Below are positions 1 through 64,000 of a stretch of DNA of 64,000 nt, piece by piece. The stretch comes from Bacteroidales bacterium. Lineage in GTDB: Bacteria > Bacteroidota > Bacteroidia > Bacteroidales > GCA-2748055. The stretch covers positions 1-64,000 of the forward strand of contig JARGFP010000019.1 of NCBI GenBank assembly GCA_029210585.1. Direction: 5' to 3'. The position numbers and the translations under genes are program-made. Positions within the stretch are counted from its first letter, which is position 1. The number at the start of each line of letters is the position of its first letter. The notes beneath the pieces were generated by a model. The model made no database searches. It was not told the DNA's origin and saw nothing but the letters and a program-made list of their open reading frames with translations.

Positions 1-192
1 TGCCTGCAGATAGCACACATGATAGACCAGTTAGCGTACTTGGCAAGACATGTCAGAGAAACATTCTTCAAGGACAAAAAAGAAACCATGGATTCCCTCG
101 GGGAATTTGGACTTGCCACAATGATGACTATGAAGTTGGGGAAATCCAAGATACTCAGACTACTTGCATCAATCGGGCAATTTAGATATTAG
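1..192 (+). CDS. 3' end of a probable transposase (partial)
   Basis: An open frame runs from the window edge to a TAG at 190-192, giving 63 residues with no start in view. It contains a segment reading LQIAHMIDQLAYLARHV and ends in short basic and hydrophobic residues. A '(M)xIAHxxNxL' helix is typical of the C-terminal end of several DDE transposases, so this is probably the tail of an insertion-sequence transposase whose body lies outside the window. That assignment is an inference from one short motif. A 20-bp tandem duplication 195 bp downstream is consistent with a recombined element border but does not prove it. Confidence 0.4.
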   Translation, partial: CLQIAHMIDQLAYLARHVRETFFKDKKETMDSLGEFGLATMMTMKLGKSKILRLLASIGQFRY

Positions 193-386
193 CTCCTTGT
201 ATTGAGCCGCAACACTATGTGGCAGGAGAGATCCCACTCCATAATTGGGAACAACAACCGAAAAACAGAAAGGAGGAAAACTACAAAAAAAACATCACAA
301 AAACATTTAACCGCCAGTCGAACAGGACTATCATATAGGATAGCTTTGCCCTATCCAAGAATCAGAAATTATGGACATCAAAAAAA

Positions 387-426
387 GAAACGATGCGGAA
401 TTGCTGGAAACGATGCGGAATTGCTG
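387..426. repeat. Perfect 20-bp tandem duplication
   Basis: The unit gaaacgatgcggaattgctg occurs twice head to tail without a mismatch, at 387-406 and 407-426. It lies in the 289-bp gap between the transposase-like tail and the GH27 gene. The rest of this gap is A-rich and shows no convincing gene. The duplication looks like recent slippage or a footprint of element movement. Confidence 0.9.
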
Positions 427-481
427 ATATTAACTATTTTTCTGCATATCTTCGGTTTGATTTTTACCAACAGGAATTAAG

Positions 482-1840
482 ATGCACAGATTATTCATTT
501 CGATCTGTATAGCGGGCATACTCACTGCCTGTAACAATGATTCGCGCAGCAGCGATGATTTCAGGGACTGGGCGAAGACCCCGCCCATGGGATGGAACAG
601 CTGGGATTGCTATGGCCCAACCGTTAAAGAACATGAGGTGAAGGCAAATGCAGATTACATGGCCGGGCACCTGAAGGATTTTGGCTGGGAATATGTCGTG
701 GTGGATATCCGCTGGTTCGTTGAAAACACCCGGGCAGGGGGGTACAACCAGGACGATCCCATGTATGTCATTGATGCATATGGCAGGTACCTGCCGGCGG
801 TGAACAGGTTTCCCTCGGCTACCGATGGCACGGGATTCAAAGCGCTTGCAGATTATGTGCACAGCAAAGGGCTGAAATTCGGGATCCACATCATGCGGGG
901 CATCCCAAAGGTTGCCGTGGAGAATAAGCTACCTGTCAAAGGCACTGACGGCATCACTGCCGACCAGATCTATACCACAGAGGATCAGTGCAAGTGGCTG
1001 AGAGACAATTACACCATCGTGGCCGACCGTCCCGGGGCCCAGGCGTATTACAACTCCATTTTCGATTTGTATGCTGAATGGGGCGTCGACTTCATCAAGA
1101 TCGACGATCTTTCTGCACCCATCTATCACAAGGAAGAGATCGAACTGATCCGTAAAGCCATTGATCAGTGCGGCAGGGAGATCGTTTTAAGCACCTCCCC
1201 GGGTCCCACGCCATTGGAGGCAGCAGAGCATGTCAGCAACCACGCCAACATGTGGCGGATGGTGAATGATGTCTGGGACCACTGGTGGCATATCGATCAC
1301 CTGTTCGAAGTTGCTGAAGGCTGGTTTCCCCATATTGCGCCCGGAACCTGGTCCGATTGTGATATGATCCCGCTGGGACGGCTTTCCATCAGGGGTGAAC
1401 GGGGACCTGACCGGATGTCACGACTGACAAAAGAGGAACAATACACCCTGATGACTTTGTTCACGATTTTCCGTTCTCCGCTGTTTTTTGGCGGGGACCT
1501 GCCCAGCAACGATGATTTCACACTGTCGCTCCTGACCAACAGGGAGGTCCTTGCCATGCATGCGGAGAGTGCGGAGGTGCGCCCGGTAATATACGAAGAG
1601 GACATGGTCGCCATCACCTCTGTGAATGAGCAGGCGGGTCTGACCTACCTGGCGTTGTTCAATATTTCAGATTTCGCGAACATCGATGTGGGTGTTCAGC
1701 TTGCCGACCTGGATATACAAGGTACGGTAAATATTACGGATTTGTGGAGCGGGGAGGAGCTGGGCGCATTCGAAACATTTTTCAGTCGTAATTTGTCACC
1801 CCACGCATCGGCACTGGTAAAGATTGAACGGGCAGATTAG
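482..1840 (+). CDS. GH27 alpha-galactosidase-like lipoprotein
   Basis: This 452-residue protein begins with a lipoprotein signal (ILTAC, lipid-accepting Cys at 17) and is therefore probably anchored in the envelope. Residues about 31-310 form the GH27 (clan GH-D) barrel: it opens with the family hallmark PPMGWNSWDCYG (34-45), has VDFIKIDD with the nucleophile Asp at 208, and WRMVND with the expected acid/base Asp at 263. The loop that reads WNDPDML in typical members reads WSDCDMIPLG (290-299). A small beta-sandwich should follow at about 360-452. GH27 enzymes release alpha-galactose, alpha-N-acetylgalactosamine or beta-arabinopyranose; the divergent loops prevent a substrate call. It stands alone, with no neighbouring SusC/D pair. 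Confidence 0.88.
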   Translation: MHRLFISICIAGILTACNNDSRSSDDFRDWAKTPPMGWNSWDCYGPTVKEHEVKANADYMAGHLKDFGWEYVVVDIRWFVENTRAGGYNQDDPMYVIDAYGRYLPAVNRFPSATDGTGFKALADYVHSKGLKFGIHIMRGIPKVAVENKLPVKGTDGITADQIYTTEDQCKWLRDNYTIVADRPGAQAYYNSIFDLYAEWGVDFIKIDDLSAPIYHKEEIELIRKAIDQCGREIVLSTSPGPTPLEAAEHVSNHANMWRMVNDVWDHWWHIDHLFEVAEGWFPHIAPGTWSDCDMIPLGRLSIRGERGPDRMSRLTKEEQYTLMTLFTIFRSPLFFGGDLPSNDDFTLSLLTNREVLAMHAESAEVRPVIYEEDMVAITSVNEQAGLTYLALFNISDFANIDVGVQLADLDIQGTVNITDLWSGEELGAFETFFSRNLSPHASALVKIERAD

Positions 1841-2010
1841 GACAGAGATTTATATGCCCATTATTGATAGAGAAGAAAAATTCTCTCATTACTTTGCTTC
1901 TTTAAAACAAACATGCACAGAATGTCAGAGAAACAATATAAGCCAGATAGACGTTTATAATCAATCTGAGCGATTGTAAAACTGATCGCTTTGATTCAAA
2001 TGGATTCTGA

Positions 2011-5000
2011 ATGGGGAGCAGGGGGCGAAAATATATCAAGCGGGCAATAAAAATCACGTTCTGGATCGTGGTGGGTATTGTCCTGCTTTTATTTCTTATC
2101 GCGGGCCTGGTCCAGGTCCCCGCCATCCAGAGCAGGATCGTGCACAGCATCACTTCGGCAGTGAGCGACAAAACCGGGACTACGGTCGAGATCGACAAGG
2201 TCCGCATTGCCTTTCCCAAAACGGTGGTGGTGCGGGGCATATTTTTGGATGACCTGCAGCGTGATACCCTGCTTGCAGCCGGCAGAATCAAGGTCAATAT
2301 TGCGATCAGGGAGTTGCTGTTTAAAAAGATCAATGTTAACAGTATCACACTTGAAGATGTGTCACTGTACGTTAACCGCTACCCGAACGACTCCCTTTTC
2401 AACTACCATTTTCTGATCGCCGCCTTCACAGGTACAGTTCGGCCTCCATCGGAACCATCACCGTGGAGCTTCAGCATCAACCGGGTGAACCTGGATAATA
2501 TTCATGCGAGGCATGACGATCGGTATGGTGGAATGGAGATCACTCTGGCACTGCAGCGGCTCAGACTGGGATTGGATAGATTTGACCCGGGGGAGTCCGA
2601 ATATCGTGTCAACCGGCTGGTGATAGATGGATTGCAGGGTGAAGTTGTAATGGCGAACCATAGCAGCCGGCAATCGACACGGGCCGACCTGGGTCGCTTA
2701 GAGCTCACCAACGGAGCGGTCGACCTGGAAAATGAAACAGTTACGCTGAATAAATTTTTGCTGGCTGAAAGCGGATTTCACATGATAGACAAGTCAGGGG
2801 AAAAGGATTCAAAGGTTGATTTGGAGCAACAGCAATCTGCAATTGGGGAGCAGCAAACCGAAAAAGAGAAGAGCAACTGGAAAATTTCTGTTGATCGGGT
2901 AGATTTGAAAAACAATGAATTGAATTTGCTGACTGAAGGTGGTAAGATAAAAGAGAACCGCCACGCAGAATTAGATGGGAATGCAGCGGACCGGTTGACT
3001 GAAGAAAGTGAAGGGAAAAGCAATATTTTTAATATGCGTGACCTGGAAATCAACCTGCACGAATTTTTGGCATCGGACCTTTACTACTCCACAGAAAAGG
3101 CCGGTGGTACCATTCGCAGTTTCAGTGCGACCGACGGGAACGGGTTTGCCGTTGAAAAGTTTGGGGGTGTTTTCAGGTTCGACGATCAATCCTTTGCAGC
3201 AGAGAAATTGCAATTCGCAACCACCCACTCAGCCATTGCTGCCGACGTGCATGCGCAGTACCCGTCCCTGCAGATGTTGCTGGACTCTATCGCATCGGCC
3301 AGCTTTACACTTGATCTGCAGCAGCTGCAGGTTAAAAATTCCGATATCCTCTACTTCGCTCCGCAGCTAAGTAAACAACCATTTCTTGCCGACCCGGAAA
3401 ACAGCACCACCATTACTGGAAATTTTTCCGGCAAGCTCGCTGATATCAAGGTCGTCGACCTGCAAATCGGGACCGGGGAGCAAACGCTGCTGAATGCTGA
3501 CTTCACCGTTACCGGGCTGCCCGAAATCGATAGTTCCATGGTTCGTCTGCCGGGCCTCTCTCTTGTCTCGGGCCGACAGGATATCAGGATGCTGGCTGGA
3601 GAATTGGTGCCTGAGGGCATCACACTCCCGGATCGTCTCAGTCTGCAGCTCGCCTTTGATGGAATGCTGAACGAATTTGATGCAGAGGCGGAACTTGAGA
3701 GCAGCTTCGGCGGCTTTCAGCTTTCAGCCGCACTCAATCCCAACGAGTCATTCAGTGGCCAGGTTGACTCGGACGAATTCAATATCGGCCGGCTGCTGGG
3801 CGATACAACAATGTTCGGACCGGTGACGGTGACTGCTGAGGTGGTGGGCAGCGGACTGGATCGAAGCAGTCTCAAGGCAAAGGTAGATGCTGATGTGTCA
3901 AAACTTTCCCTGAACAGCTATGTGTATCGCGGACTGCATATCGATGGCACATTCAATGACATGATGTTTGAAGGGAGGGTCGGGCTGGAGGATGAGAACC
4001 TGGTGTTCGGTTTTGACGGACTGGTGAACCTGCAACCCGGCGAGGAGCATTACCAGTTCAGACTGGATCTGGAGGGTGCCTCGCTTAAGGAACTTAATTT
4101 TTCCGAAGATGATATCCGGATTGGTTTGGTGGCAGAGGCAGATGTATATGGTCCGGTCGGGAATCTGCAGGGAAGGATCGATCTGTCGGACATCAATGGA
4201 GTCAGGGAGGAAGCGTTGTATGTTCTCGATTCGCTATCGGCAGTTTTTTCAAATATTCCGGGGTTCAGCGAACTGCAGGTCAACAGCAAATTTCTGGAAG
4301 TCGATTATACCGGGACCATCCCGCCCACGGCCATCATCGCTGAACTGGAAAAGTTTATAAGTGAGTATGTATCTTTGGCTCAGGAGCGTGAGTCTACTCC
4401 ACCGGATGACAGTGATGAAAATTTGAGTAAGGTTGCGGCTATTGCAGATAATGTTGCTTCTACTGAAAATGATCGCCCGGCAGCGGAAGAGATTGTAAAA
4501 GAAGAGGGCGACGTTGGAGAGGGTGAAGAGCTGTCCGTTCCGTCAAATTTCAGCTTTACAATGCAGTTGCGCAATCATCCTATCCTGTCGGAGGTTTTTC
4601 TTCCCGGGCTGACAAGTTTTGAACCGATTGAGGCGGTGGGACAATTCGACAGTGAACTCGGCTTGCTTGAGCTGGATGCCAGTATGAAAAACCTGGTTTA
4701 CGGGGCAATGGAGATCAGTGATCTTACGGTCGTTGCCGACACCGATTCGTCAGTGGTAAACTATACCATTTCAGCAAAGCGCATTGCAACAGAACAGGTT
4801 GCGCTGTCCAACCTGTTGTTTGCAGGAAATGTTGGGAAGCGAGGGATCATCACAGATGTAACCTCTGTCGATGATGACCTTGGGAAAAAGCTGGCGGTTC
4901 ATACCCATCTCACACGCGAGGGTGACAGCTATCGGCTCGTGATTGTTCCGGATGATCTCTTCCTGATGTATAACCAGTGGGAGATTGATCCCGGTAATCA

Positions 5001-7200
5001 GATCCTTTTCGGGGAGGAAGGGGTGATGATCGATCGGCTGTTCCTTCAGAACGGAACACGGGAGCTGAAGGTCGCTTCGGTCAACAGGCAGTTCAACGAC
5101 GACCTCTCCATCAACATCAGTAACTTTCGGTTGGAGGATATTTCGCAAATCGTTGAAAATGATACCGGACTTGTAAAAGGAACGGTTAACGGTTCAATCC
5201 TGTTGAAAAAGGCGGTGATCGGAACATCCAGTTCTGCTGCCACAGGCATTATCGCAGATGCCTCAGTTAGTAACATCATTTTTCGCGGTGTCCCAATTGG
5301 CAACCTCGCTATCGCCACCACGAATCCTTCAGTGCACAGGTATGATCTGAACGTAACACTTTCAGGTGCAGGCAACGATCTCAATGCCACGGGCCACATC
5401 ATCAGCAGTCCCACCCGGGAATCCATTGACCTCACCGCCGATATCGCTTCGTTCTCTATGAAAACGGCAGAGGCATTTTCCGGAGGTCAGATCACCGAGG
5501 CAGCCGGGACGCTTTCAGGAAATGCCGAAATTCGAGGATCGCTCAACTCACCTGAAGTCACCGGCGAGCTCCATTTCAGCGAGGTCTTTCTCAAGCCTGC
5601 GGTATTGAATAACAGGCTTCAGATTGCCAACGAGACGGTGCAGTTGCGGTCCGACGGACTCTATTTCGACAGTTTCAAGATCACTGATTCCAACAGCCAG
5701 CCGGCCACCATCAGCGGCACAGTAAAAATGCAGGCGTTCAAAGATATTACCCTGGCCTTGCAGCTGGAGGCAGATGACTTTCTGCTGATGAACACCACGG
5801 TACGCGACAACGAAACGGTTTTTGGCAGGATGGTGATCGACAGTGACCTCAGCATCCATGGACCGCTCACTCTCCCGGTGGTCAGAGGTCAGTTAAAGCT
5901 GAAGGAGGGCTCACATGCCACCTTCGTGGTGCCGGAGCGCCGGCTTTCTACCGACCGCGGTGAAAATGTAGTGCTGTTTGAAGGACCGGCAGACCTGCAC
6001 CAGATGCTCGAAGAGGGTAGTACAGTGGCTGCGAGTCGCTCCGGTTTTACGGACATAGATCTTTCCACTATCCTCGAGATCGACCGTAAGGCCACATTGA
6101 GGCTGCTAATGGATCCCACTTCCACCGATTCCCTGGTTGTGCAAGGTGAGACAGCACTGAGTCTGACGATGGACAGGAGTGGGAAGATAAGTCTGACCGG
6201 CGTATATACAATTTTTGAGGGAAGCTACCTGGTCTCCCTCGAATCGGTGATTAAGCGGCGGTTCGCTATTGTTCAGGGAAGCAGCATCACCTGGAATGGA
6301 GATCCGCTTGATGCAACACTGTCGATCGATGCACGCTACACGGTAAGGGCTTCACCTTACGACCTGGTGGCGGCACAGATGGCCGGACTGAGTGATTCCG
6401 ACAAAGGAGCGTACAAGCAGCAGGTCCCGTTTTGGGTGATATTGAAACTACGCGGGGATATGCTGCAACCGCAGATCAGCTTCGGGATAGAGCTGCCGCC
6501 GGAGGAGAAAGGTGCCCTTGGAGGAGCGCTAAGCCAGAAACTGGTGCTGCTCAACCAGGATGTATCGGCGCTCAATAAACAGGTCTTTGCCCTCCTGTTA
6601 CTAGGCAGGTTCATGCAGGAGAACCCACTTCATACAGAGACCGGCAGTACCGCTGCCATCGTTCGATCCACCGTGGGGAATTTTTTGTCGGCACACCTGA
6701 ACAGGCTTGGGGCCGGAGTGCTTCCCGGAACCGAGCTGAATGTCGATATTCAGTCATATGAGGAATACCAGAAGGAGCAATTGCAGGGACGGACCGAAGT
6801 GGAAGTCGGTATCAAACAGCAGTTGTTCAATGAACGGTTGTCGGTGCAGGTAGGCGGATCCTTTGATGTGGAGGGGGAGCGGGCAATGCAGAACCAGGCA
6901 AGCGAAATCACCGGCGATGTGAGGGTGGAGTATAAGATTACAGAGGATGGCCGGTTGCGACTGAAGGGGTTCAGGCAGAACCAATACGAAGGGGCGCTTG
7001 AGGGACAGATCATCGAGACTGGTGCGGGGGTGTCGTATGTAAAGGATTTCAACGAGTGGAAAGAACTGTTCAAGTCACCGGAGAAAAAGGAAAAGGATAA
7101 AAAGAAAAAGGATGAGAAGCAGGAAGAAGGCACGCTACCTGAAGAAGAGAGGGAGCAGGGACCTTCTCCTTCATCAAATGATACATCAGACCATCCATGA
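2011..7200 (+). CDS. tamB: TamB-like translocation and assembly module protein (AsmA/DUF490 superfamily)
   Basis: This 1729-residue protein has one N-terminal membrane helix (about 12-34) after a basic start, then a very long series of beta-rich AsmA/TamB repeats, and a C-terminal TamB domain at about 1300-1690. TamB proteins span the periplasm from the inner membrane to an Omp85 partner and are implicated in outer-membrane protein assembly and lipid transport. Two acidic, low-complexity inserts (residues about 260-340 and 790-850) interrupt the repeats, and the C-terminus is a Lys/Glu-rich tail from about 1690. The gene overlaps the next one by four bases (ATGA), indicating translational coupling with the TamL-type partner. 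Confidence 0.9.
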   Translation: MGSRGRKYIKRAIKITFWIVVGIVLLLFLIAGLVQVPAIQSRIVHSITSAVSDKTGTTVEIDKVRIAFPKTVVVRGIFLDDLQRDTLLAAGRIKVNIAIRELLFKKINVNSITLEDVSLYVNRYPNDSLFNYHFLIAAFTGTVRPPSEPSPWSFSINRVNLDNIHARHDDRYGGMEITLALQRLRLGLDRFDPGESEYRVNRLVIDGLQGEVVMANHSSRQSTRADLGRLELTNGAVDLENETVTLNKFLLAESGFHMIDKSGEKDSKVDLEQQQSAIGEQQTEKEKSNWKISVDRVDLKNNELNLLTEGGKIKENRHAELDGNAADRLTEESEGKSNIFNMRDLEINLHEFLASDLYYSTEKAGGTIRSFSATDGNGFAVEKFGGVFRFDDQSFAAEKLQFATTHSAIAADVHAQYPSLQMLLDSIASASFTLDLQQLQVKNSDILYFAPQLSKQPFLADPENSTTITGNFSGKLADIKVVDLQIGTGEQTLLNADFTVTGLPEIDSSMVRLPGLSLVSGRQDIRMLAGELVPEGITLPDRLSLQLAFDGMLNEFDAEAELESSFGGFQLSAALNPNESFSGQVDSDEFNIGRLLGDTTMFGPVTVTAEVVGSGLDRSSLKAKVDADVSKLSLNSYVYRGLHIDGTFNDMMFEGRVGLEDENLVFGFDGLVNLQPGEEHYQFRLDLEGASLKELNFSEDDIRIGLVAEADVYGPVGNLQGRIDLSDINGVREEALYVLDSLSAVFSNIPGFSELQVNSKFLEVDYTGTIPPTAIIAELEKFISEYVSLAQERESTPPDDSDENLSKVAAIADNVASTENDRPAAEEIVKEEGDVGEGEELSVPSNFSFTMQLRNHPILSEVFLPGLTSFEPIEAVGQFDSELGLLELDASMKNLVYGAMEISDLTVVADTDSSVVNYTISAKRIATEQVALSNLLFAGNVGKRGIITDVTSVDDDLGKKLAVHTHLTREGDSYRLVIVPDDLFLMYNQWEIDPGNQILFGEEGVMIDRLFLQNGTRELKVASVNRQFNDDLSINISNFRLEDISQIVENDTGLVKGTVNGSILLKKAVIGTSSSAATGIIADASVSNIIFRGVPIGNLAIATTNPSVHRYDLNVTLSGAGNDLNATGHIISSPTRESIDLTADIASFSMKTAEAFSGGQITEAAGTLSGNAEIRGSLNSPEVTGELHFSEVFLKPAVLNNRLQIANETVQLRSDGLYFDSFKITDSNSQPATISGTVKMQAFKDITLALQLEADDFLLMNTTVRDNETVFGRMVIDSDLSIHGPLTLPVVRGQLKLKEGSHATFVVPERRLSTDRGENVVLFEGPADLHQMLEEGSTVAASRSGFTDIDLSTILEIDRKATLRLLMDPTSTDSLVVQGETALSLTMDRSGKISLTGVYTIFEGSYLVSLESVIKRRFAIVQGSSITWNGDPLDATLSIDARYTVRASPYDLVAAQMAGLSDSDKGAYKQQVPFWVILKLRGDMLQPQISFGIELPPEEKGALGGALSQKLVLLNQDVSALNKQVFALLLLGRFMQENPLHTETGSTAAIVRSTVGNFLSAHLNRLGAGVLPGTELNVDIQSYEEYQKEQLQGRTEVEVGIKQQLFNERLSVQVGGSFDVEGERAMQNQASEITGDVRVEYKITEDGRLRLKGFRQNQYEGALEGQIIETGAGVSYVKDFNEWKELFKSPEKKEKDKKKKDEKQEEGTLPEEEREQGPSPSSNDTSDHP

Positions 7201-9497
7201 TCAAACAGAGGTTCACATACCGCTATCTACTCGTTCCGGCATTACTGTTGGTGACAGCATGCAGTGGTTTAAAGCACCTGCCGGAAGACGAGAAGCTCTA
7301 TACCGGTGCGAAGACGGTGATCGAATCGGATGAACCGGTCGACAGCAGAGAATTGGAGAAAGCAGTCAAGCGTTCCGTGCGCCCCGATCCCAACAGCAGA
7401 ATCTTAGGTATGCGTCCGAAGCTGTGGCTATACATGGCTGCGGGCGAAGATCCCGCTACCGGGATCGGCCGCTGGCTGAAAAAGCAGGGTGAGCCGCCGG
7501 TTTTCCTCAGTGAGGTGCGGCCTGCGGCAACCGCGGAGATCATCGACGCAACGCTGTTTAACAGGGGGATTTTTAACAGCTACACCGAACCGGAGACAGT
7601 GGAAGGGGAACGCACCGCCAAAGTGGTGTACCACAGCTTTGTGCATGCACCGTATAGCTTTGGGGCGCTGACCTACGAAATCGCCGACGACAGCCTGTTA
7701 AGGCTGATCCTGCGTGATAGTCTGCGGTCGCTCATTCAACCTGGCGATCCCTACCGTCTCGACGTGTTGAAGAGTGAAAGGATGCGAATCGACGCCCTAA
7801 TGAAAAATAAAGGTTACTACTTTTTTAGCGTTGATGACCTGCTTTTCAGGGCTGACACATCAGCAGAGAACCGTACCGTTGCGCTACAACTATCATTAAA
7901 CGAGGGAGTCAGCGAACAGGCGCTCACGCAGTACCGCATCAACCGGGTGGTAATCGACCAGGGTTATTCGTTGTCGGCAGGTAGCGGCGGTGCAAGAGAT
8001 ACGTTGCATCAGGAGGGGTACCTCTTCCCCGTGGGAGAAGCCGAGGCAGCGATCAGGCCGGAGGTGATCCTCGGGTCGGTTTTCCTGCGACCGGGGGAGA
8101 TCTATTCACGGAAGAAGCACTCCATCACGCTCAACCGGCTGATGTCGATGGGCACTTTTAAGTTTGTGCAGGTGCGGTTCACTGAGGCTGATTCTGCGGC
8201 GGGACTACTTGATGTGGAGATCCTGCTTACTACTATGACGAAGCGGAACTTAAGGGCGGAGATGGACCTTGTATCGAAATCGAACAACTTCGCCGGACCA
8301 CGGATGAATGTCAGCCTGCAGAACAGGAACGCGTTCGGTGGTGCGGAGCAGCTGAACCTGTCGATGGCCGGGTCATTCGAGTCGCAGCTGGGTGGAAAGG
8401 AGCGGAACCTCTTCTCTTACTCCGTAAATCCGCAAGTGGAGCTGATCTTTCCTCGTTTCGTGGCGCCCATTCAAGTGGAGCGGCCGAACAGCGTCTATAT
8501 TCCGAAGACGCGGCTGTCGTTCTCCTACAACTTCCTGAAACGGGTAAACTACTTCAACATGAATACCTTCCAGTTCCTATACGGCTATCGCTGGAAGGAG
8601 CGACTGAGGATCGACCATGAACTGAACCCTGTGAGCATCAGCTATACCGCGCTCGGCAACCGATCGGATGCCTTTAATGAGCTCCTCGAATCCAACCCGG
8701 TGCTGCGTACCAGTTACCAGGAGATGTTCATCGCAGGATCCTATTACAGTTATACCTATAATGAGCAACTGGGAAGGCCAAAGCGGATGCAGTATTACCT
8801 GAACGCCACGGCGGAGACCGCGGGGAACCTTTTCTCGTTGGCGACCGTCGCTACCGGAGGTGAAGTATCGGACAGCGATCCAGCCACAGTGTTTGGCGCT
8901 GTTTATTCGCAGTTTGCAAAGGTGAGCGTCGATGGCCGCGGGTACCTGAGCATCGGGGAGCAGGACAAGCTGGCGATGCGTCTGTTTGCAGGCTATGCGA
9001 AGGCGTACGGGAACGCTTCGGTACTGCCATACAGCAGACAGTTTTTCAGTGGTGGACCAAACAGTATCCGGGCGTTCCTGATCAATTCGGTGGGTCCGGG
9101 TACCTATCTCCAGGATCAGGAGGAGATCGGTTATTTTCATCTGGGAGGTGATGTGAAGCTGGAATTAAACGCAGAGTACCGTTTTACGATCTACAACATG
9201 TTTAAGGGAGCGGTATTTGCCGATGTTGGAAATGTTTGGCTGCAGCGTTCGAACCCGGCTGAGGGCAACGACTACTTTGCGCTCCCCCGTATTTTGAATG
9301 AACTTGCTGTCGGGGCGGGAGCGGGGCTGAGGCTGGATGTGTCATTTTTCATTTTGCGATTCGATGTGGCGGTGCCCTTGCGAAAACCATGGCTGGCAGA
9401 AGGGAGCCGTTGGGTGTCCCAGGAGCCCGGATTCATGGAAGATGGATGGTTGTGGGAGAACGCGGTGCTGAATGTGGCGATCGGCTATCCCTTCTGA
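7197..9497 (+). CDS. tamL: TamL-type lipidated Omp85/BamA-family outer-membrane protein
   Basis: This 766-residue protein starts with a lipoprotein signal ending LLLVTAC (lipidated Cys at 22), followed by POTRA-like domains to about 370 and a C-terminal 16-strand barrel that ends in a Phe, as Omp85 proteins do. In Bacteroidota the TamA partner of TamB is replaced by this lipidated form, TamL. The start codon sits inside the tamB stop, so the two form one operon and probably one envelope-spanning complex. The first domain carries the HLPEDEKLYTG segment characteristic of this lipoprotein family. Confidence 0.9.
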   Translation: MIKQRFTYRYLLVPALLLVTACSGLKHLPEDEKLYTGAKTVIESDEPVDSRELEKAVKRSVRPDPNSRILGMRPKLWLYMAAGEDPATGIGRWLKKQGEPPVFLSEVRPAATAEIIDATLFNRGIFNSYTEPETVEGERTAKVVYHSFVHAPYSFGALTYEIADDSLLRLILRDSLRSLIQPGDPYRLDVLKSERMRIDALMKNKGYYFFSVDDLLFRADTSAENRTVALQLSLNEGVSEQALTQYRINRVVIDQGYSLSAGSGGARDTLHQEGYLFPVGEAEAAIRPEVILGSVFLRPGEIYSRKKHSITLNRLMSMGTFKFVQVRFTEADSAAGLLDVEILLTTMTKRNLRAEMDLVSKSNNFAGPRMNVSLQNRNAFGGAEQLNLSMAGSFESQLGGKERNLFSYSVNPQVELIFPRFVAPIQVERPNSVYIPKTRLSFSYNFLKRVNYFNMNTFQFLYGYRWKERLRIDHELNPVSISYTALGNRSDAFNELLESNPVLRTSYQEMFIAGSYYSYTYNEQLGRPKRMQYYLNATAETAGNLFSLATVATGGEVSDSDPATVFGAVYSQFAKVSVDGRGYLSIGEQDKLAMRLFAGYAKAYGNASVLPYSRQFFSGGPNSIRAFLINSVGPGTYLQDQEEIGYFHLGGDVKLELNAEYRFTIYNMFKGAVFADVGNVWLQRSNPAEGNDYFALPRILNELAVGAGAGLRLDVSFFILRFDVAVPLRKPWLAEGSRWVSQEPGFMEDGWLWENAVLNVAIGYPF

Positions 9498-9693
9498 GGA
9501 TCTGGTAGATTGAATGTGATCATTCCGCAGACTAATTTGTCTATTTGCTTGCCTTTGGTACGTGTGATCACCAGTATGGCATTGTCGTTTAAAGAAATGA
9601 AAGAAAAATGAATTACCGGCTCCTTTTGTTTTTTTGTTTCTGCCCGGTTCACCGGGGCTATCTCCGGGTTATCACTTTATTATTTGGTATTTA

Positions 9694-10823
9694 GCATTTT
9701 TTACTCGAATTTTAAATTTGCAGACAGGCAAAACGCCGCTTGCTGCAGGGTTGCCGGGGAACGCATCCTCAACAATGGGTGTAAAGGGCATGCCGTCTGA
9801 CCAGGTAACCATCGCTGAGATATTAAAGGAGCATGGGTTTGTTACCGGTCATGTAGGGAAATGGCACCCGGGGTACACCCCGGAAACCATGCCCAACGGA
9901 CAGGGCTTCGATTATTCATTCGGACATATGGGAGGATGTATTGACAACTATTATATTGACAACTATTCCCACTTTTTCTACTTGGCAGGTCCCAACAGGC
10001 ATGACCTGTGGGAAAACGGACAGGAGATATGGCGGGATGGTGTATATTTCCAGGACCTGATGGCGGAAAAGGTCGACTGGTTCGTGGAGGAGAACAGGGA
10101 CAATACGTTCTTCCTGTATTATGCCATCAACCTGCCGCATTACCCGCTGCAGGGGACTGCAAAGTGGAGAGATCATTACCAGGATATGGAAAGTCCGCGC
10201 AGCAAATATGCCGCCTGTGTTTCCACGGTGGATGAACGGATCGGGCAGTTGTTGGCCAAGCTTGAATTTATGGGAATCAGGGAGAATACCATTATTATCT
10301 TTCAGTCCGACCATGGACACTCCATGGAGGAACGGACGTTTGGCGGTGGAGGCAACTCCGGCATTTACCGGGGTGCCAAGTTCTCCCTTTTTGAAGGAGG
10401 CATCCGGGTACCGGCGATGATCAGCTGGCGGGATCATCTCCCGGAGAACGAAGTGAGAGACCAGTTGTGTGTGAATGTGGACTGGCTGCCAACGGTCCTG
10501 GAACTGTGCGGTGTGCCTTACGATACGGTTACATTTGAAGGAAAGAGCATGAAGTCTGTGATCATGAATAATGCTCCATCCTCACACGATGTATTCTGCT
10601 GGTACAGCAATGACAACCGTTGGCTGTGCGAAAAGGGGAGTGGAAGCTGCTGAAAAACCCGATCGACCCTGCGCAGGATACACCCATGGATGAAAAGGAC
10701 GCCCTGTTCCTGTCAAATATCCAGATCCACCCGGAAGAACTTGAAAACCTGGCCCGTGAATACCCTGAAAAAGTATCCGAACTGTTGCAGGCCTACCAGG
10801 AGTGGTATGATCGGGTGAAGTAA
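9694..10823 (+). pseudogene. Sulfatase remnant: N-terminally truncated and frameshifted
   Basis: The middle of a type I sulfatase is clear: GHVGKWHPGYTPETMP, a Ca-site-like FQSDHGHSMEE, and the usual VDWLPTVLELCGV. The N-terminal region with the first metal ligands is absent, and where the formylglycine motif CxPSR...LxTG should lie the frame reads AFFTRILNLQTG, with no Cys. Near 10620 the frame also breaks: the expected AVRKGEWKLLKNP tail continues in another frame to a stop at 10823. An unrelated signal-peptide-like start (ATG at 9608) stops soon after and may be the original beginning. The gene cannot make an active sulfatase. GC content resembles its neighbours. Confidence 0.85.
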
Positions 10824-10871
10824 CCGAGAATTATTTGTCTGCTAAATTCCGGTCAGTCATCATGGAAAAAT

Positions 10872-11012
10872 TTAACGGTATTTATACAAATATGCGGCAA
10901 TCACAAAAAAACCTATACCCGAAATCAAGGGAGGAGCAGCACTGGCGCTTATTCCCAGTATAATCATTATAATGGCAATGATTGCCAGCAGCGCTAATAA
11001 AATGTTTTTCAT
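10872..11012 (-). CDS. Small membrane protein (46 aa) in operon with copB
   Basis: A 46-residue frame begins 11 nt after the copB stop on the same strand. It encodes MKNILLALLA followed by two strongly hydrophobic stretches (about 4-24 and 28-43) separated by a Pro-Pro turn, and ends in YLYKYR. Composition and position favour a real tiny inner-membrane protein co-transcribed with the copper ATPase. No family is recognised. It could help assemble or regulate CopB, but that is inference from position only. Confidence 0.6.
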   Translation of the reverse strand: MKNILLALLAIIAIIMIILGISASAAPPLISGIGFFVIAAYLYKYR

Positions 11013-11023
11013 ATGTATATGTT

Positions 11024-13063
11024 TTAGTGGTTCACTTTCATTTTTCTTCTTAAAAACTGGGCATTCACCGCAACAATCACTGTACTCAGGCTCATCAGGA
11101 TTGCCCCTAACGCAGGGTTGATCAATATTCCTGCACTATAAAGGACCCCGGCAGCCAATGGGATGGCTACCACATTGTATCCGGTAGCCCATACAAAGTT
11201 CTGGATCATTTTCTTGTAGGTTTCTTTTCCAAAAATCACCAGTGACGCTATGTCTTTCGGGTCACTGTTCACCAGGATAATATCAGCAGTTTCAGCAGCC
11301 ACATCGGTTCCTGAACCTACTGCGATCCCCACATCGGCGGTTGCCAGTGCAGGGGCATCGTTAATGCCGTCGCCTGTCATGGCAACAAACTCCCCGTCCT
11401 GCTGAAATTCTTCAATTTTCTCAAGTTTCTGGTCGGGAAGGATGCCGGCAAAATAGCCGTCAAGCCCCAGCTCATCGCTCACACTTTTTGCCACCTTTTC
11501 GTTGTCGCCTGTCATCATGTACACTTTAATGCCATTGTCTTTCAATATATTTACCGCCTCTTTTGATGTTTCACGGATTTCATCTGCCAGTGCGATAAAT
11601 CCCGCCAGTTCTTTATCAATCATTACAAATACAACCGTTTCCTGTGCATTGTTATCGGCTTCACCGGGAATTTCAATCTCTTGTTCTTTCACATAACCGG
11701 GGCTGACCACTTTCACTTTCTTGCCATCCACATCTGCCTCAATTCCTTTCCCCGTTATTGCATTGAAATTCTCTGCCTCTGGTATTTCGACTTCTTCACT
11801 TTTTATTTTATCCATGATACCAGTTGCCAGGGGATGCTCTGATTTACTTTCCAGCGCACCGGCCAACCGGAGGATATCTTTGTCGTTGTAGTCGTTGTGC
11901 AATGCCCCGAACCGGGTTACCCCGAAATTTCCTTTTGTGAGTGTGCCCGTTTTGTCGAATGCCAGCAGGCTTATCTTCCTGGAATTCTCAAATGCGGTAC
12001 GGTTCCTGATCAACAAGCCGTTGCTGGCCGAAATGGATGTAGAGATAGCCACAACCAGGGGGACAGCGAGACCCAGGGCATGCGGACACGTGATGACCAT
12101 CACACTTGCCATGCGTTCAAGTGCAAAAACAAATGGCTTGTCCAGGATTAACCAGACCGTGAGTGTCCCAAATCCCACCGTGAGTGCTATGATGGTCAGC
12201 CAGAATGCAATCCTGTCGGCCAGGTGTTGTGTTTTGGATTTTTTATCCTGTGCCTCCCGCACCATATTGATTACCTTACTCAGATATGCTTCATCACCCA
12301 CCTGTTGCACCTGCACTTTTAACGAACCGTTCCCGTTGATCGTTCCACCAATCACTTTTTCATCCTTGCTTTTCTTTACAGGTTTTGATTCACCGGTTAC
12401 CATGGATTCATTCACGGAGCTTTCTCCTTCAGTGATTACGCCATCTACCGGTATTTTTTCACCGGGGCGGACCGATACCACGTCATCTTTTTCCAGTTCA
12501 TCAACCTTAACGTCCCTGGTATCTCCATCTTCAACCAGGTGCGCTTCAGCAGGCATCATCTCCACCAGTTTTTGCAGTGAACGGGAAGCTCCCATAACAG
12601 ATTTCATCTCAATCCAGTGTCCCAGGAGCATGATATCGATTAGGGTTGCCAGTTCCCAGAAAAACTTTTTCCCCTCCAATCCAAACGTCGTGGCCGAGCT
12701 GTAGCCGAAGGCAACCGTTATGGCCACTGCAATCAGGGTCATCATTCCGGGTTGCTGCTTTTTCAGTTCATCCACCAGTCCTGTAAGGAATGGCCAGCCC
12801 CCATAGAAATAGACGAATGACGACAATGCAAAGAGCACATAACCGGAAAACCTGAATGTGAGATCATACCCTATTAAATCCTGGATCATGGGAGAAAGGA
12901 CAAGAATCGGAATTGTTGCTGCCAGTGAAACCCAAAATCTTTTGCGAAAGTCTTTAATCATCATGGCATGGTGACCGGAATGATCGTGCGAACCGGAGTG
13001 ATCCTCATGGTTTTCGTGGTTGTGATTCTTTTCGTTGTGGTTGTTTTTGTCTTGATGTTTCAT
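11024..13063 (-). CDS. copB: P1B-type heavy-metal ATPase, CopB class (CPH motif)
   Basis: This 679-residue P-type ATPase has a His-rich N-terminal tail (ten His in the first 32 residues) and no CxxC metal-binding domain. Visible motifs are TGES (223-226, dephosphorylation), the transmembrane metal site CPH (326-328), DKTGT (phosphorylated Asp 370), and the C-terminal [10 protein letters not shown] hinge. A CPH site with a His-rich N-terminus defines the P1B-3 (CopB) group, which exports copper or silver ions from the cytoplasm. A 46-residue membrane protein follows it. No CopZ chaperone, CueR or CsoR regulator is nearby, so control must come from elsewhere. Confidence 0.93.
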
Positions 13064-13125
13064 TACCTGGTTTTTTATTCATCATTTGAGATACATCGAA
13101 TTAACGGGAAATACCGTGCCAAAAA

Positions 13126-14376
13126 TCATAAGTTTGAGATGCTAACATCCTGGAAGTTTTGTACATGTTGACTTACAGACAAGATTTTACTTTTATAACA
13201 CTTGGGGATGAACATGTCAAAGGGGTCATTTTGAAGAGTTTGTGTGGAGCCCGGTTCTTTCCATGAAAGTGCTATTTCGGGATAGGCTTGCAGTTCTTCT
13301 TTAATGCGTTTTAAACCATTGCCCGATTGCTCAATGATGCCAAGGCGTTTGAATACCGGTTCCAATACTTTGTTTCGGATGTCAGACTGGCCTGATTCCA
13401 TATCGTTGAAATCGACCGATGGCATTAATTTGCCCGGACTGGTAATCTCTATCTTATCATCGAAAACGGCAATTTTAATGTCTTTACCGGTCATGGAATA
13501 ATCCCGGTGGATCACTGCATTCCTGATTACTTCACGGATGGCAATGACGGGATATTCCCAGCGGTCGTTTCGATATACTCCGGCATAATCGACCGAGCTT
13601 TGTGAAATATGCCTTATTACGAACTGGTAGGCTTGTTCGGCTTGCAGGCTCACATTAGTATTAATAGTTTTCTGGTCGATGAAAATGCCCGGAACAGTCC
13701 CTTTAAAACGGGCACATTCAATTTTGGCATAAGGGAATTGCTGCTTTCGCAAAGGATCATCTGAAAGCAATATGAGGGCAATGGTGGGCAAATCTTTGCC
13801 TTGTTCAGCCCTGTACAAATCCAGCTTTGACAATACCTGTTTTGTAACTTTCTCTCCGGTCTTTTCAATAAAGAGTTCTTTAAACGCATCAATATTTACC
13901 TTGTCAAAGGGCTTGCTGAAGATCAATTCACTGTCGAAAGAGATGTTTTGCTTTTGTCTTTCCAGTTCGGCAATTATCTCTTCCGATGCCTGTCGATTGG
14001 ATGAACCTACCCGGATATAGGTCCCGTTTTTCACTCCCTTGTTTTTTAAATGGCAAGGAGGTGCACTGCCCTTGTGTATTCTGGTAAGGATGATGTGTTT
14101 GCCTTCATGGTTCAGGAAAAGGATTTCGGGTAAAATTACCGGAGCACATTGGTCGTGAATAATGTTGCTGATCTTTTCTTCGAGTTCAATCAGGCTATCT
14201 TCCTCCAATCCGGTAACTTCTCTCGGATTGCCCTGTATTCCATGATAAAACTCACCACCGGCATCATTGGCAAAGCTGATGATGGACTTTGCCAGTTTAG
14301 CATTGGAAGGAAGCTGGGCTTTTAATTCCAGCCTTCTGCCTTCGGATTGTTGCAATATGTCTGATATTTTTGCCAT
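13126..14376 (-). CDS. AlbA_2-domain ATP-binding protein
   Basis: This 416-residue protein starts with an AlbA_2 (Schlafen-type nucleic-acid-binding) domain, seen as EGRRLELKAQLP and FANDAGGEF, then an HATPase_c_4-like module with REVIRNAVIHRDYSMTGKDI and GNGLKRI. Such proteins are often annotated as transcriptional regulators and commonly lie inside type I restriction-modification loci. The family usually continues into a winged-helix domain; here the protein ends soon after the ATPase module in a short unrelated tail, so the C-terminus is probably truncated. Ten bases upstream lies a broken YgjP-like peptidase in the same orientation, which suggests a degraded island. Confidence 0.8.
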   Translation of the reverse strand: MAKISDILQQSEGRRLELKAQLPSNAKLAKSIISFANDAGGEFYHGIQGNPREVTGLEEDSLIELEEKISNIIHDQCAPVILPEILFLNHEGKHIILTRIHKGSAPPCHLKNKGVKNGTYIRVGSSNRQASEEIIAELERQKQNISFDSELIFSKPFDKVNIDAFKELFIEKTGEKVTKQVLSKLDLYRAEQGKDLPTIALILLSDDPLRKQQFPYAKIECARFKGTVPGIFIDQKTINTNVSLQAEQAYQFVIRHISQSSVDYAGVYRNDRWEYPVIAIREVIRNAVIHRDYSMTGKDIKIAVFDDKIEITSPGKLMPSVDFNDMESGQSDIRNKVLEPVFKRLGIIEQSGNGLKRIKEELQAYPEIALSWKEPGSTQTLQNDPFDMFIPKCYKSKILSVSQHVQNFQDVSISNL

Positions 14377-14386
14377 AGTTTCTTTT

Positions 14387-14545
14387 TTAATACCCCCAAT
14401 CTGTATGCGAAACCGGTAAGCTGTTCAGCTCATCCCGGTGTGCCCTCCATTTCGGCATGAAGCGATTCATCAGGGCAATGAAATTGTCGTTGTGGTTTCT
14501 TTCCAGCAAGTGAACCAGTTCGTTCATAATGATATATTCCAGGCA
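14387..14545 (-). pseudogene. C-terminal fragment of a YgjP-like (DUF45) zinc peptidase
   Basis: Minus-strand translation of this stretch gives CLEYIIMNELVHLLE, then FIALMNRFMPKWR and a terminal SHTDWGY before TAA. This matches the conserved end of YgjP-like metallopeptidases (usual form EYIVVHELVHLLE, MDRFLPxWR, HEDWxY). The first zinc ligand of HExxH is replaced by Asn (NELVH), and the N-terminal three-quarters is missing, so this is a dead remnant. Such peptidases commonly sit beside hsdR in type I restriction loci. Confidence 0.75.
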
Positions 14546-14549
14546 GTTA

Positions 14550-14649
14550 CATTTTGCTTAACTGGGTAGTGTCGATAGAGAGCATAGTCGCCAGTTGCCT
14601 GATGGTAATCGTTTTCCTCCCTTAGTTCTCCCATTCTTTGTCCTATCAT
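14550..14649 (-). pseudogene. N-terminal fragment of an Xre-type HTH regulator, frameshifted
   Basis: From ATG at 14649 the minus strand reads MIGQRMGELREE. After a shift of frame near 14612-14618 it continues IRQLATMLSIDTTQLSKM and stops. Joined, this is the first helix-turn-helix of the regulators that begin IGxRIRELREE...LRQLAxxLxIDTxxLSKIE, many of which accompany restriction-modification genes. The gene breaks off exactly where the peptidase fragment begins, so one deletion probably fused the two remnants. The remaining bases up to the mnmE stop hold nothing recognisable. Confidence 0.65.
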
Positions 14650-14743
14650 TTCTTGACTATTAAATTATTGACATGACAATAATTGACTAATTTATAGAAA
14701 AATGTGCAGTAAATGAAGGGGATGACAAACAAAGGAAAATGGT

Positions 14744-16132
14744 TTACTTCCCGATACAGAAATTCTTGAAAATATTGCCGAGGATCTCGTCGGTAGTGAC
14801 TTCGCCGGTGATTTCTCCAAGGTAGTGCAGGGTTTCGCGGATGTCCTGGGCAAGCAGATCCTGCGGCAGGGTGGCCGAGAGGCCATCGAGCACGCGTTCC
14901 AGGCTGTCTGAGGCGGCGTTTAAGGCATTGTAATGACGGATGTTGGTGATCACCACATCCTGGTGCCTGATGCTGCCTGTGCTCACCGCATTGATCAGTG
15001 TTTCACGCAACTGGTCGATGTTCTGGTGGTGCTTGGCCGAGATCCGGCATGCATATTCGTTCTCCTGCAGCTGTGCATCGTCGAATACCTGTGGATCACC
15101 GATGTCTGATTTGTTAATGACCAGGATCAGCTGTTTGCCTTTTCCTTCCAGTTGCTGACGGATCGCTTGCAGTGACTCGATGATCAATTCACTGCCATCT
15201 GAAGCTTCCACCAAAAGCATCACCACGCTGGCCTGGTCGATCTTCTGGTAGGTGCGGCGTATTCCCAGGCTTTCGATGGTATCGGCGGTTTCACGTATTC
15301 CCGCTGTATCAATGAAGCGGTAGAGGATGCCGTTAATAATGACCGTGTCTTCGACCGTGTCCCGTGTCGTGCCTTCAATCTCGGAGACAATGGCGCGTTC
15401 TTCGTTCAGCAGGACATTCAGCAGGGTGGATTTGCCCACATTCGGTCGTCCCACGATGGCTACCGGCACACCGGTTTTCAATACATTCCCCAGCTGGAAG
15501 GAATCTTTCAGACTGTCAACCAATTCCTTTACCTCAGCCACCAGCCGTGTCAGCTCTCCGCGATCTGCGAATTCAACATCTTCCTCACTGAAATCCAGTT
15601 CCAGTTCGATCAGGCTGATGAAGTGCAACAGCCGGTCGCGCAATTCCTTGATCTTTTTCGAAAAACCACCCCGGATCTGCTGCATGGCCACATCGTGCGA
15701 GGCGCGGGATTCGGATGCAATAAGGTCTGCCACAGCCTCGGCCTGGGAGAGGTCCATTTTCCCATGCAGGAAGGCGCGCTGGGTGAATTCCCCGGGGCGG
15801 GCAGGCACCGCACCATGTTCGGTGAGCAGTTGCATGATCCGCTGCTGGATGTAGGTGGAACCATGACAGGAGATCTCGATGACATCCTCGCCCGTATAAG
15901 ATTGCGGGGCACGGAACAGGCTCACCAGTACCTCATCCACGATCTCGTCTCCCTCCACGATGGTCCCGTAATGAATGGTATTGGGAGGGAGTGCGGAGAA
16001 CGCCTTACCTGCTGTGGAGGGTCTGAAGACCGATTGCACGATTTCAAAGGTGTCCGGACCACTTACCCTGATAATGGCCAGGGCACCCTGTCCGGAGGTG
16101 GCAACTGCACATATGGTAGTTTCGGAGATCAT
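14744..16132 (-). CDS. mnmE: tRNA modification GTPase MnmE
   Basis: This 462-residue protein has the TrmE N-terminal formyl-THF-binding domain (MISETTICAVAT onwards), a helical domain split by a Ras-like GTPase, and the invariant C-terminus CIGK with the catalytic Cys at 459. In the G domain, GRPNVGKST (228-236) is the P-loop, GTTRDTV the switch, DTAG (275-278) G3 and NKSD G4. MnmE works with MnmG to build cmnm5s2U at tRNA wobble position 34. Length and order are standard. The gene ends about 95 bp from the regulator remnant and shows no sign of decay. Confidence 0.97.
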   Translation of the reverse strand: MISETTICAVATSGQGALAIIRVSGPDTFEIVQSVFRPSTAGKAFSALPPNTIHYGTIVEGDEIVDEVLVSLFRAPQSYTGEDVIEISCHGSTYIQQRIMQLLTEHGAVPARPGEFTQRAFLHGKMDLSQAEAVADLIASESRASHDVAMQQIRGGFSKKIKELRDRLLHFISLIELELDFSEEDVEFADRGELTRLVAEVKELVDSLKDSFQLGNVLKTGVPVAIVGRPNVGKSTLLNVLLNEERAIVSEIEGTTRDTVEDTVIINGILYRFIDTAGIRETADTIESLGIRRTYQKIDQASVVMLLVEASDGSELIIESLQAIRQQLEGKGKQLILVINKSDIGDPQVFDDAQLQENEYACRISAKHHQNIDQLRETLINAVSTGSIRHQDVVITNIRHYNALNAASDSLERVLDGLSATLPQDLLAQDIRETLHYLGEITGEVTTDEILGNIFKNFCIGK

Positions 16133-16237
16133 GCTGCAAAGGTAGGTAAAGCAGGTTATATATTAAAGGAAACATTTACAGCACACATCCCGGAAATAAT
16201 TTTGTATTTTGGTCCGGGTAACCAAATCTTACAGACC

Positions 16238-16645
16238 ATGAAACGACGAAATTTTATCAGGAACAGCAGTATTGCTGCAGTGGCAGGCGCGGGCCTCGCG
16301 GCCGGCGGGTGTGCTGCCAAAAATGAGCAGACCCTTGGCGCAACGCAGATCCAGCATGGCGTGATCTTCACGCTCAAACATAATCCCGGAAGCGAGGCTG
16401 CAGAACAATTCCTGGCTGACGGCAGGCGTATCCTGACAGGCATTCCGGTGGTGCAGCATTTCCAGGTGTTCGACCAGGTAAGCAAGAAGAATGATTACCA
16501 GTATGGTTTTACCATGGTGTTCGATTCCATGGAAGATTACCAGGCCTATAATGACCATCCCGATCATGTCGCGTTTGTCGAGGAGCGCTGGATGAAGGAG
16601 GTGGATCAATTCCTGGAGATCGACTTTGAAGTGCATCCATCTTAA
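16238..16645 (+). CDS. Dabb-domain (stress-responsive A/B barrel) Tat-type lipoprotein
   Basis: The best start is the ATG at 16238; it gives 135 residues with a twin-arginine leader (KRRNFIR) and a lipobox ending AAGGC (Cys 25), so the protein is probably exported folded and lipidated. The remainder matches the Dabb ferredoxin-like barrel: a His followed by a TLK strand (HGVIFTLKH), and the motif YNDHPDHVAFVEE near the end. Dabb proteins form dimers and some have catalytic or binding roles, but no substrate can be read here. A -7-like TAATTTTG lies at 16197-16204. The longer upstream frame overlaps mnmE on the other strand and is rejected. Confidence 0.8.
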   Translation: MKRRNFIRNSSIAAVAGAGLAAGGCAAKNEQTLGATQIQHGVIFTLKHNPGSEAAEQFLADGRRILTGIPVVQHFQVFDQVSKKNDYQYGFTMVFDSMEDYQAYNDHPDHVAFVEERWMKEVDQFLEIDFEVHPS

Positions 16646-16656
16646 CAGGCAGGCTG

Positions 16657-17154
16657 TTATCCTACTTTCTTGTTCTTCCTGATGTAATGGATATTGATCT
16701 CGAAGCGCACGGCAGCGGCATCCAGGTCGAATGATACCTCCTCGAATTCCGGCTTTTTCAATTTGAGAAAGGAGGGATTCGCCGACATGCCCCAGCCCTC
16801 CGTGGGAAGGCCCAGCCAGTAGTCCATGGCGAGATTTTCATTCTCATCATCCAGTACTGCGCAGGCATAGGTAGTCCTGGGCAGGCTGTCAATCACCACG
16901 GTGATCCGACCATTTTTCATGTCTTCCTTGGTCCAGGTAAATTCATACTTCGGATCATCCGTCCACTGGTCTGCTGCATCATACAGCCCAAGTGCAATCT
17001 GCCCCACATCGCTTCGTATGCCGGAGAAGGTAATAATCAGCTTTCCTGTGGTAAAATATGGGGACTGGGCGAAAGCGCCGGCTGACAACAGTCCTGTCAG
17101 AATGATGATTATCAACCGTTTAGCGCTCGAGGTAACTGATCGTGAAATATTCAT
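16657..17154 (-). CDS. DUF2141 domain protein, secreted
   Basis: This 165-residue protein has a signal peptide ending near GAFA, then a DUF2141 beta domain: LIITFSGIRSDVGQIALGLY, followed by YACAVLDDENENLAMD and GLPTEGWGMSANP. Function is unknown; the family is small, secreted and common in Bacteroidota and Proteobacteria. The ATG at 17154 overlaps the end of the LolA-like gene by 35 bp in a different frame, so the two are probably co-expressed. It is the last member of the barrel/RND/LolA-like set. Confidence 0.85.
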   Translation of the reverse strand: MNISRSVTSSAKRLIIIILTGLLSAGAFAQSPYFTTGKLIITFSGIRSDVGQIALGLYDAADQWTDDPKYEFTWTKEDMKNGRITVVIDSLPRTTYACAVLDDENENLAMDYWLGLPTEGWGMSANPSFLKLKKPEFEEVSFDLDAAAVRFEINIHYIRKNKKVG

Positions 17155-17893
17155 CTTTCGTATCTGTGGTTTGTACCTGGTCCATTTTCATCGTGGATCT
17201 CCTCCCGCTCTCGTGATTCAGGGCCACCATTTCCGTGACCATGTATTTTTCCCCGGCAGGGTCCATGGCCATAAATTTAATGGTTTCTATGGTTTTTATC
17301 AACGTTTCGCTGAAATCAAAATAGGCCGACTTCCTGACCACGTTGTCTTCCTTCCCAATCCACCGGATGGCTGTGCTGTACCCGTACATATCTTCCAGCG
17401 ATATGTCGACCGGTACCGCAGTTATTTTCCAGCATTCCGTGCCATTTACCACTTCCGTGCCAAGCAACGTGTATGTGAAATCCCGGATGGCCGGTGCAGT
17501 CATATCGGCATTGCTGAATTCTGACCCCATGAAGGAACTGCTCTTTTCGGTACTGACGATCCTCCTGGTTTTACGCAGGGCAGGGAGGTAGATCCACATA
17601 TCGTCTGCCTGGTCCTCGTAATCAAATATCAGGATCCCGGTACCCTCCACCTCCGCCGGGGCCACAAATTTGATAATCCGTTTTTCTGTCTGGTCAGGAT
17701 AGGTTTTGGAAGCCATGCTGCTTTTCCTGATCCGCTCGTTCCCCCTGTTGTCGGTGATCGTGAGTGTTGAAACCGCCTCGAAAGACTTCACCTTCATTGC
17801 TTTCTGGCTTGCTTTTACAATGTTCAGGGGATCCTGGGCATGAGAATTACCGGCGCAAAACAGAATGGCCAGGATGATGATTGAATATTTCAT
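17120..17893 (-). CDS. Outer-membrane lipoprotein-sorting-like protein (LolA-like fold)
   Basis: This 257-residue protein has a signal peptide ending SHAQ and the half-barrel pattern of the LolA-like 'outer membrane lipoprotein-sorting protein' family: DMWIYLPALRKTRRI, then SFMGSEFSNADMT and WKITAVP. These proteins typically sit next to an RND/MMPL exporter and a barrel protein, as here, and are thought to carry hydrophobic molecules across the periplasm; it is not the housekeeping LolA. It lies downstream of the RND gene after 203 bp and overlaps the DUF2141 gene. Confidence 0.85.
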   Translation of the reverse strand: MKYSIIILAILFCAGNSHAQDPLNIVKASQKAMKVKSFEAVSTLTITDNRGNERIRKSSMASKTYPDQTEKRIIKFVAPAEVEGTGILIFDYEDQADDMWIYLPALRKTRRIVSTEKSSSFMGSEFSNADMTAPAIRDFTYTLLGTEVVNGTECWKITAVPVDISLEDMYGYSTAIRWIGKEDNVVRKSAYFDFSETLIKTIETIKFMAMDPAGEKYMVTEMVALNHESGRRSTMKMDQVQTTDTKDEYFTISYLER

Positions 17894-17998
17894 GTGATTA
17901 TATGTTATATAAGTTAATATTTGTATTATAATTTAATATGGTTATAATATATTTTATTAAGTTAAGCGAAGGTGACTTGTAAAAGTGCGTCCGTTGTT

Positions 17999-18026
17999 AG
18001 AAAATAATAATTTTATATTATTTTCT
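17999..18026. repeat. AT-rich inverted repeat between RND and LolA-like genes
   Basis: Arms agaaaataata (17999-18009) and tattattttct (18016-18026) are perfect 11-bp reverse complements around a 6-bp loop. No T-run follows on either strand, so this is not a canonical terminator. It sits in the 203-bp gap (17894-18096), which is otherwise AT-rich and empty. It could be an mRNA processing or stability hairpin that sets different levels of the genes on either side. Confidence 0.7.
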
Positions 18027-18096
18027 GCACAATAACCTACTGGGCCACTGACCTGCGCTCAACTGCTTTTCCGACCAGGTAAATAATGTAATTCAC

Positions 18097-20391
18097 TTAT
18101 ATTGCTTTTAATAACTTTTTTTCTTCCTGACTTTCTTCCTCCAGTTCCCGGGGCTCAAGAAATTTGAACCTGAATGAAAGTACCAGTGCAGGTAGCACTA
18201 CCAAAGCACCTATAAGACAACTGAATATACTTATAACAATCAGTATTCCAAAAAACCTTATCGGGGTAAATGAGGAGATGATCAGCACGAGAAACCCGAT
18301 GATTACCGAGAAGGCATTGAACAGGATACCCCTCCCGGTGGTGGTCAGGGTGGTGATCAAGGCTTCCTTGCGGGGCCTGTGCTGTTGCCGCTCCTCCTTA
18401 TAGCGCCAGAGAAAATGGATGGTGTAGTCGACACCCACACCGATCATGACAGAAGAAAGCAATGCAGTGGCGGCATCCAGGCGCACCCCGGTTAATCCCA
18501 TGATCCCGAACAGCACCACGATAGAGATTCCCAGGGGAATGATGCTGACGATTCCGGCCTGGAACGATTTAAAGATCGATGCCAGTATCACAAAAACGAT
18601 CAGGAGTGCGATACCCAGCGAGTAGAATTGTCCCCGTACCACCTGGTTGGCGAATTGGCTTCTGACAAAGCCATAGCCACCGATGGCTGCCACATTGGGA
18701 TCGTCGTGGGTGATGGTCCTGATCTTTCCGATGATCCTGTTGACTTCTTTATTTCCGACACTGTTAATGCGGATGATCATGTGCGCATATTCGTAGTTAA
18801 AATCGACCAGTTGGTCGAGGTTTTCCGGGTCCCCGTTCATGTTGTACAGTGCCATGTATTGTGCAACGGCATTCCTGGAAGGGGGGATCCTGTCGTACAT
18901 TTCCTCACTTTGTTCATACAGTGCTTTACTGATCTCCCTGATTACATCGGGAAACGACATCACAAGGTCGATCTCCGGCTCTTCCAGGAGCATCTGCTCA
19001 TAGCCATCAATCCGTTGGAGCAGCTCCGGATCGAGCATATCTCCGCGGAACATGATGGAAAGGTTTTCAGAACCGCCGTAGTGGGCGTTGATCAGCCTGG
19101 AAGCCTGTTTCACCGGGTGTTTTTCGGGGAAAAAATTCTCTTCATTGGAGTCCACTTTCAGGAAGAAAATGCCTGCTCCAATAACCAGTGTAACCACCAC
19201 CGTGACGACAGGGATGCGTCGCCGGTTCCTGATAGTATAATAGGAGAGCCTGTTCAGCAGGTTTCTTTTGACCTGTTTTTTCTTTTCCAGGTTTTTAACG
19301 GGGTGCGAAGGTTTCATAAAGGAAAGTACTGCAGGAAGCAGGAAGATGCTGTACAGGAGGGCAGCGACGATCCCGATACCGGCAACCACAGCCATCTGCC
19401 GGGCAGGTATCATGGTGTGTGCCAGCAGTGCAGCGATCCCCGCAATGGTGGTGATTCCTGTGATCAGGATCGGTTTCCACAGTTTCCGGGCGATCAATAC
19501 GGATATTTCCTTCATCGTCATCCCATTTCCAGAGGCATTAACCTCCTGGTACTTGGCAATCATGTGAATCCCGTAATCATTGGCGATGGCGATGAGCATG
19601 ATCGGGACCAGCAGGCTGATAAAATAGAACTTCCATCCGACCATTGGGATCAGTGCCAGTGCAAGTACGGTTGAGAGCAGCACCACCATGAAGGGAAGCA
19701 GCACGCCGCGCCATTCCCTGAAAACAAAATAGAGAAAGATGATCATCAGAAGCAATGCGATGGGTACCAGGATCAATGCATCGCGTTTTATATCCTTGTT
19801 CATTTGCTGACGCAGGTAGGGGAGTCCTCCGAAATGAACCGTCTCATTCCCCGGGAATTCCTCCAGTACCCTTTGGATTCCTGCAAAAACAGTATCTTCA
19901 TCCGCATTGTCGGCCAGCGATGCAATAATGGCTGTGGAACCCAGGTCTTCTGCCACAACGATGTTTTTCACCAGGTCGTTTTTCATGAGCCTGACTTCCA
20001 GTTCCTCCATTCCCTTTTTATCTTCAGGGATGTTCTGTATGGCAGGCTCCACGATCATGGCACCGTCCTGCCCGTAGATGTAATTTGCACTGAACACGGA
20101 TGTGGTTTTCCGTATTCCCTTTACCCTGTTGAGATGCCTGTCGACCTGCCGGACACGCTTAAGGCTTGCGGGATTAACGATGTCTTTCTTTTCAAACAGG
20201 ATCATGATGATGTCCTGGTTTCCAAAATTCTCCTCGATGCGGTCGGTTGCGACCATCGACTCCATCTTCGACGGAAAATAGCTTTTGAGATCCGACTCGA
20301 CCGAAATTTCCGATAGAAATCCAGCCACACCCACGGTAACAGCGATGGACACTGCGATGATCAGCCAGCGGTATTTAATGATATGATGCAT
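18097..20391 (-). CDS. RND-superfamily (MMPL-type) exporter
   Basis: This 764-residue protein has the two-fold RND layout: a start helix (about 8-26), a large periplasmic loop, a bundle of five or six helices (about 205-370), then a repeat of loop and helices (about 395-740). Asp/Gly-rich segments such as VDYTIHFLWRYKEERQ and NDYGIHMIAKYQE are typical of the 'predicted exporter, RND superfamily' group. Such single-polypeptide pumps move lipids or other hydrophobic compounds to the outer envelope and need no separate adaptor. Its neighbours, an upstream barrel protein and a downstream LolA-like protein, suggest a complete route across the periplasm. The cargo is not predictable. Confidence 0.9.
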   Translation of the reverse strand: MHHIIKYRWLIIAVSIAVTVGVAGFLSEISVESDLKSYFPSKMESMVATDRIEENFGNQDIIMILFEKKDIVNPASLKRVRQVDRHLNRVKGIRKTTSVFSANYIYGQDGAMIVEPAIQNIPEDKKGMEELEVRLMKNDLVKNIVVAEDLGSTAIIASLADNADEDTVFAGIQRVLEEFPGNETVHFGGLPYLRQQMNKDIKRDALILVPIALLLMIIFLYFVFREWRGVLLPFMVVLLSTVLALALIPMVGWKFYFISLLVPIMLIAIANDYGIHMIAKYQEVNASGNGMTMKEISVLIARKLWKPILITGITTIAGIAALLAHTMIPARQMAVVAGIGIVAALLYSIFLLPAVLSFMKPSHPVKNLEKKKQVKRNLLNRLSYYTIRNRRRIPVVTVVVTLVIGAGIFFLKVDSNEENFFPEKHPVKQASRLINAHYGGSENLSIMFRGDMLDPELLQRIDGYEQMLLEEPEIDLVMSFPDVIREISKALYEQSEEMYDRIPPSRNAVAQYMALYNMNGDPENLDQLVDFNYEYAHMIIRINSVGNKEVNRIIGKIRTITHDDPNVAAIGGYGFVRSQFANQVVRGQFYSLGIALLIVFVILASIFKSFQAGIVSIIPLGISIVVLFGIMGLTGVRLDAATALLSSVMIGVGVDYTIHFLWRYKEERQQHRPRKEALITTLTTTGRGILFNAFSVIIGFLVLIISSFTPIRFFGILIVISIFSCLIGALVVLPALVLSFRFKFLEPRELEEESQEEKKLLKAI

Positions 20392-20507
20392 TTATATTAG
20401 ATTTTTGTTGTATTTGCCAGGATTTATTTTGTTGAATTGTATATGGTTCATTGTGCCTGGTTAGTGCCTGAAAGAAATCCAAGTTATTCCAGGTACCTGT
20501 CATGTGT

Positions 20508-21911
20508 TCAGAATTTTAGTTGTACCTGCAGGAATCCTGCGTTAAGCGACGGGGCGACCATGTCGTAGAGCGATCCGTCTTTACCATTCAGCAAGTATGC
20601 GCCGAACCCGGCGCTTAGGCCATCTGTGATCATGAATTTCACTTCGGGCATCAATGTGAGTTCCCCGGTGGTAAAGTTGTACATGCCCGGTATTTTCAGG
20701 CTTGCCTGGTCATGGAACATGGAGATATCGGCGATTGCATAGACCGCATGCATCCATTCCTCACGCTGGTATTCATACAGCCTGTTGAATCCAGTCACCT
20801 GTGCTTCCACGTAGTTTGCAAGCAAGGCCGGTTCGGGAGGTGTCCCGGGCGGAAGCAGTTCAGAGATCGGCGGGAACTGTCCGCTGAAGAAAGCAGTTTC
20901 CACGGGTGTTGGTTCATAATCAAAAATGTATTTCCCGTAATATCCGGCAATCAGCGATACGTTGCTGCCCGACTGCTCGATCTCCAGGGTATAGCCCAGT
21001 TCTGTGAATGGCGCAGCGTCAAGGCTGTCTTCAATGGCATCCAACCACCCGATCTCGGTCCTGATAAGGTAGCTGCCTGCAGGTACGGTCATATTCAGTC
21101 CTGCTGAATGTACCCTGACCGTCTGCTGGCCCAGGCTGATCTGCTTCGGAGCGAAGGTGGAAGTGTCCAGTGCAAATGTTTCGGTGGTGAGGACCGGTGT
21201 ATTCCTGAACCCGTTGTAGTAGGAAAGCTGCAGGTCGAGTGCTCCTGACCGCAGGTCATACCGGAAAGCAAACCCGCTGTCAGTGAATTTCTGATGCGTT
21301 TTGGTGAAGGGAAGGATCTCCATATATGCGGGCATGTCAAATGGCCCGGTCAGCAACACGGAGGGCCGGTAATCGGGCAGCCAGAGAAATTCCAGCCTGG
21401 AGGTGTTGCTGATCGACAGCGTGGTATTCAGTGCCCAGGTTCCAAGGCGCTGTTCATCCGGATCCGGCGATCTGTAAACGGGATCAACGGGTGAGAAACG
21501 GTCCGACGGATTGATGAACCCGGCCGCTCCCCATCTGAGGATTTGTTTCCCTGCCCTAAGTGTTACCGGTCCCAGGAACAGGTCGGCATATGCCTCGCGT
21601 AGTTCAATATTTGCAATCCGCGATCCGAATTCCTGCCCGTACCGGAACCTGAGATCGGCAAACGCTTTGCCAAATCCGCCTGCCGGTATTAAGATACCCA
21701 GGTTGAGCTGACTGTAGATGCTCTGCAGGTAAGGCTCATCCTCCTCATTGTTGTATCCGGAGTAAACGACACTTGTCAATCCTCCCTGCAGGTCATATAC
21801 ATCGCTTTCCGGGTTCCCGGACGTTTGCAGGGAAGATTCGAACAGACCCTGGGCAGACATATAGACTGGTGTGAGCATGCACAGTAATGTGCACAGGATA
21901 AAAAGACGCAT
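20508..21911 (-). CDS. Outer-membrane beta-barrel protein (DUF1302-like)
   Basis: The start at 21911 gives 467 residues with a clear signal peptide (MRLFILCTLLCMLTPVYMSAQ, cleaved after the Ala); the ATG at 21974 would place 21 unneeded residues before it. The rest is alternating beta strands with Arg/Tyr/Gly turns, e.g. AYADLFLGPVTLRAGKQILRWG, which resembles DUF1302 proteins that pair with RND exporters and LolA-like proteins. It ends in an amphipathic strand, QVQLKF, with a terminal Phe as expected for barrel insertion. It is the first gene of the minus-strand set; 116 bp separate it from the exporter. Confidence 0.75.
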   Translation of the reverse strand: MRLFILCTLLCMLTPVYMSAQGLFESSLQTSGNPESDVYDLQGGLTSVVYSGYNNEEDEPYLQSIYSQLNLGILIPAGGFGKAFADLRFRYGQEFGSRIANIELREAYADLFLGPVTLRAGKQILRWGAAGFINPSDRFSPVDPVYRSPDPDEQRLGTWALNTTLSISNTSRLEFLWLPDYRPSVLLTGPFDMPAYMEILPFTKTHQKFTDSGFAFRYDLRSGALDLQLSYYNGFRNTPVLTTETFALDTSTFAPKQISLGQQTVRVHSAGLNMTVPAGSYLIRTEIGWLDAIEDSLDAAPFTELGYTLEIEQSGSNVSLIAGYYGKYIFDYEPTPVETAFFSGQFPPISELLPPGTPPEPALLANYVEAQVTGFNRLYEYQREEWMHAVYAIADISMFHDQASLKIPGMYNFTTGELTLMPEVKFMITDGLSAGFGAYLLNGKDGSLYDMVAPSLNAGFLQVQLKF

Positions 21912-22174
21912 AGGTGTATTCTTTATGATGCGAAAGTAGCCTGAGAGCATATTATAATCGCCCGGACCGCTCATAATGGACCGGTCGCGGAAAATTTAGT
22001 GGCTCATGCTTAGCGGTCAGGACTCCTGCAGCTATAAGGTTACCGGTGTTCCCTAAGCAATAATGATCGCAGTATGGTGGTTCGTGATCTGTTGATTTTA
22101 TGTATGTTTACGTCCTGGAAACGGATTGTTTTATCATTACGGCAAGACTGGCGGAAGATTCAAAATGCATTTCA

Positions 22175-23560
22175 ATGGACAAAACATCCATCAATATGAA
22201 GGAAATCCTGGGGAGGCAGAAGCAATATTTCCTGGGGGACCATACTTATGATATTCATGGCAGGAAAAAACACCTCAGGAAGCTGAAGCAGTTGCTGCAG
22301 GAGAACGAATCCAGGATAGCAGAGGCCATGTGCATGGACTTCGGGAAGTCCTATTTTGAAGTGATTTCAAACGAACTGGGCCTGGTGTATAGCGGGATAT
22401 CCACGATACTGAAACGCCTCTCCAGGTGGTCCGGGCCAGAGCGTCCCCCCACCAGTCTCCTGAACCTGCCCGGGAAAAGCTGCGTATACCCGATCCCGTA
22501 TGGGAATGTCCTGGTGATCTCACCCTGGAATTACCCGGTACAACTGGCACTCACGCCCGTGGCGTCGGCAATTGCAGCAGGGAATACTGTAATATTGAAG
22601 CCCAGCGAGATCACTGTACACACCTCGGGTTTGCTGGCGGAGCTGATCAACACTGCCTTTCCCCGGGAATTGCTGTATGTCAGGCAGGGTGGCATCCCGG
22701 AAACCACTGAATTGCTGGAGCTCCATTTCGACAAAATCTTTTTTACCGGCAGTACAAAGGTGGGACGTATCGTGATGAAGGCTGCTGCTGAACACCTTAC
22801 TCCGGTGACACTGGAACTGGGTGGAAAGAACCCGGTGATCGTTTTGCCCGACTGTGATTTGTCAAGGACCGCCCAACGGCTGGTATGGGGAAAATTTCAC
22901 AATGGCGGACAGGCATGTGTGGCGCCTGACCATATTTATGTGCACGAAAGCATCCGGGATAAGCTGGTGGAGGAGGTGAAACAGCACATCAAAAAAATGT
23001 TTAACGGCGATGCAAGGAACGGAGAATCCCTGCCCCGCATTGTCAACGCGTCCAACTACGACAGGCTGCAAAAGCTCATCGACCCCGCGAAATGCGTGGT
23101 GGGAGGGCAGGGTGACCGGGAGACACTGTTCATCGAACCCACTGTCATGACCGGGGTTGATATCACTGACCCCGTGATGCAGGAAGAGATATTTGGTCCG
23201 GTAATGCCCATATTAAGCTTCCGGGACCTGGACACATTGCTCGGTAAACTGAAAGAACGTCCCTCGCCACTTGCGTTGTATATCTTTACGGGCGAAATGC
23301 GCCTCGCGAAGGAAATACAATCCACATTCCGCAGCGGCACGGGAATGGTTAATGATACCGTGGTACATTTTGTGAACGGAACGACGCCGTTTGGAGGTAT
23401 TGGAGAAAGCGGCATGGGCAGTTACCATGGAAAAGCCGGATTTGAATGCTTCAGTCACCGAAAAACCGTACTTCGTAAACCCACGTGGTTCGAGCTCCGG
23501 GTGAAATACCCGCCCTACACGAAGATGAAACTGAAGATCGTTAAGTTGTTCCTGCGATAG
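22175..23560 (+). CDS. Aldehyde dehydrogenase (class 3-like)
   Basis: From ATG 22175 the protein has 461 residues, the usual size of class 3/fatty-aldehyde-type enzymes; an ATG 75 bp upstream adds residues with no counterpart. Visible motifs: ISPWNYP (cofactor site), FTGSTKVG (190-197), the general base in LELGGKNP (Glu 214), and the catalytic Cys 248 in GGQACVAPD. It oxidises aldehydes to acids with NAD(P)+, possibly on long-chain substrates because the C-terminus ends in a hydrophobic basic segment. It converges on the AraC-type gene and has its own divergent promoter region of 263 bp. Confidence 0.93.
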
Positions 23561-23634
23561 TGCAGCCGGATGAAGTGGCAGGAACCAATAACGGTTCAGC
23601 ATCATGATTCAACGAAACACGGGCTGATGCGATA

Positions 23635-24750
23635 TTACTTGGTTACACTGTTCAGGTACTGGCTGGGGGTCATGCCGGTAAGGTCCTTGAAGATCGTATT
23701 AAAGGCGGATTTACTGTTGAATCCCGCGTCATATGCGATGGCCAGGATCGTGTAGTTTTTGTATTTCGGATCCTTTAATCTTCGCTTCACCTCTTCCACG
23801 CGGTATTCATTGATCAGGTAGTAGAAATTCTTTCCCATATGCTGGTTGATCACTTCGGTGATGAAATGTCTCTGGATCCGGAGGTCTACGGCCACATCGT
23901 TGATGGTCAGCTCCCTGTCGAGGTAAGGCTTGCTTTCTTCCATATAAACCAGTACCTGTTGCCTGATCTGCTCCACATTTTTTTTCTTCAGTCCTGATCG
24001 CACATATTTATTATTCTCTTCCACTGGTTCAGAGGAAACCATGCCCTTGTGTGAAACTATCTCCTCGAAGATCGAAGGTTGATTGAACCCGAAGAATCCG
24101 TAAAGAAATGCAAAAATGGTGAGCCCGATAAATGAAAGTTCGTAGGGGTCGAACGGCATAAAATTGATAAGAATGTCGATCAGTCCGAATATAAAGACAA
24201 GCACATAGCTGATGTAGAAGGTAACCGACAGTCCGATCAGCCAATGCAGTGTGAATTTGGCGGAGGAATAGCTGACCAGGCGCTTCAGGTTCTGTTGGTG
24301 ACGGTGGATCACTATGAAAGTGGCGATACTGTATGCGGTGATAGAAATGAAAAAGGAAGCCCCGTAAATGATCCGCAGGGAGATGAAACGGTCCACCACC
24401 AGGAACCCCTTGCTTCCTTCCATGACCGGCTTATCCAGGAAGATCATAGAGACAATGAAAAACACCACAAACGGTGCAAAATGCCACAGGTACCGGTAGT
24501 TGAATTTCGGATGTTCAGTCGTCATCATCTTGGCATACAGGTACATCAGGGGTCCATAGGTAAAAGGCAGCACTTTGATGGAATATGGTTCCACCAGGTT
24601 GGAATTGATCAGTACGATGACCATCTCGATACAGATCAGGAAAAACCAGGCAGCCAGCACCTGGTTGGCCATGATCCGAGGCTTCCGGGTCGCGATCAGT
24701 AAACCTGCAAAGAAGGACTGGGAAATGCCGATATACAGAATCTGTTCCAT
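23635..24750 (-). CDS. AraC-family regulator with N-terminal membrane domain
   Basis: This 371-residue protein has seven or so hydrophobic helices in the first 230 residues (MEQILYIGISQSFFAGLLIA onwards) followed by an AraC-type double helix-turn-helix at about 265-365, ending with KDLTGMTPSQYL, the signature of the second motif. A membrane-bound AraC regulator presumably senses an envelope or external signal; the layout is common in Bacteroidota. It is convergent with the aldehyde dehydrogenase and divergent from sucD, either of which could be a target. Confidence 0.9.
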   Translation of the reverse strand: MEQILYIGISQSFFAGLLIATRKPRIMANQVLAAWFFLICIEMVIVLINSNLVEPYSIKVLPFTYGPLMYLYAKMMTTEHPKFNYRYLWHFAPFVVFFIVSMIFLDKPVMEGSKGFLVVDRFISLRIIYGASFFISITAYSIATFIVIHRHQQNLKRLVSYSSAKFTLHWLIGLSVTFYISYVLVFIFGLIDILINFMPFDPYELSFIGLTIFAFLYGFFGFNQPSIFEEIVSHKGMVSSEPVEENNKYVRSGLKKKNVEQIRQQVLVYMEESKPYLDRELTINDVAVDLRIQRHFITEVINQHMGKNFYYLINEYRVEEVKRRLKDPKYKNYTILAIAYDAGFNSKSAFNTIFKDLTGMTPSQYLNSVTK

Positions 24751-24967
24751 GTATTAAAAATACATAAATCCGGGCAAAATCCTTGTTAATATACGCTGAC
24801 TTTTGCGCGAAATATTGAGAATGGTGCAGCATCACCTGGTTGATGGGTGTCGGGGATGCGGGAACATGAATTTCGATGGCATGGAACAGCTGTCGGTGAC
24901 ACCGGAATTTTTTATTTTGAAATCCGTGGTCAGATCACTACTTTTAAGCTTTCAAAAAAACAAGCGG

Positions 24968-25837
24968 ATGAGCGTACTTTTAAATAAGGATTCAAAAGTG
25001 ATTGTGCAGGGTTTCACCGGCAGCGAAGGAACTTTTCATGCACAACAAATGATCGATTACGGGACCAACGTTGTGGGAGGTGTCACCCCCGGAAAGGGAG
25101 GTCAGCATCACCTTGACCGGCCCGTATTCAATACGGTGGAGGATGCGGTCAGGGAAACTGGTGCAGACACCTCGGTGATTTTTGTTCCACCGCCCTTTGC
25201 CGCAGATGCCATTTTGGAGGCAGCCGCGGCTGGTATCCGCCTGGTGGTGTGCATCACAGAAGGCATTCCCACAAATGATATGGTGAAGGTACAGGAATAC
25301 CTCCACAACCGTGATACTACCCTGGTGGGACCGAACTGTCCGGGCGTCATCACCCCCGGGGAGGCAAAAGTGGGAATTATGCCCGGGTTCATTCATGAAA
25401 AAGGCGTTGTAGGCATTGTATCCAGGTCGGGCACCCTTACCTACGAAGCAGTGGACCAGGTGACAAAGCAGGGGCTTGGACAGTCCACCTGCATCGGGAT
25501 AGGCGGGGATCCGATTATCGGGACAACTACGCTGGACGCTGTAAAATTGCTGATGCAGGATGCCCAGACCGAGGGAATCATTATGATCGGCGAGATCGGG
25601 GGCAGCATGGAAGCAGATGCCGCATACTGGATCAGGGACCATGGCACGAAACCGGTGGTCGGGTTCATAGCCGGTCAGACCGCGCCCAGGGGACGCCGCA
25701 TGGGACATGCCGGTGCCATTGTGGGGGGTAAGGCGGATACCGCCGAAGCCAAAATGAAGATCATGGAGGAGTGTGGCATTTATGTGGTGATTTCCCCAGC
25801 CGATATCGGAAGTAAAATGGCAGAAGTACTGAAATAG
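24968..25837 (+). CDS. sucD: Succinyl-CoA synthetase alpha subunit
   Basis: The ATG at 24968 begins [21 protein letters not shown], the normal N-terminus, giving 289 residues; an ATG at 24803 would add 55 residues lacking homology. The CoA-binding Rossmann domain is at 1-130 and the ligase domain follows, with the phosphorylated His 247 in GHAGAIVGG. The enzyme makes ATP or GTP from succinyl-CoA in the TCA cycle. The beta subunit sucC is not adjacent, which is unusual, since sucC-sucD normally form one operon. It is followed at 62 bp by a sirtuin and then fabG on the same strand. Confidence 0.96.
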
Positions 25838-25899
25838 AAAAGGACTGGAATTTCGGGGAACTCTTCCGGAACCTGTTCTGCCGGGAAAAATGAATACGG

Positions 25900-26649
25900 A
25901 TGAAGACAGAAGAGATACGCACTGCCGCACAGGTGATTCAACATGCAAGGCACCTGACTGCCTTCACGGGTGCCGGTATTTCAGTGGAGAGCGGGATTCC
26001 TCCGTTCAGGGGAGCAGATGGCATCTGGAGCCGCTATGATCCCGGGGTGCTGGATATTGACCGTTACATGTCCTGGCCCGACGAGACCTGGCCGGTGATC
26101 AACGAGATTTTCTACCAGTTTTTCGCCAGGGCAAAACCCAACAAAGCTCACTTTTTCCTGGCTCGACTGCAGCAGGAGGGACTCCTGAAGGCACTCATCA
26201 CACAAAATATCGACAACCTGCACCAGGATGCAGGAAGCAGGGATGTGATCGAATATCATGGCAATTCACAATACCTGGTCTGCACCTACTGTGGTGAAAG
26301 GCGGAAAGTGGAAGAACCCCTGGCTACCAGCGAAGTTCCGCGGTGCAGCAATGAAGGGGCACTGATGAAACCTGATTTTATCTTTTTCGGAGAGCCGATC
26401 CCGAAAGAGGCCGCCGTGCGGTCAATGGCCGAAGCGGAAAAATCAGATGTGATGGTATTGATCGGAACCACGGGGGAAGTGATGCCGGCCAGCATGATCC
26501 CGAAAGTAGCAAAGGGCGCCGGGGCCACCATTATTGAGATCAATACAGAAGCGACTTTCTTCACAGATTCGGTGACAGACCTGTTTTTGAAAGGCAGGGC
26601 AACGGAGGTATGCGGAATGCTTCAGCAGGAGATGGAGGCGCTAAAATGA
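25900..26649 (+). CDS. cobB: Sir2-family NAD-dependent protein deacylase
   Basis: This 249-residue sirtuin has GAGISVESGIPPFRG (NAD pocket), TQNIDNLHQDAG and the catalytic His 120 in EYHG. The zinc site has only three of the four usual Cys: C128 and C131 (CTYC) and C149, while the expected fourth is Glu 152 (CSNEG in place of CxxCG). It uses NAD+ to remove acyl groups from lysine side chains. The position beside sucD suggests metabolic acylation control, but that is inference. Confidence 0.9.
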   Translation: MKTEEIRTAAQVIQHARHLTAFTGAGISVESGIPPFRGADGIWSRYDPGVLDIDRYMSWPDETWPVINEIFYQFFARAKPNKAHFFLARLQQEGLLKALITQNIDNLHQDAGSRDVIEYHGNSQYLVCTYCGERRKVEEPLATSEVPRCSNEGALMKPDFIFFGEPIPKEAAVRSMAEAEKSDVMVLIGTTGEVMPASMIPKVAKGAGATIIEINTEATFFTDSVTDLFLKGRATEVCGMLQQEMEALK

Positions 26650-26714
26650 AGCAATCATTCCGTATGTCGTGATTTTTGCATTTATTTGTAATACCAAACA
26701 AAAACCGTAATACG

Positions 26715-27458
26715 ATGGAATTATTAAAAGGAAAAGTGGCACTGGTCACAGGTGCTGCAAGAGGCATTGGCAGAAAAATTGCCGAAGCTTATGCCGTTGA
26801 GGGTGCTGATGTGGCTTTCACCGACCTCACACGTGATGAGAACATGGCGTCCCTGGAAAAGGAACTGACAGCCCTTGGCGTGAAGTGCAAGGGGTATGCC
26901 AGTGATGCCAGCGATTTTGCAGCGGCACAGGAGGCGGCGGATGCGATTGCATCAGATTTCGGCAAGATCGACATCCTGGTCAACAACGCAGGTATCACAA
27001 GGGATACACTGCTGATGCGCATGGAAGAGGAGATGTGGGACCTGGTGATCAAGGTCAACCTCAAATCAGTATTTAACTTCACCAAGGCGGTACAGAAATA
27101 TATGTTGAAAGCAAGGACCGGATCCATCATCAACATGAGCTCCGTGGTGGGCGTGAACGGCAATGCCGGGCAGTCCAACTATGCAGCTTCCAAGGCAGGG
27201 ATCATCGGTTTTACTAAATCAGTCGCCAAAGAATTGGGATCCAGGAATATAAGGTGCAATGCCGTTGCCCCGGGATTCATTGTCACTGACATGACAGGCA
27301 AGCTCTCAGAGGATGTCAAGGAACAATGGGTGAAGACCATTCCGCTGCGAAGGGGAGGGGTGCCGGAAGATGTCGCCAATGTATGCGTTTTCCTGGCTTC
27401 AGAATTGTCATCTTATGTTACCGGACAAACCATTTCCGTCTGCGGCGGGATGACCTGA
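26715..27458 (+). CDS. fabG: 3-oxoacyl-[acyl-carrier-protein] reductase
   Basis: The ATG at 26715 gives 247 residues, standard for FabG; the in-frame ATG at 26676 is too early. It is a classical short-chain dehydrogenase with TGAARGIG (12-19) for NADPH, NNAG (90-93), Ser 143, Tyr 156 and Lys 160, and a C-terminal VTGQTISVCGGMT. It catalyses the first reduction of the fatty-acid elongation cycle. It is separated from cobB by 65 bp on the same strand. No other fab gene lies nearby. Confidence 0.95.
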   Translation: MELLKGKVALVTGAARGIGRKIAEAYAVEGADVAFTDLTRDENMASLEKELTALGVKCKGYASDASDFAAAQEAADAIASDFGKIDILVNNAGITRDTLLMRMEEEMWDLVIKVNLKSVFNFTKAVQKYMLKARTGSIINMSSVVGVNGNAGQSNYAASKAGIIGFTKSVAKELGSRNIRCNAVAPGFIVTDMTGKLSEDVKEQWVKTIPLRRGGVPEDVANVCVFLASELSSYVTGQTISVCGGMT

Positions 27459-27544
27459 TCGCAAATTTCATACGGCAGAAAACAGTTCCTCCCTTGCAGC
27501 GCTATACATTGGAGATTTCGAATTTTTACCTTATTATTGCGATC

Positions 27545-28564
27545 ATGCAGCGTGTTGAGAAGGGAAAAATATTGATGATTGTTACCCTGGCAATGCTCCT
27601 GGCAGGGTGTGCGGGTTCCCGGAGCTTTGTTTCATTTGAGGTCCTTGAACCGGCAGAGATTACCTACCCTGAAAATGTAAGTAAAGTCGGTTATCTCAAC
27701 AGGGCGCCTTTGTCAATCCATTCCTTTTCCGAGATCAACCAGTCGGGACTTGATCCTATCGCTTTGCGGATCGTCGACAGCACGATATGCAATAACCTGC
27801 GCAGGGGGTTTAACGAGGGCCGGCAGCTTACGGAGCTGACCTACCTGAAAGAGATTCCATTGTACAATTCCCGCCGGACAGATACCATCAACAAGGCTTC
27901 CCTGCTGGATGCTTTTTCACGGCAACGGATCTTTCGCAATGCGGGCACTGATGTGGATGCATTGGTGGTACTTGAGTATTATTACATTGACATGGTCAGA
28001 TCGTACCCTTCATTTGATTTCATGGTCGGGGATTACATCGAGGAATTCAGGCTGAAAATGAATGTTTTGTGGAGGATATACGCAAAAGACAGGGAATCGC
28101 CTGTGGACGAATACCTGCAGCAGGACACCCTGTTTTACATGAACCGGCAATCGATGCCTTCCTCTGGTTATTTAAATCCCGCGGATGTGCTCAGGGATGG
28201 CAGCCAGGAGATGGGTTTCCGCTACGGCCTGCGTCATATTCCGAAATGGGAGGTAGTATCGCGTGTGATCTTCCGGGGTGGAAGTCCGGAACTGAAGGCT
28301 GCTGCAGAACTTACCGATCAGGGTGCATGGGACGAGGCGGCTGGAGTGTGGGTACCGCTTATTCGTCATGAAGACAACAAAATCGCTGCACGTGCCTGTC
28401 ACAACCTGGCGGTCCATTACGAGTTGCTGGACGACATTGTCACCGCCTCCAACTACATCAACCGCGCCGAAAAACTCTGGGACAATGAAACTACCGAAGC
28501 CTACAGCAAAGTGCTCGAAAAACGGCTGTACAACAAGCAGGTGCTGCTGAAGCAGGTAAGGTGA
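27545..28564 (+). CDS. Lipoprotein with C-terminal TPR-like helices (DUF6340-like)
   Basis: From ATG 27545 the protein has 339 residues and a lipobox ending LLAGC (Cys 22). The N-terminal half is a beta-rich domain with LNRAPLSIH and a VLEYYYIDM segment; the last 90 residues are helical and look like one or two tetratricopeptide units. Such lipoproteins are widespread in Bacteroidota and lack a known role; DUF6340 is my best guess of family. The longer frame that starts inside fabG is rejected because it overlaps fabG and buries the signal peptide. Confidence 0.7.
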   Translation: MQRVEKGKILMIVTLAMLLAGCAGSRSFVSFEVLEPAEITYPENVSKVGYLNRAPLSIHSFSEINQSGLDPIALRIVDSTICNNLRRGFNEGRQLTELTYLKEIPLYNSRRTDTINKASLLDAFSRQRIFRNAGTDVDALVVLEYYYIDMVRSYPSFDFMVGDYIEEFRLKMNVLWRIYAKDRESPVDEYLQQDTLFYMNRQSMPSSGYLNPADVLRDGSQEMGFRYGLRHIPKWEVVSRVIFRGGSPELKAAAELTDQGAWDEAAGVWVPLIRHEDNKIAARACHNLAVHYELLDDIVTASNYINRAEKLWDNETTEAYSKVLEKRLYNKQVLLKQVR

Positions 28565-28614
28565 CACTGGTTGTCAAAATGTAACGGCAGGCCGTTCAAT
28601 CATCTTTCGATTTG

Positions 28615-28644
28615 CTTGTAAACCCGGAGAAAATGATACTTTTG
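28615..28644 (+). promoter_or_regulatory. Candidate Bacteroidota-type promoter of the M48 protease gene
   Basis: A -7 element TACTTTTG (28637-28644) fits the TAnnTTTG consensus; an upstream CTTG (28615-28618) lies 18 bp before it. Transcription would start near 28651, about 12 bp before the ATG. Confidence 0.5.
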
Positions 28645-28662
28645 TGGTTCAATTGAATCATT

Positions 28663-29910
28663 ATGAGTGTAGTTGCTGTGCAGGGGATCTTTCTCTTTAT
28701 ACTGATCGGAACATTTTTACTGGAACGCTGGCTGGATCTGAAGAATCTGCGACATTCCGTGCCGGTGTTGCCGGAGGAACTGGCGGATGTCTACGACCAG
28801 GAAAAATACCGCAAAAGCCAGTTGTACAAACAGGAAAATACACGATTTTCCTTCATTACCAATTCCTTCAGCCTCGTGATCATGGTGGCAGCCATCCTGC
28901 TGGGGATCTTCGGGTGGCTGGACCGGTACCTGGATGCACGGACCGAATCGTATTATGTGTTGGTCCTGCTGTTTTTCGGGATCCTGGGGATCATCTCCGA
29001 TCTCCTGGGCATTCCGTTTGAATGGTACGACACTTTCAGGATAGAGGAAAAATATGGGTTCAACAAGACCACGCCCAAAACATTTGTGCTCGACAAACTC
29101 AAGGGTTGGCTGCTGGCGATCATCCTCGGGGGCGGGATCCTGTTGCTGATCACATGGCTTTACCAGGCAACCGGACCATATTTCTGGCTACTGGCCTGGG
29201 GAGTGATTACCCTGTTCTCGCTGGTGATGAACATGTTTTATTCCAACCTGATCGTGCCGCTGTTCAACAAACAGACCCCGCTGGAGGAAGGAGAACTGCG
29301 GAATGCGATCGAGGCGTTTGCCGGCAAGGTCGGGTACAACCTGAAAAATATATACGTAATCGACGGTTCCAGGCGTTCCAGCAAGGCCAATGCCTATTTC
29401 ACCGGGCTGGGACCAAAAAAACGGATCGTGCTGTACGATACACTGATCAATGACCTGGAAACCGATGAGATCGTCGCAGTGCTGGCACATGAGATTGGTC
29501 ATTACAAGAAAAAACACAGCCTGTCGGGAATGTTCCTGGGAATCATTCAGACGGGGATCATGCTCTACCTGTTTTCTTTGTTTGTGGCGGTCCCGGAACT
29601 GTCGCAGGCACTGGGAGGGGAGACCGCTTCGTTCCATATCGGTCTGATCGCCTTTACGATCCTCTATGCGCCGCTGTCGATGCTGCTGGGGATCTTTACG
29701 GGGATGTTCTCCCGGAGGAATGAATACCAGGCAGATGCCTACGCTGCGGAACATTACGCTGCCGGCCCCCTGGTCAGCGGATTGAAGAAACTCAGCAGGA
29801 ACAGCCTCAGCAACCTTACCCCGCATCCGCTGTACGTCTTTTTTCATTACTCCCATCCACCGCTGCTGCAGCGGATCAGGAAGTTGCAGGAAAGGGCAGG
29901 GCAGGAATGA
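28663..29910 (+). CDS. M48 family Ste24-like zinc metalloprotease
   Basis: This 415-residue integral membrane protease has about six hydrophobic helices and the zinc motif HEIGH (His 276, Glu 277, His 280), followed by a second-ligand region EYQADAYAAEH. Layout and length match the CAAX prenyl protease 1 (Ste24) group, whose bacterial members are thought to process membrane or envelope proteins. The N-terminal domain (YDQEKYRKSQLYKQENTRF) is typical of this group. Confidence 0.92.
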   Translation: MSVVAVQGIFLFILIGTFLLERWLDLKNLRHSVPVLPEELADVYDQEKYRKSQLYKQENTRFSFITNSFSLVIMVAAILLGIFGWLDRYLDARTESYYVLVLLFFGILGIISDLLGIPFEWYDTFRIEEKYGFNKTTPKTFVLDKLKGWLLAIILGGGILLLITWLYQATGPYFWLLAWGVITLFSLVMNMFYSNLIVPLFNKQTPLEEGELRNAIEAFAGKVGYNLKNIYVIDGSRRSSKANAYFTGLGPKKRIVLYDTLINDLETDEIVAVLAHEIGHYKKKHSLSGMFLGIIQTGIMLYLFSLFVAVPELSQALGGETASFHIGLIAFTILYAPLSMLLGIFTGMFSRRNEYQADAYAAEHYAAGPLVSGLKKLSRNSLSNLTPHPLYVFFHYSHPPLLQRIRKLQERAGQE

Positions 29911-30064
29911 CAGCAGGTTGTTTCACCTGGAAAAAGAAATATATATATGAAAATATATTAAAATAGTTAGATAAATATATATATCGTATCCTGACCTGGA
30001 AATCAGTTCTTTTGAACTTTGAATGATGATGCTGGCGGATGCGGTTGAAGATAAACGTTCAAAA

Positions 30065-31315
30065 ATGACTGTTTCAATAGTAACCATCGGCGATGAGATA
30101 CTGATCGGTCAGATCACCGATACCAACGCGGTATGGATCGCAAAAAAAATGACCCTCCTGGGCATGCATGTGCAGGAGATGGTGAGTATTTCGGATACAC
30201 CGGAGCATATCACGGACACGCTCGACCGGCTGCTGGGCAGAACAGACCTGGTACTGATGACAGGCGGTCTGGGTCCCACGAAGGATGATCTTACCAAGCA
30301 GACACTCAACGATTATTTCGGGGGAAAGCTGGTGGTGGATGAAGAGGTGCTGGCAACCATCACGGAATTCTTCAACAAGCGCGGACGTTCCATGATTGAT
30401 TCCAACCGCAGGCAGGCTGAAGTACCTGATGTGTGCAGGGCCCTGCCCAACGATCATGGCACGGCACCCGGGATGTGGTTTGAAAGGGACAGAACCATCG
30501 TGGTTTCCATGCCCGGCGTACCCTATGAGATGAAGCCCATGGTTACGGACCAGGTGATCCCTGCATTGAAATCGCGCCTGGAAATTCCAACGCTGGTGCA
30601 CAGGACCATTATGACCTACGCAGTACCGGAATCCTACCTTGCCGAGATGATCAGCGAATGGGAAAACAAACTGCCTGCATGCATGAAGCTGGCGTACCTG
30701 CCACGACCCGGAATTGTACGGCTCAGGCTGACTGTCAGAGGAGAGTGTGCAGAAAAGGCAAATGAACACCTGGATCGGCAGACCGCGTTGCTGAAAGAGA
30801 AGATAGGGGACCATATTTTCGGATACGACGACCAGCCCATTGAGCAGGTCATAGGGGATGTGCTCAGGGAGAAAGGCCTGACAGTCTCCACAGCAGAAAG
30901 CTGCACCGGTGGAAATATTGCGCGGCTCCTGACAAGTGTGCCGGGCAGTTCCGCCTATTTCAAAGGGACACTTGTCGCATACAGCAACGAAGTCAAGACT
31001 GCCCCCCTGGGCGTTGACGCGGACCTCATCGAACAATACGGGGCCGTAAGCAGGGAGGTGGTGGAAGCCATGGCCAAAGGCGCCATGCAACTGCTGGGAA
31101 GCGACGCTTCCATGGCCACCTCGGGAATTGCGGGTCCGGATGGCGGTACGGAGGAGAAACCGGTGGGACTTGTCTGGATTGCAGTGGCATCGGGCAACAG
31201 GGTCCATAGCCGGGAGTTCCGTTTCGGGGGCCATCGCGAACTGGTCATCGAACAGTCGAGCATCATGGCGATCGGGTTGCTCTACAAGCTCTTGCACAAT
31301 AAACTGGAAGGGTAA
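30065..31315 (+). CDS. cinA: CinA-like nicotinamide-nucleotide amidohydrolase
   Basis: From ATG 30065 the protein has 416 residues: an N-terminal MoCF-biosynthesis-type domain (VTIGDEILIGQITDTN, TGGLGPTKDD) and a C-terminal CinA domain (TAESCTGGNIARLLT, GIAGPDGGTEEKPVG). The C-terminal domain deamidates nicotinamide mononucleotide for NAD recycling; the N-terminal domain hydrolyses ADP-ribose in some members. The ATG at 30023 adds 14 residues with no homology. A 154-bp AT-rich gap precedes it. Confidence 0.94.
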   Translation: MTVSIVTIGDEILIGQITDTNAVWIAKKMTLLGMHVQEMVSISDTPEHITDTLDRLLGRTDLVLMTGGLGPTKDDLTKQTLNDYFGGKLVVDEEVLATITEFFNKRGRSMIDSNRRQAEVPDVCRALPNDHGTAPGMWFERDRTIVVSMPGVPYEMKPMVTDQVIPALKSRLEIPTLVHRTIMTYAVPESYLAEMISEWENKLPACMKLAYLPRPGIVRLRLTVRGECAEKANEHLDRQTALLKEKIGDHIFGYDDQPIEQVIGDVLREKGLTVSTAESCTGGNIARLLTSVPGSSAYFKGTLVAYSNEVKTAPLGVDADLIEQYGAVSREVVEAMAKGAMQLLGSDASMATSGIAGPDGGTEEKPVGLVWIAVASGNRVHSREFRFGGHRELVIEQSSIMAIGLLYKLLHNKLEG

Positions 31316-31461
31316 CCTGTTCAAGTCCTGGTTTTGTCCAGATAGAAGCAGACAAGGCCGGAAGATCAGGGACACGACGAAGCAACCTTATGATCAACGT
31401 ATTCAGAATTTTACCCTGTTCATATCAATGTTAATAACTACAATTATTTTTGATTCAAAAG

Positions 31462-31493
31462 TTTGAATTTCTGAAATAAAATGACGTACTTTG
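31462..31493 (+). promoter_or_regulatory. Candidate promoter of the rpmB operon
   Basis: TTTG (31462-31465) and TACTTTG (31487-31493) are separated by 21 bp. This resembles the Bacteroidota -33/-7 pair with slightly loose spacing. Transcription would begin near 31500, leaving a leader of about 33 nt before rpmB. Confidence 0.5.
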
Positions 31494-31532
31494 CGCCTCG
31501 CTAGTGAAAATGTAAAGAAATCTATTATAACA

Positions 31533-31775
31533 ATGGCTAGAGTTTGTCAGATCACAGGAAAGAAAGTAGTAGCCGGGAACAATGTTTCCCACTCAAAGAA
31601 AAGGACAAGACGCAAGTTCTATCCGAACTTATTTGATAAGAAATTCTACCTGGCAGAGGAAGATCGCACGATCACCCTGAGGGTATCCGCACAGGGAATC
31701 AGGAAGATCAGTAAGAAAGGATTGAAAGCGTGTCTGGATGAAGCAAAGGAAAAAGGCTACATCGCAACGTATTAA
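31533..31775 (+). CDS. rpmB: 50S ribosomal protein L28
   Basis: The ATG at 31533 gives 80 residues beginning MARVCQITGKKVVAGNNVSH, the normal L28 N-terminus, and containing the basic SKKRTRRKFYPNL segment. L28 is a small basic protein of the large ribosomal subunit. It is the first gene of a tight run with L33, DUF4295 and ftsY; only 17 bp separate it from rpmG. Confidence 0.97.
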   Translation: MARVCQITGKKVVAGNNVSHSKKRTRRKFYPNLFDKKFYLAEEDRTITLRVSAQGIRKISKKGLKACLDEAKEKGYIATY

Positions 31776-31792
31776 TAAAATATTTTTGAAAA

Positions 31793-31981
31793 ATGGCTAA
31801 GAAAGGTAAAGGGAACAGGGTCCAGGTAATTCTTGAGTGCACAGAGCACAAAGACAGTGGTATGCCCGGAACATCCCGTTATATCACTACCAAGAACAGG
31901 AAGAATACTCCCGACAGGATGGAGCAGAAAAAGTATAACCCGATCCTCAAAAAAGTAACCGTTCACAGAGAGATCAAGTAA
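31793..31981 (+). CDS. rpmG: 50S ribosomal protein L33
   Basis: This 62-residue protein begins [20 protein letters not shown] and has [21 protein letters not shown], the L33 signature. It lacks the CxxC pairs of the zinc-binding form of L33, so it is the zinc-independent form. It sits 17 bp after rpmB and 12 bp before the DUF4295 gene. Confidence 0.97.
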
Positions 31982-31993
31982 AAAATTTGAATT

Positions 31994-32146
31994 ATGGCAA
32001 AGAAAGTAGTTGCATCATTACAGAAAGGAGAAGGAAGGGTCTTCACCAAATGTATTAAGATGGTCAAGTCACCCAAGACCGGTTCCTACATGTTTGACGA
32101 ACAGGTGGTACACAACGACCATGTGAAAGATTTTTTCGCCCAGTAA
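31994..32146 (+). CDS. DUF4295 protein (50 aa)
   Basis: Between rpmG and ftsY lies a 50-residue frame that starts MAKKVVASLQKGEGRVFTKC and ends VKDFFAQ. Order and sequence fit DUF4295, a tiny basic protein found in Bacteroidota immediately after L33. Its constant place between a ribosomal protein and the SRP receptor suggests a ribosome-associated role, which is inference. A terminator follows at once. Confidence 0.9.
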   Translation: MAKKVVASLQKGEGRVFTKCIKMVKSPKTGSYMFDEQVVHNDHVKDFFAQ

Positions 32147-32175
32147 AATCCAAAGCAAATACCATTAGCATACTG

Positions 32176-32205
32176 AAAGCTTTCTTTAACGGGAAAGCTT
32201 TTTTT
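32176..32205 (+). terminator. Rho-independent terminator after DUF4295
   Basis: Arms aaagctttc (32176-32184) and gaaagcttt (32193-32201) are perfect 9-bp complements around an 8-nt loop, and a run of seven T (32199-32205) completes it. It separates the ribosomal run from ftsY, whose start is 29 bp downstream, so some read-through or a new start must supply ftsY. Confidence 0.8.
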
Positions 32206-32233
32206 ATATTTATCACCTGTATTTATCGAAACT

Positions 32234-33178
32234 ATGGGAATTTTTTCACCGGATAAGAAAAAGAACCTGGACAAGGGGTTGGAAAAAACCCGCGAGAATG
32301 TTTTCAGGAAACTATCCAGGGCGGTCGTTGGAAAATCAAAGGTAGACGACGAGGTACTGGACAACCTGGAGGAGGCGCTCATCACTTCTGATGTGGGCGT
32401 GGATACCACATTGCGCATCATAGAACGGATCGAGGAGCGGGTGTCTAAAGATAAATATCTCAATATCAATGAACTGAATGTTATTCTCAGAGAGGAGATT
32501 GTTGATTTGCTGGCTGAGAACAACCAGGAAAACATTGCTGATTTCAGTGCATCACTCCCCGTCCAGCCCTATGTGATCATGGTGGTTGGCGTGAACGGGG
32601 TGGGGAAGACCACCACCATTGGTAAACTGGCCTACCATTTTAAAAAAGCAGGGAAGAAAGTGATACTGGGTGCTGCAGACACCTTCAGGGCAGCTGCAGT
32701 GGAACAGATCAGCATCTGGGCTGAGCGCGTGGAGGTGGAGCTGGTCAAACAGAAGATGGGTTCCGACCCTGCTTCGGTTGCCTACGACACAGTGGCTTCG
32801 GCAGTTTCGAAGCATGCAGATGTAGTGATCATTGACACTGCAGGAAGGTTGCATAACAAGGCCAACCTGATGAACGAGCTCACCAAGATCAAGCGGGTGA
32901 TGCAGAAAGTGATACCCGATGCGCCCCATGAGATCCTGCTGGTGCTTGACGGCTCGACGGGTCAGAATGCATTCGAGCAGGCACGCCAGTTCACTGCTGC
33001 CACGGAAGTGAATGCGCTGGCGCTTACCAAGCTCGACGGCACAGCCAAAGGCGGTGTGGTCATCGGCATCTCCGACCAGTTCAAAATACCGGTCAGGTAT
33101 ATCGGGATCGGCGAAAAAATGGAAGATCTGCAGGTCTTCAACCGGGAAGCTTTTGTCGAGACGTTATTTGGTGCCTGA
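32234..33178 (+). CDS. ftsY: Signal recognition particle receptor FtsY
   Basis: This 314-residue protein has the N-terminal helical bundle (about 5-90) and the NG GTPase domain with P-loop GVNGVGKTTTIGK, DTFRAAA, DTAGRLHNKANLM (G3) and TKLDGTAKGG (G4). FtsY docks ribosomes bound to the signal recognition particle at the inner membrane. It lacks the long acidic A domain of E. coli FtsY, as is usual in this phylum. Confidence 0.97.
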   Translation: MGIFSPDKKKNLDKGLEKTRENVFRKLSRAVVGKSKVDDEVLDNLEEALITSDVGVDTTLRIIERIEERVSKDKYLNINELNVILREEIVDLLAENNQENIADFSASLPVQPYVIMVVGVNGVGKTTTIGKLAYHFKKAGKKVILGAADTFRAAAVEQISIWAERVEVELVKQKMGSDPASVAYDTVASAVSKHADVVIIDTAGRLHNKANLMNELTKIKRVMQKVIPDAPHEILLVLDGSTGQNAFEQARQFTAATEVNALALTKLDGTAKGGVVIGISDQFKIPVRYIGIGEKMEDLQVFNREAFVETLFGA

Positions 33179-33284
33179 ATCCTGGCCCTGGTGCATTTGC
33201 GGTGCGCCGTTGCCGTGTTTCCGGACTCCCTCTTTTCCAACCGGTCACTGTATGCCGTAACCTATTCATCATAAGCAGATTCGC

Positions 33285-34571
33285 GTGAAAATCAATATCA
33301 TTACCCTGGGTTGTTCAAAGAATCTTGTCGATTCGGAATACCTGCTGCGCCAGTTCGACGCAAGCGGGCACAAGGTGTTTCATGACGCCACAGGACTCAA
33401 ATCCGATGTGGTGATCCTGAACACGTGTGGTTTCATACTGGATGCCAAGGAGGAATCCATTGCAACCATTCTTCAGTATGTGGACCTGAAAAAGCAGGGA
33501 TCGGTGAAAAAAGTACTGGTAATGGGTTGCCTGAGCGAACGGTACCGCGCCGACCTGGAGCAGGAGATTCCCGAGGTGGACGGCTTTTTCGGGGTATGGG
33601 ACCATGCTGCAATCGTGAAGGCAGTGGGAGCAGATTATTACCCGCAGCTTGCCAATGACCGCATTACCACCACACCCGGTCACTACGCTTTTTTAAAGAT
33701 TTCGGAGGGATGCAACCGCAGGTGTGCGTTCTGTGCCATTCCCGGGATACGCGGCGACCAGCGGTCACGCAGTATAAAAGACCTGGCCGAAGAGGCAGGG
33801 CACCTGATCAGCAGGGGTGCACGTGAGTTGATCCTGATTGCGCAGGACCTTACGAATTATGGGGTCGACCTGACCGGCAGGAGGGATCTTCCGCAGCTGT
33901 TGAAGAAACTTGCTTCGCTGGAGGGCGCCGAATGGATCCGGCTGCATTATGCCTATCCCACCGGTTTCCCGGAGGAGGTAATCGACCTGATGGCTTCCAC
34001 GCCAAACATTTGTAACTATCTGGACATTCCCATTCAGCATATCAATGACAGGATCCTTCGTTCCATGAACCGGGGTCATGACCGCAGGAAACTCGAAAAA
34101 CTGTTGTGTGCACTGCGGCAGCGGGTTCCCGGTGTTGCCATAAGAACTACGGTGCTGGTGGGATACCCCGGTGAGACCGGGGAAGAATTCATGGAACTCT
34201 ATGATTTCGTGAAGGCGTTCCGTTTTGAAAGGCTGGGGGTTTTTCCCTATTCACACGAGGAGGATACCCCGGCAGCTGCGTTGCAGGATGACATCCCCGA
34301 AAAAGTAAAGCAGGAGCGTGCATCACGTATCATGGAACTGCAGCAGGAAATCTCACTGGAGATCAATACAGCGAAAGTGGGGAAAACCTTTCGTGTGCTG
34401 ATCGATGCAGAAGAGGCTGAATATTATACCGGTAGGACGGAATTTGATTCTCCCGAGGTGGACAACGAGGTGCTGGTGAGTAAACATGTACCGTTGGAAC
34501 CAGGTACTTTTGTTAACGTCAGGATTAACGACGCCGGGGAGTTCGATCTGTTTGGGGATGTGGTCGTTTAA
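33285..34571 (+). CDS. rimO: Ribosomal protein S12 methylthiotransferase RimO
   Basis: This 428-residue radical SAM enzyme opens with a GTG start (33285) and MKINIITLGCSKNLVDSEYL, the UPF0004 domain with Cys ligands of one iron-sulfur cluster. The radical SAM cluster motif CNRRCAFCAIP and a C-terminal TRAM domain follow. RimO adds a methylthio group to Asp 89 of S12. It is 107 bp after ftsY, same strand, and converges on clpC with a terminator-like hairpin in the 66-bp gap. Confidence 0.97.
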   Translation: MKINIITLGCSKNLVDSEYLLRQFDASGHKVFHDATGLKSDVVILNTCGFILDAKEESIATILQYVDLKKQGSVKKVLVMGCLSERYRADLEQEIPEVDGFFGVWDHAAIVKAVGADYYPQLANDRITTTPGHYAFLKISEGCNRRCAFCAIPGIRGDQRSRSIKDLAEEAGHLISRGARELILIAQDLTNYGVDLTGRRDLPQLLKKLASLEGAEWIRLHYAYPTGFPEEVIDLMASTPNICNYLDIPIQHINDRILRSMNRGHDRRKLEKLLCALRQRVPGVAIRTTVLVGYPGETGEEFMELYDFVKAFRFERLGVFPYSHEEDTPAAALQDDIPEKVKQERASRIMELQQEISLEINTAKVGKTFRVLIDAEEAEYYTGRTEFDSPEVDNEVLVSKHVPLEPGTFVNVRINDAGEFDLFGDVVV

Positions 34572-34576
34572 AAAGA

Positions 34577-34620
34577 AACAGTGGAACCGTCTTTGGACCG
34601 TCCCACTGTTCGAGGTAACA
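34577..34620 (-). terminator. Candidate terminator between rimO and clpC
   Basis: Arms aacagtgg (34577-34584) and ccactgtt (34613-34620) flank a 28-nt loop. Read on the minus strand, the hairpin is followed by TTTCTTTTT, so it can end clpC transcripts; in the other direction there is no T-run directly after. The large loop lowers confidence. Confidence 0.5.
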
Positions 34621-34637
34621 ATTTTTCTCGGTTCAAT

Positions 34638-37265
34638 TTATTTCTTCTCTTGTTCTTCGTCTTTACCCTTACCGGTTGCATCCTCCTGTTTACCTGGTTT
34701 TGCATTGCCTGGTGATGCAGGCAGCTCTTTTTTGGCTTCAGGCAGTTCACCGGTGCGGACGATTTCAACAGTAACCTTTTCATTTTCCTTGTCGAAATCC
34801 ACCACCAGCTTGTCTCCTTCTACGAGGGATGATTTGATGATTGACTCTGCCATCGGATCTTCCAGGTATTTTTGTATGGCTCTTTTCAGCGGACGTGCAC
34901 CGAACTGGATGTCGTATCCTTTTTCGAGCACGAAATCCTTTGCATCATCAGACAGGCTGATCTCGTAACCGAGTGAGTTCACACGCTCGTACAGTCCCTT
35001 CAGTTCGATATCGATAATTTTGTGGATATCCTCACGGGTAAGGGTATTGAAAAGCACCACGTCGTCGATCCTGTTCAGGAACTCCGGTGCAAACGCGCGT
35101 TTGAGCGCCTTCTGTATCACACTTTTCGTATGCTCGTTAGCGGTACTTTGTCTTGCTTTGGTGGCAAATCCAACACCCTGTCCGAAATCTTTCAGTTCCC
35201 GGGAACCGATATTGGATGTCATGATTACGATGGTATTCCTGAAATCGACCTTTCGTCCGAGTCCGTCGGTCAGGTGTCCTTCGTCCAGCACCTGCAGCAG
35301 GATGTTGAATACATCCGGGTGGGCCTTCTCAATCTCGTCGAGCAGCACCACGGCATATGGTTTCCTGCGTACCTTTTCGGTCAGCTGTCCGCCTTCCTCG
35401 TACCCGACATATCCCGGAGGTGCGCCCATCAGTCGTGACACGGAGAATTTTTCCATGTACTCGCTCATGTCGAGACGGATCAGGTTGTCGATCGAGTCAA
35501 ACAGGTATTTGGCCAGGATTTTTGCAAGTTGTGTTTTACCTACACCAGTTGGTCCGAGAAACACGAACGTTCCGATAGGTTTGTTGGGATCCTTCAGTCC
35601 GGCGCGGTTTCGCTGAATGGATTTCACCACTTTATCGATTGCCTCGTCCTGACCGATTACACCACCGCGCATATCGTCGGCCATGTGGAGGAGTTTGGTT
35701 CCCTCTGCCTGGGCAATTCGTTGCACCGGCACGCCGGTCATCATGGCAACCACCTCGGCCACTTTCTCCTCGTCCACGGTTTCGCGGTTCATTGCCAGTT
35801 CCTTTTCCCATTTACGTTTTTCGGAATCCAGCAGTTCGAGCAGTTCCTTTTCGCGGTCGCGGAAGCTGGCGGCCTTCTCAAAATTCTGATTTTTCACTGC
35901 CTGGATCTTTTCCTGCTTGGTACGTTCCATTTCCTCTTCAAGCTGCACCACTCTTTCGGGCACGACAATATTGGAAATATGGACCCTGGAACCCGCTTCA
36001 TCCAGCGCATCAATGGCTTTGTCGGGCAGGTGACGGTCGCTGATATAGCGCTGTGTCAGCTTCACGCAGGCCTGGATGGCTTCGCTGGTATAGAATACAT
36101 TGTGGTGATCCTCGTAGCGTTCCTTGATATTGTTCAGGATATCGATGGTTTCCTCTACGGAAGTAGGTTCTATGAGCACCTTCTGGAAACGGCGCTCGAG
36201 TGCCCCGTCTTTTTCGATATGTTGGCGGTACTCATCGAGTGTGGTGGCACCTATACATTGGATTTCGCCCCGGGCGAGTGCAGGTTTCAGCATGTTGGCG
36301 GCATCCAGGGACCCTGTGGCCCCGCCTGCTCCGACGATTGTATGGATCTCATCGATAAACAGGATGATATTTGGATTCTTGTTCAGTTCATTGAGGATGG
36401 CTTTCATACGCTCCTCGAACTGTCCGCGGTACTTGGTTCCGGCCACGATGGAAGCGAGGTCAAGTGTAACCACCCGCTTATCGAACAGCACCCTGGAGAC
36501 CTTTCGCTGCGTAATACGCAGTGCCAGTCCTTCGGCGATGGCTGATTTACCCACACCCGGCTCACCGATCAGGATGGGATTGTTCTTTTTCCTTCTTGAA
36601 AGGATTTGCGCCAGGCGTTCGATTTCCGTTTTCCGTCCGACGATCGGATCCAGCCGGTCCTCTTCTGCCGCCTTGGTGAGGTCAATTCCGAAATTGTCAA
36701 GCACAGGTGTGTCAGAAGATGGCTTCTGCTGTCCGCCTGCACTGCCACGTCCGCCACCTGCAGGTCCGCCGCTGAATGGTCCTTTTGGCTCGTCGTCTTC
36801 GTCACCCGGAAAATCGGCCTTGTTTTCGGGAGCCACGTGTTCCAGTTCCTGTTTTACGAGGTTGTATGTGATTCCCTGTTCCTTCATGTACCTGCTGGCA
36901 TGGTTATTCTCATCCTTGAGAATAGCCAGCAGCAGGTGAGAAGTATGTATCGTCTTGTCCCGCATGGCCCTTGCCTCCAGGTAGACCAGTTTCAGTATAC
37001 GTTCTGCGCTCTTTAGCAGGGGAAGACTTTCGGGATCGGCAACCGGGGCGGGGGAGGGATTCCTGATCGCCTTCTCCACTTCCATCCGCATATCATATAA
37101 TTCGCAACCCAGGACGATCAGCGTCTCGATGGCTTTTCCCTCACCTTCACGCAACAATCCCAGGAACAAATGTTCAACACTGATGTGCGAGTTGCCAAGC
37201 CTCACAGCCTCTTCCTTGCTGTAACTCAAAACATCTTTTACCCGTTGTGAAAACTGTGCATCCAT
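34638..37265 (-). CDS. clpC: ATP-dependent Clp protease ATP-binding subunit ClpC
   Basis: This 875-residue Hsp100 unfoldase has a Clp_N repeat domain (1-150), a first AAA+ ATPase (GEPGVGKSAIAEGLAL, Walker B LFIDEIHTI), a middle UVR-like segment (NQNFEKAASFRDREKELLEL), a second AAA+ (GPTGVGKTQLAKILA), and a D2-small domain. The ClpP loop is in the usual place. It feeds unfolded substrates to ClpP. A Gly-rich hinge (about residues 155-175) and a charged Lys/Glu tail at the C-terminus are present. It is divergent from gyrA. Confidence 0.95.
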   Translation of the reverse strand: MDAQFSQRVKDVLSYSKEEAVRLGNSHISVEHLFLGLLREGEGKAIETLIVLGCELYDMRMEVEKAIRNPSPAPVADPESLPLLKSAERILKLVYLEARAMRDKTIHTSHLLLAILKDENNHASRYMKEQGITYNLVKQELEHVAPENKADFPGDEDDEPKGPFSGGPAGGGRGSAGGQQKPSSDTPVLDNFGIDLTKAAEEDRLDPIVGRKTEIERLAQILSRRKKNNPILIGEPGVGKSAIAEGLALRITQRKVSRVLFDKRVVTLDLASIVAGTKYRGQFEERMKAILNELNKNPNIILFIDEIHTIVGAGGATGSLDAANMLKPALARGEIQCIGATTLDEYRQHIEKDGALERRFQKVLIEPTSVEETIDILNNIKERYEDHHNVFYTSEAIQACVKLTQRYISDRHLPDKAIDALDEAGSRVHISNIVVPERVVQLEEEMERTKQEKIQAVKNQNFEKAASFRDREKELLELLDSEKRKWEKELAMNRETVDEEKVAEVVAMMTGVPVQRIAQAEGTKLLHMADDMRGGVIGQDEAIDKVVKSIQRNRAGLKDPNKPIGTFVFLGPTGVGKTQLAKILAKYLFDSIDNLIRLDMSEYMEKFSVSRLMGAPPGYVGYEEGGQLTEKVRRKPYAVVLLDEIEKAHPDVFNILLQVLDEGHLTDGLGRKVDFRNTIVIMTSNIGSRELKDFGQGVGFATKARQSTANEHTKSVIQKALKRAFAPEFLNRIDDVVLFNTLTREDIHKIIDIELKGLYERVNSLGYEISLSDDAKDFVLEKGYDIQFGARPLKRAIQKYLEDPMAESIIKSSLVEGDKLVVDFDKENEKVTVEIVRTGELPEAKKELPASPGNAKPGKQEDATGKGKDEEQEKK

Positions 37266-37379
37266 ATATTATTTTCTCCCACTTAATTTACAAAAATTTA
37301 ATCATTACAAAGGTACAAATATAGCAATACAACAAACAACAATTATAAACAGTTCAATGTTGATAATTCCGACCTGTAA

Positions 37380-37395
37380 ATGCTAAAAATAGCAT
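37380..37395. promoter_or_regulatory. Small inverted repeat in the clpC/gyrA divergent gap
   Basis: The 16-bp string has arms atgcta (37380-37385) and tagcat (37390-37395) around aaaa. It lies in the 211-bp gap between clpC and gyrA, whose promoters must both sit here. It may be a binding site, but its length is compatible with chance. Confidence 0.3.
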
Positions 37396-37476
37396 ATAAT
37401 TCGTTATTTTCGTAAGTTGATTTACAAAAGGTAAAAAAAGAGTAGTAAATACTTGATTAATAATAAGTTAATATAG

Positions 37477-40071
37477 ATGGCTGAAGGAGAAAAAATTCAA
37501 AGAATTAACATTGAGGAGGAAATGAAATCGGCCTACATCGATTACTCGATGTCGGTAATTGTTTCCAGGGCATTGCCTGATGTGCGTGACGGTCTGAAAC
37601 CGGTACACAGGAGGGTGTTGTTTGGCATGCGTGAGTTGGGTGTGCTTTCCAACAGGTCGTACAAGAAATCGGCAAGGATTGTTGGTGAAGTGTTGGGTAA
37701 ATACCATCCACACGGTGACAGTTCGGTATACGATACCATGGTGCGTATGGCGCAGACGTGGTCGCTTCGGTATCCGCTGGTGGACGGACAGGGAAACTTC
37801 GGATCGGTGGATGGCGACAGTCCGGCAGCCATGCGATATACCGAGGCCAGGCTGCGCAAGATCGCCGAGGATACGATGATTGACCTGGACAAGGATACGG
37901 TTGATTTTCAGTTGAATTTTGACGATACACTTGAAGAACCCAGTGTACTTCCCACCAGGATTCCGTTGTTGCTGGTGAACGGTACTTCGGGGATCGCAGT
38001 GGGGATGGCTACCAATATGGCGCCGCATAATATTTCTGACACGGTGGATGCCATTGCAGCATATATCGACAACAAAGAAATCGAGATTCCCGAGCTGATC
38101 AATATCATCAAGGCGCCGGATTTCCCGACCGGCGGGATGATCTATGGTTACCAGGGCGTGGTAGATGCCTATGAGACCGGCAGGGGACGGATTGTAATCC
38201 GTGCAAAATCGGAGATCGAGGTAACGGAATCGGGGAGAGAGAAGATTATTATTACCGAGATCCCGTACCTGGTCAACAAGGCCGATATGATCAAGAAAAC
38301 TGCGGACCTGATTAATGAGAAGAAGATCGAGGGAATCTCCTACATCAACGACGAATCGGACCGCAGCGGTATGCGTATCGTGATCATCCTCAAAAGGGAG
38401 GCCAGCGCCAACGTTGTGTTGAATAACCTGCTCAAGTATACATCACTGCAGACCTCCTTCAATGTGAACAGCATTGCCCTGGTACATGGCAGGCCACGTA
38501 CACTGAACCTGAAACAGCTGATCCAGCATTTTGTCAACCACCGTCATGAAGTGGTGGTCAGGCGAACCAAATATGAACTTGACCAGGCGGAAAAGCGGGC
38601 ACACATCCTCCAGGGTTTGCTCAAGGCACTGGACCACATCGATGAAGTGATCGCGCTGATTCGTGCATCGCAGACCCCCGAGGAAGCGAAGGAAGGGCTG
38701 ATGGAGAAATTCAGCTTTTCAGAATTACAGGCAAAGGCCATCCTCGATATGCGTCTGCAACGCCTTGTCGGACTCGAGCGGGCAAAGCTGCAGGCCGAAT
38801 ACGACGAGCTGATGGAGATGATTGCCTATTACCAGAAATTGCTGGCAGATGAAGGCCTCCGGATGCAGGTAATCAAGGAAGAACTGATGGAGATCAAGGA
38901 GAAATACGGTGATGCAAGGAAAACCGAGATCGTTCCGGATGAAGGAGAATTCAACCCGGAAGATTTCTATGCAGATGAGGAAATGGTGATTACCATCTCC
39001 AAGCTGGGATACATCAAGCGCACACCGCTCTATGAATTCCGCACCCAGAACAGGGGAGGCGTGGGAGCGAAGGGAAGTACCACGCGCGACGAGGATGTGA
39101 TTGTGAGTATGTTCTCTGCCAGCATGCACAATACGATCCTGTTCTTTACCGAAAAAGGACGTTGTTTCTGGCTGAAAGTATACGAGATTCCTGAAGGAAC
39201 GCGCAGTTCCAAGGGACGGGCGATCCAGAACCTGATTAATATTGAGTCCGACGATAATGTAAGGACCTACCTCAGGGTCGGGGATCTCAAGGATGAGGAA
39301 TACATCAACAATAACTTCATCGTGCTGGCCACCAAGAAGGGGATCATTAAGAAAACCAGCCTCGAGGCTTACTCGCGACCCAGGACCAACGGTATCAATG
39401 CCATCAATGTGAGGGAAGGGGATACCCTGCTGGAAGCCAGGCTCACCGACGGTGATATGGAGATGATGCTCGCGGTGCGTTCGGGTAAAGCCATCAGGTT
39501 CCACGAATCCCAGGCACGCGCCATCGGACGTACTGCTTCAGGGGTGAAAGCAATTACGCTTGCAGACCCGAAAGATGAGGTAGTGGGTATGATCGTGGCG
39601 AAAAAGGATGAACAGGACATCATGGTCGTCTCTGAAAAAGGATACGGAAAACGTTCCGACCTGGACGGATACCGTGTGACCAACAGGGGTGGTAAAGGCG
39701 TGAAGACCATCAATATCACTGAGAAAACAGGATACCTGGTTGCGATCAAAGCCGTAACGGATGATGATGACCTGATGATCATCACCACGGCAGGAATTGC
39801 CATCAGGCTCTCTGTGAAGAGCGTCAGGGTAATGGGCAGAAATACCCAGGGTGTCCGGCTGATCAACCTCAGGGAAGGAGATGGTATTGCGGCCGCGACC
39901 CAGGTACCCAGCAACAACGGTGACGAACAGGATCCTGATGCAATAGTGGATTCGGGCGCAGTAACGGGTCCTGAAGGGCCTGTTACAACTCCTGGTGCAA
40001 CTGACGAAGGAACAGGGGACGCGGAAGAACAGGAGGGAGGAAATGAGGCAACAGGTGATAACGTTGAGTAA
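37477..40071 (+). CDS. gyrA: DNA gyrase subunit A
   Basis: This 864-residue type IIA topoisomerase subunit has [20 protein letters not shown], the catalytic Tyr 121 in AMRYTEARL, and the six-bladed C-terminal domain with the GyrA-box-like [11 protein letters not shown]. Positions that mutate to quinolone resistance are wild-type here: [10 protein letters not shown] has Ser 82/83 and Asp 86. It introduces negative supercoils together with GyrB, which is not in the window. The C-terminal tail after about residue 815 is an acidic Gly/Asp/Thr-rich linker, common in this phylum. Confidence 0.96.
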
Positions 40072-40131
40072 ACGGCGCAAATGCTTCGTTCCCGGTAGTC
40101 CTTAAACATATTATAAAAGATTGGCACCGTA

Positions 40132-40162
40132 TTTGAACATTACATGAAAGTTCTTATTTTTG
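40132..40162 (+). promoter_or_regulatory. Strong Bacteroidota-type promoter of the TPR gene
   Basis: TTTG (40132-40135) and TATTTTTG (40155-40162) are separated by exactly 19 bp, matching the -33/-7 consensus. Transcription would start near 40169, 15 nt before the ATG at 40184. Confidence 0.7.
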
Positions 40163-40183
40163 AATAAATTAAACCACAATAAA

Positions 40184-41554
40184 ATGAAACGTTTGATCTA
40201 CTTTGCAGTTCTGGCTGCATTTATGTCAGGAAATGTGGCAGCACAGGATGCCTCAGTTCCTATTATGTTGAATTACAGCACCTTGAAGAAAAAAGCTGAA
40301 AAGAGTGATGAGCAGATTGCCCATGAAAAGAAGGGATTGAAGGAAAAAACGTGGATAAAGCGGGGTGAATTGTTCCAGGACATTGACAACCTGGGACTTG
40401 AACAACTTCAGATCGGTATTGACAAGAATACGCTGAAGATTTTTTACAGGGAACCAATTTCAGTTGAGCAGAAGGAGGACAATACGGAAATCCTCAAGTA
40501 TGAAACCATTAATTACATTTTGGAAGATGGAAGATTGCGCGGCTGGACCAGGAATGATCCGATCCATGAAAAGCCTCTTCATGAAGCGTTGAGAAGTTAT
40601 AAGAAGGCCATTGAACTGGAGGATGCGGACAAGGAAATGAAACTCCAGGAGAAGATCAATGACAATCTGGATGAACTGAAGCTCCAGTTCCAGCGTTCGG
40701 GTCAGAACAAATACTATCTCCAGGAGTACCACGATGCATTGCTTGCCTTTGAATCCATCCTTGAAATCAACGAAATCCCTGTTTATGAAGGTATTATCGA
40801 CACGCTCATGATCAATTATTGCGGGATTGTTGCCAGGGAGATTGGAGCAAGGCAGATGCGCCAGGGCAATGAAGAAGAGGCTGAAAGAATGTACCGCAAG
40901 ACCATTGATTACTACGACAGGCTTGCTGAGCTGGGGGATGGTGGTTCCTCGAACTATATCCAGATGACCAGGGATTATTATGCCATCGGCGACACAATCG
41001 GAGCCATCGAGAACCTGAAGGAAGGGCTGGTACAATATCCGGACAGCTCAATCCTGGTGACCCTTGCTGCGCAGGCCTATTACCTGATGGACAAAAACGA
41101 GGAAGGGCTCGAATTCATCGCAGAGCGTCTTGAACAGAAGCCCGAATGTCCTGCTGCATATTACTGGAAAGGACTCCTGATTACCAATGAGGATGATGTT
41201 GAGGAGGAGACGATTCAGCAGGCACTTGCGTTGTATGATACCTCGCTGATGTATGATCCTGCCAATTCGAATGTCTGGTACCAGAGCGGGTATGTGAATT
41301 ATGCTGTAGGTGCAAATTACTTCGAGCAGGAAAGTTATGAAGAGAATCCTGACTTCAGGAAGGAACTCAATGACAAAGGCGTTGATTATTACAAGAGGGC
41401 CATTGAAAAGCTCGAAAAGACGTATGATATCGCGGAGGATGACATGACCCTGAAAAAAGAATCGCTTGACCTGTTGAAGAGAATCTACTATAAATTGTAT
41501 GGTGGAGAAGACGAGCGCTACATCAGAACCAATGAGCGGCTCCAAAATCTTTGA
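40184..41554 (+). CDS. Tetratricopeptide-repeat protein, secreted
   Basis: From ATG 40184 the protein has 456 residues and a signal peptide ending NVAAQ. The first 130 residues are an unassigned charged helical and beta region; the remainder carries TPR-like helix pairs (RQGNEEEAERMYRKTIDYY, YYKRAIEKLEKTYDIAEDD) and is rich in Glu, Lys, Tyr and Asn. It probably acts as a periplasmic scaffold; no partner is visible. The ATG at 40160 lies within the -7 promoter element and is rejected. Confidence 0.8.
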   Translation: MKRLIYFAVLAAFMSGNVAAQDASVPIMLNYSTLKKKAEKSDEQIAHEKKGLKEKTWIKRGELFQDIDNLGLEQLQIGIDKNTLKIFYREPISVEQKEDNTEILKYETINYILEDGRLRGWTRNDPIHEKPLHEALRSYKKAIELEDADKEMKLQEKINDNLDELKLQFQRSGQNKYYLQEYHDALLAFESILEINEIPVYEGIIDTLMINYCGIVAREIGARQMRQGNEEEAERMYRKTIDYYDRLAELGDGGSSNYIQMTRDYYAIGDTIGAIENLKEGLVQYPDSSILVTLAAQAYYLMDKNEEGLEFIAERLEQKPECPAAYYWKGLLITNEDDVEEETIQQALALYDTSLMYDPANSNVWYQSGYVNYAVGANYFEQESYEENPDFRKELNDKGVDYYKRAIEKLEKTYDIAEDDMTLKKESLDLLKRIYYKLYGGEDERYIRTNERLQNL

Positions 41555-41839
41555 TACGGATCGGCATCAGGTAAAGACTGAATAAAATCAGGAAAGGGAG
41601 GTATCGATGGATATTTCCCTTTTTCTTTACTACATTCTATTTAACATAATATTAATTATAGGACACAACAAACAAATCCCGGACATATCCGCCGATGAGC
41701 AGAATTACTGTAATTGGATGTAATGTGCTGAAGCATAAAAAGCTGTAATGAAACACTGTTCAGGTAAAGTTGTAGTAAAATCCCAATAGTAACCACTTTA
41801 CGCTAAGAGGATTTGTGGTTCCGAACCATCGTCGTGGTG
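41555..41839. other. Noncoding gap after the TPR gene
   Basis: This stretch of about 285 bp between the TPR stop and the repeat pair shows no credible reading frame, tRNA or classic terminator. A weak CCATC/GATGG inverted pair borders the repeats at its right edge. Confidence 0.7.
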
Positions 41840-41907
41840 ATGGCTTAGCACCGTCCGCGAGCGCATGGAGTATAAAAATGGCTTAGCAGCGTCCGCGTGC
41901 GCATGGA
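41840..41907. repeat. Pair of near-identical 30-bp direct repeats
   Basis: Two direct copies of a 30-bp unit lie at 41840-41869 and 41878-41907, 28 of 30 bases identical, separated by 8 bp. The unit starts atggcttagca and ends gcgcatgga. Copy 2 overlaps the 3' end of the small membrane-protein gene on the minus strand and encodes its last residues. It resembles an intergenic dispersed element or recombination site. Confidence 0.85.
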
Positions 41908-42131
41908 CTGTTGGTAATGAAGAATCCGAAAAATCCACCCAGCAACATGCTGTTAATAAAATCACCTGAGGTAATTTCGTTCATGTGTATTCCCTCGGTC
42001 AGGTAAAACAATACTGCACCGGCCACAGCGCCCAGTACGATGTATAAGACAGTTTTCCTGATGTGTCTTGATTTCAGGAGCTTTTTAAGACCTTTTGGCT
42101 GATTGCTGAGTTCAAGTTCTTTGAATTCCAT
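41883..42131 (-). CDS. Small membrane protein (82 aa) with repeat-derived C-terminus
   Basis: This 82-residue protein has a charged N-terminus (about 1-25), two transmembrane segments (about 28-43 and 60-72) and no recognisable family. The final residues PCARGRC are encoded by the right copy of the 30-bp repeat, so the natural C-terminus may have been altered by that element. It is divergent from the PQQ-propeller gene across a 245-bp gap. Confidence 0.6.
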   Translation of the reverse strand: MEFKELELSNQPKGLKKLLKSRHIRKTVLYIVLGAVAGAVLFYLTEGIHMNEITSGDFINSMLLGGFFGFFITNSPCARGRC

Positions 42132-42376
42132 GTTACATATCTATATATCCAGATACAAAGATATATATATTTTTTTTAATGTCCCTGTATAATGACTGTC
42201 TTTGAAAATCCCGTCAAATGAACATTTGGCAGACGCCAGGCTGTTACTGAATGACATTTAGGCTGCACAGACTGATAAAAAATGAATTATCTGATCAAAT
42301 CACCTATATTTATCGGAAAATTTCATCACACATTATTTGTTAATCAACACCATCATTCGTTAAACACCATCATCCC

Positions 42377-43636
42377 ATGACACGCATTTCAACTCTACTT
42401 ATACTGTCCGTTATTTTTGGCAGTGCCTGCAAACAGCCCATTGATCTATACGCACAGTTCCGGGGACCCGACCGTACAGGTATTTTCGCATCAGAAACAG
42501 ACCTGTCCAGGCAATGGCCTGGCGATGGTCCTGCAGAAATCTTTTATATCGACAGCATTGGAGATGGTTATGGTTCCCCGGTCATCACCGACGGTCGCAT
42601 GTATGTTACCGGCGCCCCCGACAGCATGGCTGTTTTGTATTGTTACGACCTGGAAGGTAACCAGTTATGGAGTATCGAACTTGGCAGGGAATGGGTGACC
42701 ACCTACCCGGGATCCCGCTCCGCCCCTACCCTTGCAGGTCCTTACCTCTACACGGGGACCGGTTATGGTGACCTTTATTGCGTGGATATACGCGAACAGG
42801 AAATCACCTGGTCACGGAATCTGCAGGAGGATTTCCAGGGAATCCTGCCACGATTCGGACATTCAGAATCGCCTTTGGTGCACGGAGACAAGGTGTTCTG
42901 GACTGCCGGCGGCAGCGAGTATAACGTGTTGGCTTTGAACAGGTTCACCGGAGAAACCACCTGGTCATCCGAAGGCATGAAAGAACGTTCAGGATACCAT
43001 CCCCCGCGCGTGATCACTGCAACGGGGGGACGTGAACTGCTGCTGACCTTTACCGCCTACCACCTGATGGCATTCGATGTGGACAGCGGTGAACTGCTCT
43101 GGACACACGCACAGGACAACTACCCTGCCGAGGAGCGAAAACCTGGCATCGGCGATACACATTCGAATACGGTGATCTATGAAAACGGTTCCATCTGGTA
43201 TGCAGCCGGCGACGGCAACTGTGGCGTGAAATTGGTGTTAAGCGAAGATGGCGGCAATATCTCAGAAGCTTGGCGCAACAGGGGCTTTGACAGCTACATG
43301 GGTGGTATTTTGAAACTTGGCGATCATATTTATGGCAGCGCCACGGCACAGCCCCAGCTCAGGTCCATACATGCACAAACCGGAATTATTGCAGATTCCC
43401 TCATGATCGGCCGGGGAGTCGTGATCGCTGCCGACAGCATGATCTATTACTACAGTCAGAACGGGAAAATGTACCTTGTTGCATACAACGATGGTAAGCT
43501 GAAAGAAGTAAGCTCCTATAGGATCAGCAAAGGTTCCAGGGAACATTTTTCGCACCCGATTATCCATGAAGGCGTCCTGTATGTTCGTCGCGGCCAGTCC
43601 ATCATGGGATATGACCTGAAATCCGAAATTTCATAG
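42377..43636 (+). CDS. PQQ-like beta-propeller lipoprotein
   Basis: This 419-residue protein has a lipobox ending FGSAC (Cys 18) and repeated blades of the PQQ/quinoprotein type, with W-containing blade ends such as GNQLWSIELG, QEITWSRNL, GETTWSSEG and GELLWTHAQ. No PQQ-ligand or metal site is evident, so the propeller is probably structural or for binding. A degenerate copy of its last 43 bp lies downstream. Confidence 0.85.
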   Translation: MTRISTLLILSVIFGSACKQPIDLYAQFRGPDRTGIFASETDLSRQWPGDGPAEIFYIDSIGDGYGSPVITDGRMYVTGAPDSMAVLYCYDLEGNQLWSIELGREWVTTYPGSRSAPTLAGPYLYTGTGYGDLYCVDIREQEITWSRNLQEDFQGILPRFGHSESPLVHGDKVFWTAGGSEYNVLALNRFTGETTWSSEGMKERSGYHPPRVITATGGRELLLTFTAYHLMAFDVDSGELLWTHAQDNYPAEERKPGIGDTHSNTVIYENGSIWYAAGDGNCGVKLVLSEDGGNISEAWRNRGFDSYMGGILKLGDHIYGSATAQPQLRSIHAQTGIIADSLMIGRGVVIAADSMIYYYSQNGKMYLVAYNDGKLKEVSSYRISKGSREHFSHPIIHEGVLYVRRGQSIMGYDLKSEIS

Positions 43637-43676
43637 ATAGGTTTGCAGCACCGGGTATATGCGCACGACATGGTGA

Positions 43677-43719
43677 CCAGTCCATCATGGGATATGGCCT
43701 GAAATCTGATATTTGCTAA
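43677..43719 (+). repeat. Degenerate duplicate of the end of the PQQ-propeller gene
   Basis: Bases 43677-43719 repeat bases 43594-43636, about 37 of 43 identical, including the stop codon (TAG to TAA). The repeated frame reads QSIMGYGLKSDIC then stop, compared with QSIMGYDLKSEIS in the gene. It is a relic of a tandem duplication; no start codon for a working gene is present. Confidence 0.8.
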
Positions 43720-43799
43720 ATGAGGGTGTATATTTTTCTTTTATCACGAGAAAACCATTATTCATGGTAAATAATGGGCTGCTTATATTCAGAAATTTG

Positions 43800-43807
43800 T
43801 ACTTTTG
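43800..43807 (+). promoter_or_regulatory. -7 element of the TPR-sensor kinase gene
   Basis: TACTTTTG (43800-43807) matches TAnnTTTG and lies 19 bp before the ATG. No TTTG stands at the expected upstream spacing, so strength is uncertain. Confidence 0.45.
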
Positions 43808-43826
43808 AATAAAGAAGACCGAAAAT

Positions 43827-45866
43827 ATGCAGCTCAAAATCCTCAGGATCATCCTGCTTACCGGACTGTTTCTGATGCCACCGGTTATATATGCACAAAA
43901 TGATCCCGTGGAATCACCCGATTCCCTTTTAGCGTTGAGAGGTGGCACCACTGGTATGGAACGGGCCATGGCCGATCTGTCGATTGCCCAGTATTATTTC
44001 CAGAAAGATGACGATTCGCTGATGCATTATGTTGCCCTGCTGGAAGAACATATCGCTGAGGATTATAATGCACGGATCGACGCGTTTATAAGGAAATATA
44101 AAGGGTACAAGGCGTACCGCGACCTTGATGTGGAGCGGTCCATGGAATTTACACGCGAGGCAATGGTACTCTTCCGGCAGGTCCTGGATTTCAAGGAGAT
44201 GGGCTGGATTTCCATGAGACTCGGCACGAATTATTACCGGCTGGGTGATTTTGTTCCCGCAACCGAACATTACCTCCAGGGACTTGCTTTTTTTGAGCAG
44301 GTGGATCATCAGCGGGGAATTGGCACGGCTTACAACAACCTGGGGCGGGTCAGCTATGAAGCCGGTGACAGTGATAAGGCACGTAAATATTTTGCAACTT
44401 CCCTTGAAATATTTGAAGAAGCAGGACACAATAAACCTGCCCTGAAAACATATAACAACCTGGGGCTGTTGCTGATGGAGGAAGGCCAGACCAGGGAATC
44501 CCTACGGCATCTGTTTATGGCCGCCGAAGGATTCAAAAAAGACAATGACCTGAGGAGGCTCGCGCTGGTGTATGGAAACATTGCCAATGGATATGACCAG
44601 TTGCAATCAATGGATTCAGCCATGTTATTCAGCCGGAAGGCACTGGCGCTCTCAACGCAGCAGCAGGATGAGATGGGCATGGTACCGGGACTGATTAACC
44701 TTGGGTATTTCCTGCGCCTGGAACAGCGGTACGACTCCAGCCTGGCATGTTTTGACAGGGCGCTCGAGATGGCAAAGGAAAAGAAGCTGTCTGCCTACGA
44801 GGAACAGGTGTATCTTGAATTATCGGATCTGTTTGCCGATATGGAAGATTACCAGTCTGCCTACAGGTACCATATCCTTCGTGACTCGGTGAATAATGTT
44901 ATCCGTGATGAGAAATCGCAACGCAGGATCGATGAGATGTTGTTCAGTTACAACCAGCGGAGCAGGGACAATGAACTGCTGAAACTTCGGGAAGACCAGG
45001 AAATACAGGCAAGGTTAAACCTGATCTTATTGCTGACCATCATTCTTACATTTGTCGTGGTCATTATCCTGATCACCGGGTACCGCAGGAACAGGCATCA
45101 AAAGCAACTTCTTGAGCAGAAAAATATCCTCCTGGAGGAAATCAATAACCGGCTTGAGGAATCTGAAAACGAACTAAAGGTTCGTAACAACGAGCAGAGC
45201 AAGTTGTTTTCCATCGTTGCGCATGATCTGCGCAATCCCATTTCTGCGGTGAGTGGATTTGCGGAGCTGATCGGCGAGAAATATGATGAGCTTGATGATG
45301 AAACCCGCAAGGAATATATCGAGCAAATCAGCCTGGGAGCTTTCCGGACGCTCTCGCTCCTGGAAAATTTATTGCTCTGGGCAAGGTCCCAGATGGACCT
45401 GGTAAAGGTAAAAAAGGAAGATTCTTCTGTGAAAGAGTTGGTAGACACCTGCACCCAACACATGATGAGTGCCGTGGAAAAAAAGAATCTTATCCTGACC
45501 TTCGATATCCGGGAAGATTTTACGTTGCACGTGGACCGTGAAATGATCAAGGCTGTGCTCAGGAACCTTATCGCCAATGCCATTAAATTCAGTTTCCCCG
45601 GGCGTGAGATCATTATCAGCACCTTTATCGACGGAACGGACCATTGTATTGCCATAAAGGACCATGGCACGGGAATCTCCCCTGAAGTGAAAGCATCCTT
45701 TTCCTCAAACGGATTCATTACATCCACAGAAGGAACTGCAAAAGAAACCGGGTCGGGTCTGGGCCTGATGATATCAAAGGATTATACCGAAAGGAATGGC
45801 GGAACGCTTAAGGTCGAAAGCGATCCCGGGAAAGGATCAGTATTCACGATTTGTTTCCCGGTATAA
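43827..45866 (+). CDS. TPR-containing sensor histidine kinase
   Basis: This 679-residue protein has a signal peptide (ending VIYAQ), about six or seven periplasmic tetratricopeptide repeats (for example AYNNLGRVSYEAGDSDKARK), one transmembrane helix (about 391-414), a coiled-coil, and a HisKA/HATPase kinase: phosphoacceptor His 466 in SIVAHDLRNPISAVSG, NLIANAIKFS (N box), GTGISPE and GSGLGLMI. This hybrid layout is common in Bacteroidota. No response regulator is adjacent, so the partner is elsewhere. Confidence 0.93.
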   Translation: MQLKILRIILLTGLFLMPPVIYAQNDPVESPDSLLALRGGTTGMERAMADLSIAQYYFQKDDDSLMHYVALLEEHIAEDYNARIDAFIRKYKGYKAYRDLDVERSMEFTREAMVLFRQVLDFKEMGWISMRLGTNYYRLGDFVPATEHYLQGLAFFEQVDHQRGIGTAYNNLGRVSYEAGDSDKARKYFATSLEIFEEAGHNKPALKTYNNLGLLLMEEGQTRESLRHLFMAAEGFKKDNDLRRLALVYGNIANGYDQLQSMDSAMLFSRKALALSTQQQDEMGMVPGLINLGYFLRLEQRYDSSLACFDRALEMAKEKKLSAYEEQVYLELSDLFADMEDYQSAYRYHILRDSVNNVIRDEKSQRRIDEMLFSYNQRSRDNELLKLREDQEIQARLNLILLLTIILTFVVVIILITGYRRNRHQKQLLEQKNILLEEINNRLEESENELKVRNNEQSKLFSIVAHDLRNPISAVSGFAELIGEKYDELDDETRKEYIEQISLGAFRTLSLLENLLLWARSQMDLVKVKKEDSSVKELVDTCTQHMMSAVEKKNLILTFDIREDFTLHVDREMIKAVLRNLIANAIKFSFPGREIIISTFIDGTDHCIAIKDHGTGISPEVKASFSSNGFITSTEGTAKETGSGLGLMISKDYTERNGGTLKVESDPGKGSVFTICFPV

Positions 45867-45911
45867 GGAGCCACGCTTCTTTGCCTGGCACTGATTGCCC
45901 TGCCCACCAAC

Positions 45912-46544
45912 TCATTTCAGTTTATCCTCAAATACTTTTTTGAATTTTTCTACTTTGGGCTGGATCACGATCCGGCAATATCCCTGGTTGGGGTTGTTTT
46001 CGAAATATTCCTGGTGATATGCTTCCGCAGGGTAAAAATTACTGAATTCAGTTACTTCCGTGACGATCGGGTTATTCCAGATGCCTTCCCTGTCAAGTGC
46101 ATCGATGATCTCCTCAGCTGCTTTGCGCTGCGCCTCCGAATGGTAAAAGATTGCAGACCTGTACTGTGTCCCCACATCTGCACCCTGCCTGTTCAGCGTT
46201 GTAGGATCATGGGTTTTGAAAAATATTTCAAGTAATTCGATATAGGTGATCACATCAGGATCGCAGGTGAGCTGGATTGCCTCAGCATGACCGGTCCTGC
46301 CCTGGGTCACCTCCCGGTAGGACGGATTGATTACATGTCCGCCGGAATAACCTGACGTTACCGATTTTACGCCCTTTACCTGGTCAAAGATCGCTTCTGT
46401 ACACCAGAAACATCCACCTGCAAAGGTTGCCAGTTCTTCGTTATTATTCATTGTGTATTGATTTTCTCTCTTATAGTTTTCTGCCCACACCACCATTCCG
46501 GTCAGAAAGAATAACAGTGACAGGATTACACCTGCTTGTCTCAT
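45912..46544 (-). CDS. msrA: Peptide methionine sulfoxide reductase A, exported form
   Basis: This 210-residue protein carries a hydrophobic N-terminal signal (about 5-21) before the MsrA domain, with the catalytic motif GGCFWC (Cys 45 and Cys 48), GYSGGHVINP and the EVTQGRTGHAEAIQL segment. It reduces the S-epimer of methionine sulfoxide, here most likely in the periplasm. An alternative start at residue 32 would make it cytoplasmic. It is divergent from the AmmeMemoRadiSam triad, 84 bp apart. Confidence 0.95.
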   Translation of the reverse strand: MRQAGVILSLLFFLTGMVVWAENYKRENQYTMNNNEELATFAGGCFWCTEAIFDQVKGVKSVTSGYSGGHVINPSYREVTQGRTGHAEAIQLTCDPDVITYIELLEIFFKTHDPTTLNRQGADVGTQYRSAIFYHSEAQRKAAEEIIDALDREGIWNNPIVTEVTEFSNFYPAEAYHQEYFENNPNQGYCRIVIQPKVEKFKKVFEDKLK

Positions 46545-46628
46545 CTGCTTCGTGTTTTAAATGTAAACAACCAGGATTTACTTATTGTTTGGGCCGGATA
46601 CGTTAAAAAATGTTGTAACTTACTGCGT

Positions 46629-47639
46629 ATGCACGAAGCCAGTTTCTACATCGGGATCCCGGGGAACAAGGCAAAATGCACGCTTTGCCCCCATGAATGT
46701 ATTATTCAGGAAGGAAAACAGGGAATCTGCAAGGTCAGAAGCTTCAGAAATGAAAAACTGATCAGTGATACTTACGGACGCTTGTCGGCCATTGCGGCCG
46801 ACCCTGTTGAAAAAAAACCACTGTACCACTTCTACCCGGGTAAAAGCATTCTTTCGCTTGGCTCCATCGGCTGCAACATGCACTGCCGGCATTGTCAGAA
46901 TGAAGATATTTCCCAGTGCATCGGGATCACACCCGCATCGCTCAAAAGTTATTCTACAGAGGATATCATGCACAGGGCAGCTGCATCCGGCACCGACCTG
47001 GTGGCCTTCACGTATAATGAGCCTGTGGTAAATTATGAATTCATGCTGGATACAGCCAGGGCCATGCATGCAGCCGGGAGAGCATGTGTGCTGGTTTCCA
47101 ACGGGTATATCATGCCGGAACCTCTCGGGGCCCTGCTTCCTTATATTTCAGCCTGCAACATCGACCTGAAGGCATTTGACGCTGCTTTCTACAGGAAGGT
47201 TGCCGGGGCAAGGCTTGCCCCGGTGCTCCGTTCCATGGAGATGATTCACCAGGCCGGAAAGCACATGGAGGTCACCTTTCTTGTAATTCCGGGCATGAAT
47301 GATGACCGGGAATTGTTCAGAAAAATGAGCATGTACCTGGCCGAAAAATTTGGTAAAAGCCAGGTCTTGCACCTTTCCAGGTATTTTCCGCATTACAAAA
47401 TGCGGCTTCCTGCGACATCAATGGAAACAATGGAAGCACTTGTGTCCATTGCAAGGGAATACCTGGAGTTCGTATACCCGGGAAATACAGGTACTGCAAT
47501 GGACTCCAACACCTATTGTCCTTCATGTGGAAATCTCCTGATCGGCCGCAACCATTACATGGTCACCATTCCCGGTATCCGGTACGGAAGATGTCAACAA
47601 TGTGAACAACAGGTCCACGGAAAATTCAGTAACCAATGA
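46629..47639 (+). CDS. amrS: AmmeMemoRadiSam system radical SAM enzyme
   Basis: From ATG 46629 the protein has 336 residues. N-terminal Cys 17, 20, 24 and 34 resemble a metal-binding cap, followed by the radical SAM motif CNMHCRHC (Cys 82, 86, 89) and a C-terminal zinc-ribbon-like pair (CPSC, CQQC). The layout resembles pyruvate formate-lyase activating enzymes, but the neighbours identify it as the radical SAM member of the AmmeMemoRadiSam system. The substrate is unknown. It overlaps the Memo gene by four bases. Confidence 0.93.
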   Translation: MHEASFYIGIPGNKAKCTLCPHECIIQEGKQGICKVRSFRNEKLISDTYGRLSAIAADPVEKKPLYHFYPGKSILSLGSIGCNMHCRHCQNEDISQCIGITPASLKSYSTEDIMHRAAASGTDLVAFTYNEPVVNYEFMLDTARAMHAAGRACVLVSNGYIMPEPLGALLPYISACNIDLKAFDAAFYRKVAGARLAPVLRSMEMIHQAGKHMEVTFLVIPGMNDDRELFRKMSMYLAEKFGKSQVLHLSRYFPHYKMRLPATSMETMEALVSIAREYLEFVYPGNTGTAMDSNTYCPSCGNLLIGRNHYMVTIPGIRYGRCQQCEQQVHGKFSNQ

Positions 47640-48466
47640 TTAAAGAAGCATCAGTAGAAGGCAGATTCTATCCCTATGGGAAAGATACCATCTTTCAACA
47701 GATTTCAGAAATGGAAGGTAAGGCAAGATACCCCGACCATGAGGGTGATTATCACCGTACCATAGGCGCAGTTGTTCCCCATGCGGGACATGTGTACAGT
47801 GGATACCAGACGATTCCGTTTTTCAGGCTGCTGCGTAAAAGGGAGGAATGGCCGGAAACATTCGTCATTCTTCATCCCAACCACACGGGAACCGGTCCGG
47901 AAATCGCACTTGATCCCCACGAAGGCTGGAAGAATTCAGCAGGGACAGTACCTCTCGATCATGCATTTGGAGCCTCCCTCTCCTATCCGTCAGATGCCAG
48001 TGCACACCGGCATGAACATTCAGCAGAAGTGATCATACCCTACCTGCAATATTTTTTTGAGAACCATAACTTCCGGATACTGCCGGTATGTATGAAGCGA
48101 CAAACAAGTGAGCAGGCGGAAGAACTCGCGGAGCGGCTGATCAGTGCGCAAAGGCAGCATCAGCGCAATATCATGGTCATTGCTTCCAGTGATTTTTCCC
48201 ACTTTGTTGCTCCCGATAAAGGAGCCCGGAACGACCAGATGGTGCTGGACCAGGTGGAAACAAGGGACACCAGTGCCGTCGAGGATACCGTGGTCAGTAA
48301 CAACATCTCCGTGTGCGGGTATGGACCCATCATGACGCTGATGGCCTATTCCGGAATGATCAGCAAGGAGTACTGCACCTCCATTCTTGCCCGTGGGCAT
48401 TCCGGGGAGGTGTACCCTTCCAGGGAAGTGGTGGATTATATTTCAATACTGTTTTACAGTGAATGA
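47636..48466 (+). CDS. amrB: AmmeMemoRadiSam system protein B (Memo homologue)
   Basis: This 276-residue protein has GAVVPHAGHVYSGYQT at its start, then PNHTGTG, an SSDFSHFVA segment and GYGPIMTLM: the conserved His, Asp and Cys positions of the Memo fold, which is related to non-heme iron dioxygenases. Memo is conserved from bacteria to humans, but its enzymatic role is uncertain. The start lies inside the stop of the radical SAM gene (ATGA), and the AMMECR1 gene follows after 4 bp, so all three are translationally linked. Confidence 0.94.
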   Translation: MIKEASVEGRFYPYGKDTIFQQISEMEGKARYPDHEGDYHRTIGAVVPHAGHVYSGYQTIPFFRLLRKREEWPETFVILHPNHTGTGPEIALDPHEGWKNSAGTVPLDHAFGASLSYPSDASAHRHEHSAEVIIPYLQYFFENHNFRILPVCMKRQTSEQAEELAERLISAQRQHQRNIMVIASSDFSHFVAPDKGARNDQMVLDQVETRDTSAVEDTVVSNNISVCGYGPIMTLMAYSGMISKEYCTSILARGHSGEVYPSREVVDYISILFYSE

Positions 48467-48470
48467 CCCC

Positions 48471-49016
48471 ATGGTATTTACAAAGGATCAGGAACATACG
48501 CTGATGAGCATTGCCGAATGGGCAATACATGACCATCTGTCGACCGGCAAACGGCATCCTCTTCCGGAAACATTCCTGGTCAACGGACTGCTGTCGGAAC
48601 AGATGGGTGCATTTGTATCAGTTTATGTGGGCAGAAAGCTCAGGGGATGCATCGGAACCTTTTCAGAAACAGCGCCCCTGTTTGAAAATGTCTGGCAAAT
48701 GGCCATCCAGGCAGCAACAAAAGATCACAGGTTCAAACCGCTGACAATAAAGGACATTGACCGGATGCAGATTGAAATTTCGATATTGTCCAGGCGCCAG
48801 CGCATCCGGGGTCCTGAGGATATAGAAATCGGGAAGCATGGGATATACCTGATTAATGGGTACCGGCGTGCCACGCTCCTGCCACAGGTGGCTGTGAAGC
48901 ACAATTATTCACCGGTTGAGTTCCTTGAATGCTGCGCTGAAAACAAACTCGGGCTGGACAGGGACAGCTGGAAGGAAGCGGAGTTGTATGTATACGAGGC
49001 GGTGATTATTGGATGA
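48471..49016 (+). CDS. amrA: AmmeMemoRadiSam system protein A (AMMECR1 homologue)
   Basis: This 181-residue protein matches AMMECR1: FVSVYVGRKLRGCIGTFSE near the middle, IEISILSRRQRI and GIYLINGYRRATLLPQVAV further on. The conserved LRGCIG hexapeptide is present. Function in bacteria is unknown; human AMMECR1 is linked to a developmental syndrome. It completes the triad, starting 4 bp after the Memo stop. Confidence 0.95.
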   Translation: MVFTKDQEHTLMSIAEWAIHDHLSTGKRHPLPETFLVNGLLSEQMGAFVSVYVGRKLRGCIGTFSETAPLFENVWQMAIQAATKDHRFKPLTIKDIDRMQIEISILSRRQRIRGPEDIEIGKHGIYLINGYRRATLLPQVAVKHNYSPVEFLECCAENKLGLDRDSWKEAELYVYEAVIIG

Positions 49017-49075
49017 ATACTTTTGTTATTGAGCAGGTAACACTGGTAAAGATGGAAGAATTAACAACATTTTTC

Positions 49076-49105
49076 TTTGATGTTTAAATTGAATTGTTAT
49101 ATTTG
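49076..49105 (+). promoter_or_regulatory. Bacteroidota-type promoter of a possible small RNA
   Basis: TTTG (49076-49079) and TATATTTG (49098-49105) are separated by 18 bp, close to the ideal 19, just after the AMMECR1 stop. Transcription would start near 49112, and the only thing downstream before a terminator is a leader of about 100 nt. Confidence 0.6.
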
Positions 49106-49111
49106 TTGCCG

Positions 49112-49212
49112 TTAGTGTGAAGAAAAAACAGTGTTTTAACGATACATACTAACCCTGAAACTACCATTTATATAAGGGAATCCTGTCTTATGCGTAAGGC
49201 AGGATTTTTTTT
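49112..49212 (+). ncRNA. Candidate small RNA or attenuated leader of the sugar transporter
   Basis: The region from the predicted start (about 49112) to a strong terminator contains no reading frame longer than a few codons, has a CCCT/AGGG pair (about 49153-49178), and ends in the hairpin. It could be a trans-acting RNA, a cis leader upstream of the sugar/H+ symporter gene, or simply the 3' end of the triad transcript. No Rfam family is recognised. Confidence 0.4.
49181..49212 (+). terminator. Rho-independent terminator upstream of the sugar transporter
   Basis: Arms tcctgtctta (49181-49190) and taaggcagga (49195-49204) form a 10-bp stem (one G-U pair) around tgcg, followed by eight T (49205-49212). 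It is 165 bp after the triad and 95 bp before the transporter start. Confidence 0.9.
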
Positions 49213-49306
49213 ATTTCCTGTTTGGACTCAAATTATGAACATTTTGCACTGACATTTAACAGAAGTTGGTATATTCAAAAATTTTAAACCAAAATTCTAA
49301 AAAATT

Positions 49307-50752
49307 ATGGCAAAGCAGGAAGTTAAACAGAACAAAGGACTTGTTATTGTAATAGCATCCATTGCCGCTTTAGGCGGATTGTTATTTGGATTTGATACCG
49401 GTGTTATTTCCGGTGCCATACCATTTTTGCAGGATTATTTTGAACTAACCGACAGCCAGGTTGAAAACGTCACAGCACTTGGTCTTATCGGTGCAGTGGT
49501 CGGGGCGCTTGTTACAGGCAGGCTGACAGATTTTCTTGGCCGCAGGAAAGTCATTCTCGGCTCGGCTTTTGTATTCGCCACGGGAGCTATCTGGACGGGA
49601 TTCGCGCCAACTGTCACCCAATTAATGATTTCAAGGTTTTACCTTGGTCTTGCCATCGGTGTATCCTCTTTTGCTGTGCCATTGTATATTTCCGAGATCT
49701 CTCCCACAAAGATCCGTGGCAGGTTGGTTTCTATGTTCCAGTTGCTGATCACTGTCGGCATCCTGGCGGCCTATCTCAGTGACAGGGCATTGGCAGATAA
49801 CAGCAATCCTGAATCGTGGAGACCCATGCTTTGGGTGGGTGTATTCCCTGCTATCATTCTGTTCGTGGGAATGTTTTTTCTGCCGGATACGCCTCGCTGG
49901 CTGATGAGCAAAGGCCGGGAAAAAGAGAGCCGCAGGATCCTGGCGAAAATTGAATTCCCCGAATTCATTGATAAATCCATCTCGGAAATGAAGCAACAGA
50001 TTGCGCTTGAGGAAATGCAGGCCGGATGGAGAGAGATTTTCAAGCCCTGGCTCCGCAATGCACTTATCATTGCTGTCGGGATCATGTTTTTCCAGCAGTT
50101 TGTAGGGATCAACACCGTTATTTACTATAGTCCGAAAATTTTCCTCGCTGCAGGGTTTGAGGGAAATGAAGCAGCAATTGCAGCATCCGTGATCGTTGGC
50201 GTTGTCAACGTTCTCTTTACCATCGTATCCCTGTTCGTTATCGACCGCCTGGGAAGAAGGAAGTTGTTTTTTATCGGGGTTTCGGGCATTACGATTGCAC
50301 TGATCTCCATGGGTCTTGGGTTCATGATTGAAGGAGTTTCAAAATGGTTCCTCGTTACCTCCATGCTGGTATACATTGCTTTCTTTGCTATCAGTCTTGG
50401 CCCATTGGGCTGGCTGATCATCACCGAGGTCTTCCCGACAAGGGTGCGCGGCCTTGGTTCTTCCATCGGTTCCCTTTCCAACTGGGGATTCAATACCCTC
50501 GTCGTATGGACATTCTTTAAGATGGCAAGTGCCTTTGGAAATGCCAAAGATGTTGTTGTTCCTGAAGGTTCGGATCTTTCCTCAGTGTGCCCGACATGCG
50601 TGGGAAGCGTTTTCTGGGTTTTCGCCGCCATTGCATTGATTGGTTTGGTATGGGGATATTTCTTTATTCCGGAAACGAAGAATGTTTCACTCGAAGAGAT
50701 CGAAGCCCATTGGCGCGACGGAAAAAAACCACGCGATCTGAAAGCAGGATAA
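49307..50752 (+). CDS. MFS sugar porter (D-xylose/galactose:H+ symporter type)
   Basis: This 481-residue protein has twelve hydrophobic helices, GGLLFGFDTGVISGAI in helix 1, GRLTDFLGRRK in loop 2-3, DTPRWLMSKGR at the 6-7 border, the IDRLGRRKLFF second signature, and PETKNVSLEEIE at the C-terminal end of helix 12. This combination defines the sugar porter family. The substrate is a monosaccharide; which one cannot be read. It stands alone, with a strong terminator following. Confidence 0.94.
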   Translation: MAKQEVKQNKGLVIVIASIAALGGLLFGFDTGVISGAIPFLQDYFELTDSQVENVTALGLIGAVVGALVTGRLTDFLGRRKVILGSAFVFATGAIWTGFAPTVTQLMISRFYLGLAIGVSSFAVPLYISEISPTKIRGRLVSMFQLLITVGILAAYLSDRALADNSNPESWRPMLWVGVFPAIILFVGMFFLPDTPRWLMSKGREKESRRILAKIEFPEFIDKSISEMKQQIALEEMQAGWREIFKPWLRNALIIAVGIMFFQQFVGINTVIYYSPKIFLAAGFEGNEAAIAASVIVGVVNVLFTIVSLFVIDRLGRRKLFFIGVSGITIALISMGLGFMIEGVSKWFLVTSMLVYIAFFAISLGPLGWLIITEVFPTRVRGLGSSIGSLSNWGFNTLVVWTFFKMASAFGNAKDVVVPEGSDLSSVCPTCVGSVFWVFAAIALIGLVWGYFFIPETKNVSLEEIEAHWRDGKKPRDLKAG

Positions 50753-50772
50753 CTGACTGTATCACAAATTAT

Positions 50773-50802
50773 AAGCCCCGGGAATTCCCGGGGCTTTTTT
50801 TT
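50773..50802 (+). terminator. Rho-independent terminator after the sugar porter gene
   Basis: The string gccccgggaattcccggggc (50775-50794) is a perfect 20-bp palindrome with a GAATTC centre, extended by AA/TT and followed by eight T (50795-50802). It ends transcription 20 bp after the stop. Confidence 0.95.
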
Positions 50803-50822
50803 GGGAGATTTTTTGGCACATG

Positions 50823-50844
50823 ATTTGATTTACATACATCAAAT
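50823..50844. promoter_or_regulatory. Inverted repeat upstream of the secreted basic protein
   Basis: Arms atttgat (50823-50829) and atcaaat (50838-50844) surround ttacatac, 27 bp before the ATG. A TAATTTG follows at once (50844-50850) and could be part of a -7 element, which would place the repeat where a repressor or activator would act. Function is inferred from position only. Confidence 0.4.
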
Positions 50845-50870
50845 AATTTGAAACAATAAATCCTCTGGTC

Positions 50871-51968
50871 ATGAAAGCAACAATTAAAACAACGATAATG
50901 CTGATGGCGATGACAATCGGTACACTGGCAGCCAGTGCACAATCAGCTCAGCGGGGAACACCGCAAAAAGAAGAACAACGCAAATCTGCTCCTGCAGCAA
51001 ATTCCAGGGCACAACGCAGCCAGGCAGTGAAAAGCAATAACAAGGCCAGCGGGAAGCAACTCAACAGCAGGTCCGATACCCGGAAGAACAATGCAGTCCA
51101 CAGTACCTCCACCCGCCAGGAACCCGACAGGCAGGTCAATACCAGGAGCAATGCGCAGAAAAGCACTGCTACACGCAGCAGTTCTTCAAGGCAGGAACCT
51201 AACAGGGAAGTGACCTCCAGGACGACCAATCAAAAGTCACAGGCCTACCGTGAGAACAATGATCGCCGTTCCGGTGCGCCTGCAAGCCACCAGAATTCAC
51301 GACTAAAAAACAGCAATCGCAAGGTCAGCACAACAACACGTCACAATTCAAGAAGCGATTACAGGTCCCCGAACCGCACAGTGAATGCAGGGAAAACACA
51401 CCTGGATCCCAAACCACGTGCCACCCAGGCGAATCGCAATCCGCACGTGGTTGTGAACAGGAACCATAACAGTAACAGCCATGCGGTCCACCGCAACTAC
51501 TATCCTTCGAAAAAGGTGAAGGTGCACGTGCATCCCAGGACCTACCACAACCATTACAAGGTGATGTACTATCCTGCGCACAGGGAGATCGTCTGGACCA
51601 ACAGGATGCACCGTTACTATGTCGATCTTTATCCCGGGTATACCTGGAGATACAACATCGGTTACCACATTCAGACCATCTCAGCCTTTGAGACCCGTTA
51701 CAATGTAGGTGAAGTAGCCAGGGTGTATGGCAGGGTGTATGCCACCTGGCACAATAGGGACAGCGACGATCTGCTGCTCTTCTTTGGGGGTGAGTTCCCA
51801 TACCAGGAGTTCACGATGGTCATACCGGGGCATATTGCCCGCAGGTACAACTGGCGCCCGGAGCGGTATTTCCTCGGACAACATATACTGGCAACAGGAC
51901 TGATTACCAGCTATGACGGAAGTCCCGAGATGATCATCAGGAACAAGAGCCAGATTGACATTTACTAA
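50871..51968 (+). CDS. Secreted basic low-complexity protein with a C-terminal domain
   Basis: This 365-residue protein has a signal peptide ending ASAQ, then about 175 residues rich in Arg, Asn, Ser, Gln and Thr with a loosely repeated SSRQEPxRxV unit (for example TRQEPDRQVNTRSNAQKS and SRQEPNREVTSRTTNQKS), a His/Tyr/Pro-rich strip (about 185-260), and a compact C-terminal domain of 100 residues with VARVYGRVYATWHN and GQHILATGLITSYDG, which reads like an OB-type fold. No family is recognised. It could bind a polyanion such as DNA or an acidic polysaccharide in the periplasm, which is inference from charge. Confidence 0.75.
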   Translation: MKATIKTTIMLMAMTIGTLAASAQSAQRGTPQKEEQRKSAPAANSRAQRSQAVKSNNKASGKQLNSRSDTRKNNAVHSTSTRQEPDRQVNTRSNAQKSTATRSSSSRQEPNREVTSRTTNQKSQAYRENNDRRSGAPASHQNSRLKNSNRKVSTTTRHNSRSDYRSPNRTVNAGKTHLDPKPRATQANRNPHVVVNRNHNSNSHAVHRNYYPSKKVKVHVHPRTYHNHYKVMYYPAHREIVWTNRMHRYYVDLYPGYTWRYNIGYHIQTISAFETRYNVGEVARVYGRVYATWHNRDSDDLLLFFGGEFPYQEFTMVIPGHIARRYNWRPERYFLGQHILATGLITSYDGSPEMIIRNKSQIDIY

Positions 51969-51993
51969 CAGCAGGAATATAAATACATGCACT

Positions 51994-52028
51994 GAGGCTG
52001 TCTCAATAGATCGGGACAGCCTCTTTTT
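51994..52028 (+). terminator. Terminator after the secreted basic protein
   Basis: Arms gaggctgtc (51994-52002) and gacagcctc (52015-52023) form a 9-bp stem with a 12-nt loop, followed by five T (52024-52028). It lies 26 bp after the stop codon, between converging genes. Confidence 0.85.
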
Positions 52029-52105
52029 AGTGGTACCCACCTAAGAGCGCCTTTTCAGATTTTCAATTCCCAGGGGTTTAGTTTTTCTTTTGAGACACCA
52101 CCTTT

Positions 52106-52981
52106 TTATTGTGGAAATGCTGGTACAGGAATGATTTTACTGACCCTTTCGATGGAATATGCTGTAAAAATTCCCACTGCGCCGTTTTCGAGATTGGTTG
52201 AGACGTTTGCCGGCGGGCCGCTGAAGAGCGGATTGTTCCCGAAAATTTCGTTCTGCGCTTCGGTAATGAAATTATAGTATTCCTCCGTGATGCTGTTTAC
52301 TTCCAGGGTAATTGTATCTCCGGGCACCACCACTTCATCTTCTTCATCATCATTCAGAAAACCTATGGGCAGTCCGGAAATATAGTTGTCCGGGAACAGG
52401 TCATCGGGCTGTACTGTGTAATCCGACAGCCTTTTATTCAGCAATTCATTGTTCCGCCAAAGTTTGAAGTTGTAATAATTTACCCCGGGCGGATCCGGGG
52501 ACCAGATGGCTACCTGGTATCCTGAAAAGAAAGGAGAGATGAATTTCTGCACACTGATGGAATCGGGTGGCAGGATTCCGGGCATTACCGTGGAGGCGCT
52601 GTAGGTCTCGGTGATGCCATCCTGATCAACATCCACATTTTCGATCAACAGGTCATACTGCACACCTGGCTCTCCCCGCAGTGCTTCCGGGAAAAAATAG
52701 GTGCCCGGGCGTTCAGTCGTTGTTTGCAATGTCATTGTGGTTCCCTCATATGAAACAGTTACAGTTGCATTGTCAACCTTCGGTGGTGCCTCGCTGAAAA
52801 AATAATCCGTTGTGGTGGTAAGTTCCACCTCGTGTCGGATCGAGTCGGTGGTGATGGTGCCATAGACCACCAGTCGTGTATATGTTGAATCCAGTTCGAT
52901 ATCGACAATTTCCGTGCACGAAAACATGAGGTTGAACAAAATGAGAAGAGATAATATGCCTGTTGGGTATCGGAGTCTCAT
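52106..52981 (-). CDS. DUF4249 lipoprotein, partner of a TonB receptor
   Basis: This 291-residue protein has a lipobox ending LMFSC (Cys 22), the EIVDIELDSTYTRLVVYGTI opening strand of DUF4249, and a C-terminal region with a VTLEVNSITEEYYNFI-like segment. DUF4249 lipoproteins follow TonB-dependent receptors and are thought to act at the cell surface like SusD, although their role is unproven. It overlaps the preceding receptor gene by one base. Confidence 0.85.
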   Translation of the reverse strand: MRLRYPTGILSLLILFNLMFSCTEIVDIELDSTYTRLVVYGTITTDSIRHEVELTTTTDYFFSEAPPKVDNATVTVSYEGTTMTLQTTTERPGTYFFPEALRGEPGVQYDLLIENVDVDQDGITETYSASTVMPGILPPDSISVQKFISPFFSGYQVAIWSPDPPGVNYYNFKLWRNNELLNKRLSDYTVQPDDLFPDNYISGLPIGFLNDDEEDEVVVPGDTITLEVNSITEEYYNFITEAQNEIFGNNPLFSGPPANVSTNLENGAVGIFTAYSIERVSKIIPVPAFPQ

Positions 52982-55323
52982 CAGAAATTGAAATTATAGG
53001 TGATTGCCGGAATGATGGAGAACAGGTAGGTCATCTCCGCATAGGTCCGGTTCGGATCTTCACTGTCCTGCACAAAATTGAGTGTCCAGGGATTTTTACG
53101 TGCATAGGCATTGTATACGGAGAAATTCCATTCTCCGCTCCAGGGTTTCCGGGGCCGTTCCTTTTCCCTGATGGTGACAGCCAGGTCGAGCCGGTGGTAA
53201 TCATCGAGCCGGTACTGGTTCCTGCCCGTATAGAGTGGGATAATGTTTCCATTGATCTTGTACCTGCCCGTTGGCAATGTAAAAGGCAAGCCTGTGGAAT
53301 AGATCCATGTGGCAGATGCCGAGATCCTTTTCGAAATATCGTAACTTCCTACCAGGGCCAGATCGTGTGGCTTGTCGTAAGGTGCGGGATAGGGAATTCC
53401 GTTATTGATTTCATCAAAATACCGCGTGGTTTTTGAATAGGTATAACTGATCCATCCTGAAAACCGCTGGTCGGTGTACCGGACAAACACTTCGGCTCCA
53501 TAGGAAACGGCGCGGCCGGCCCTGATCTCTCCTTCCAGGTACCTGTTCAGTATGAGCTGCGCATGATCAGCAAAATCAATCGACCGGTCCATCTCCTTGT
53601 AGTAGAACTCCAGGGATGTTTCCAGTTTGTTATCGAGAAAATTCCTGAAATATCCTGCCGAGACCTGGTCCGACAGTTGCGGCATGATATTCGGCGATGC
53701 CGGAAACCAGATATCCAGGGGTGTGCCAGCACTGCTGTTGGAGGCCAGTTGCATGTACTGAATGGTACGTGAATAACTCAGTTTGATGGAATTTGATTCA
53801 TTGATTTTGAAATTCATCGCCAGCCTGGGTTCCAGTCCGTGATAGGAATTAAAGAACTCCCCTTTTTCGTATACTGTTGAATCAATCACGTCGTAATGGT
53901 CATTATAATTGAATACAGTGGCAGCACCGATGTTGTCGAAGCGTGAATAGCGCAACCCATACCTGACCGACAACCAGCTCCCGAGTTTTGATTCACCCGA
54001 GAGGTAGGCACCGCTTTCCAGGGCATGGTCGGCAGCATAGGCGGTTGTATCCTGGTTCTCATCAGAGGTTTTTGTGATGATGGTACCAGGTGAGATGATA
54101 TGGTAGATGGAAGAGGCCCCGAAGCGGAATGTATGATCAGGCAGCGGGTAATAGGTAAACTCCGCTTTCAGCCCGTAATCAGTGAGATTTGAGAGCCAGG
54201 AGAAACGGGGAGCAGCATCTTCCGGAGTGCCCAGCTCATAGAGGTAATTGGTGCTCACAAAGGTGAAATTACTGAACAGTTTCTTGGAGAACAGGTGGTT
54301 CCATCTGAAGGTGAGGGTACGGTTACCAAAGGAAAATCCAGCAAAATCATTGGAAAACACATCATCTCCGAGGTATCCTGAAATAAAGAACCGGTTGTTC
54401 TCATTCAGCGTGTAGTTGAATTTTCCATTCAGGTCGTAAAAATAGAGCGAATTATCGCGAATGGCCGTATCGCGCGCAAAGGCAAGAAACAGGTCGGCAT
54501 AGGTCCTTCTTCCTGATACAAGGAAGGATCCCTTGCCCGAAAACAGCGGTCCTTCAAGCGTCAGACGGCTTGAGATGTTCCCGATGCCACCGGCGCCGGC
54601 GAATTCCTTGTTATTGCCGTCTTTCATCCTTACATCAAGCAAGGATGAAAGGCGGCCGCCTGCACTGGCAGGAATATCGCCTTTATATAGTTTCACATCC
54701 TTGATGGCGTCATTATTGAACACAGAAAAGAAGCCAAGCAGGTGAGAAGCATTGTACACCGTGGCCTCATCCAGCAGGATCAGGTTCTGGTCGGGACTGC
54801 CTCCCCTTACACTGAATCCGGATGATCCCTCGCTGGTCACCTGCACCCCGGGAAGCAGCTGGATCGCCTTGATCACGTCCACCTCTCCCAGCAGTGCAGG
54901 GATTTTCCGTATGGCCTTGATCTGTAGCTTTGTTGCCCCGGTTTCGAGGCTCGTTATATTTGAATTGGCTGCCTTGGCGGTAACGGTGACCTCTTCCAGT
55001 TCCTGGGTTGACTCGCTGAGTTCGACGTTCAATTCAGTATCCTCTATAAAATTCAGCGGATGCGAAATGGTGTTGTAACCGATATAGGAATAGACCAGGG
55101 TATAGAAGCCCGGTTCCAGAGAGATGGAATAAAACCCATACTGGTTGGTGATGGTGCCTGTCCCGGTTTCCTTCACTGTAACATTGGCGCCAATGAGTTC
55201 TTCCCCGGTACCTGCATCGCGCACATACCCGCTGATTGTCACCCTACCCTGTCCTTGCAGAGACAGGGACATGAAGAACAGCAGGATCATGCCAGGGAGA
55301 TATGTACGAAACTTATTCAACAT
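52981..55323 (-). CDS. TonB-dependent receptor with carboxypeptidase-like N-domain
   Basis: From ATG 55323 the protein has 780 residues: a signal peptide (ending LQGQ), a CarboxypepD_reg-like beta domain (SGYVRDAGTGEELIGANV), a plug domain (VRGGSPDQNLILLDEATVYN), and a 22-strand barrel that ends in an aromatic (TYNFNF). It imports a substrate through the outer membrane with energy from TonB-ExbBD. The DUF4249 partner follows. The ATG at 55344 is a possible alternative. Confidence 0.92.
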   Translation of the reverse strand: MLNKFRTYLPGMILLFFMSLSLQGQGRVTISGYVRDAGTGEELIGANVTVKETGTGTITNQYGFYSISLEPGFYTLVYSYIGYNTISHPLNFIEDTELNVELSESTQELEEVTVTAKAANSNITSLETGATKLQIKAIRKIPALLGEVDVIKAIQLLPGVQVTSEGSSGFSVRGGSPDQNLILLDEATVYNASHLLGFFSVFNNDAIKDVKLYKGDIPASAGGRLSSLLDVRMKDGNNKEFAGAGGIGNISSRLTLEGPLFSGKGSFLVSGRRTYADLFLAFARDTAIRDNSLYFYDLNGKFNYTLNENNRFFISGYLGDDVFSNDFAGFSFGNRTLTFRWNHLFSKKLFSNFTFVSTNYLYELGTPEDAAPRFSWLSNLTDYGLKAEFTYYPLPDHTFRFGASSIYHIISPGTIITKTSDENQDTTAYAADHALESGAYLSGESKLGSWLSVRYGLRYSRFDNIGAATVFNYNDHYDVIDSTVYEKGEFFNSYHGLEPRLAMNFKINESNSIKLSYSRTIQYMQLASNSSAGTPLDIWFPASPNIMPQLSDQVSAGYFRNFLDNKLETSLEFYYKEMDRSIDFADHAQLILNRYLEGEIRAGRAVSYGAEVFVRYTDQRFSGWISYTYSKTTRYFDEINNGIPYPAPYDKPHDLALVGSYDISKRISASATWIYSTGLPFTLPTGRYKINGNIIPLYTGRNQYRLDDYHRLDLAVTIREKERPRKPWSGEWNFSVYNAYARKNPWTLNFVQDSEDPNRTYAEMTYLFSIIPAITYNFNF

Positions 55324-55395
55324 CTTGTTATTAAGAGCAAACAATTTTTAGATAAATAAGTTTCTGAAATGGGTAAGAAGAATGCTGAATTATTA

Positions 55396-57870
55396 TCAGA
55401 AGCCTGAATCCATGTCCATGCCCCCGCCGCTTTCCTGGCGATCGGAGCGCTGTTCTGTCCGGTAATTATTGATCCTGTAGCTCAATGTCAGCATCACCAC
55501 GCGGGGTTCACGCTGCATCAGCACATATTGGGTGAATCCATTCCCGGATGCAGTGAATTCCCGTTTCATGCTGCCCATGAGATCCCTGACCTGTAGCGTG
55601 GCTGAGAGTTTGCGTTTGAAGAAATCCTGCCGTACTGCCAGGTTGATATAGTACATGCCTTCTGCGGACCCCTGGGCGGTTACTGTAGGACCGTGGTATC
55701 CCAGGTTGGCCTGGATCCTGCTGGTTGGCGTCACTGTGAACGTCGTATTTGCATTGGCGTTCCAGCTGACATTCGAATTGTCGACCTCCTGACCGTTCAG
55801 GTAGCCCATAATCCTGTAATAGTATACATTTGTGCTGGCATTCAGATTGAACCATTTTGCAAACTGCCAGTTCGCCATGACTTCACTTCCGGCCACATGG
55901 TCTTCATTAATATTTGTAAACCGCTGGTAGAAGATCCCTGCATCACTGTCATAATCCGTCACCCTGGTAATCAGGTTGGAGGTATTCCTGTAGTATGCCT
56001 CAAATGCCAGCAAGTTTTTGTCCCAACCTTTCTGGTAGCCCAACTCGAAAGAGTTCACGTATTCAGGTTCAAGACCGGGGTTACCAATGCGGATGGTTTG
56101 CGGATCGATATAACTGGCCACAGAGTCGAGGAAATAGCTTCTCGGCCGGTTGACACGCTTACTGTAGCTCAGCATCACCTGGTGATCGTTTATAAATTGT
56201 CGTGCCAGGTGCAGCGTGGGATAATAATCGAATCTGTTGATCTCGTAAGCAGTGTTGTAGTTTTCGTATTCGATCAACCGGTGTGTATATTCACCCCGCA
56301 TTCCTGCCTGGTACTGGATTTTCCTGAATTCACCTGCAACCTGCACATATGCGCCCTGGATATTCCGAAAAAAGCTCATTTCACTACTGTTTTCATCTAC
56401 AGCGTTCCACTGGTCTGTATCGGGATCGAAAACCTGGAAAATATTATCTTCCAGTTCGTCGTCGATACGTGCCTGGTAGCCCGCTTCAAACTTTCCGTTG
56501 GCCAGGGGTTTGGTGTAATCCACCTGCAACCGGTACTCCATACCGTTGTCCGTCTCCACATTCCTGTTTTTCTGTGATAACGCAGATTTGAATGGCTCGA
56601 AGTTTTCATTTGCTTCGAGGTATTCGAGCATATCCGTTCCGTCTCCTGTGCTCCTTGAGAAATTGGCCATGGCCACGAGCTTGTGTGCGGCAGTGTCGAA
56701 AGTCTGGGTGTAATTCAGGTTACCGCTGAAATAAATGCTGTTACGTGACATAACATTGGTATTCACGAAATACAAATCATTTGTGGCAGGAACGGTATAT
56801 TCGTGCGTGGTGCTGGACCTGTCCATGCCAAATGTGTATTGTCCGCCACTGGCTTCAAAGGTCAGGTTGCTTTTGGGTGAAACATCATAGTCCATGCCGG
56901 CCTTCAACTGGTATCCTCCCCGGATGAAATCAAAATTTCCCGTGGCATCGTTGTGTTCCTCTACTCCATTGTCCAGGAACTCGGTTTGTTCCCTGATCAT
57001 CGATCCTTCATACACATTGTCGTTGTAGCTGCCGCCTATGAAATAGTTCATTTTACCTGTTCTCCTGTTGAGAAGTCCGTCGAACCTGTATTTGTTATTG
57101 AGTCCCACGGATGCATTCACGATCCCGGTAGTTCCTTTTTCATTTTGTTTCTTCAATACCACGTTGATGATCCCCCCATTGCCATCCGGATCGTATTTAA
57201 CCGAAGGGTTGGTGATGATCTCGATATTCCGGATGGTACTGGCCGGTATCTGGCGCAATGCGTCTGCAGCGTCGAGCACGGTGGGTTTTCCATTGATCAG
57301 TACAGTGAAGTTTCCGCTTCCCCTGACGGAGACATTGCCTTCGATATCCACCGACACAGAGGGTGTGTTTTCCAGTACATCAACGGCGGTACCTCCCGCA
57401 GCACTCAAGTCCTCGCTCACGTTCACCACTTTTTTGTCGATCTTATATTCCACCCTGCGCTGGTCTGCCAGGATCTCTACCTCAGCGAGCGTTTCTGAAC
57501 TGATTGAAAGCGTCATTTCCCCCAGATCCACAATGCGGTTATTGCGCGATACGACCACAGGGCTGTGCACCGATTTTTGATAGCCCACAAATTTTATTTC
57601 GACGTAATATGTTCCATAAGGTACATCTTCCAGTCTGAATTGCCCATTTGTATTGGTAACAGTTCCGGTCACAAGGGAGGAATCTGCTGTCCTGTACACC
57701 GCAATGCTGGTATATTCCATGGGCACCTCGGAGAATTCTTCAACTACGGTTCCGGTGATCAGTCCTTTTGATTCAGGATTGGGATCTCCGGGATTCGGCC
57801 CGCTTTGTCCGTATAAATAACTACCCGCCAGCGAGATAAGCGCCAGCGCCCATATATTTTTAAATTTCAT
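55396..57870 (-). CDS. Outer-membrane receptor, TonB-like with beta-barrel family protein domain
   Basis: From ATG 57870 the protein has 824 residues: a signal peptide, a carboxypeptidase-like regulatory domain (ITGTVVEEFSEVPMEYTSIA), a plug (LENTPSVSVDIEGNVSVRGS) and a barrel of the 'outer membrane beta-barrel family' (OMP_b-brl_3) type. The C-terminus is unusual: after the last strand it continues into a Gly/Met/Asp tail and ends DSGF. Adjacent to the TonB/DUF4249 pair but in its own unit; the substrate is unknown. Confidence 0.88.
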   Translation of the reverse strand: MKFKNIWALALISLAGSYLYGQSGPNPGDPNPESKGLITGTVVEEFSEVPMEYTSIAVYRTADSSLVTGTVTNTNGQFRLEDVPYGTYYVEIKFVGYQKSVHSPVVVSRNNRIVDLGEMTLSISSETLAEVEILADQRRVEYKIDKKVVNVSEDLSAAGGTAVDVLENTPSVSVDIEGNVSVRGSGNFTVLINGKPTVLDAADALRQIPASTIRNIEIITNPSVKYDPDGNGGIINVVLKKQNEKGTTGIVNASVGLNNKYRFDGLLNRRTGKMNYFIGGSYNDNVYEGSMIREQTEFLDNGVEEHNDATGNFDFIRGGYQLKAGMDYDVSPKSNLTFEASGGQYTFGMDRSSTTHEYTVPATNDLYFVNTNVMSRNSIYFSGNLNYTQTFDTAAHKLVAMANFSRSTGDGTDMLEYLEANENFEPFKSALSQKNRNVETDNGMEYRLQVDYTKPLANGKFEAGYQARIDDELEDNIFQVFDPDTDQWNAVDENSSEMSFFRNIQGAYVQVAGEFRKIQYQAGMRGEYTHRLIEYENYNTAYEINRFDYYPTLHLARQFINDHQVMLSYSKRVNRPRSYFLDSVASYIDPQTIRIGNPGLEPEYVNSFELGYQKGWDKNLLAFEAYYRNTSNLITRVTDYDSDAGIFYQRFTNINEDHVAGSEVMANWQFAKWFNLNASTNVYYYRIMGYLNGQEVDNSNVSWNANANTTFTVTPTSRIQANLGYHGPTVTAQGSAEGMYYINLAVRQDFFKRKLSATLQVRDLMGSMKREFTASGNGFTQYVLMQREPRVVMLTLSYRINNYRTEQRSDRQESGGGMDMDSGF

Positions 57871-57967
57871 TCGTTTGATTTCATTCAATGCAACAACACA
57901 TTTCACCGTCGTTAGACAATGAAAGCAGCAAAGAGTTTAACAGGGAGGTGTTAAAAAAGTGTAATTT

Positions 57968-59467
57968 CTACACCGTTTGACTGAGGGCATCCAGGAACGC
58001 TTCCACAGAAGCGGTGATGATATCCGTGGAAGCAGAAAAACCGTAATAGACCTGTCCCTTGGATTCCACCCGCACGTGCACCTTGCCCAGGTCGTTGCTG
58101 CCCCTGTGGATGGCCTGGATCAGGAATTCCTCCAGTTTTACCTTCTTTTTAATGATCATTTTTACGGCACTGAAGGCGGCGTCGACCGGTCCGTTCCCTT
58201 CGGCAGTTGCAGAATGGATGGTTCCTTCCCACTCTATGGTAACGGTGGCAACCGGCACAGAACCTTTTCCGCAGAGCACCTGGAGCCGGTGCAGGTGCAG
58301 GTTGCGTTTGATATCCCGTGAACTGGCGCCCACCAAAGCTTTGAGGTCATCGTCATCCACCTCTTTCTTGGCGTCAGCCACGGCAATAAACTGTTCGTAG
58401 AGTGAATCGATGGCATCTTTTTCAAAGGAATAGCCAAGGGCTTTCAGCCTGTGTTTGAGGGCTGCCCTGCCGCTTCTTGCTGTGAGCACGAACGATGATT
58501 CCTTGATCCCGACGGTTTTCGGGTTGATGATCTCGTAGTTTTCCCGCTTCTTGAGCACGCCATCCTGGTGGATGCCGGATGAATGGGCGAATGCATTTCT
58601 CCCGACGATTGCTTTGTTGGGCTGCACCGGCATGCGCATGAGGGTAGATACAAGCCTGCTTGCATTATAAATCTTCCGGGGGTTGATGTTGGTCTCCAGG
58701 TTCAGGTGTTTCCGGCTTTTCAGGATCATCACCACCTCTTCCAGGGAGGTATTGCCGGCACGTTCACCTATGCCATTGATGGTCACTTCTACCTGCCTGG
58801 CGCCATTGATCACGCCCGACATGGTATTGGCAGTGGCCATCCCAAGGTCATTGTGACAGTGTGTGGAAAGGATGGCTTTGTCGATGTTGGGGACATGGTC
58901 CATGAGGTATTTAATCTTCTTCCCATATTCTTCGGGCAAGGTATAGCCGGTGGTATCGGGAATGTTGATGACCGTGGCACCGGCCCCGATCATCTTTTCC
59001 ACCACGAGGGCCAGGAACTTGTTGTCGGTCCGGCCGGCGTCCTCTGCATAGAATTCGACGTCTTCCACGAATGTTTTGGCATACTTCACCGCGTCGATGC
59101 CTCTTGCGATGATTTTTTCAGGTGTACTGTTCAGCTTGTGATGAATATGGTAATAGGAAGTTCCGATCCCGGTATGGATCCGTGGTCGCCTGGCATACTT
59201 CAATGCTTCTGCAGCCACTTCGATATCGCGTTTGATGGCCCTGGTAAGTCCGCAAACCACTGGTTCCGTGACAGCTTTCGAGATTTCGATTACAGAATTG
59301 AAATCGCCGGGACTGGAAATGGGAAAACCGGCTTCGATCACATCGACACCCAGGCCTTCGAGCATTTTGGCAACTTCAATTTTTTCAATGGTATTCAGCT
59401 GGCATCCGGGGACTTGCTCACCGTCTCTCAACGTCGTATCAAAAATATATACGCGGTCCTTACTCAT
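57968..59467 (-). CDS. leuA: 2-isopropylmalate synthase
   Basis: From ATG 59467 the protein has 499 residues: a HMGL-like TIM barrel ([30 protein letters not shown]) with the metal-binding His pair, [12 protein letters not shown], and a C-terminal regulatory LeuA dimer domain. It condenses acetyl-CoA with 2-oxoisovalerate, the first step of leucine synthesis. The start at 59506 would fall inside the -7 element at 59504-59511, so 59467 is preferred. Other leu genes are not near. Citramalate synthase is a less likely alternative. Confidence 0.93.
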
Positions 59468-59503
59468 GTTCTGATGTTTTAAGTAGTTTTTATCATTCGT
59501 TTG

Positions 59504-59511
59504 CAAATTTA
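59504..59511 (-). promoter_or_regulatory. -7 element of the leuA gene
   Basis: On the minus strand the sequence reads TAAATTTG, matching TAnnTTTG. Transcription would start near 59497, 30 nt before the chosen leuA ATG. Confidence 0.5.
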
Positions 59512-59606
59512 TGTTTTATAGCACAATAACCTTACAATTTGCAATACTTTTCCGCTAAAAAATGAATTTTTATGTGCTGGCGTTCCGGGAAAGCAGCACT
59601 TCCGGC

Positions 59607-59645
59607 AAAAAAAAATGGCAGGAACATTGCGGGAAGCTCCTGCCA
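59607..59645 (-). terminator. Rho-independent terminator after flavodoxin
   Basis: On the minus strand, tggcagga and tcctgcca (forward 59616-59623 and 59638-59645) form an 8-bp stem with a 14-nt loop, followed by nine T (forward A at 59607-59615). It lies 24 bp after the flavodoxin stop. Confidence 0.92.
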
Positions 59646-59668
59646 GATTTTGCATAAAGAGATTGATG

Positions 59669-60175
59669 CTAGTCGAATTTTTCCTTCAGATCGGCTGCCC
59701 AGGCTGTGATCCTTGTTTTGTTTTTCGATGCCTGGTTTTCATAGTCAATGGCCAGTCCAACGAATTCATTGCCACGCACTCCCCTGGAACGTTCATAGGT
59801 ATACCCTTCCGTACTGGTAAACCCGACAATCTCTGCACCCTGTTCTTCGAGAATTTCAGCCATCAGGCCGATACCATCCTGGAAATTTTCCGGGTACCCT
59901 TTCTGGTCTCCCAGGCCGTAGATTGCATATTTTTTTCCTTTCAGATCCATCTCTTCCAGTGCCGGAACAAATTCGTCCCAGTAATTGGGAAGTTCACCAT
60001 CGAACCACGTTGGTACCCCCAGGATGGCCTGGTCATAGGCGAGGAATTGTTCTTCGGTGATTTCTTCGGCATTCACCATCTCGATGGCCTCATCATTGAA
60101 TTCCTCCTTGATCTTTTCCGCGATCTTTCCGGTTTTTTTGGTATGGAAACTGTAAATAATTGCTGTTTTTTTCAT
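59669..60175 (-). CDS. Flavodoxin, long-chain type
   Basis: This 168-residue protein has YSFHTKKTGKIAEKI in the FMN phosphate loop, the LGVPTWFDGELPNYWDEF segment, YGLGDQKGYPENF and a C-terminal helix ending LKEKFD; length and layout match long-chain flavodoxins. It carries low-potential electrons in the cytoplasm, for example to radical SAM enzymes. The usual Thr-rich loop is present in altered form (HTKKTGK). A strong terminator follows. Confidence 0.93.
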   Translation of the reverse strand: MKKTAIIYSFHTKKTGKIAEKIKEEFNDEAIEMVNAEEITEEQFLAYDQAILGVPTWFDGELPNYWDEFVPALEEMDLKGKKYAIYGLGDQKGYPENFQDGIGLMAEILEEQGAEIVGFTSTEGYTYERSRGVRGNEFVGLAIDYENQASKNKTRITAWAADLKEKFD

Positions 60176-60290
60176 TTCAGGAATCAGATTGTATAATCGT
60201 TATCAATTCATTTAACCTTCAGGTTTTTTTATTGCAGGCATTGATTAGTTTTGCAGAACGTCATGCATGCAGCACGCACCCGGATGGCTG

Positions 60291-62330
60291 CTAATATTTC
60301 AGCAGTTTGTCAAGGGCGGTTTGTATCCTGTCCATATCAGGCAGGATGGCTTTTTCCAGAATCCTGTTAAAGCCCACGGGGGTAAACGTAGAACCCACGC
60401 GCATCACCGGTCCGTCGAGATATTCGAATGCAGCCTCGTTGATCTGGGCCACCACCTCACCGCCAAATCCGCTGAAAACCTTGTCTTCGTGCACAATAAG
60501 GGCTTTACCGGTTTTTTTAACGGAAGCAAGGATGGCTTCAGAATCCAGCGGGCTCAGGGACCGCAGGTCGACCACTTCCACGGAAACATCTTTTTCTGTC
60601 ATTTTCTCCGCGATGTCCATGCACATTGGCGTTGTGTTTCCATAAGTAATGATGCTCACATCCGTACCTTCCCTTCTTACCTTTGCTTTGCCAAACGGTA
60701 CCTCAAAATCATGCGGGATGGGTGTAGCCACCTTGGGTGCATTGTAGAGCGCCTTGGGCTCAAGGAACAAGGTCACACCCCTGGATCGGATGCTTGTCCG
60801 CAGCAGTCCTGCGGCATCGTCGGCATAGCTTGGGTACACCACGCGGATCCCTGGGAGTGTTGCAAGGGCTCCTTCGATGGTCTGGCTGTGATAGAGGCCT
60901 CCACCAATGTACCCCCCTGAGGCGAGGCGGATGGTGATGTTCGGGCTGAACTGTCCGTTGGAGCGCCAGTAGTCGTGTGATGTATCCACCAGTTGCTCCA
61001 TGGCAGGCCAGAAATAATCTGCAAATTCAGCTCCTTCGACAACCAGTCGTATTTTGTCATTGAACCTGCTCATCCCGTTGGCAGTCCCCACGATAAAGTC
61101 CTCTGCGATGGGTGCGTTGAAAACGCGTTCCTTGCCGAACTCCTGCTGCATCCCCTTGGTAACGTTAAATATTCCGCCTTTGTCTTTGTTGGCCACATCC
61201 TGTCCCCAGATATAAGTATCCGGATTGTGCCTGAACTCAGCTTTCAACGTTTCGTTGATGCCCTCGATCAGTTTTTTCGGCTCCCCTTCATGTTGGTGCA
61301 GTCCTTCGGGATATTTTTCAGAAACATAAGGTTCCGGGATCACGAAATCGTGGATGGAGGCCGGGTCGGGATCGGGTGCAGCCATGGCTGCCTTGTGGGC
61401 CTTTTTCACTTCTTCTTTGGCCTGTTGCTCAATGGCAACCAGCTCTTCTTCGGTAAACCGTTCATACCTGAGCAGCAAGCGCCTGTATTTTGCAAGCGGG
61501 TCATACTCGCTGACATAATTGAGTTCGTAGTCGTCCCTGTAGAGGTCATGCCGGTCGGAATTGGAATGGGAATGCATCCTGACGCAGTTGGCCTGCACGA
61601 TCACCGGGTGTTCATGTTTCTCCACGTATTCCCTGGCTTCGAACATGGTATTCATTGAGTCGAATACATCTTTGCCATTGCAGTGGAAGATCTTCAGGTA
61701 TTTGAACCCGCTGAAGTTATCGGCCACTTTCCTGTTGGCGGTCTGGTCCTTTTTGGGCACTGAGATACCGTATCCATTGTCCTGGAAAACGAAGATCACG
61801 GGCAGTTGTTCATTCGATGCCCCGTTGATTGCCTCGTACACGTAACCTTCCGATACGGAAGATTCGCCCTGGCTGCTGATCGCCACGCCAGGTACCTTGT
61901 ATTTCTTGATTGCCCGACCTGCACCCGCGGCATGTGGTGCATGGTTCCCGGTACACGAGGAGGAATTATGGATATTCCATTCGGGTTTTGCAAAGTGGTT
62001 GGACATGTGTCTTCCGCCCCCGGCCACATCTGTGGCCTTGGAAATCCCGTTCAGGATAAGTTCTTCGGGGGAGATTCCTGCCGAAAGTGCAGTGAGCATA
62101 TCCCTGTAGTAGGGAAACAGGTGGTCTGTTTCCTTATCGAACACCTGTCCGATGGCCAGTTGTATACCGTCGTGTCCTGCATAGGGTGCATGGTACGACC
62201 ATCCGATGGCCTGTTTCAGGTAATTGGGCGCCCTGTCGTCAATTGAACGGCCTATTACCATAAGCTTGAACCATTTTTCCAGGGTTACTTTATCTGTTCT
62301 CTTTATATGAAATTTTTTTTCTCCGGACAT
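60291..62330 (-). CDS. 2-oxoacid dehydrogenase E1, fused alpha and beta subunits
   Basis: This 679-residue protein joins an E1-alpha-like half (about 1-330, with GESSVSEGYVYEAING and QDNGYGISVP for thiamine diphosphate binding) to an E1-beta half (about 335-679; FNAPIAEDFIVGTANGM, and the transketolase C-domain). Such fusions are usual in Bacteroidota and serve branched-chain 2-oxoacids and/or pyruvate; the alpha motif favours the branched-chain type. The E2 gene precedes it by 41 bp on the same strand, so the two form one operon; E3 lies elsewhere. Confidence 0.92.
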   Translation of the reverse strand: MSGEKKFHIKRTDKVTLEKWFKLMVIGRSIDDRAPNYLKQAIGWSYHAPYAGHDGIQLAIGQVFDKETDHLFPYYRDMLTALSAGISPEELILNGISKATDVAGGGRHMSNHFAKPEWNIHNSSSCTGNHAPHAAGAGRAIKKYKVPGVAISSQGESSVSEGYVYEAINGASNEQLPVIFVFQDNGYGISVPKKDQTANRKVADNFSGFKYLKIFHCNGKDVFDSMNTMFEAREYVEKHEHPVIVQANCVRMHSHSNSDRHDLYRDDYELNYVSEYDPLAKYRRLLLRYERFTEEELVAIEQQAKEEVKKAHKAAMAAPDPDPASIHDFVIPEPYVSEKYPEGLHQHEGEPKKLIEGINETLKAEFRHNPDTYIWGQDVANKDKGGIFNVTKGMQQEFGKERVFNAPIAEDFIVGTANGMSRFNDKIRLVVEGAEFADYFWPAMEQLVDTSHDYWRSNGQFSPNITIRLASGGYIGGGLYHSQTIEGALATLPGIRVVYPSYADDAAGLLRTSIRSRGVTLFLEPKALYNAPKVATPIPHDFEVPFGKAKVRREGTDVSIITYGNTTPMCMDIAEKMTEKDVSVEVVDLRSLSPLDSEAILASVKKTGKALIVHEDKVFSGFGGEVVAQINEAAFEYLDGPVMRVGSTFTPVGFNRILEKAILPDMDRIQTALDKLLKY

Positions 62331-62371
62331 ATCAATACAAGTTGTAAAATTTTTAAATAGTAAGGTTGACC

Positions 62372-63772
62372 TTAAATGGTGCGTTTGATATCAAAATTCT
62401 CGATGTAGTCACCAAGCGTTCTCAGGAATGCACCACCGAGTGCACCGTCGATGATCCTGTGGTCGTAAGTAAGTGACAACCACATCTTCTGACGTATGGC
62501 GATCACGTCGCCTTCAGGCGTTTCCAGCACAGCGGGCTTTTTCTTGATGGCGCCGACGGCGAGGATCGCTACTTCCGGCTGGTTGATGATCGGGGTACCG
62601 ATATCGTTTTTAAAGGTACCGAAATTGGTGATGGTAAAGGTGCCCCCCGAGATGTCGTCGGGACTCAATTTATTGCTCCTGGCGGCTTTGGCTATGTTAT
62701 TGAGGCTGGAGGTAAGGCCATTCAGGTTCATCTGGTCGGCGCGCTTGATGTTTGGCACGATCAGGTTATTGTCCTCGAGGGAAACAGCGATACCAAGGTT
62801 GATGTTTTTCCGCACAATGATGTGATCTCCATCCACACTTGCATTGACCATCGGGTAATCGCGCAGTGCTTTCACGGTTGCCTCCATGAATACCGGCAGG
62901 TAGGTGAGCTTCTGTCCTTCTTTTTTAAGGAATTCGTCCTTCACCCTGTTTCTCCAGTTGACCACATTGGTAACATCAATCTCGAGCATGTTGGTGACAT
63001 GCGCGGAGGTTTGTTTGGAGTGGATCATATGTGCCGCGATCAGTTTTCGCAACCTGCTCATCTCGATGACCTCGTCGCCTGCATCTTTTGACACGGGCAC
63101 TTTCACCTCCGGGGCCGGTTTTGACTGTTTCGGCGTTTCTCCGGACGGTCCGGCTGCTGGTGCTTTTGTTGCGGCTCCTGCGGAGCCCTTGGATTCGATA
63201 TAGGCAAGTATGTCATTCTTCTGCACCCTTCCGTTCTGTCCGCTGCCTTCGATGGAATCAAGTTCTTCCTGGGAGACCCCTTCTTCCGTGGCTATTTTAC
63301 GCACGAGCGGGGAATAGAAGCGGCCGGATCCGGAAGCGATACTTTCTTGTCCCCGGGATTTTTCAGATGCGGCGGCAGTTGCGGCAGCTGCAGCTGTTTC
63401 CTTAGCGGGTGCTCCTGCAGATTCCTTGCCGGATGCGCCAGCTGTCTCCTTGCCGGATGCGTCCGGACTGTCATCTGGCTGTGTTTCTTCAGCATCGGGC
63501 TCCCCGGATTCCCCGTCGGCTGCACCTTTGGCATCCATATCGATCACAGCAATCACGGTGCCTACAGCGACGGTTTCATCCTGGTCGAACAATACTTTTT
63601 TTATTACACCTTCGACGGGTGAAGGGATTTCAGAATCTACCTTATCGGTAGCGATTTCGAGCAGAACATCGTCTTCAACAACTTTATCTCCTTCTTTCAC
63701 AAACCATTTTGTAATGGTTGCTTCTTCGATGCTCTCACCCATTTTAGGCATTATGATTTCAAACTGCGCCAT
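62372..63772 (-). CDS. Dihydrolipoamide acyltransferase E2 component
   Basis: This 466-residue E2 has one lipoyl domain (lipoylated Lys 44 in EIATDKVDSE), an Ala/Gly/Glu/Ser-rich linker with the unit [A/G]xxKE[T/S]A repeated about three times, an E3-binding domain (VRKIATEEGVSQEELDSIEG) and a catalytic acyltransferase domain with the active-site His 438 in YDHRIIDGALGG. It transfers acyl groups to CoA and forms the complex core with the E1 fusion downstream. Confidence 0.95.
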   Translation of the reverse strand: MAQFEIIMPKMGESIEEATITKWFVKEGDKVVEDDVLLEIATDKVDSEIPSPVEGVIKKVLFDQDETVAVGTVIAVIDMDAKGAADGESGEPDAEETQPDDSPDASGKETAGASGKESAGAPAKETAAAAATAAASEKSRGQESIASGSGRFYSPLVRKIATEEGVSQEELDSIEGSGQNGRVQKNDILAYIESKGSAGAATKAPAAGPSGETPKQSKPAPEVKVPVSKDAGDEVIEMSRLRKLIAAHMIHSKQTSAHVTNMLEIDVTNVVNWRNRVKDEFLKKEGQKLTYLPVFMEATVKALRDYPMVNASVDGDHIIVRKNINLGIAVSLEDNNLIVPNIKRADQMNLNGLTSSLNNIAKAARSNKLSPDDISGGTFTITNFGTFKNDIGTPIINQPEVAILAVGAIKKKPAVLETPEGDVIAIRQKMWLSLTYDHRIIDGALGGAFLRTLGDYIENFDIKRTI

Positions 63773-63873
63773 GTTAAATTATGAGTTTAGTTTACGAGTA
63801 TTTTCAATAATTCGGTGGTATAACAACACTTTTCAGAAAATGTTTTGTTAAAAACATACGATTTAAAACGCAA

Positions 63874-64000
63874 TCAATCTGCCGCAAATTCCAAATCAAG
63901 GCTAATGTGGTCCGTAGCGTATTTCTTTTCCGAGGCTCCCCTGACTTTCTGACCGACGCCTTTGTCGTTCCCCATGCCCATAATGAGGGCTGTTTTTTTG
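63874..64000 (-). CDS. C-terminal end of an unidentified gene (partial)
   Basis: On the minus strand an open frame enters from the window edge and ends with TGA at 63874-63876 after 41 residues. It includes KTALIMGMGNDKGVGQKVRG and ends LDLEFAAD. The codons look typical for the region, but no family is recognised. It lies 101 bp upstream of the E2 gene. Confidence 0.45.
   Translation of the reverse strand, partial: KKTALIMGMGNDKGVGQKVRGASEKKYATDHISLDLEFAAD

Follow-up and report, generated by a model that had tools for sequence, protein, structure and literature searches.

The 64,000-nucleotide stretch of Bacteroidales DNA that was analysed, referred to below as the window, almost certainly carries the amrS, amrB and amrA genes of the AmmeMemoRadiSam system, and sequence comparison indicates that they form a complete cytoplasmic operon which is probably active. 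The triad is one more intact copy of a known and widespread system. A comparison of AmrS proteins across genomes suggests, at roughly even probability, that there are two AmmeMemoRadiSam systems: a cytoplasmic one with the S-B-A genes, and an extracytoplasmic one comprising an AmrS exported by Tat or Sec, an exported Memo-AMMECR1 fusion and a membrane protein, here called c4, which could carry SAM or a derivative of it, or electrons, through the membrane. The putative exported branch found in relatives weighs more than the window triad itself, since it yields a testable export claim and an extra partner protein (c4).

The initial annotation had stated that the reaction performed by the set is not established, and this agrees with the literature searched, in which no reaction for AmmeMemoRadiSam was found, and no paper joining AMMECR1, MEMO1 and radical SAM. 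Humans have AMMECR1 and MEMO1, both of them disease-linked, and no assigned reaction was found for either of these families, conserved though they are into humans. One paper cites Memo-Ammecr1 systems only as recently described (PMC7159879).

The operon and its surroundings

All three genes lie on the forward strand. The first, amrS (46,629-47,639), begins with an ATG at 46,629 and encodes the AmmeMemoRadiSam radical SAM enzyme of 336 amino acids; amrB (47,636-48,466, ATG at 47,636) encodes a Memo-family protein of 276 amino acids; and amrA (48,471-49,016, ATG at 48,471) encodes an AMMECR1-family protein of 181 amino acids. The overlap between amrS and amrB is 4 bp (ATGA) and the gap between amrB and amrA is also 4 bp (48,467-48,470), so the description from which this work started, a triad at 46,629-49,016 with these two spacings, is exact in its coordinates. 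On direct reading, an alternative start of amrA at an in-frame GTG (48,459) is possible, and this would turn the gap into an 8-bp overlap with amrB. The searches which had been proposed against the three NCBIfam triad models placed each protein above the corresponding cut-off: AmrS scored 305 bits against TIGR04337 (cut-off 220), AmrB 223.9 bits against TIGR04336 (cut-off 26) and AmrA 147.4 bits against TIGR04335 (cut-off 99). The Pfam models Radical_SAM, Memo (PF01875, 146.5 bits) and AMMECR1 (PF01871, 148.5 bits) were likewise all above their gathering scores. The genome contains one AmrS over the cut-off (a second match, at 22 bits, falls below it), one Memo match and one AMMECR1 match, and a home-made rule detected no signal peptide on the AmrS, AmrB or AmrA of the window.

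Outside the triad, on the reverse strand at 45,912-46,544, lies msrA, which is divergent from amrS with a spacing of 84 bp. Its product matches TIGR00401 (206 bits) and PF01625 and has an apparent signal peptide when judged by eye, in agreement with the earlier description of the neighbour as an exported methionine sulfoxide reductase. An msrA gene also adjoins amrS-B-A in both of the same-family relatives examined (L134 and L136). On the other side of the operon, 3' of amrA on the forward strand, a terminator-like hairpin identified by its match to the consensus occupies 49,174-49,211, with 17 pairs counted and then a T-rich tail. It is the largest such hairpin in the interval 45,800-49,400; the others have 5 pairs, and one of these lies inside the operon, on the forward strand at 47,127-47,139. 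The overlapping or abutting reading frames, together with the presence of a large terminator-like hairpin only past amrA, favour a single transcript.

Conserved sites and predicted fold of the proteins

AmrS has eleven conserved cysteines, which fall into three groups: an N-terminal Cys4 motif (C17, C20, C24 and C34, forward strand 46,677-46,730), the radical SAM motif CX3CX2C (C82, C86 and C89, 46,872-46,895) and a zinc-ribbon-like Cys4 at the C-terminus (C297, C300, C322 and C325, 47,517-47,603). When 49 AmrS proteins of exported type are compared with 115 others (see below), the first two groups are conserved at 100% in both sets, and the C-terminal Cys4 at 100% in the former and at 96.5-97.4% in the latter. 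The N-terminal and C-terminal clusters had been reported as extra features of this protein. Their presence stands; the word extra does not, because neither varies in alignments of 14 and of 50 AmrS sequences, and both must therefore be counted as features of the AmrS family.

The AlphaFold2 model of AmrS (mean pLDDT 96.1) has as its closest solved fold that of pyruvate formate-lyase activase, PflA (PDB 3cb8, a structure with SAM and a peptide substrate; Z 26.0, 2.3 Å over 224 residues, 21% identity). The runner-up protein is NifB at Z 18.9, and Foldseek likewise ranks PflA first; the structural matches hardly extend to the part of AmrS ahead of about residue 46. AmrS and PflA (PDB 3cb8 and 8fo0) have in common the radical SAM core fold, which spans approximately residues 46-284 of AmrS, and the CX3CX2C motif, but they differ in that their identity is only about 20% and AmrS has two additional Cys4 sites and no linked glycyl radical enzyme. 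By sequence AmrS is not PflA, yet its predicted fold is PflA-like. In the AmrS tree the window protein lies within a supported group of 51 rows (SH-aLRT 95), none of which has a signal by the home-made rule, and its closest row is a protein from a Cyclobacteriaceae MAG (L053) at 50% identity.

Alignment places the predicted metal ligands of AmrB, all on the forward strand, at H49 (47,780-47,782), H83 (47,882-47,884) and C227 (48,314-48,316), and these residues are conserved at 100% among the 55 aligned Memo domains from the loci examined. They are taken as the counterparts of H49, H81 and C244, the iron ligands of human MEMO1 (PMC11081632). MEMO1 (PDB 3bcz and 7kq8) and AmrB both belong to the Memo family and keep the His-His-Cys ligand residues, but they are distant in sequence (phmmer E 0.0015). 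In AmrA, Cys60 of the LRGCIG motif (forward strand, 48,648-48,650) is conserved in 98% of the 56 aligned AMMECR1 domains from the loci examined. The archaeal proteins MM0484, PH0010 and ST0229 (PDB 1zq7, 1vaj and 1wsc), whose structures were deposited as those of hypothetical proteins, are members of the AMMECR1 family like AmrA, and LRGCIG is visible in the two alignments inspected.

Distribution of the system and its putative exported branch

The co-occurrence of the three genes was counted in one sample of 198 genomes from the phylum and another of 198 from the window's own order, both of which include related, non-independent genomes, so that Fisher tests on these counts exaggerate the association. 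In the phylum sample, AmrS over the cut-off is present in 50 genomes, a Memo match in 111 and an AMMECR1 match in 34. AmrS and Memo are both present in all 34 AMMECR1 genomes, and AMMECR1 occurs in none of the 148 genomes that lack AmrS. Memo is found in 46 of the 50 AmrS genomes, and also in 65 genomes without AmrS over the cut-off; AMMECR1 is missing from 16 of the 50, of which 4 also lack Memo. The spread is patchy, in that the 49 other AmrS genomes of this sample all share the phylum of the window and none shares its class. The order sample contrasts with this, since AmrS is over the cut-off in 94 of its 198 genomes. AMMECR1 is present there in 90 genomes, 84 of them with AmrS (E <= 1e-30), and is missing from 10 of the 94 AmrS genomes; in one of the 6 AMMECR1 genomes without AmrS (G244) the cassette is interrupted where a contig stops. 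These counts from the two samples imply that AMMECR1 rarely occurs without AmrS in the phylum and that AmrS is able to occur without AMMECR1, and because both Memo and AMMECR1 are missing from 4 of the 50 phylum-sample genomes with AmrS, AmrS can persist alone. The triad is not obligatory: AmrS is found without AMMECR1 and without Memo in some genomes. Archaea are among the named loci that carry AmrS, and Haloferax volcanii, used as a control, has AMMECR1 and no AmrS match.

The window shows no essential difference from the known AmmeMemoRadiSam system; separate genes in the order S-B-A are one of several arrangements. Contiguous and separate S, B and A genes are also found in the two same-family relatives that share the msrA neighbour; elsewhere the order A-S-B (L226), B-A fusions and genes that lie apart are found.

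The exported branch was recognized from apparent signal peptides on a set of 164 AmrS proteins, which comprises 80 named loci, 80 fetched regions and the window and is restricted to matches above 300 bits, a threshold that excludes a second AmrS-like protein at each of L067 and L084, as well as the L096 match, which is split. The signal rule, which combines a hydropathy window with a [KR]R motif and is home-made, not SignalP, calls an apparent signal peptide on 49 of the 164 (40 Tat-like and 9 Sec-like) and neither type on the remaining 115. The motif of the Tat-like proteins reads KR in 26 of 40 and RR in 14 of 40, and because KR is the weaker Tat motif, Tat specifically is less sure than export. 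Clear twin-arginine motifs occur in L087 (RRDFLK), L109 (RRDMLK), L113 (RRDFIK) and L131 (RRAFLK), and the exported-type AmrS proteins of the window's family read KR, as in KRTFLK of L133. The background of the rule may be gauged from 899 unrelated genes at these loci, among which its crude form makes 31 Tat-like calls (11 RR, 20 KR) and 404 Sec-like calls, compared with 39 Tat and 11 Sec among 160 AmrS proteins. By this measure the Tat calls on AmrS stand out from the background; the Sec calls alone would not. The rule misses the AmrS of L124, although RRTFIK is visible there, and it assigns Tat to the L148 BA fusion, for which Sec seems the more probable route.

All eleven cluster cysteines are retained in each of the 49 exported-type proteins. 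The 14 named carriers come from Omnitrophota, Elusimicrobia, Chloroflexi, Hebobacteria, Desulfobacterales and a few other groups, as metagenome assemblies. Two same-family relatives have both systems side by side; the window genome has the cytoplasmic one only. The exported types form essentially one clade in the AmrS tree, with a minimum of 8 changes of which 2 are forced by supported branches, and because the exported AmrS proteins largely belong to one clade, the associations described below are not independent. TatC is present in 29 of the 31 genomes with a Tat-type AmrS among the fetched regions (the 31 were compared by eye with the list of TatC genomes), but it is present in 164 of 198 genomes overall, and its presence was discarded as a test of Tat export because it does not discriminate. 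The two genomes with a Tat-type AmrS but without TatC, G249 and G295, are drafts that are 85% and 93% complete.

Exported-type AmrS was also compared with the others by its partners. Within 3.5 kb of the 49 exported-type AmrS genes a Memo-AMMECR1 fusion is found at 27 and a separate Memo at 0, while within the same distance of the 115 others a separate Memo is found at 20 and a fusion at 12. In the 50 pairs with a readable partner N-terminus, the signals on AmrS and partner agree in 43 (19 both with, 24 both without) and disagree in 7 (3 with a signal on AmrS alone and 4 with one on the partner alone). Whole N-termini were read for four further partners (L133, L135, L139 and L152), each of which has a hydrophobic leader, and these four pairs count as agreeing too; the genes at these four loci abut in the order BA-c4-S. 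Independent-pairs tests of the AmrS signal against the partner signal, the fusion and c4 found 1-2 pairs on supported branches and no significance. In the structural model of the fusion (mean pLDDT 89.7, pTM 0.59) the relative placement of the two domains is not confident.

The second partner, c4, is a membrane protein of approximately 700-830 amino acids with 12-16 predicted helices and a central spermidine-synthase-like domain, PF01564 being present in all five c4 proteins examined. This domain keeps a glycine-rich stretch and shows a distinctive signature, N372, R373 and T376, which is invariant in 13 proteins; on a simple hydropathy count the number of helices before the domain differs between proteins. 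With a profile made from 6 named loci, which match by construction, 31 of the 49 exported-type AmrS genes were found to have c4 at a distance of 3.5 kb or less, versus 1 of the 115 others, and this single exception belongs to a tandem AmrS pair at L139 whose other member is of exported type. Either c4 or the fusion lies near 37 of the 49, and neither lies near the other 12 within the stretch covered. The order sample was searched at E <= 1e-60 with a profile built on 13 c4 proteins, of which 8 came from sample genomes: c4 is present in 46 genomes, of which 45 have AmrS and the exception is again the interrupted cassette of G244, and when the 8 source genomes are removed, AmrS is present in 37 of 38 c4 genomes. 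Conversely, c4 is present in 29 of the 31 genomes with a Tat-type AmrS. The window genome gives no c4 match at this threshold and, with no signal on AmrS, AmrB or AmrA, the window does not belong to the exported branch. At one locus (L098) a nitroreductase-family protein, whose matches to DUF4405 and cytochrome b561 are only weak and fall short of the cut-offs, lies between BA and c4, and a DsbD-like gene recurs at exported-type loci of Omnitrophota and Elusimicrobia (Pfam DsbD_2 for the one examined); the L098 nitroreductase-family protein and the Omnitrophota DsbD-like proteins are possible electron routes.

Outside the cytoplasm, no SAM would be expected. An exported AmrS might receive its SAM prior to export or employ a different ligand, or its leader might serve only as an anchor. 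In the open-access literature searched, which covered part of the papers that mention both radical SAM and twin-arginine, no paper was found on exported AmmeMemoRadiSam or on periplasmic or exported radical SAM enzymes. If the export is real, a radical SAM enzyme at work beyond the cytoplasm would run counter to what is generally assumed of the superfamily, the substrate would be restricted to something found on both sides of the membrane, and an intracellular nucleic acid would be disfavoured as the sole substrate.

A tentative mechanism and its rivals

The mechanism tentatively preferred here, which is given somewhat less than an even chance, is that AmrS performs radical chemistry on a client that the Memo-AMMECR1 module holds in a single compartment, and that the client belongs to a class which is also extracytoplasmic. 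AmrS would bind a [4Fe-4S] cluster, cleave SAM and hand the 5'-deoxyadenosyl radical to the client on the module, and Memo, through its metal site, and AMMECR1, through its cysteine, would complete or resolve the reaction that AmrS initiates. The three proteins would act as a unit in the same compartment. Because the sister branch of the set appears to be exported, the substrate would also be met outside the cytoplasm, and it would be a protein or peptide, a lipid or isoprenoid, or a glycan-linked molecule rather than an intracellular nucleic acid. Joint action of this kind is favoured by the dependence of AMMECR1 on AmrS in the phylum and order samples, by the natural Memo-AMMECR1 fusions, which join the two proteins physically, and by the matched compartment of AmrS and Memo in 43 of the 50 readable pairs and in the four read later. 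The gene identities, the predicted fold of AmrS and the conserved residues of the three proteins also speak for the mechanism. Against it stand the AmrS genomes without AMMECR1 (16 of 50 in the phylum sample, 4 of them without Memo too, and 10 of 94 in the order), the 65 genomes with a Memo match and no AmrS over the cut-off, the AMMECR1 of Haloferax without AmrS, the 7 disagreeing signal pairs, the independent-pairs tests without significance, the low-confidence domain placement in the fusion model and the near restriction of the exported branch to one clade. A related radical-SAM domain is placed in peptide-processing systems in PMC7159879, where peptide modification is predicted.

Two rival readings start from the PflA fold of the AmrS model. 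That AmrS serves an ordinary glycyl radical enzyme is highly improbable, and this candidate was rejected despite the fold. AmrS matches the triad model far better than the activase model, and the reverse had been named by the initial annotation as a refuting result: against its 305 bits for TIGR04337 it scores 56.3 bits for TIGR02493, where the cut-off is 231.75, and the other activase models are also far below cut-off. The DGxGxR motif before CX3CX2C, which we take to be the mark of PflA-type activases of glycyl radical enzymes, is missing from AmrS, because no DG pair occurs in its 336 residues. The operon contains no glycyl radical gene; the genome has one Gly_radical (PF01228) match, located on contig C22, and the window is on C27, while no such match was found in any of the 4 control genomes with AmrS over the cut-off. 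A doubtful but more plausible use of the same fold, which is far ahead of other folds, is that the module is itself the client, so that AmrS would act on AmrA or AmrB as PflA acts on pyruvate formate-lyase, as an activase or maturase that furnishes either AmrB or AmrA, the latter for instance at its LRGCIG loop, with a radical or a modification. The nesting of AMMECR1 inside AmrS and Memo in the phylum sample and the near invariance of LRGCIG agree with this, but AmrS without either putative client in 4 of 50 genomes and the Haloferax AMMECR1 without an AmrS match do not. LRGCIG is, moreover, also conserved in human AMMECR1, and to our knowledge humans have no AmrS and human MEMO1 has no radical SAM partner.

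It is also conceivable, although unlikely, that AmrS, AmrB and AmrA are successive enzymes that act on one small molecule or lipid, such as an isoprenoid, with no modification of one another. Such a pathway is compatible with the genomes that have AmrS only, and the Memo structure can be aligned with those of extradiol dioxygenases, LigB among them (PMC11081632). What counts against successive enzymes is the neighbourhood of the genes. A clustering of 957 called genes from 81 loci gave, besides AmrS, Memo and AMMECR1, clusters in at least three loci that are mostly scattered or confined to a single lineage, and in the 80 named loci this check for conserved neighbours, which had been suggested at the outset, found the recurrent neighbours of cytoplasmic AmrS beyond Memo and AMMECR1 to be few and lineage-limited. 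Burroughs et al. 2019 reportedly proposed an isoprenoid or nucleobase role from gene neighbourhoods, which would suit successive enzymes. In the present loci the sole close, repeated and metabolic-looking neighbour of cytoplasmic AmrS is a gene at five Thermoplasmata-type loci, which from its sequence is presumably thiL-like, that is, thiamine-phosphate-kinase-like.

Neighbours of the two operon types in the window's family

In all three cytoplasmic operons examined from the window's family, the operon is adjoined by msrA (45912-46544 in the window, and the relatives' loci L134 and L136), and in both of the family's examined loci of the apparently exported type the AmrS gene is adjoined by msrB (SelR), at 3569-3952 in L133 and at 5028-5471 in L135. 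In the window, a TPR histidine kinase gene (43827-45866) lies upstream of msrA, and the amrS-amrB-amrA operon has a gene for a sugar MFS transporter (49307-50752) downstream of it.

Partners of apparently exported AmrS

Apparent Tat-like signal peptides, called by a home-made rule, are carried by the AmrS proteins of 12 loci (L133, L135, L139, L148, L151, L152, L087, L098, L109, L113, L115 and L131), most of which have close by both a Memo-AMMECR1 fusion with a signal of its own and c4, the membrane protein with a spermidine-synthase-like domain; within the stretch examined at L087, L115 and L131, neither the fusion nor c4 was found. Tandem Tat-type AmrS genes adjoin c4 on the minus strand of two further loci, three genes at L137 (3952-7775) and two at L140 (3953-6423), and neither Memo nor AMMECR1 occurs within the stretch examined at these arrays.

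Incomplete, fused and additional components

The genomes of L213, L214 and L215 have AmrS with no Memo match and no AMMECR1 match, and no obvious replacement partner was seen beside AmrS. In G106, a genome of the same phylum, the AmrS frame (L217, 6283-7110, plus strand) is shortened, with arginine in place of the third radical-SAM cysteine and a stop within the match; no adjoining Memo was found, and the sequence looks like that of a decaying copy.

In genome G375, which has no AmrS match at E <= 1e-30, a single protein (L230, 2175-4397, minus strand) that carries an apparent signal peptide joins SASA (PF03629, a sialic-acid-type carbohydrate esterase), Memo and AMMECR1. A second, weaker AmrS-like protein with a long N-terminal extension is encoded near AmrS, on the minus strand, in a Methanomassiliicoccales MAG (L067, 10053-11612) and in a Thermoplasmatota MAG (L084, 3656-4984).
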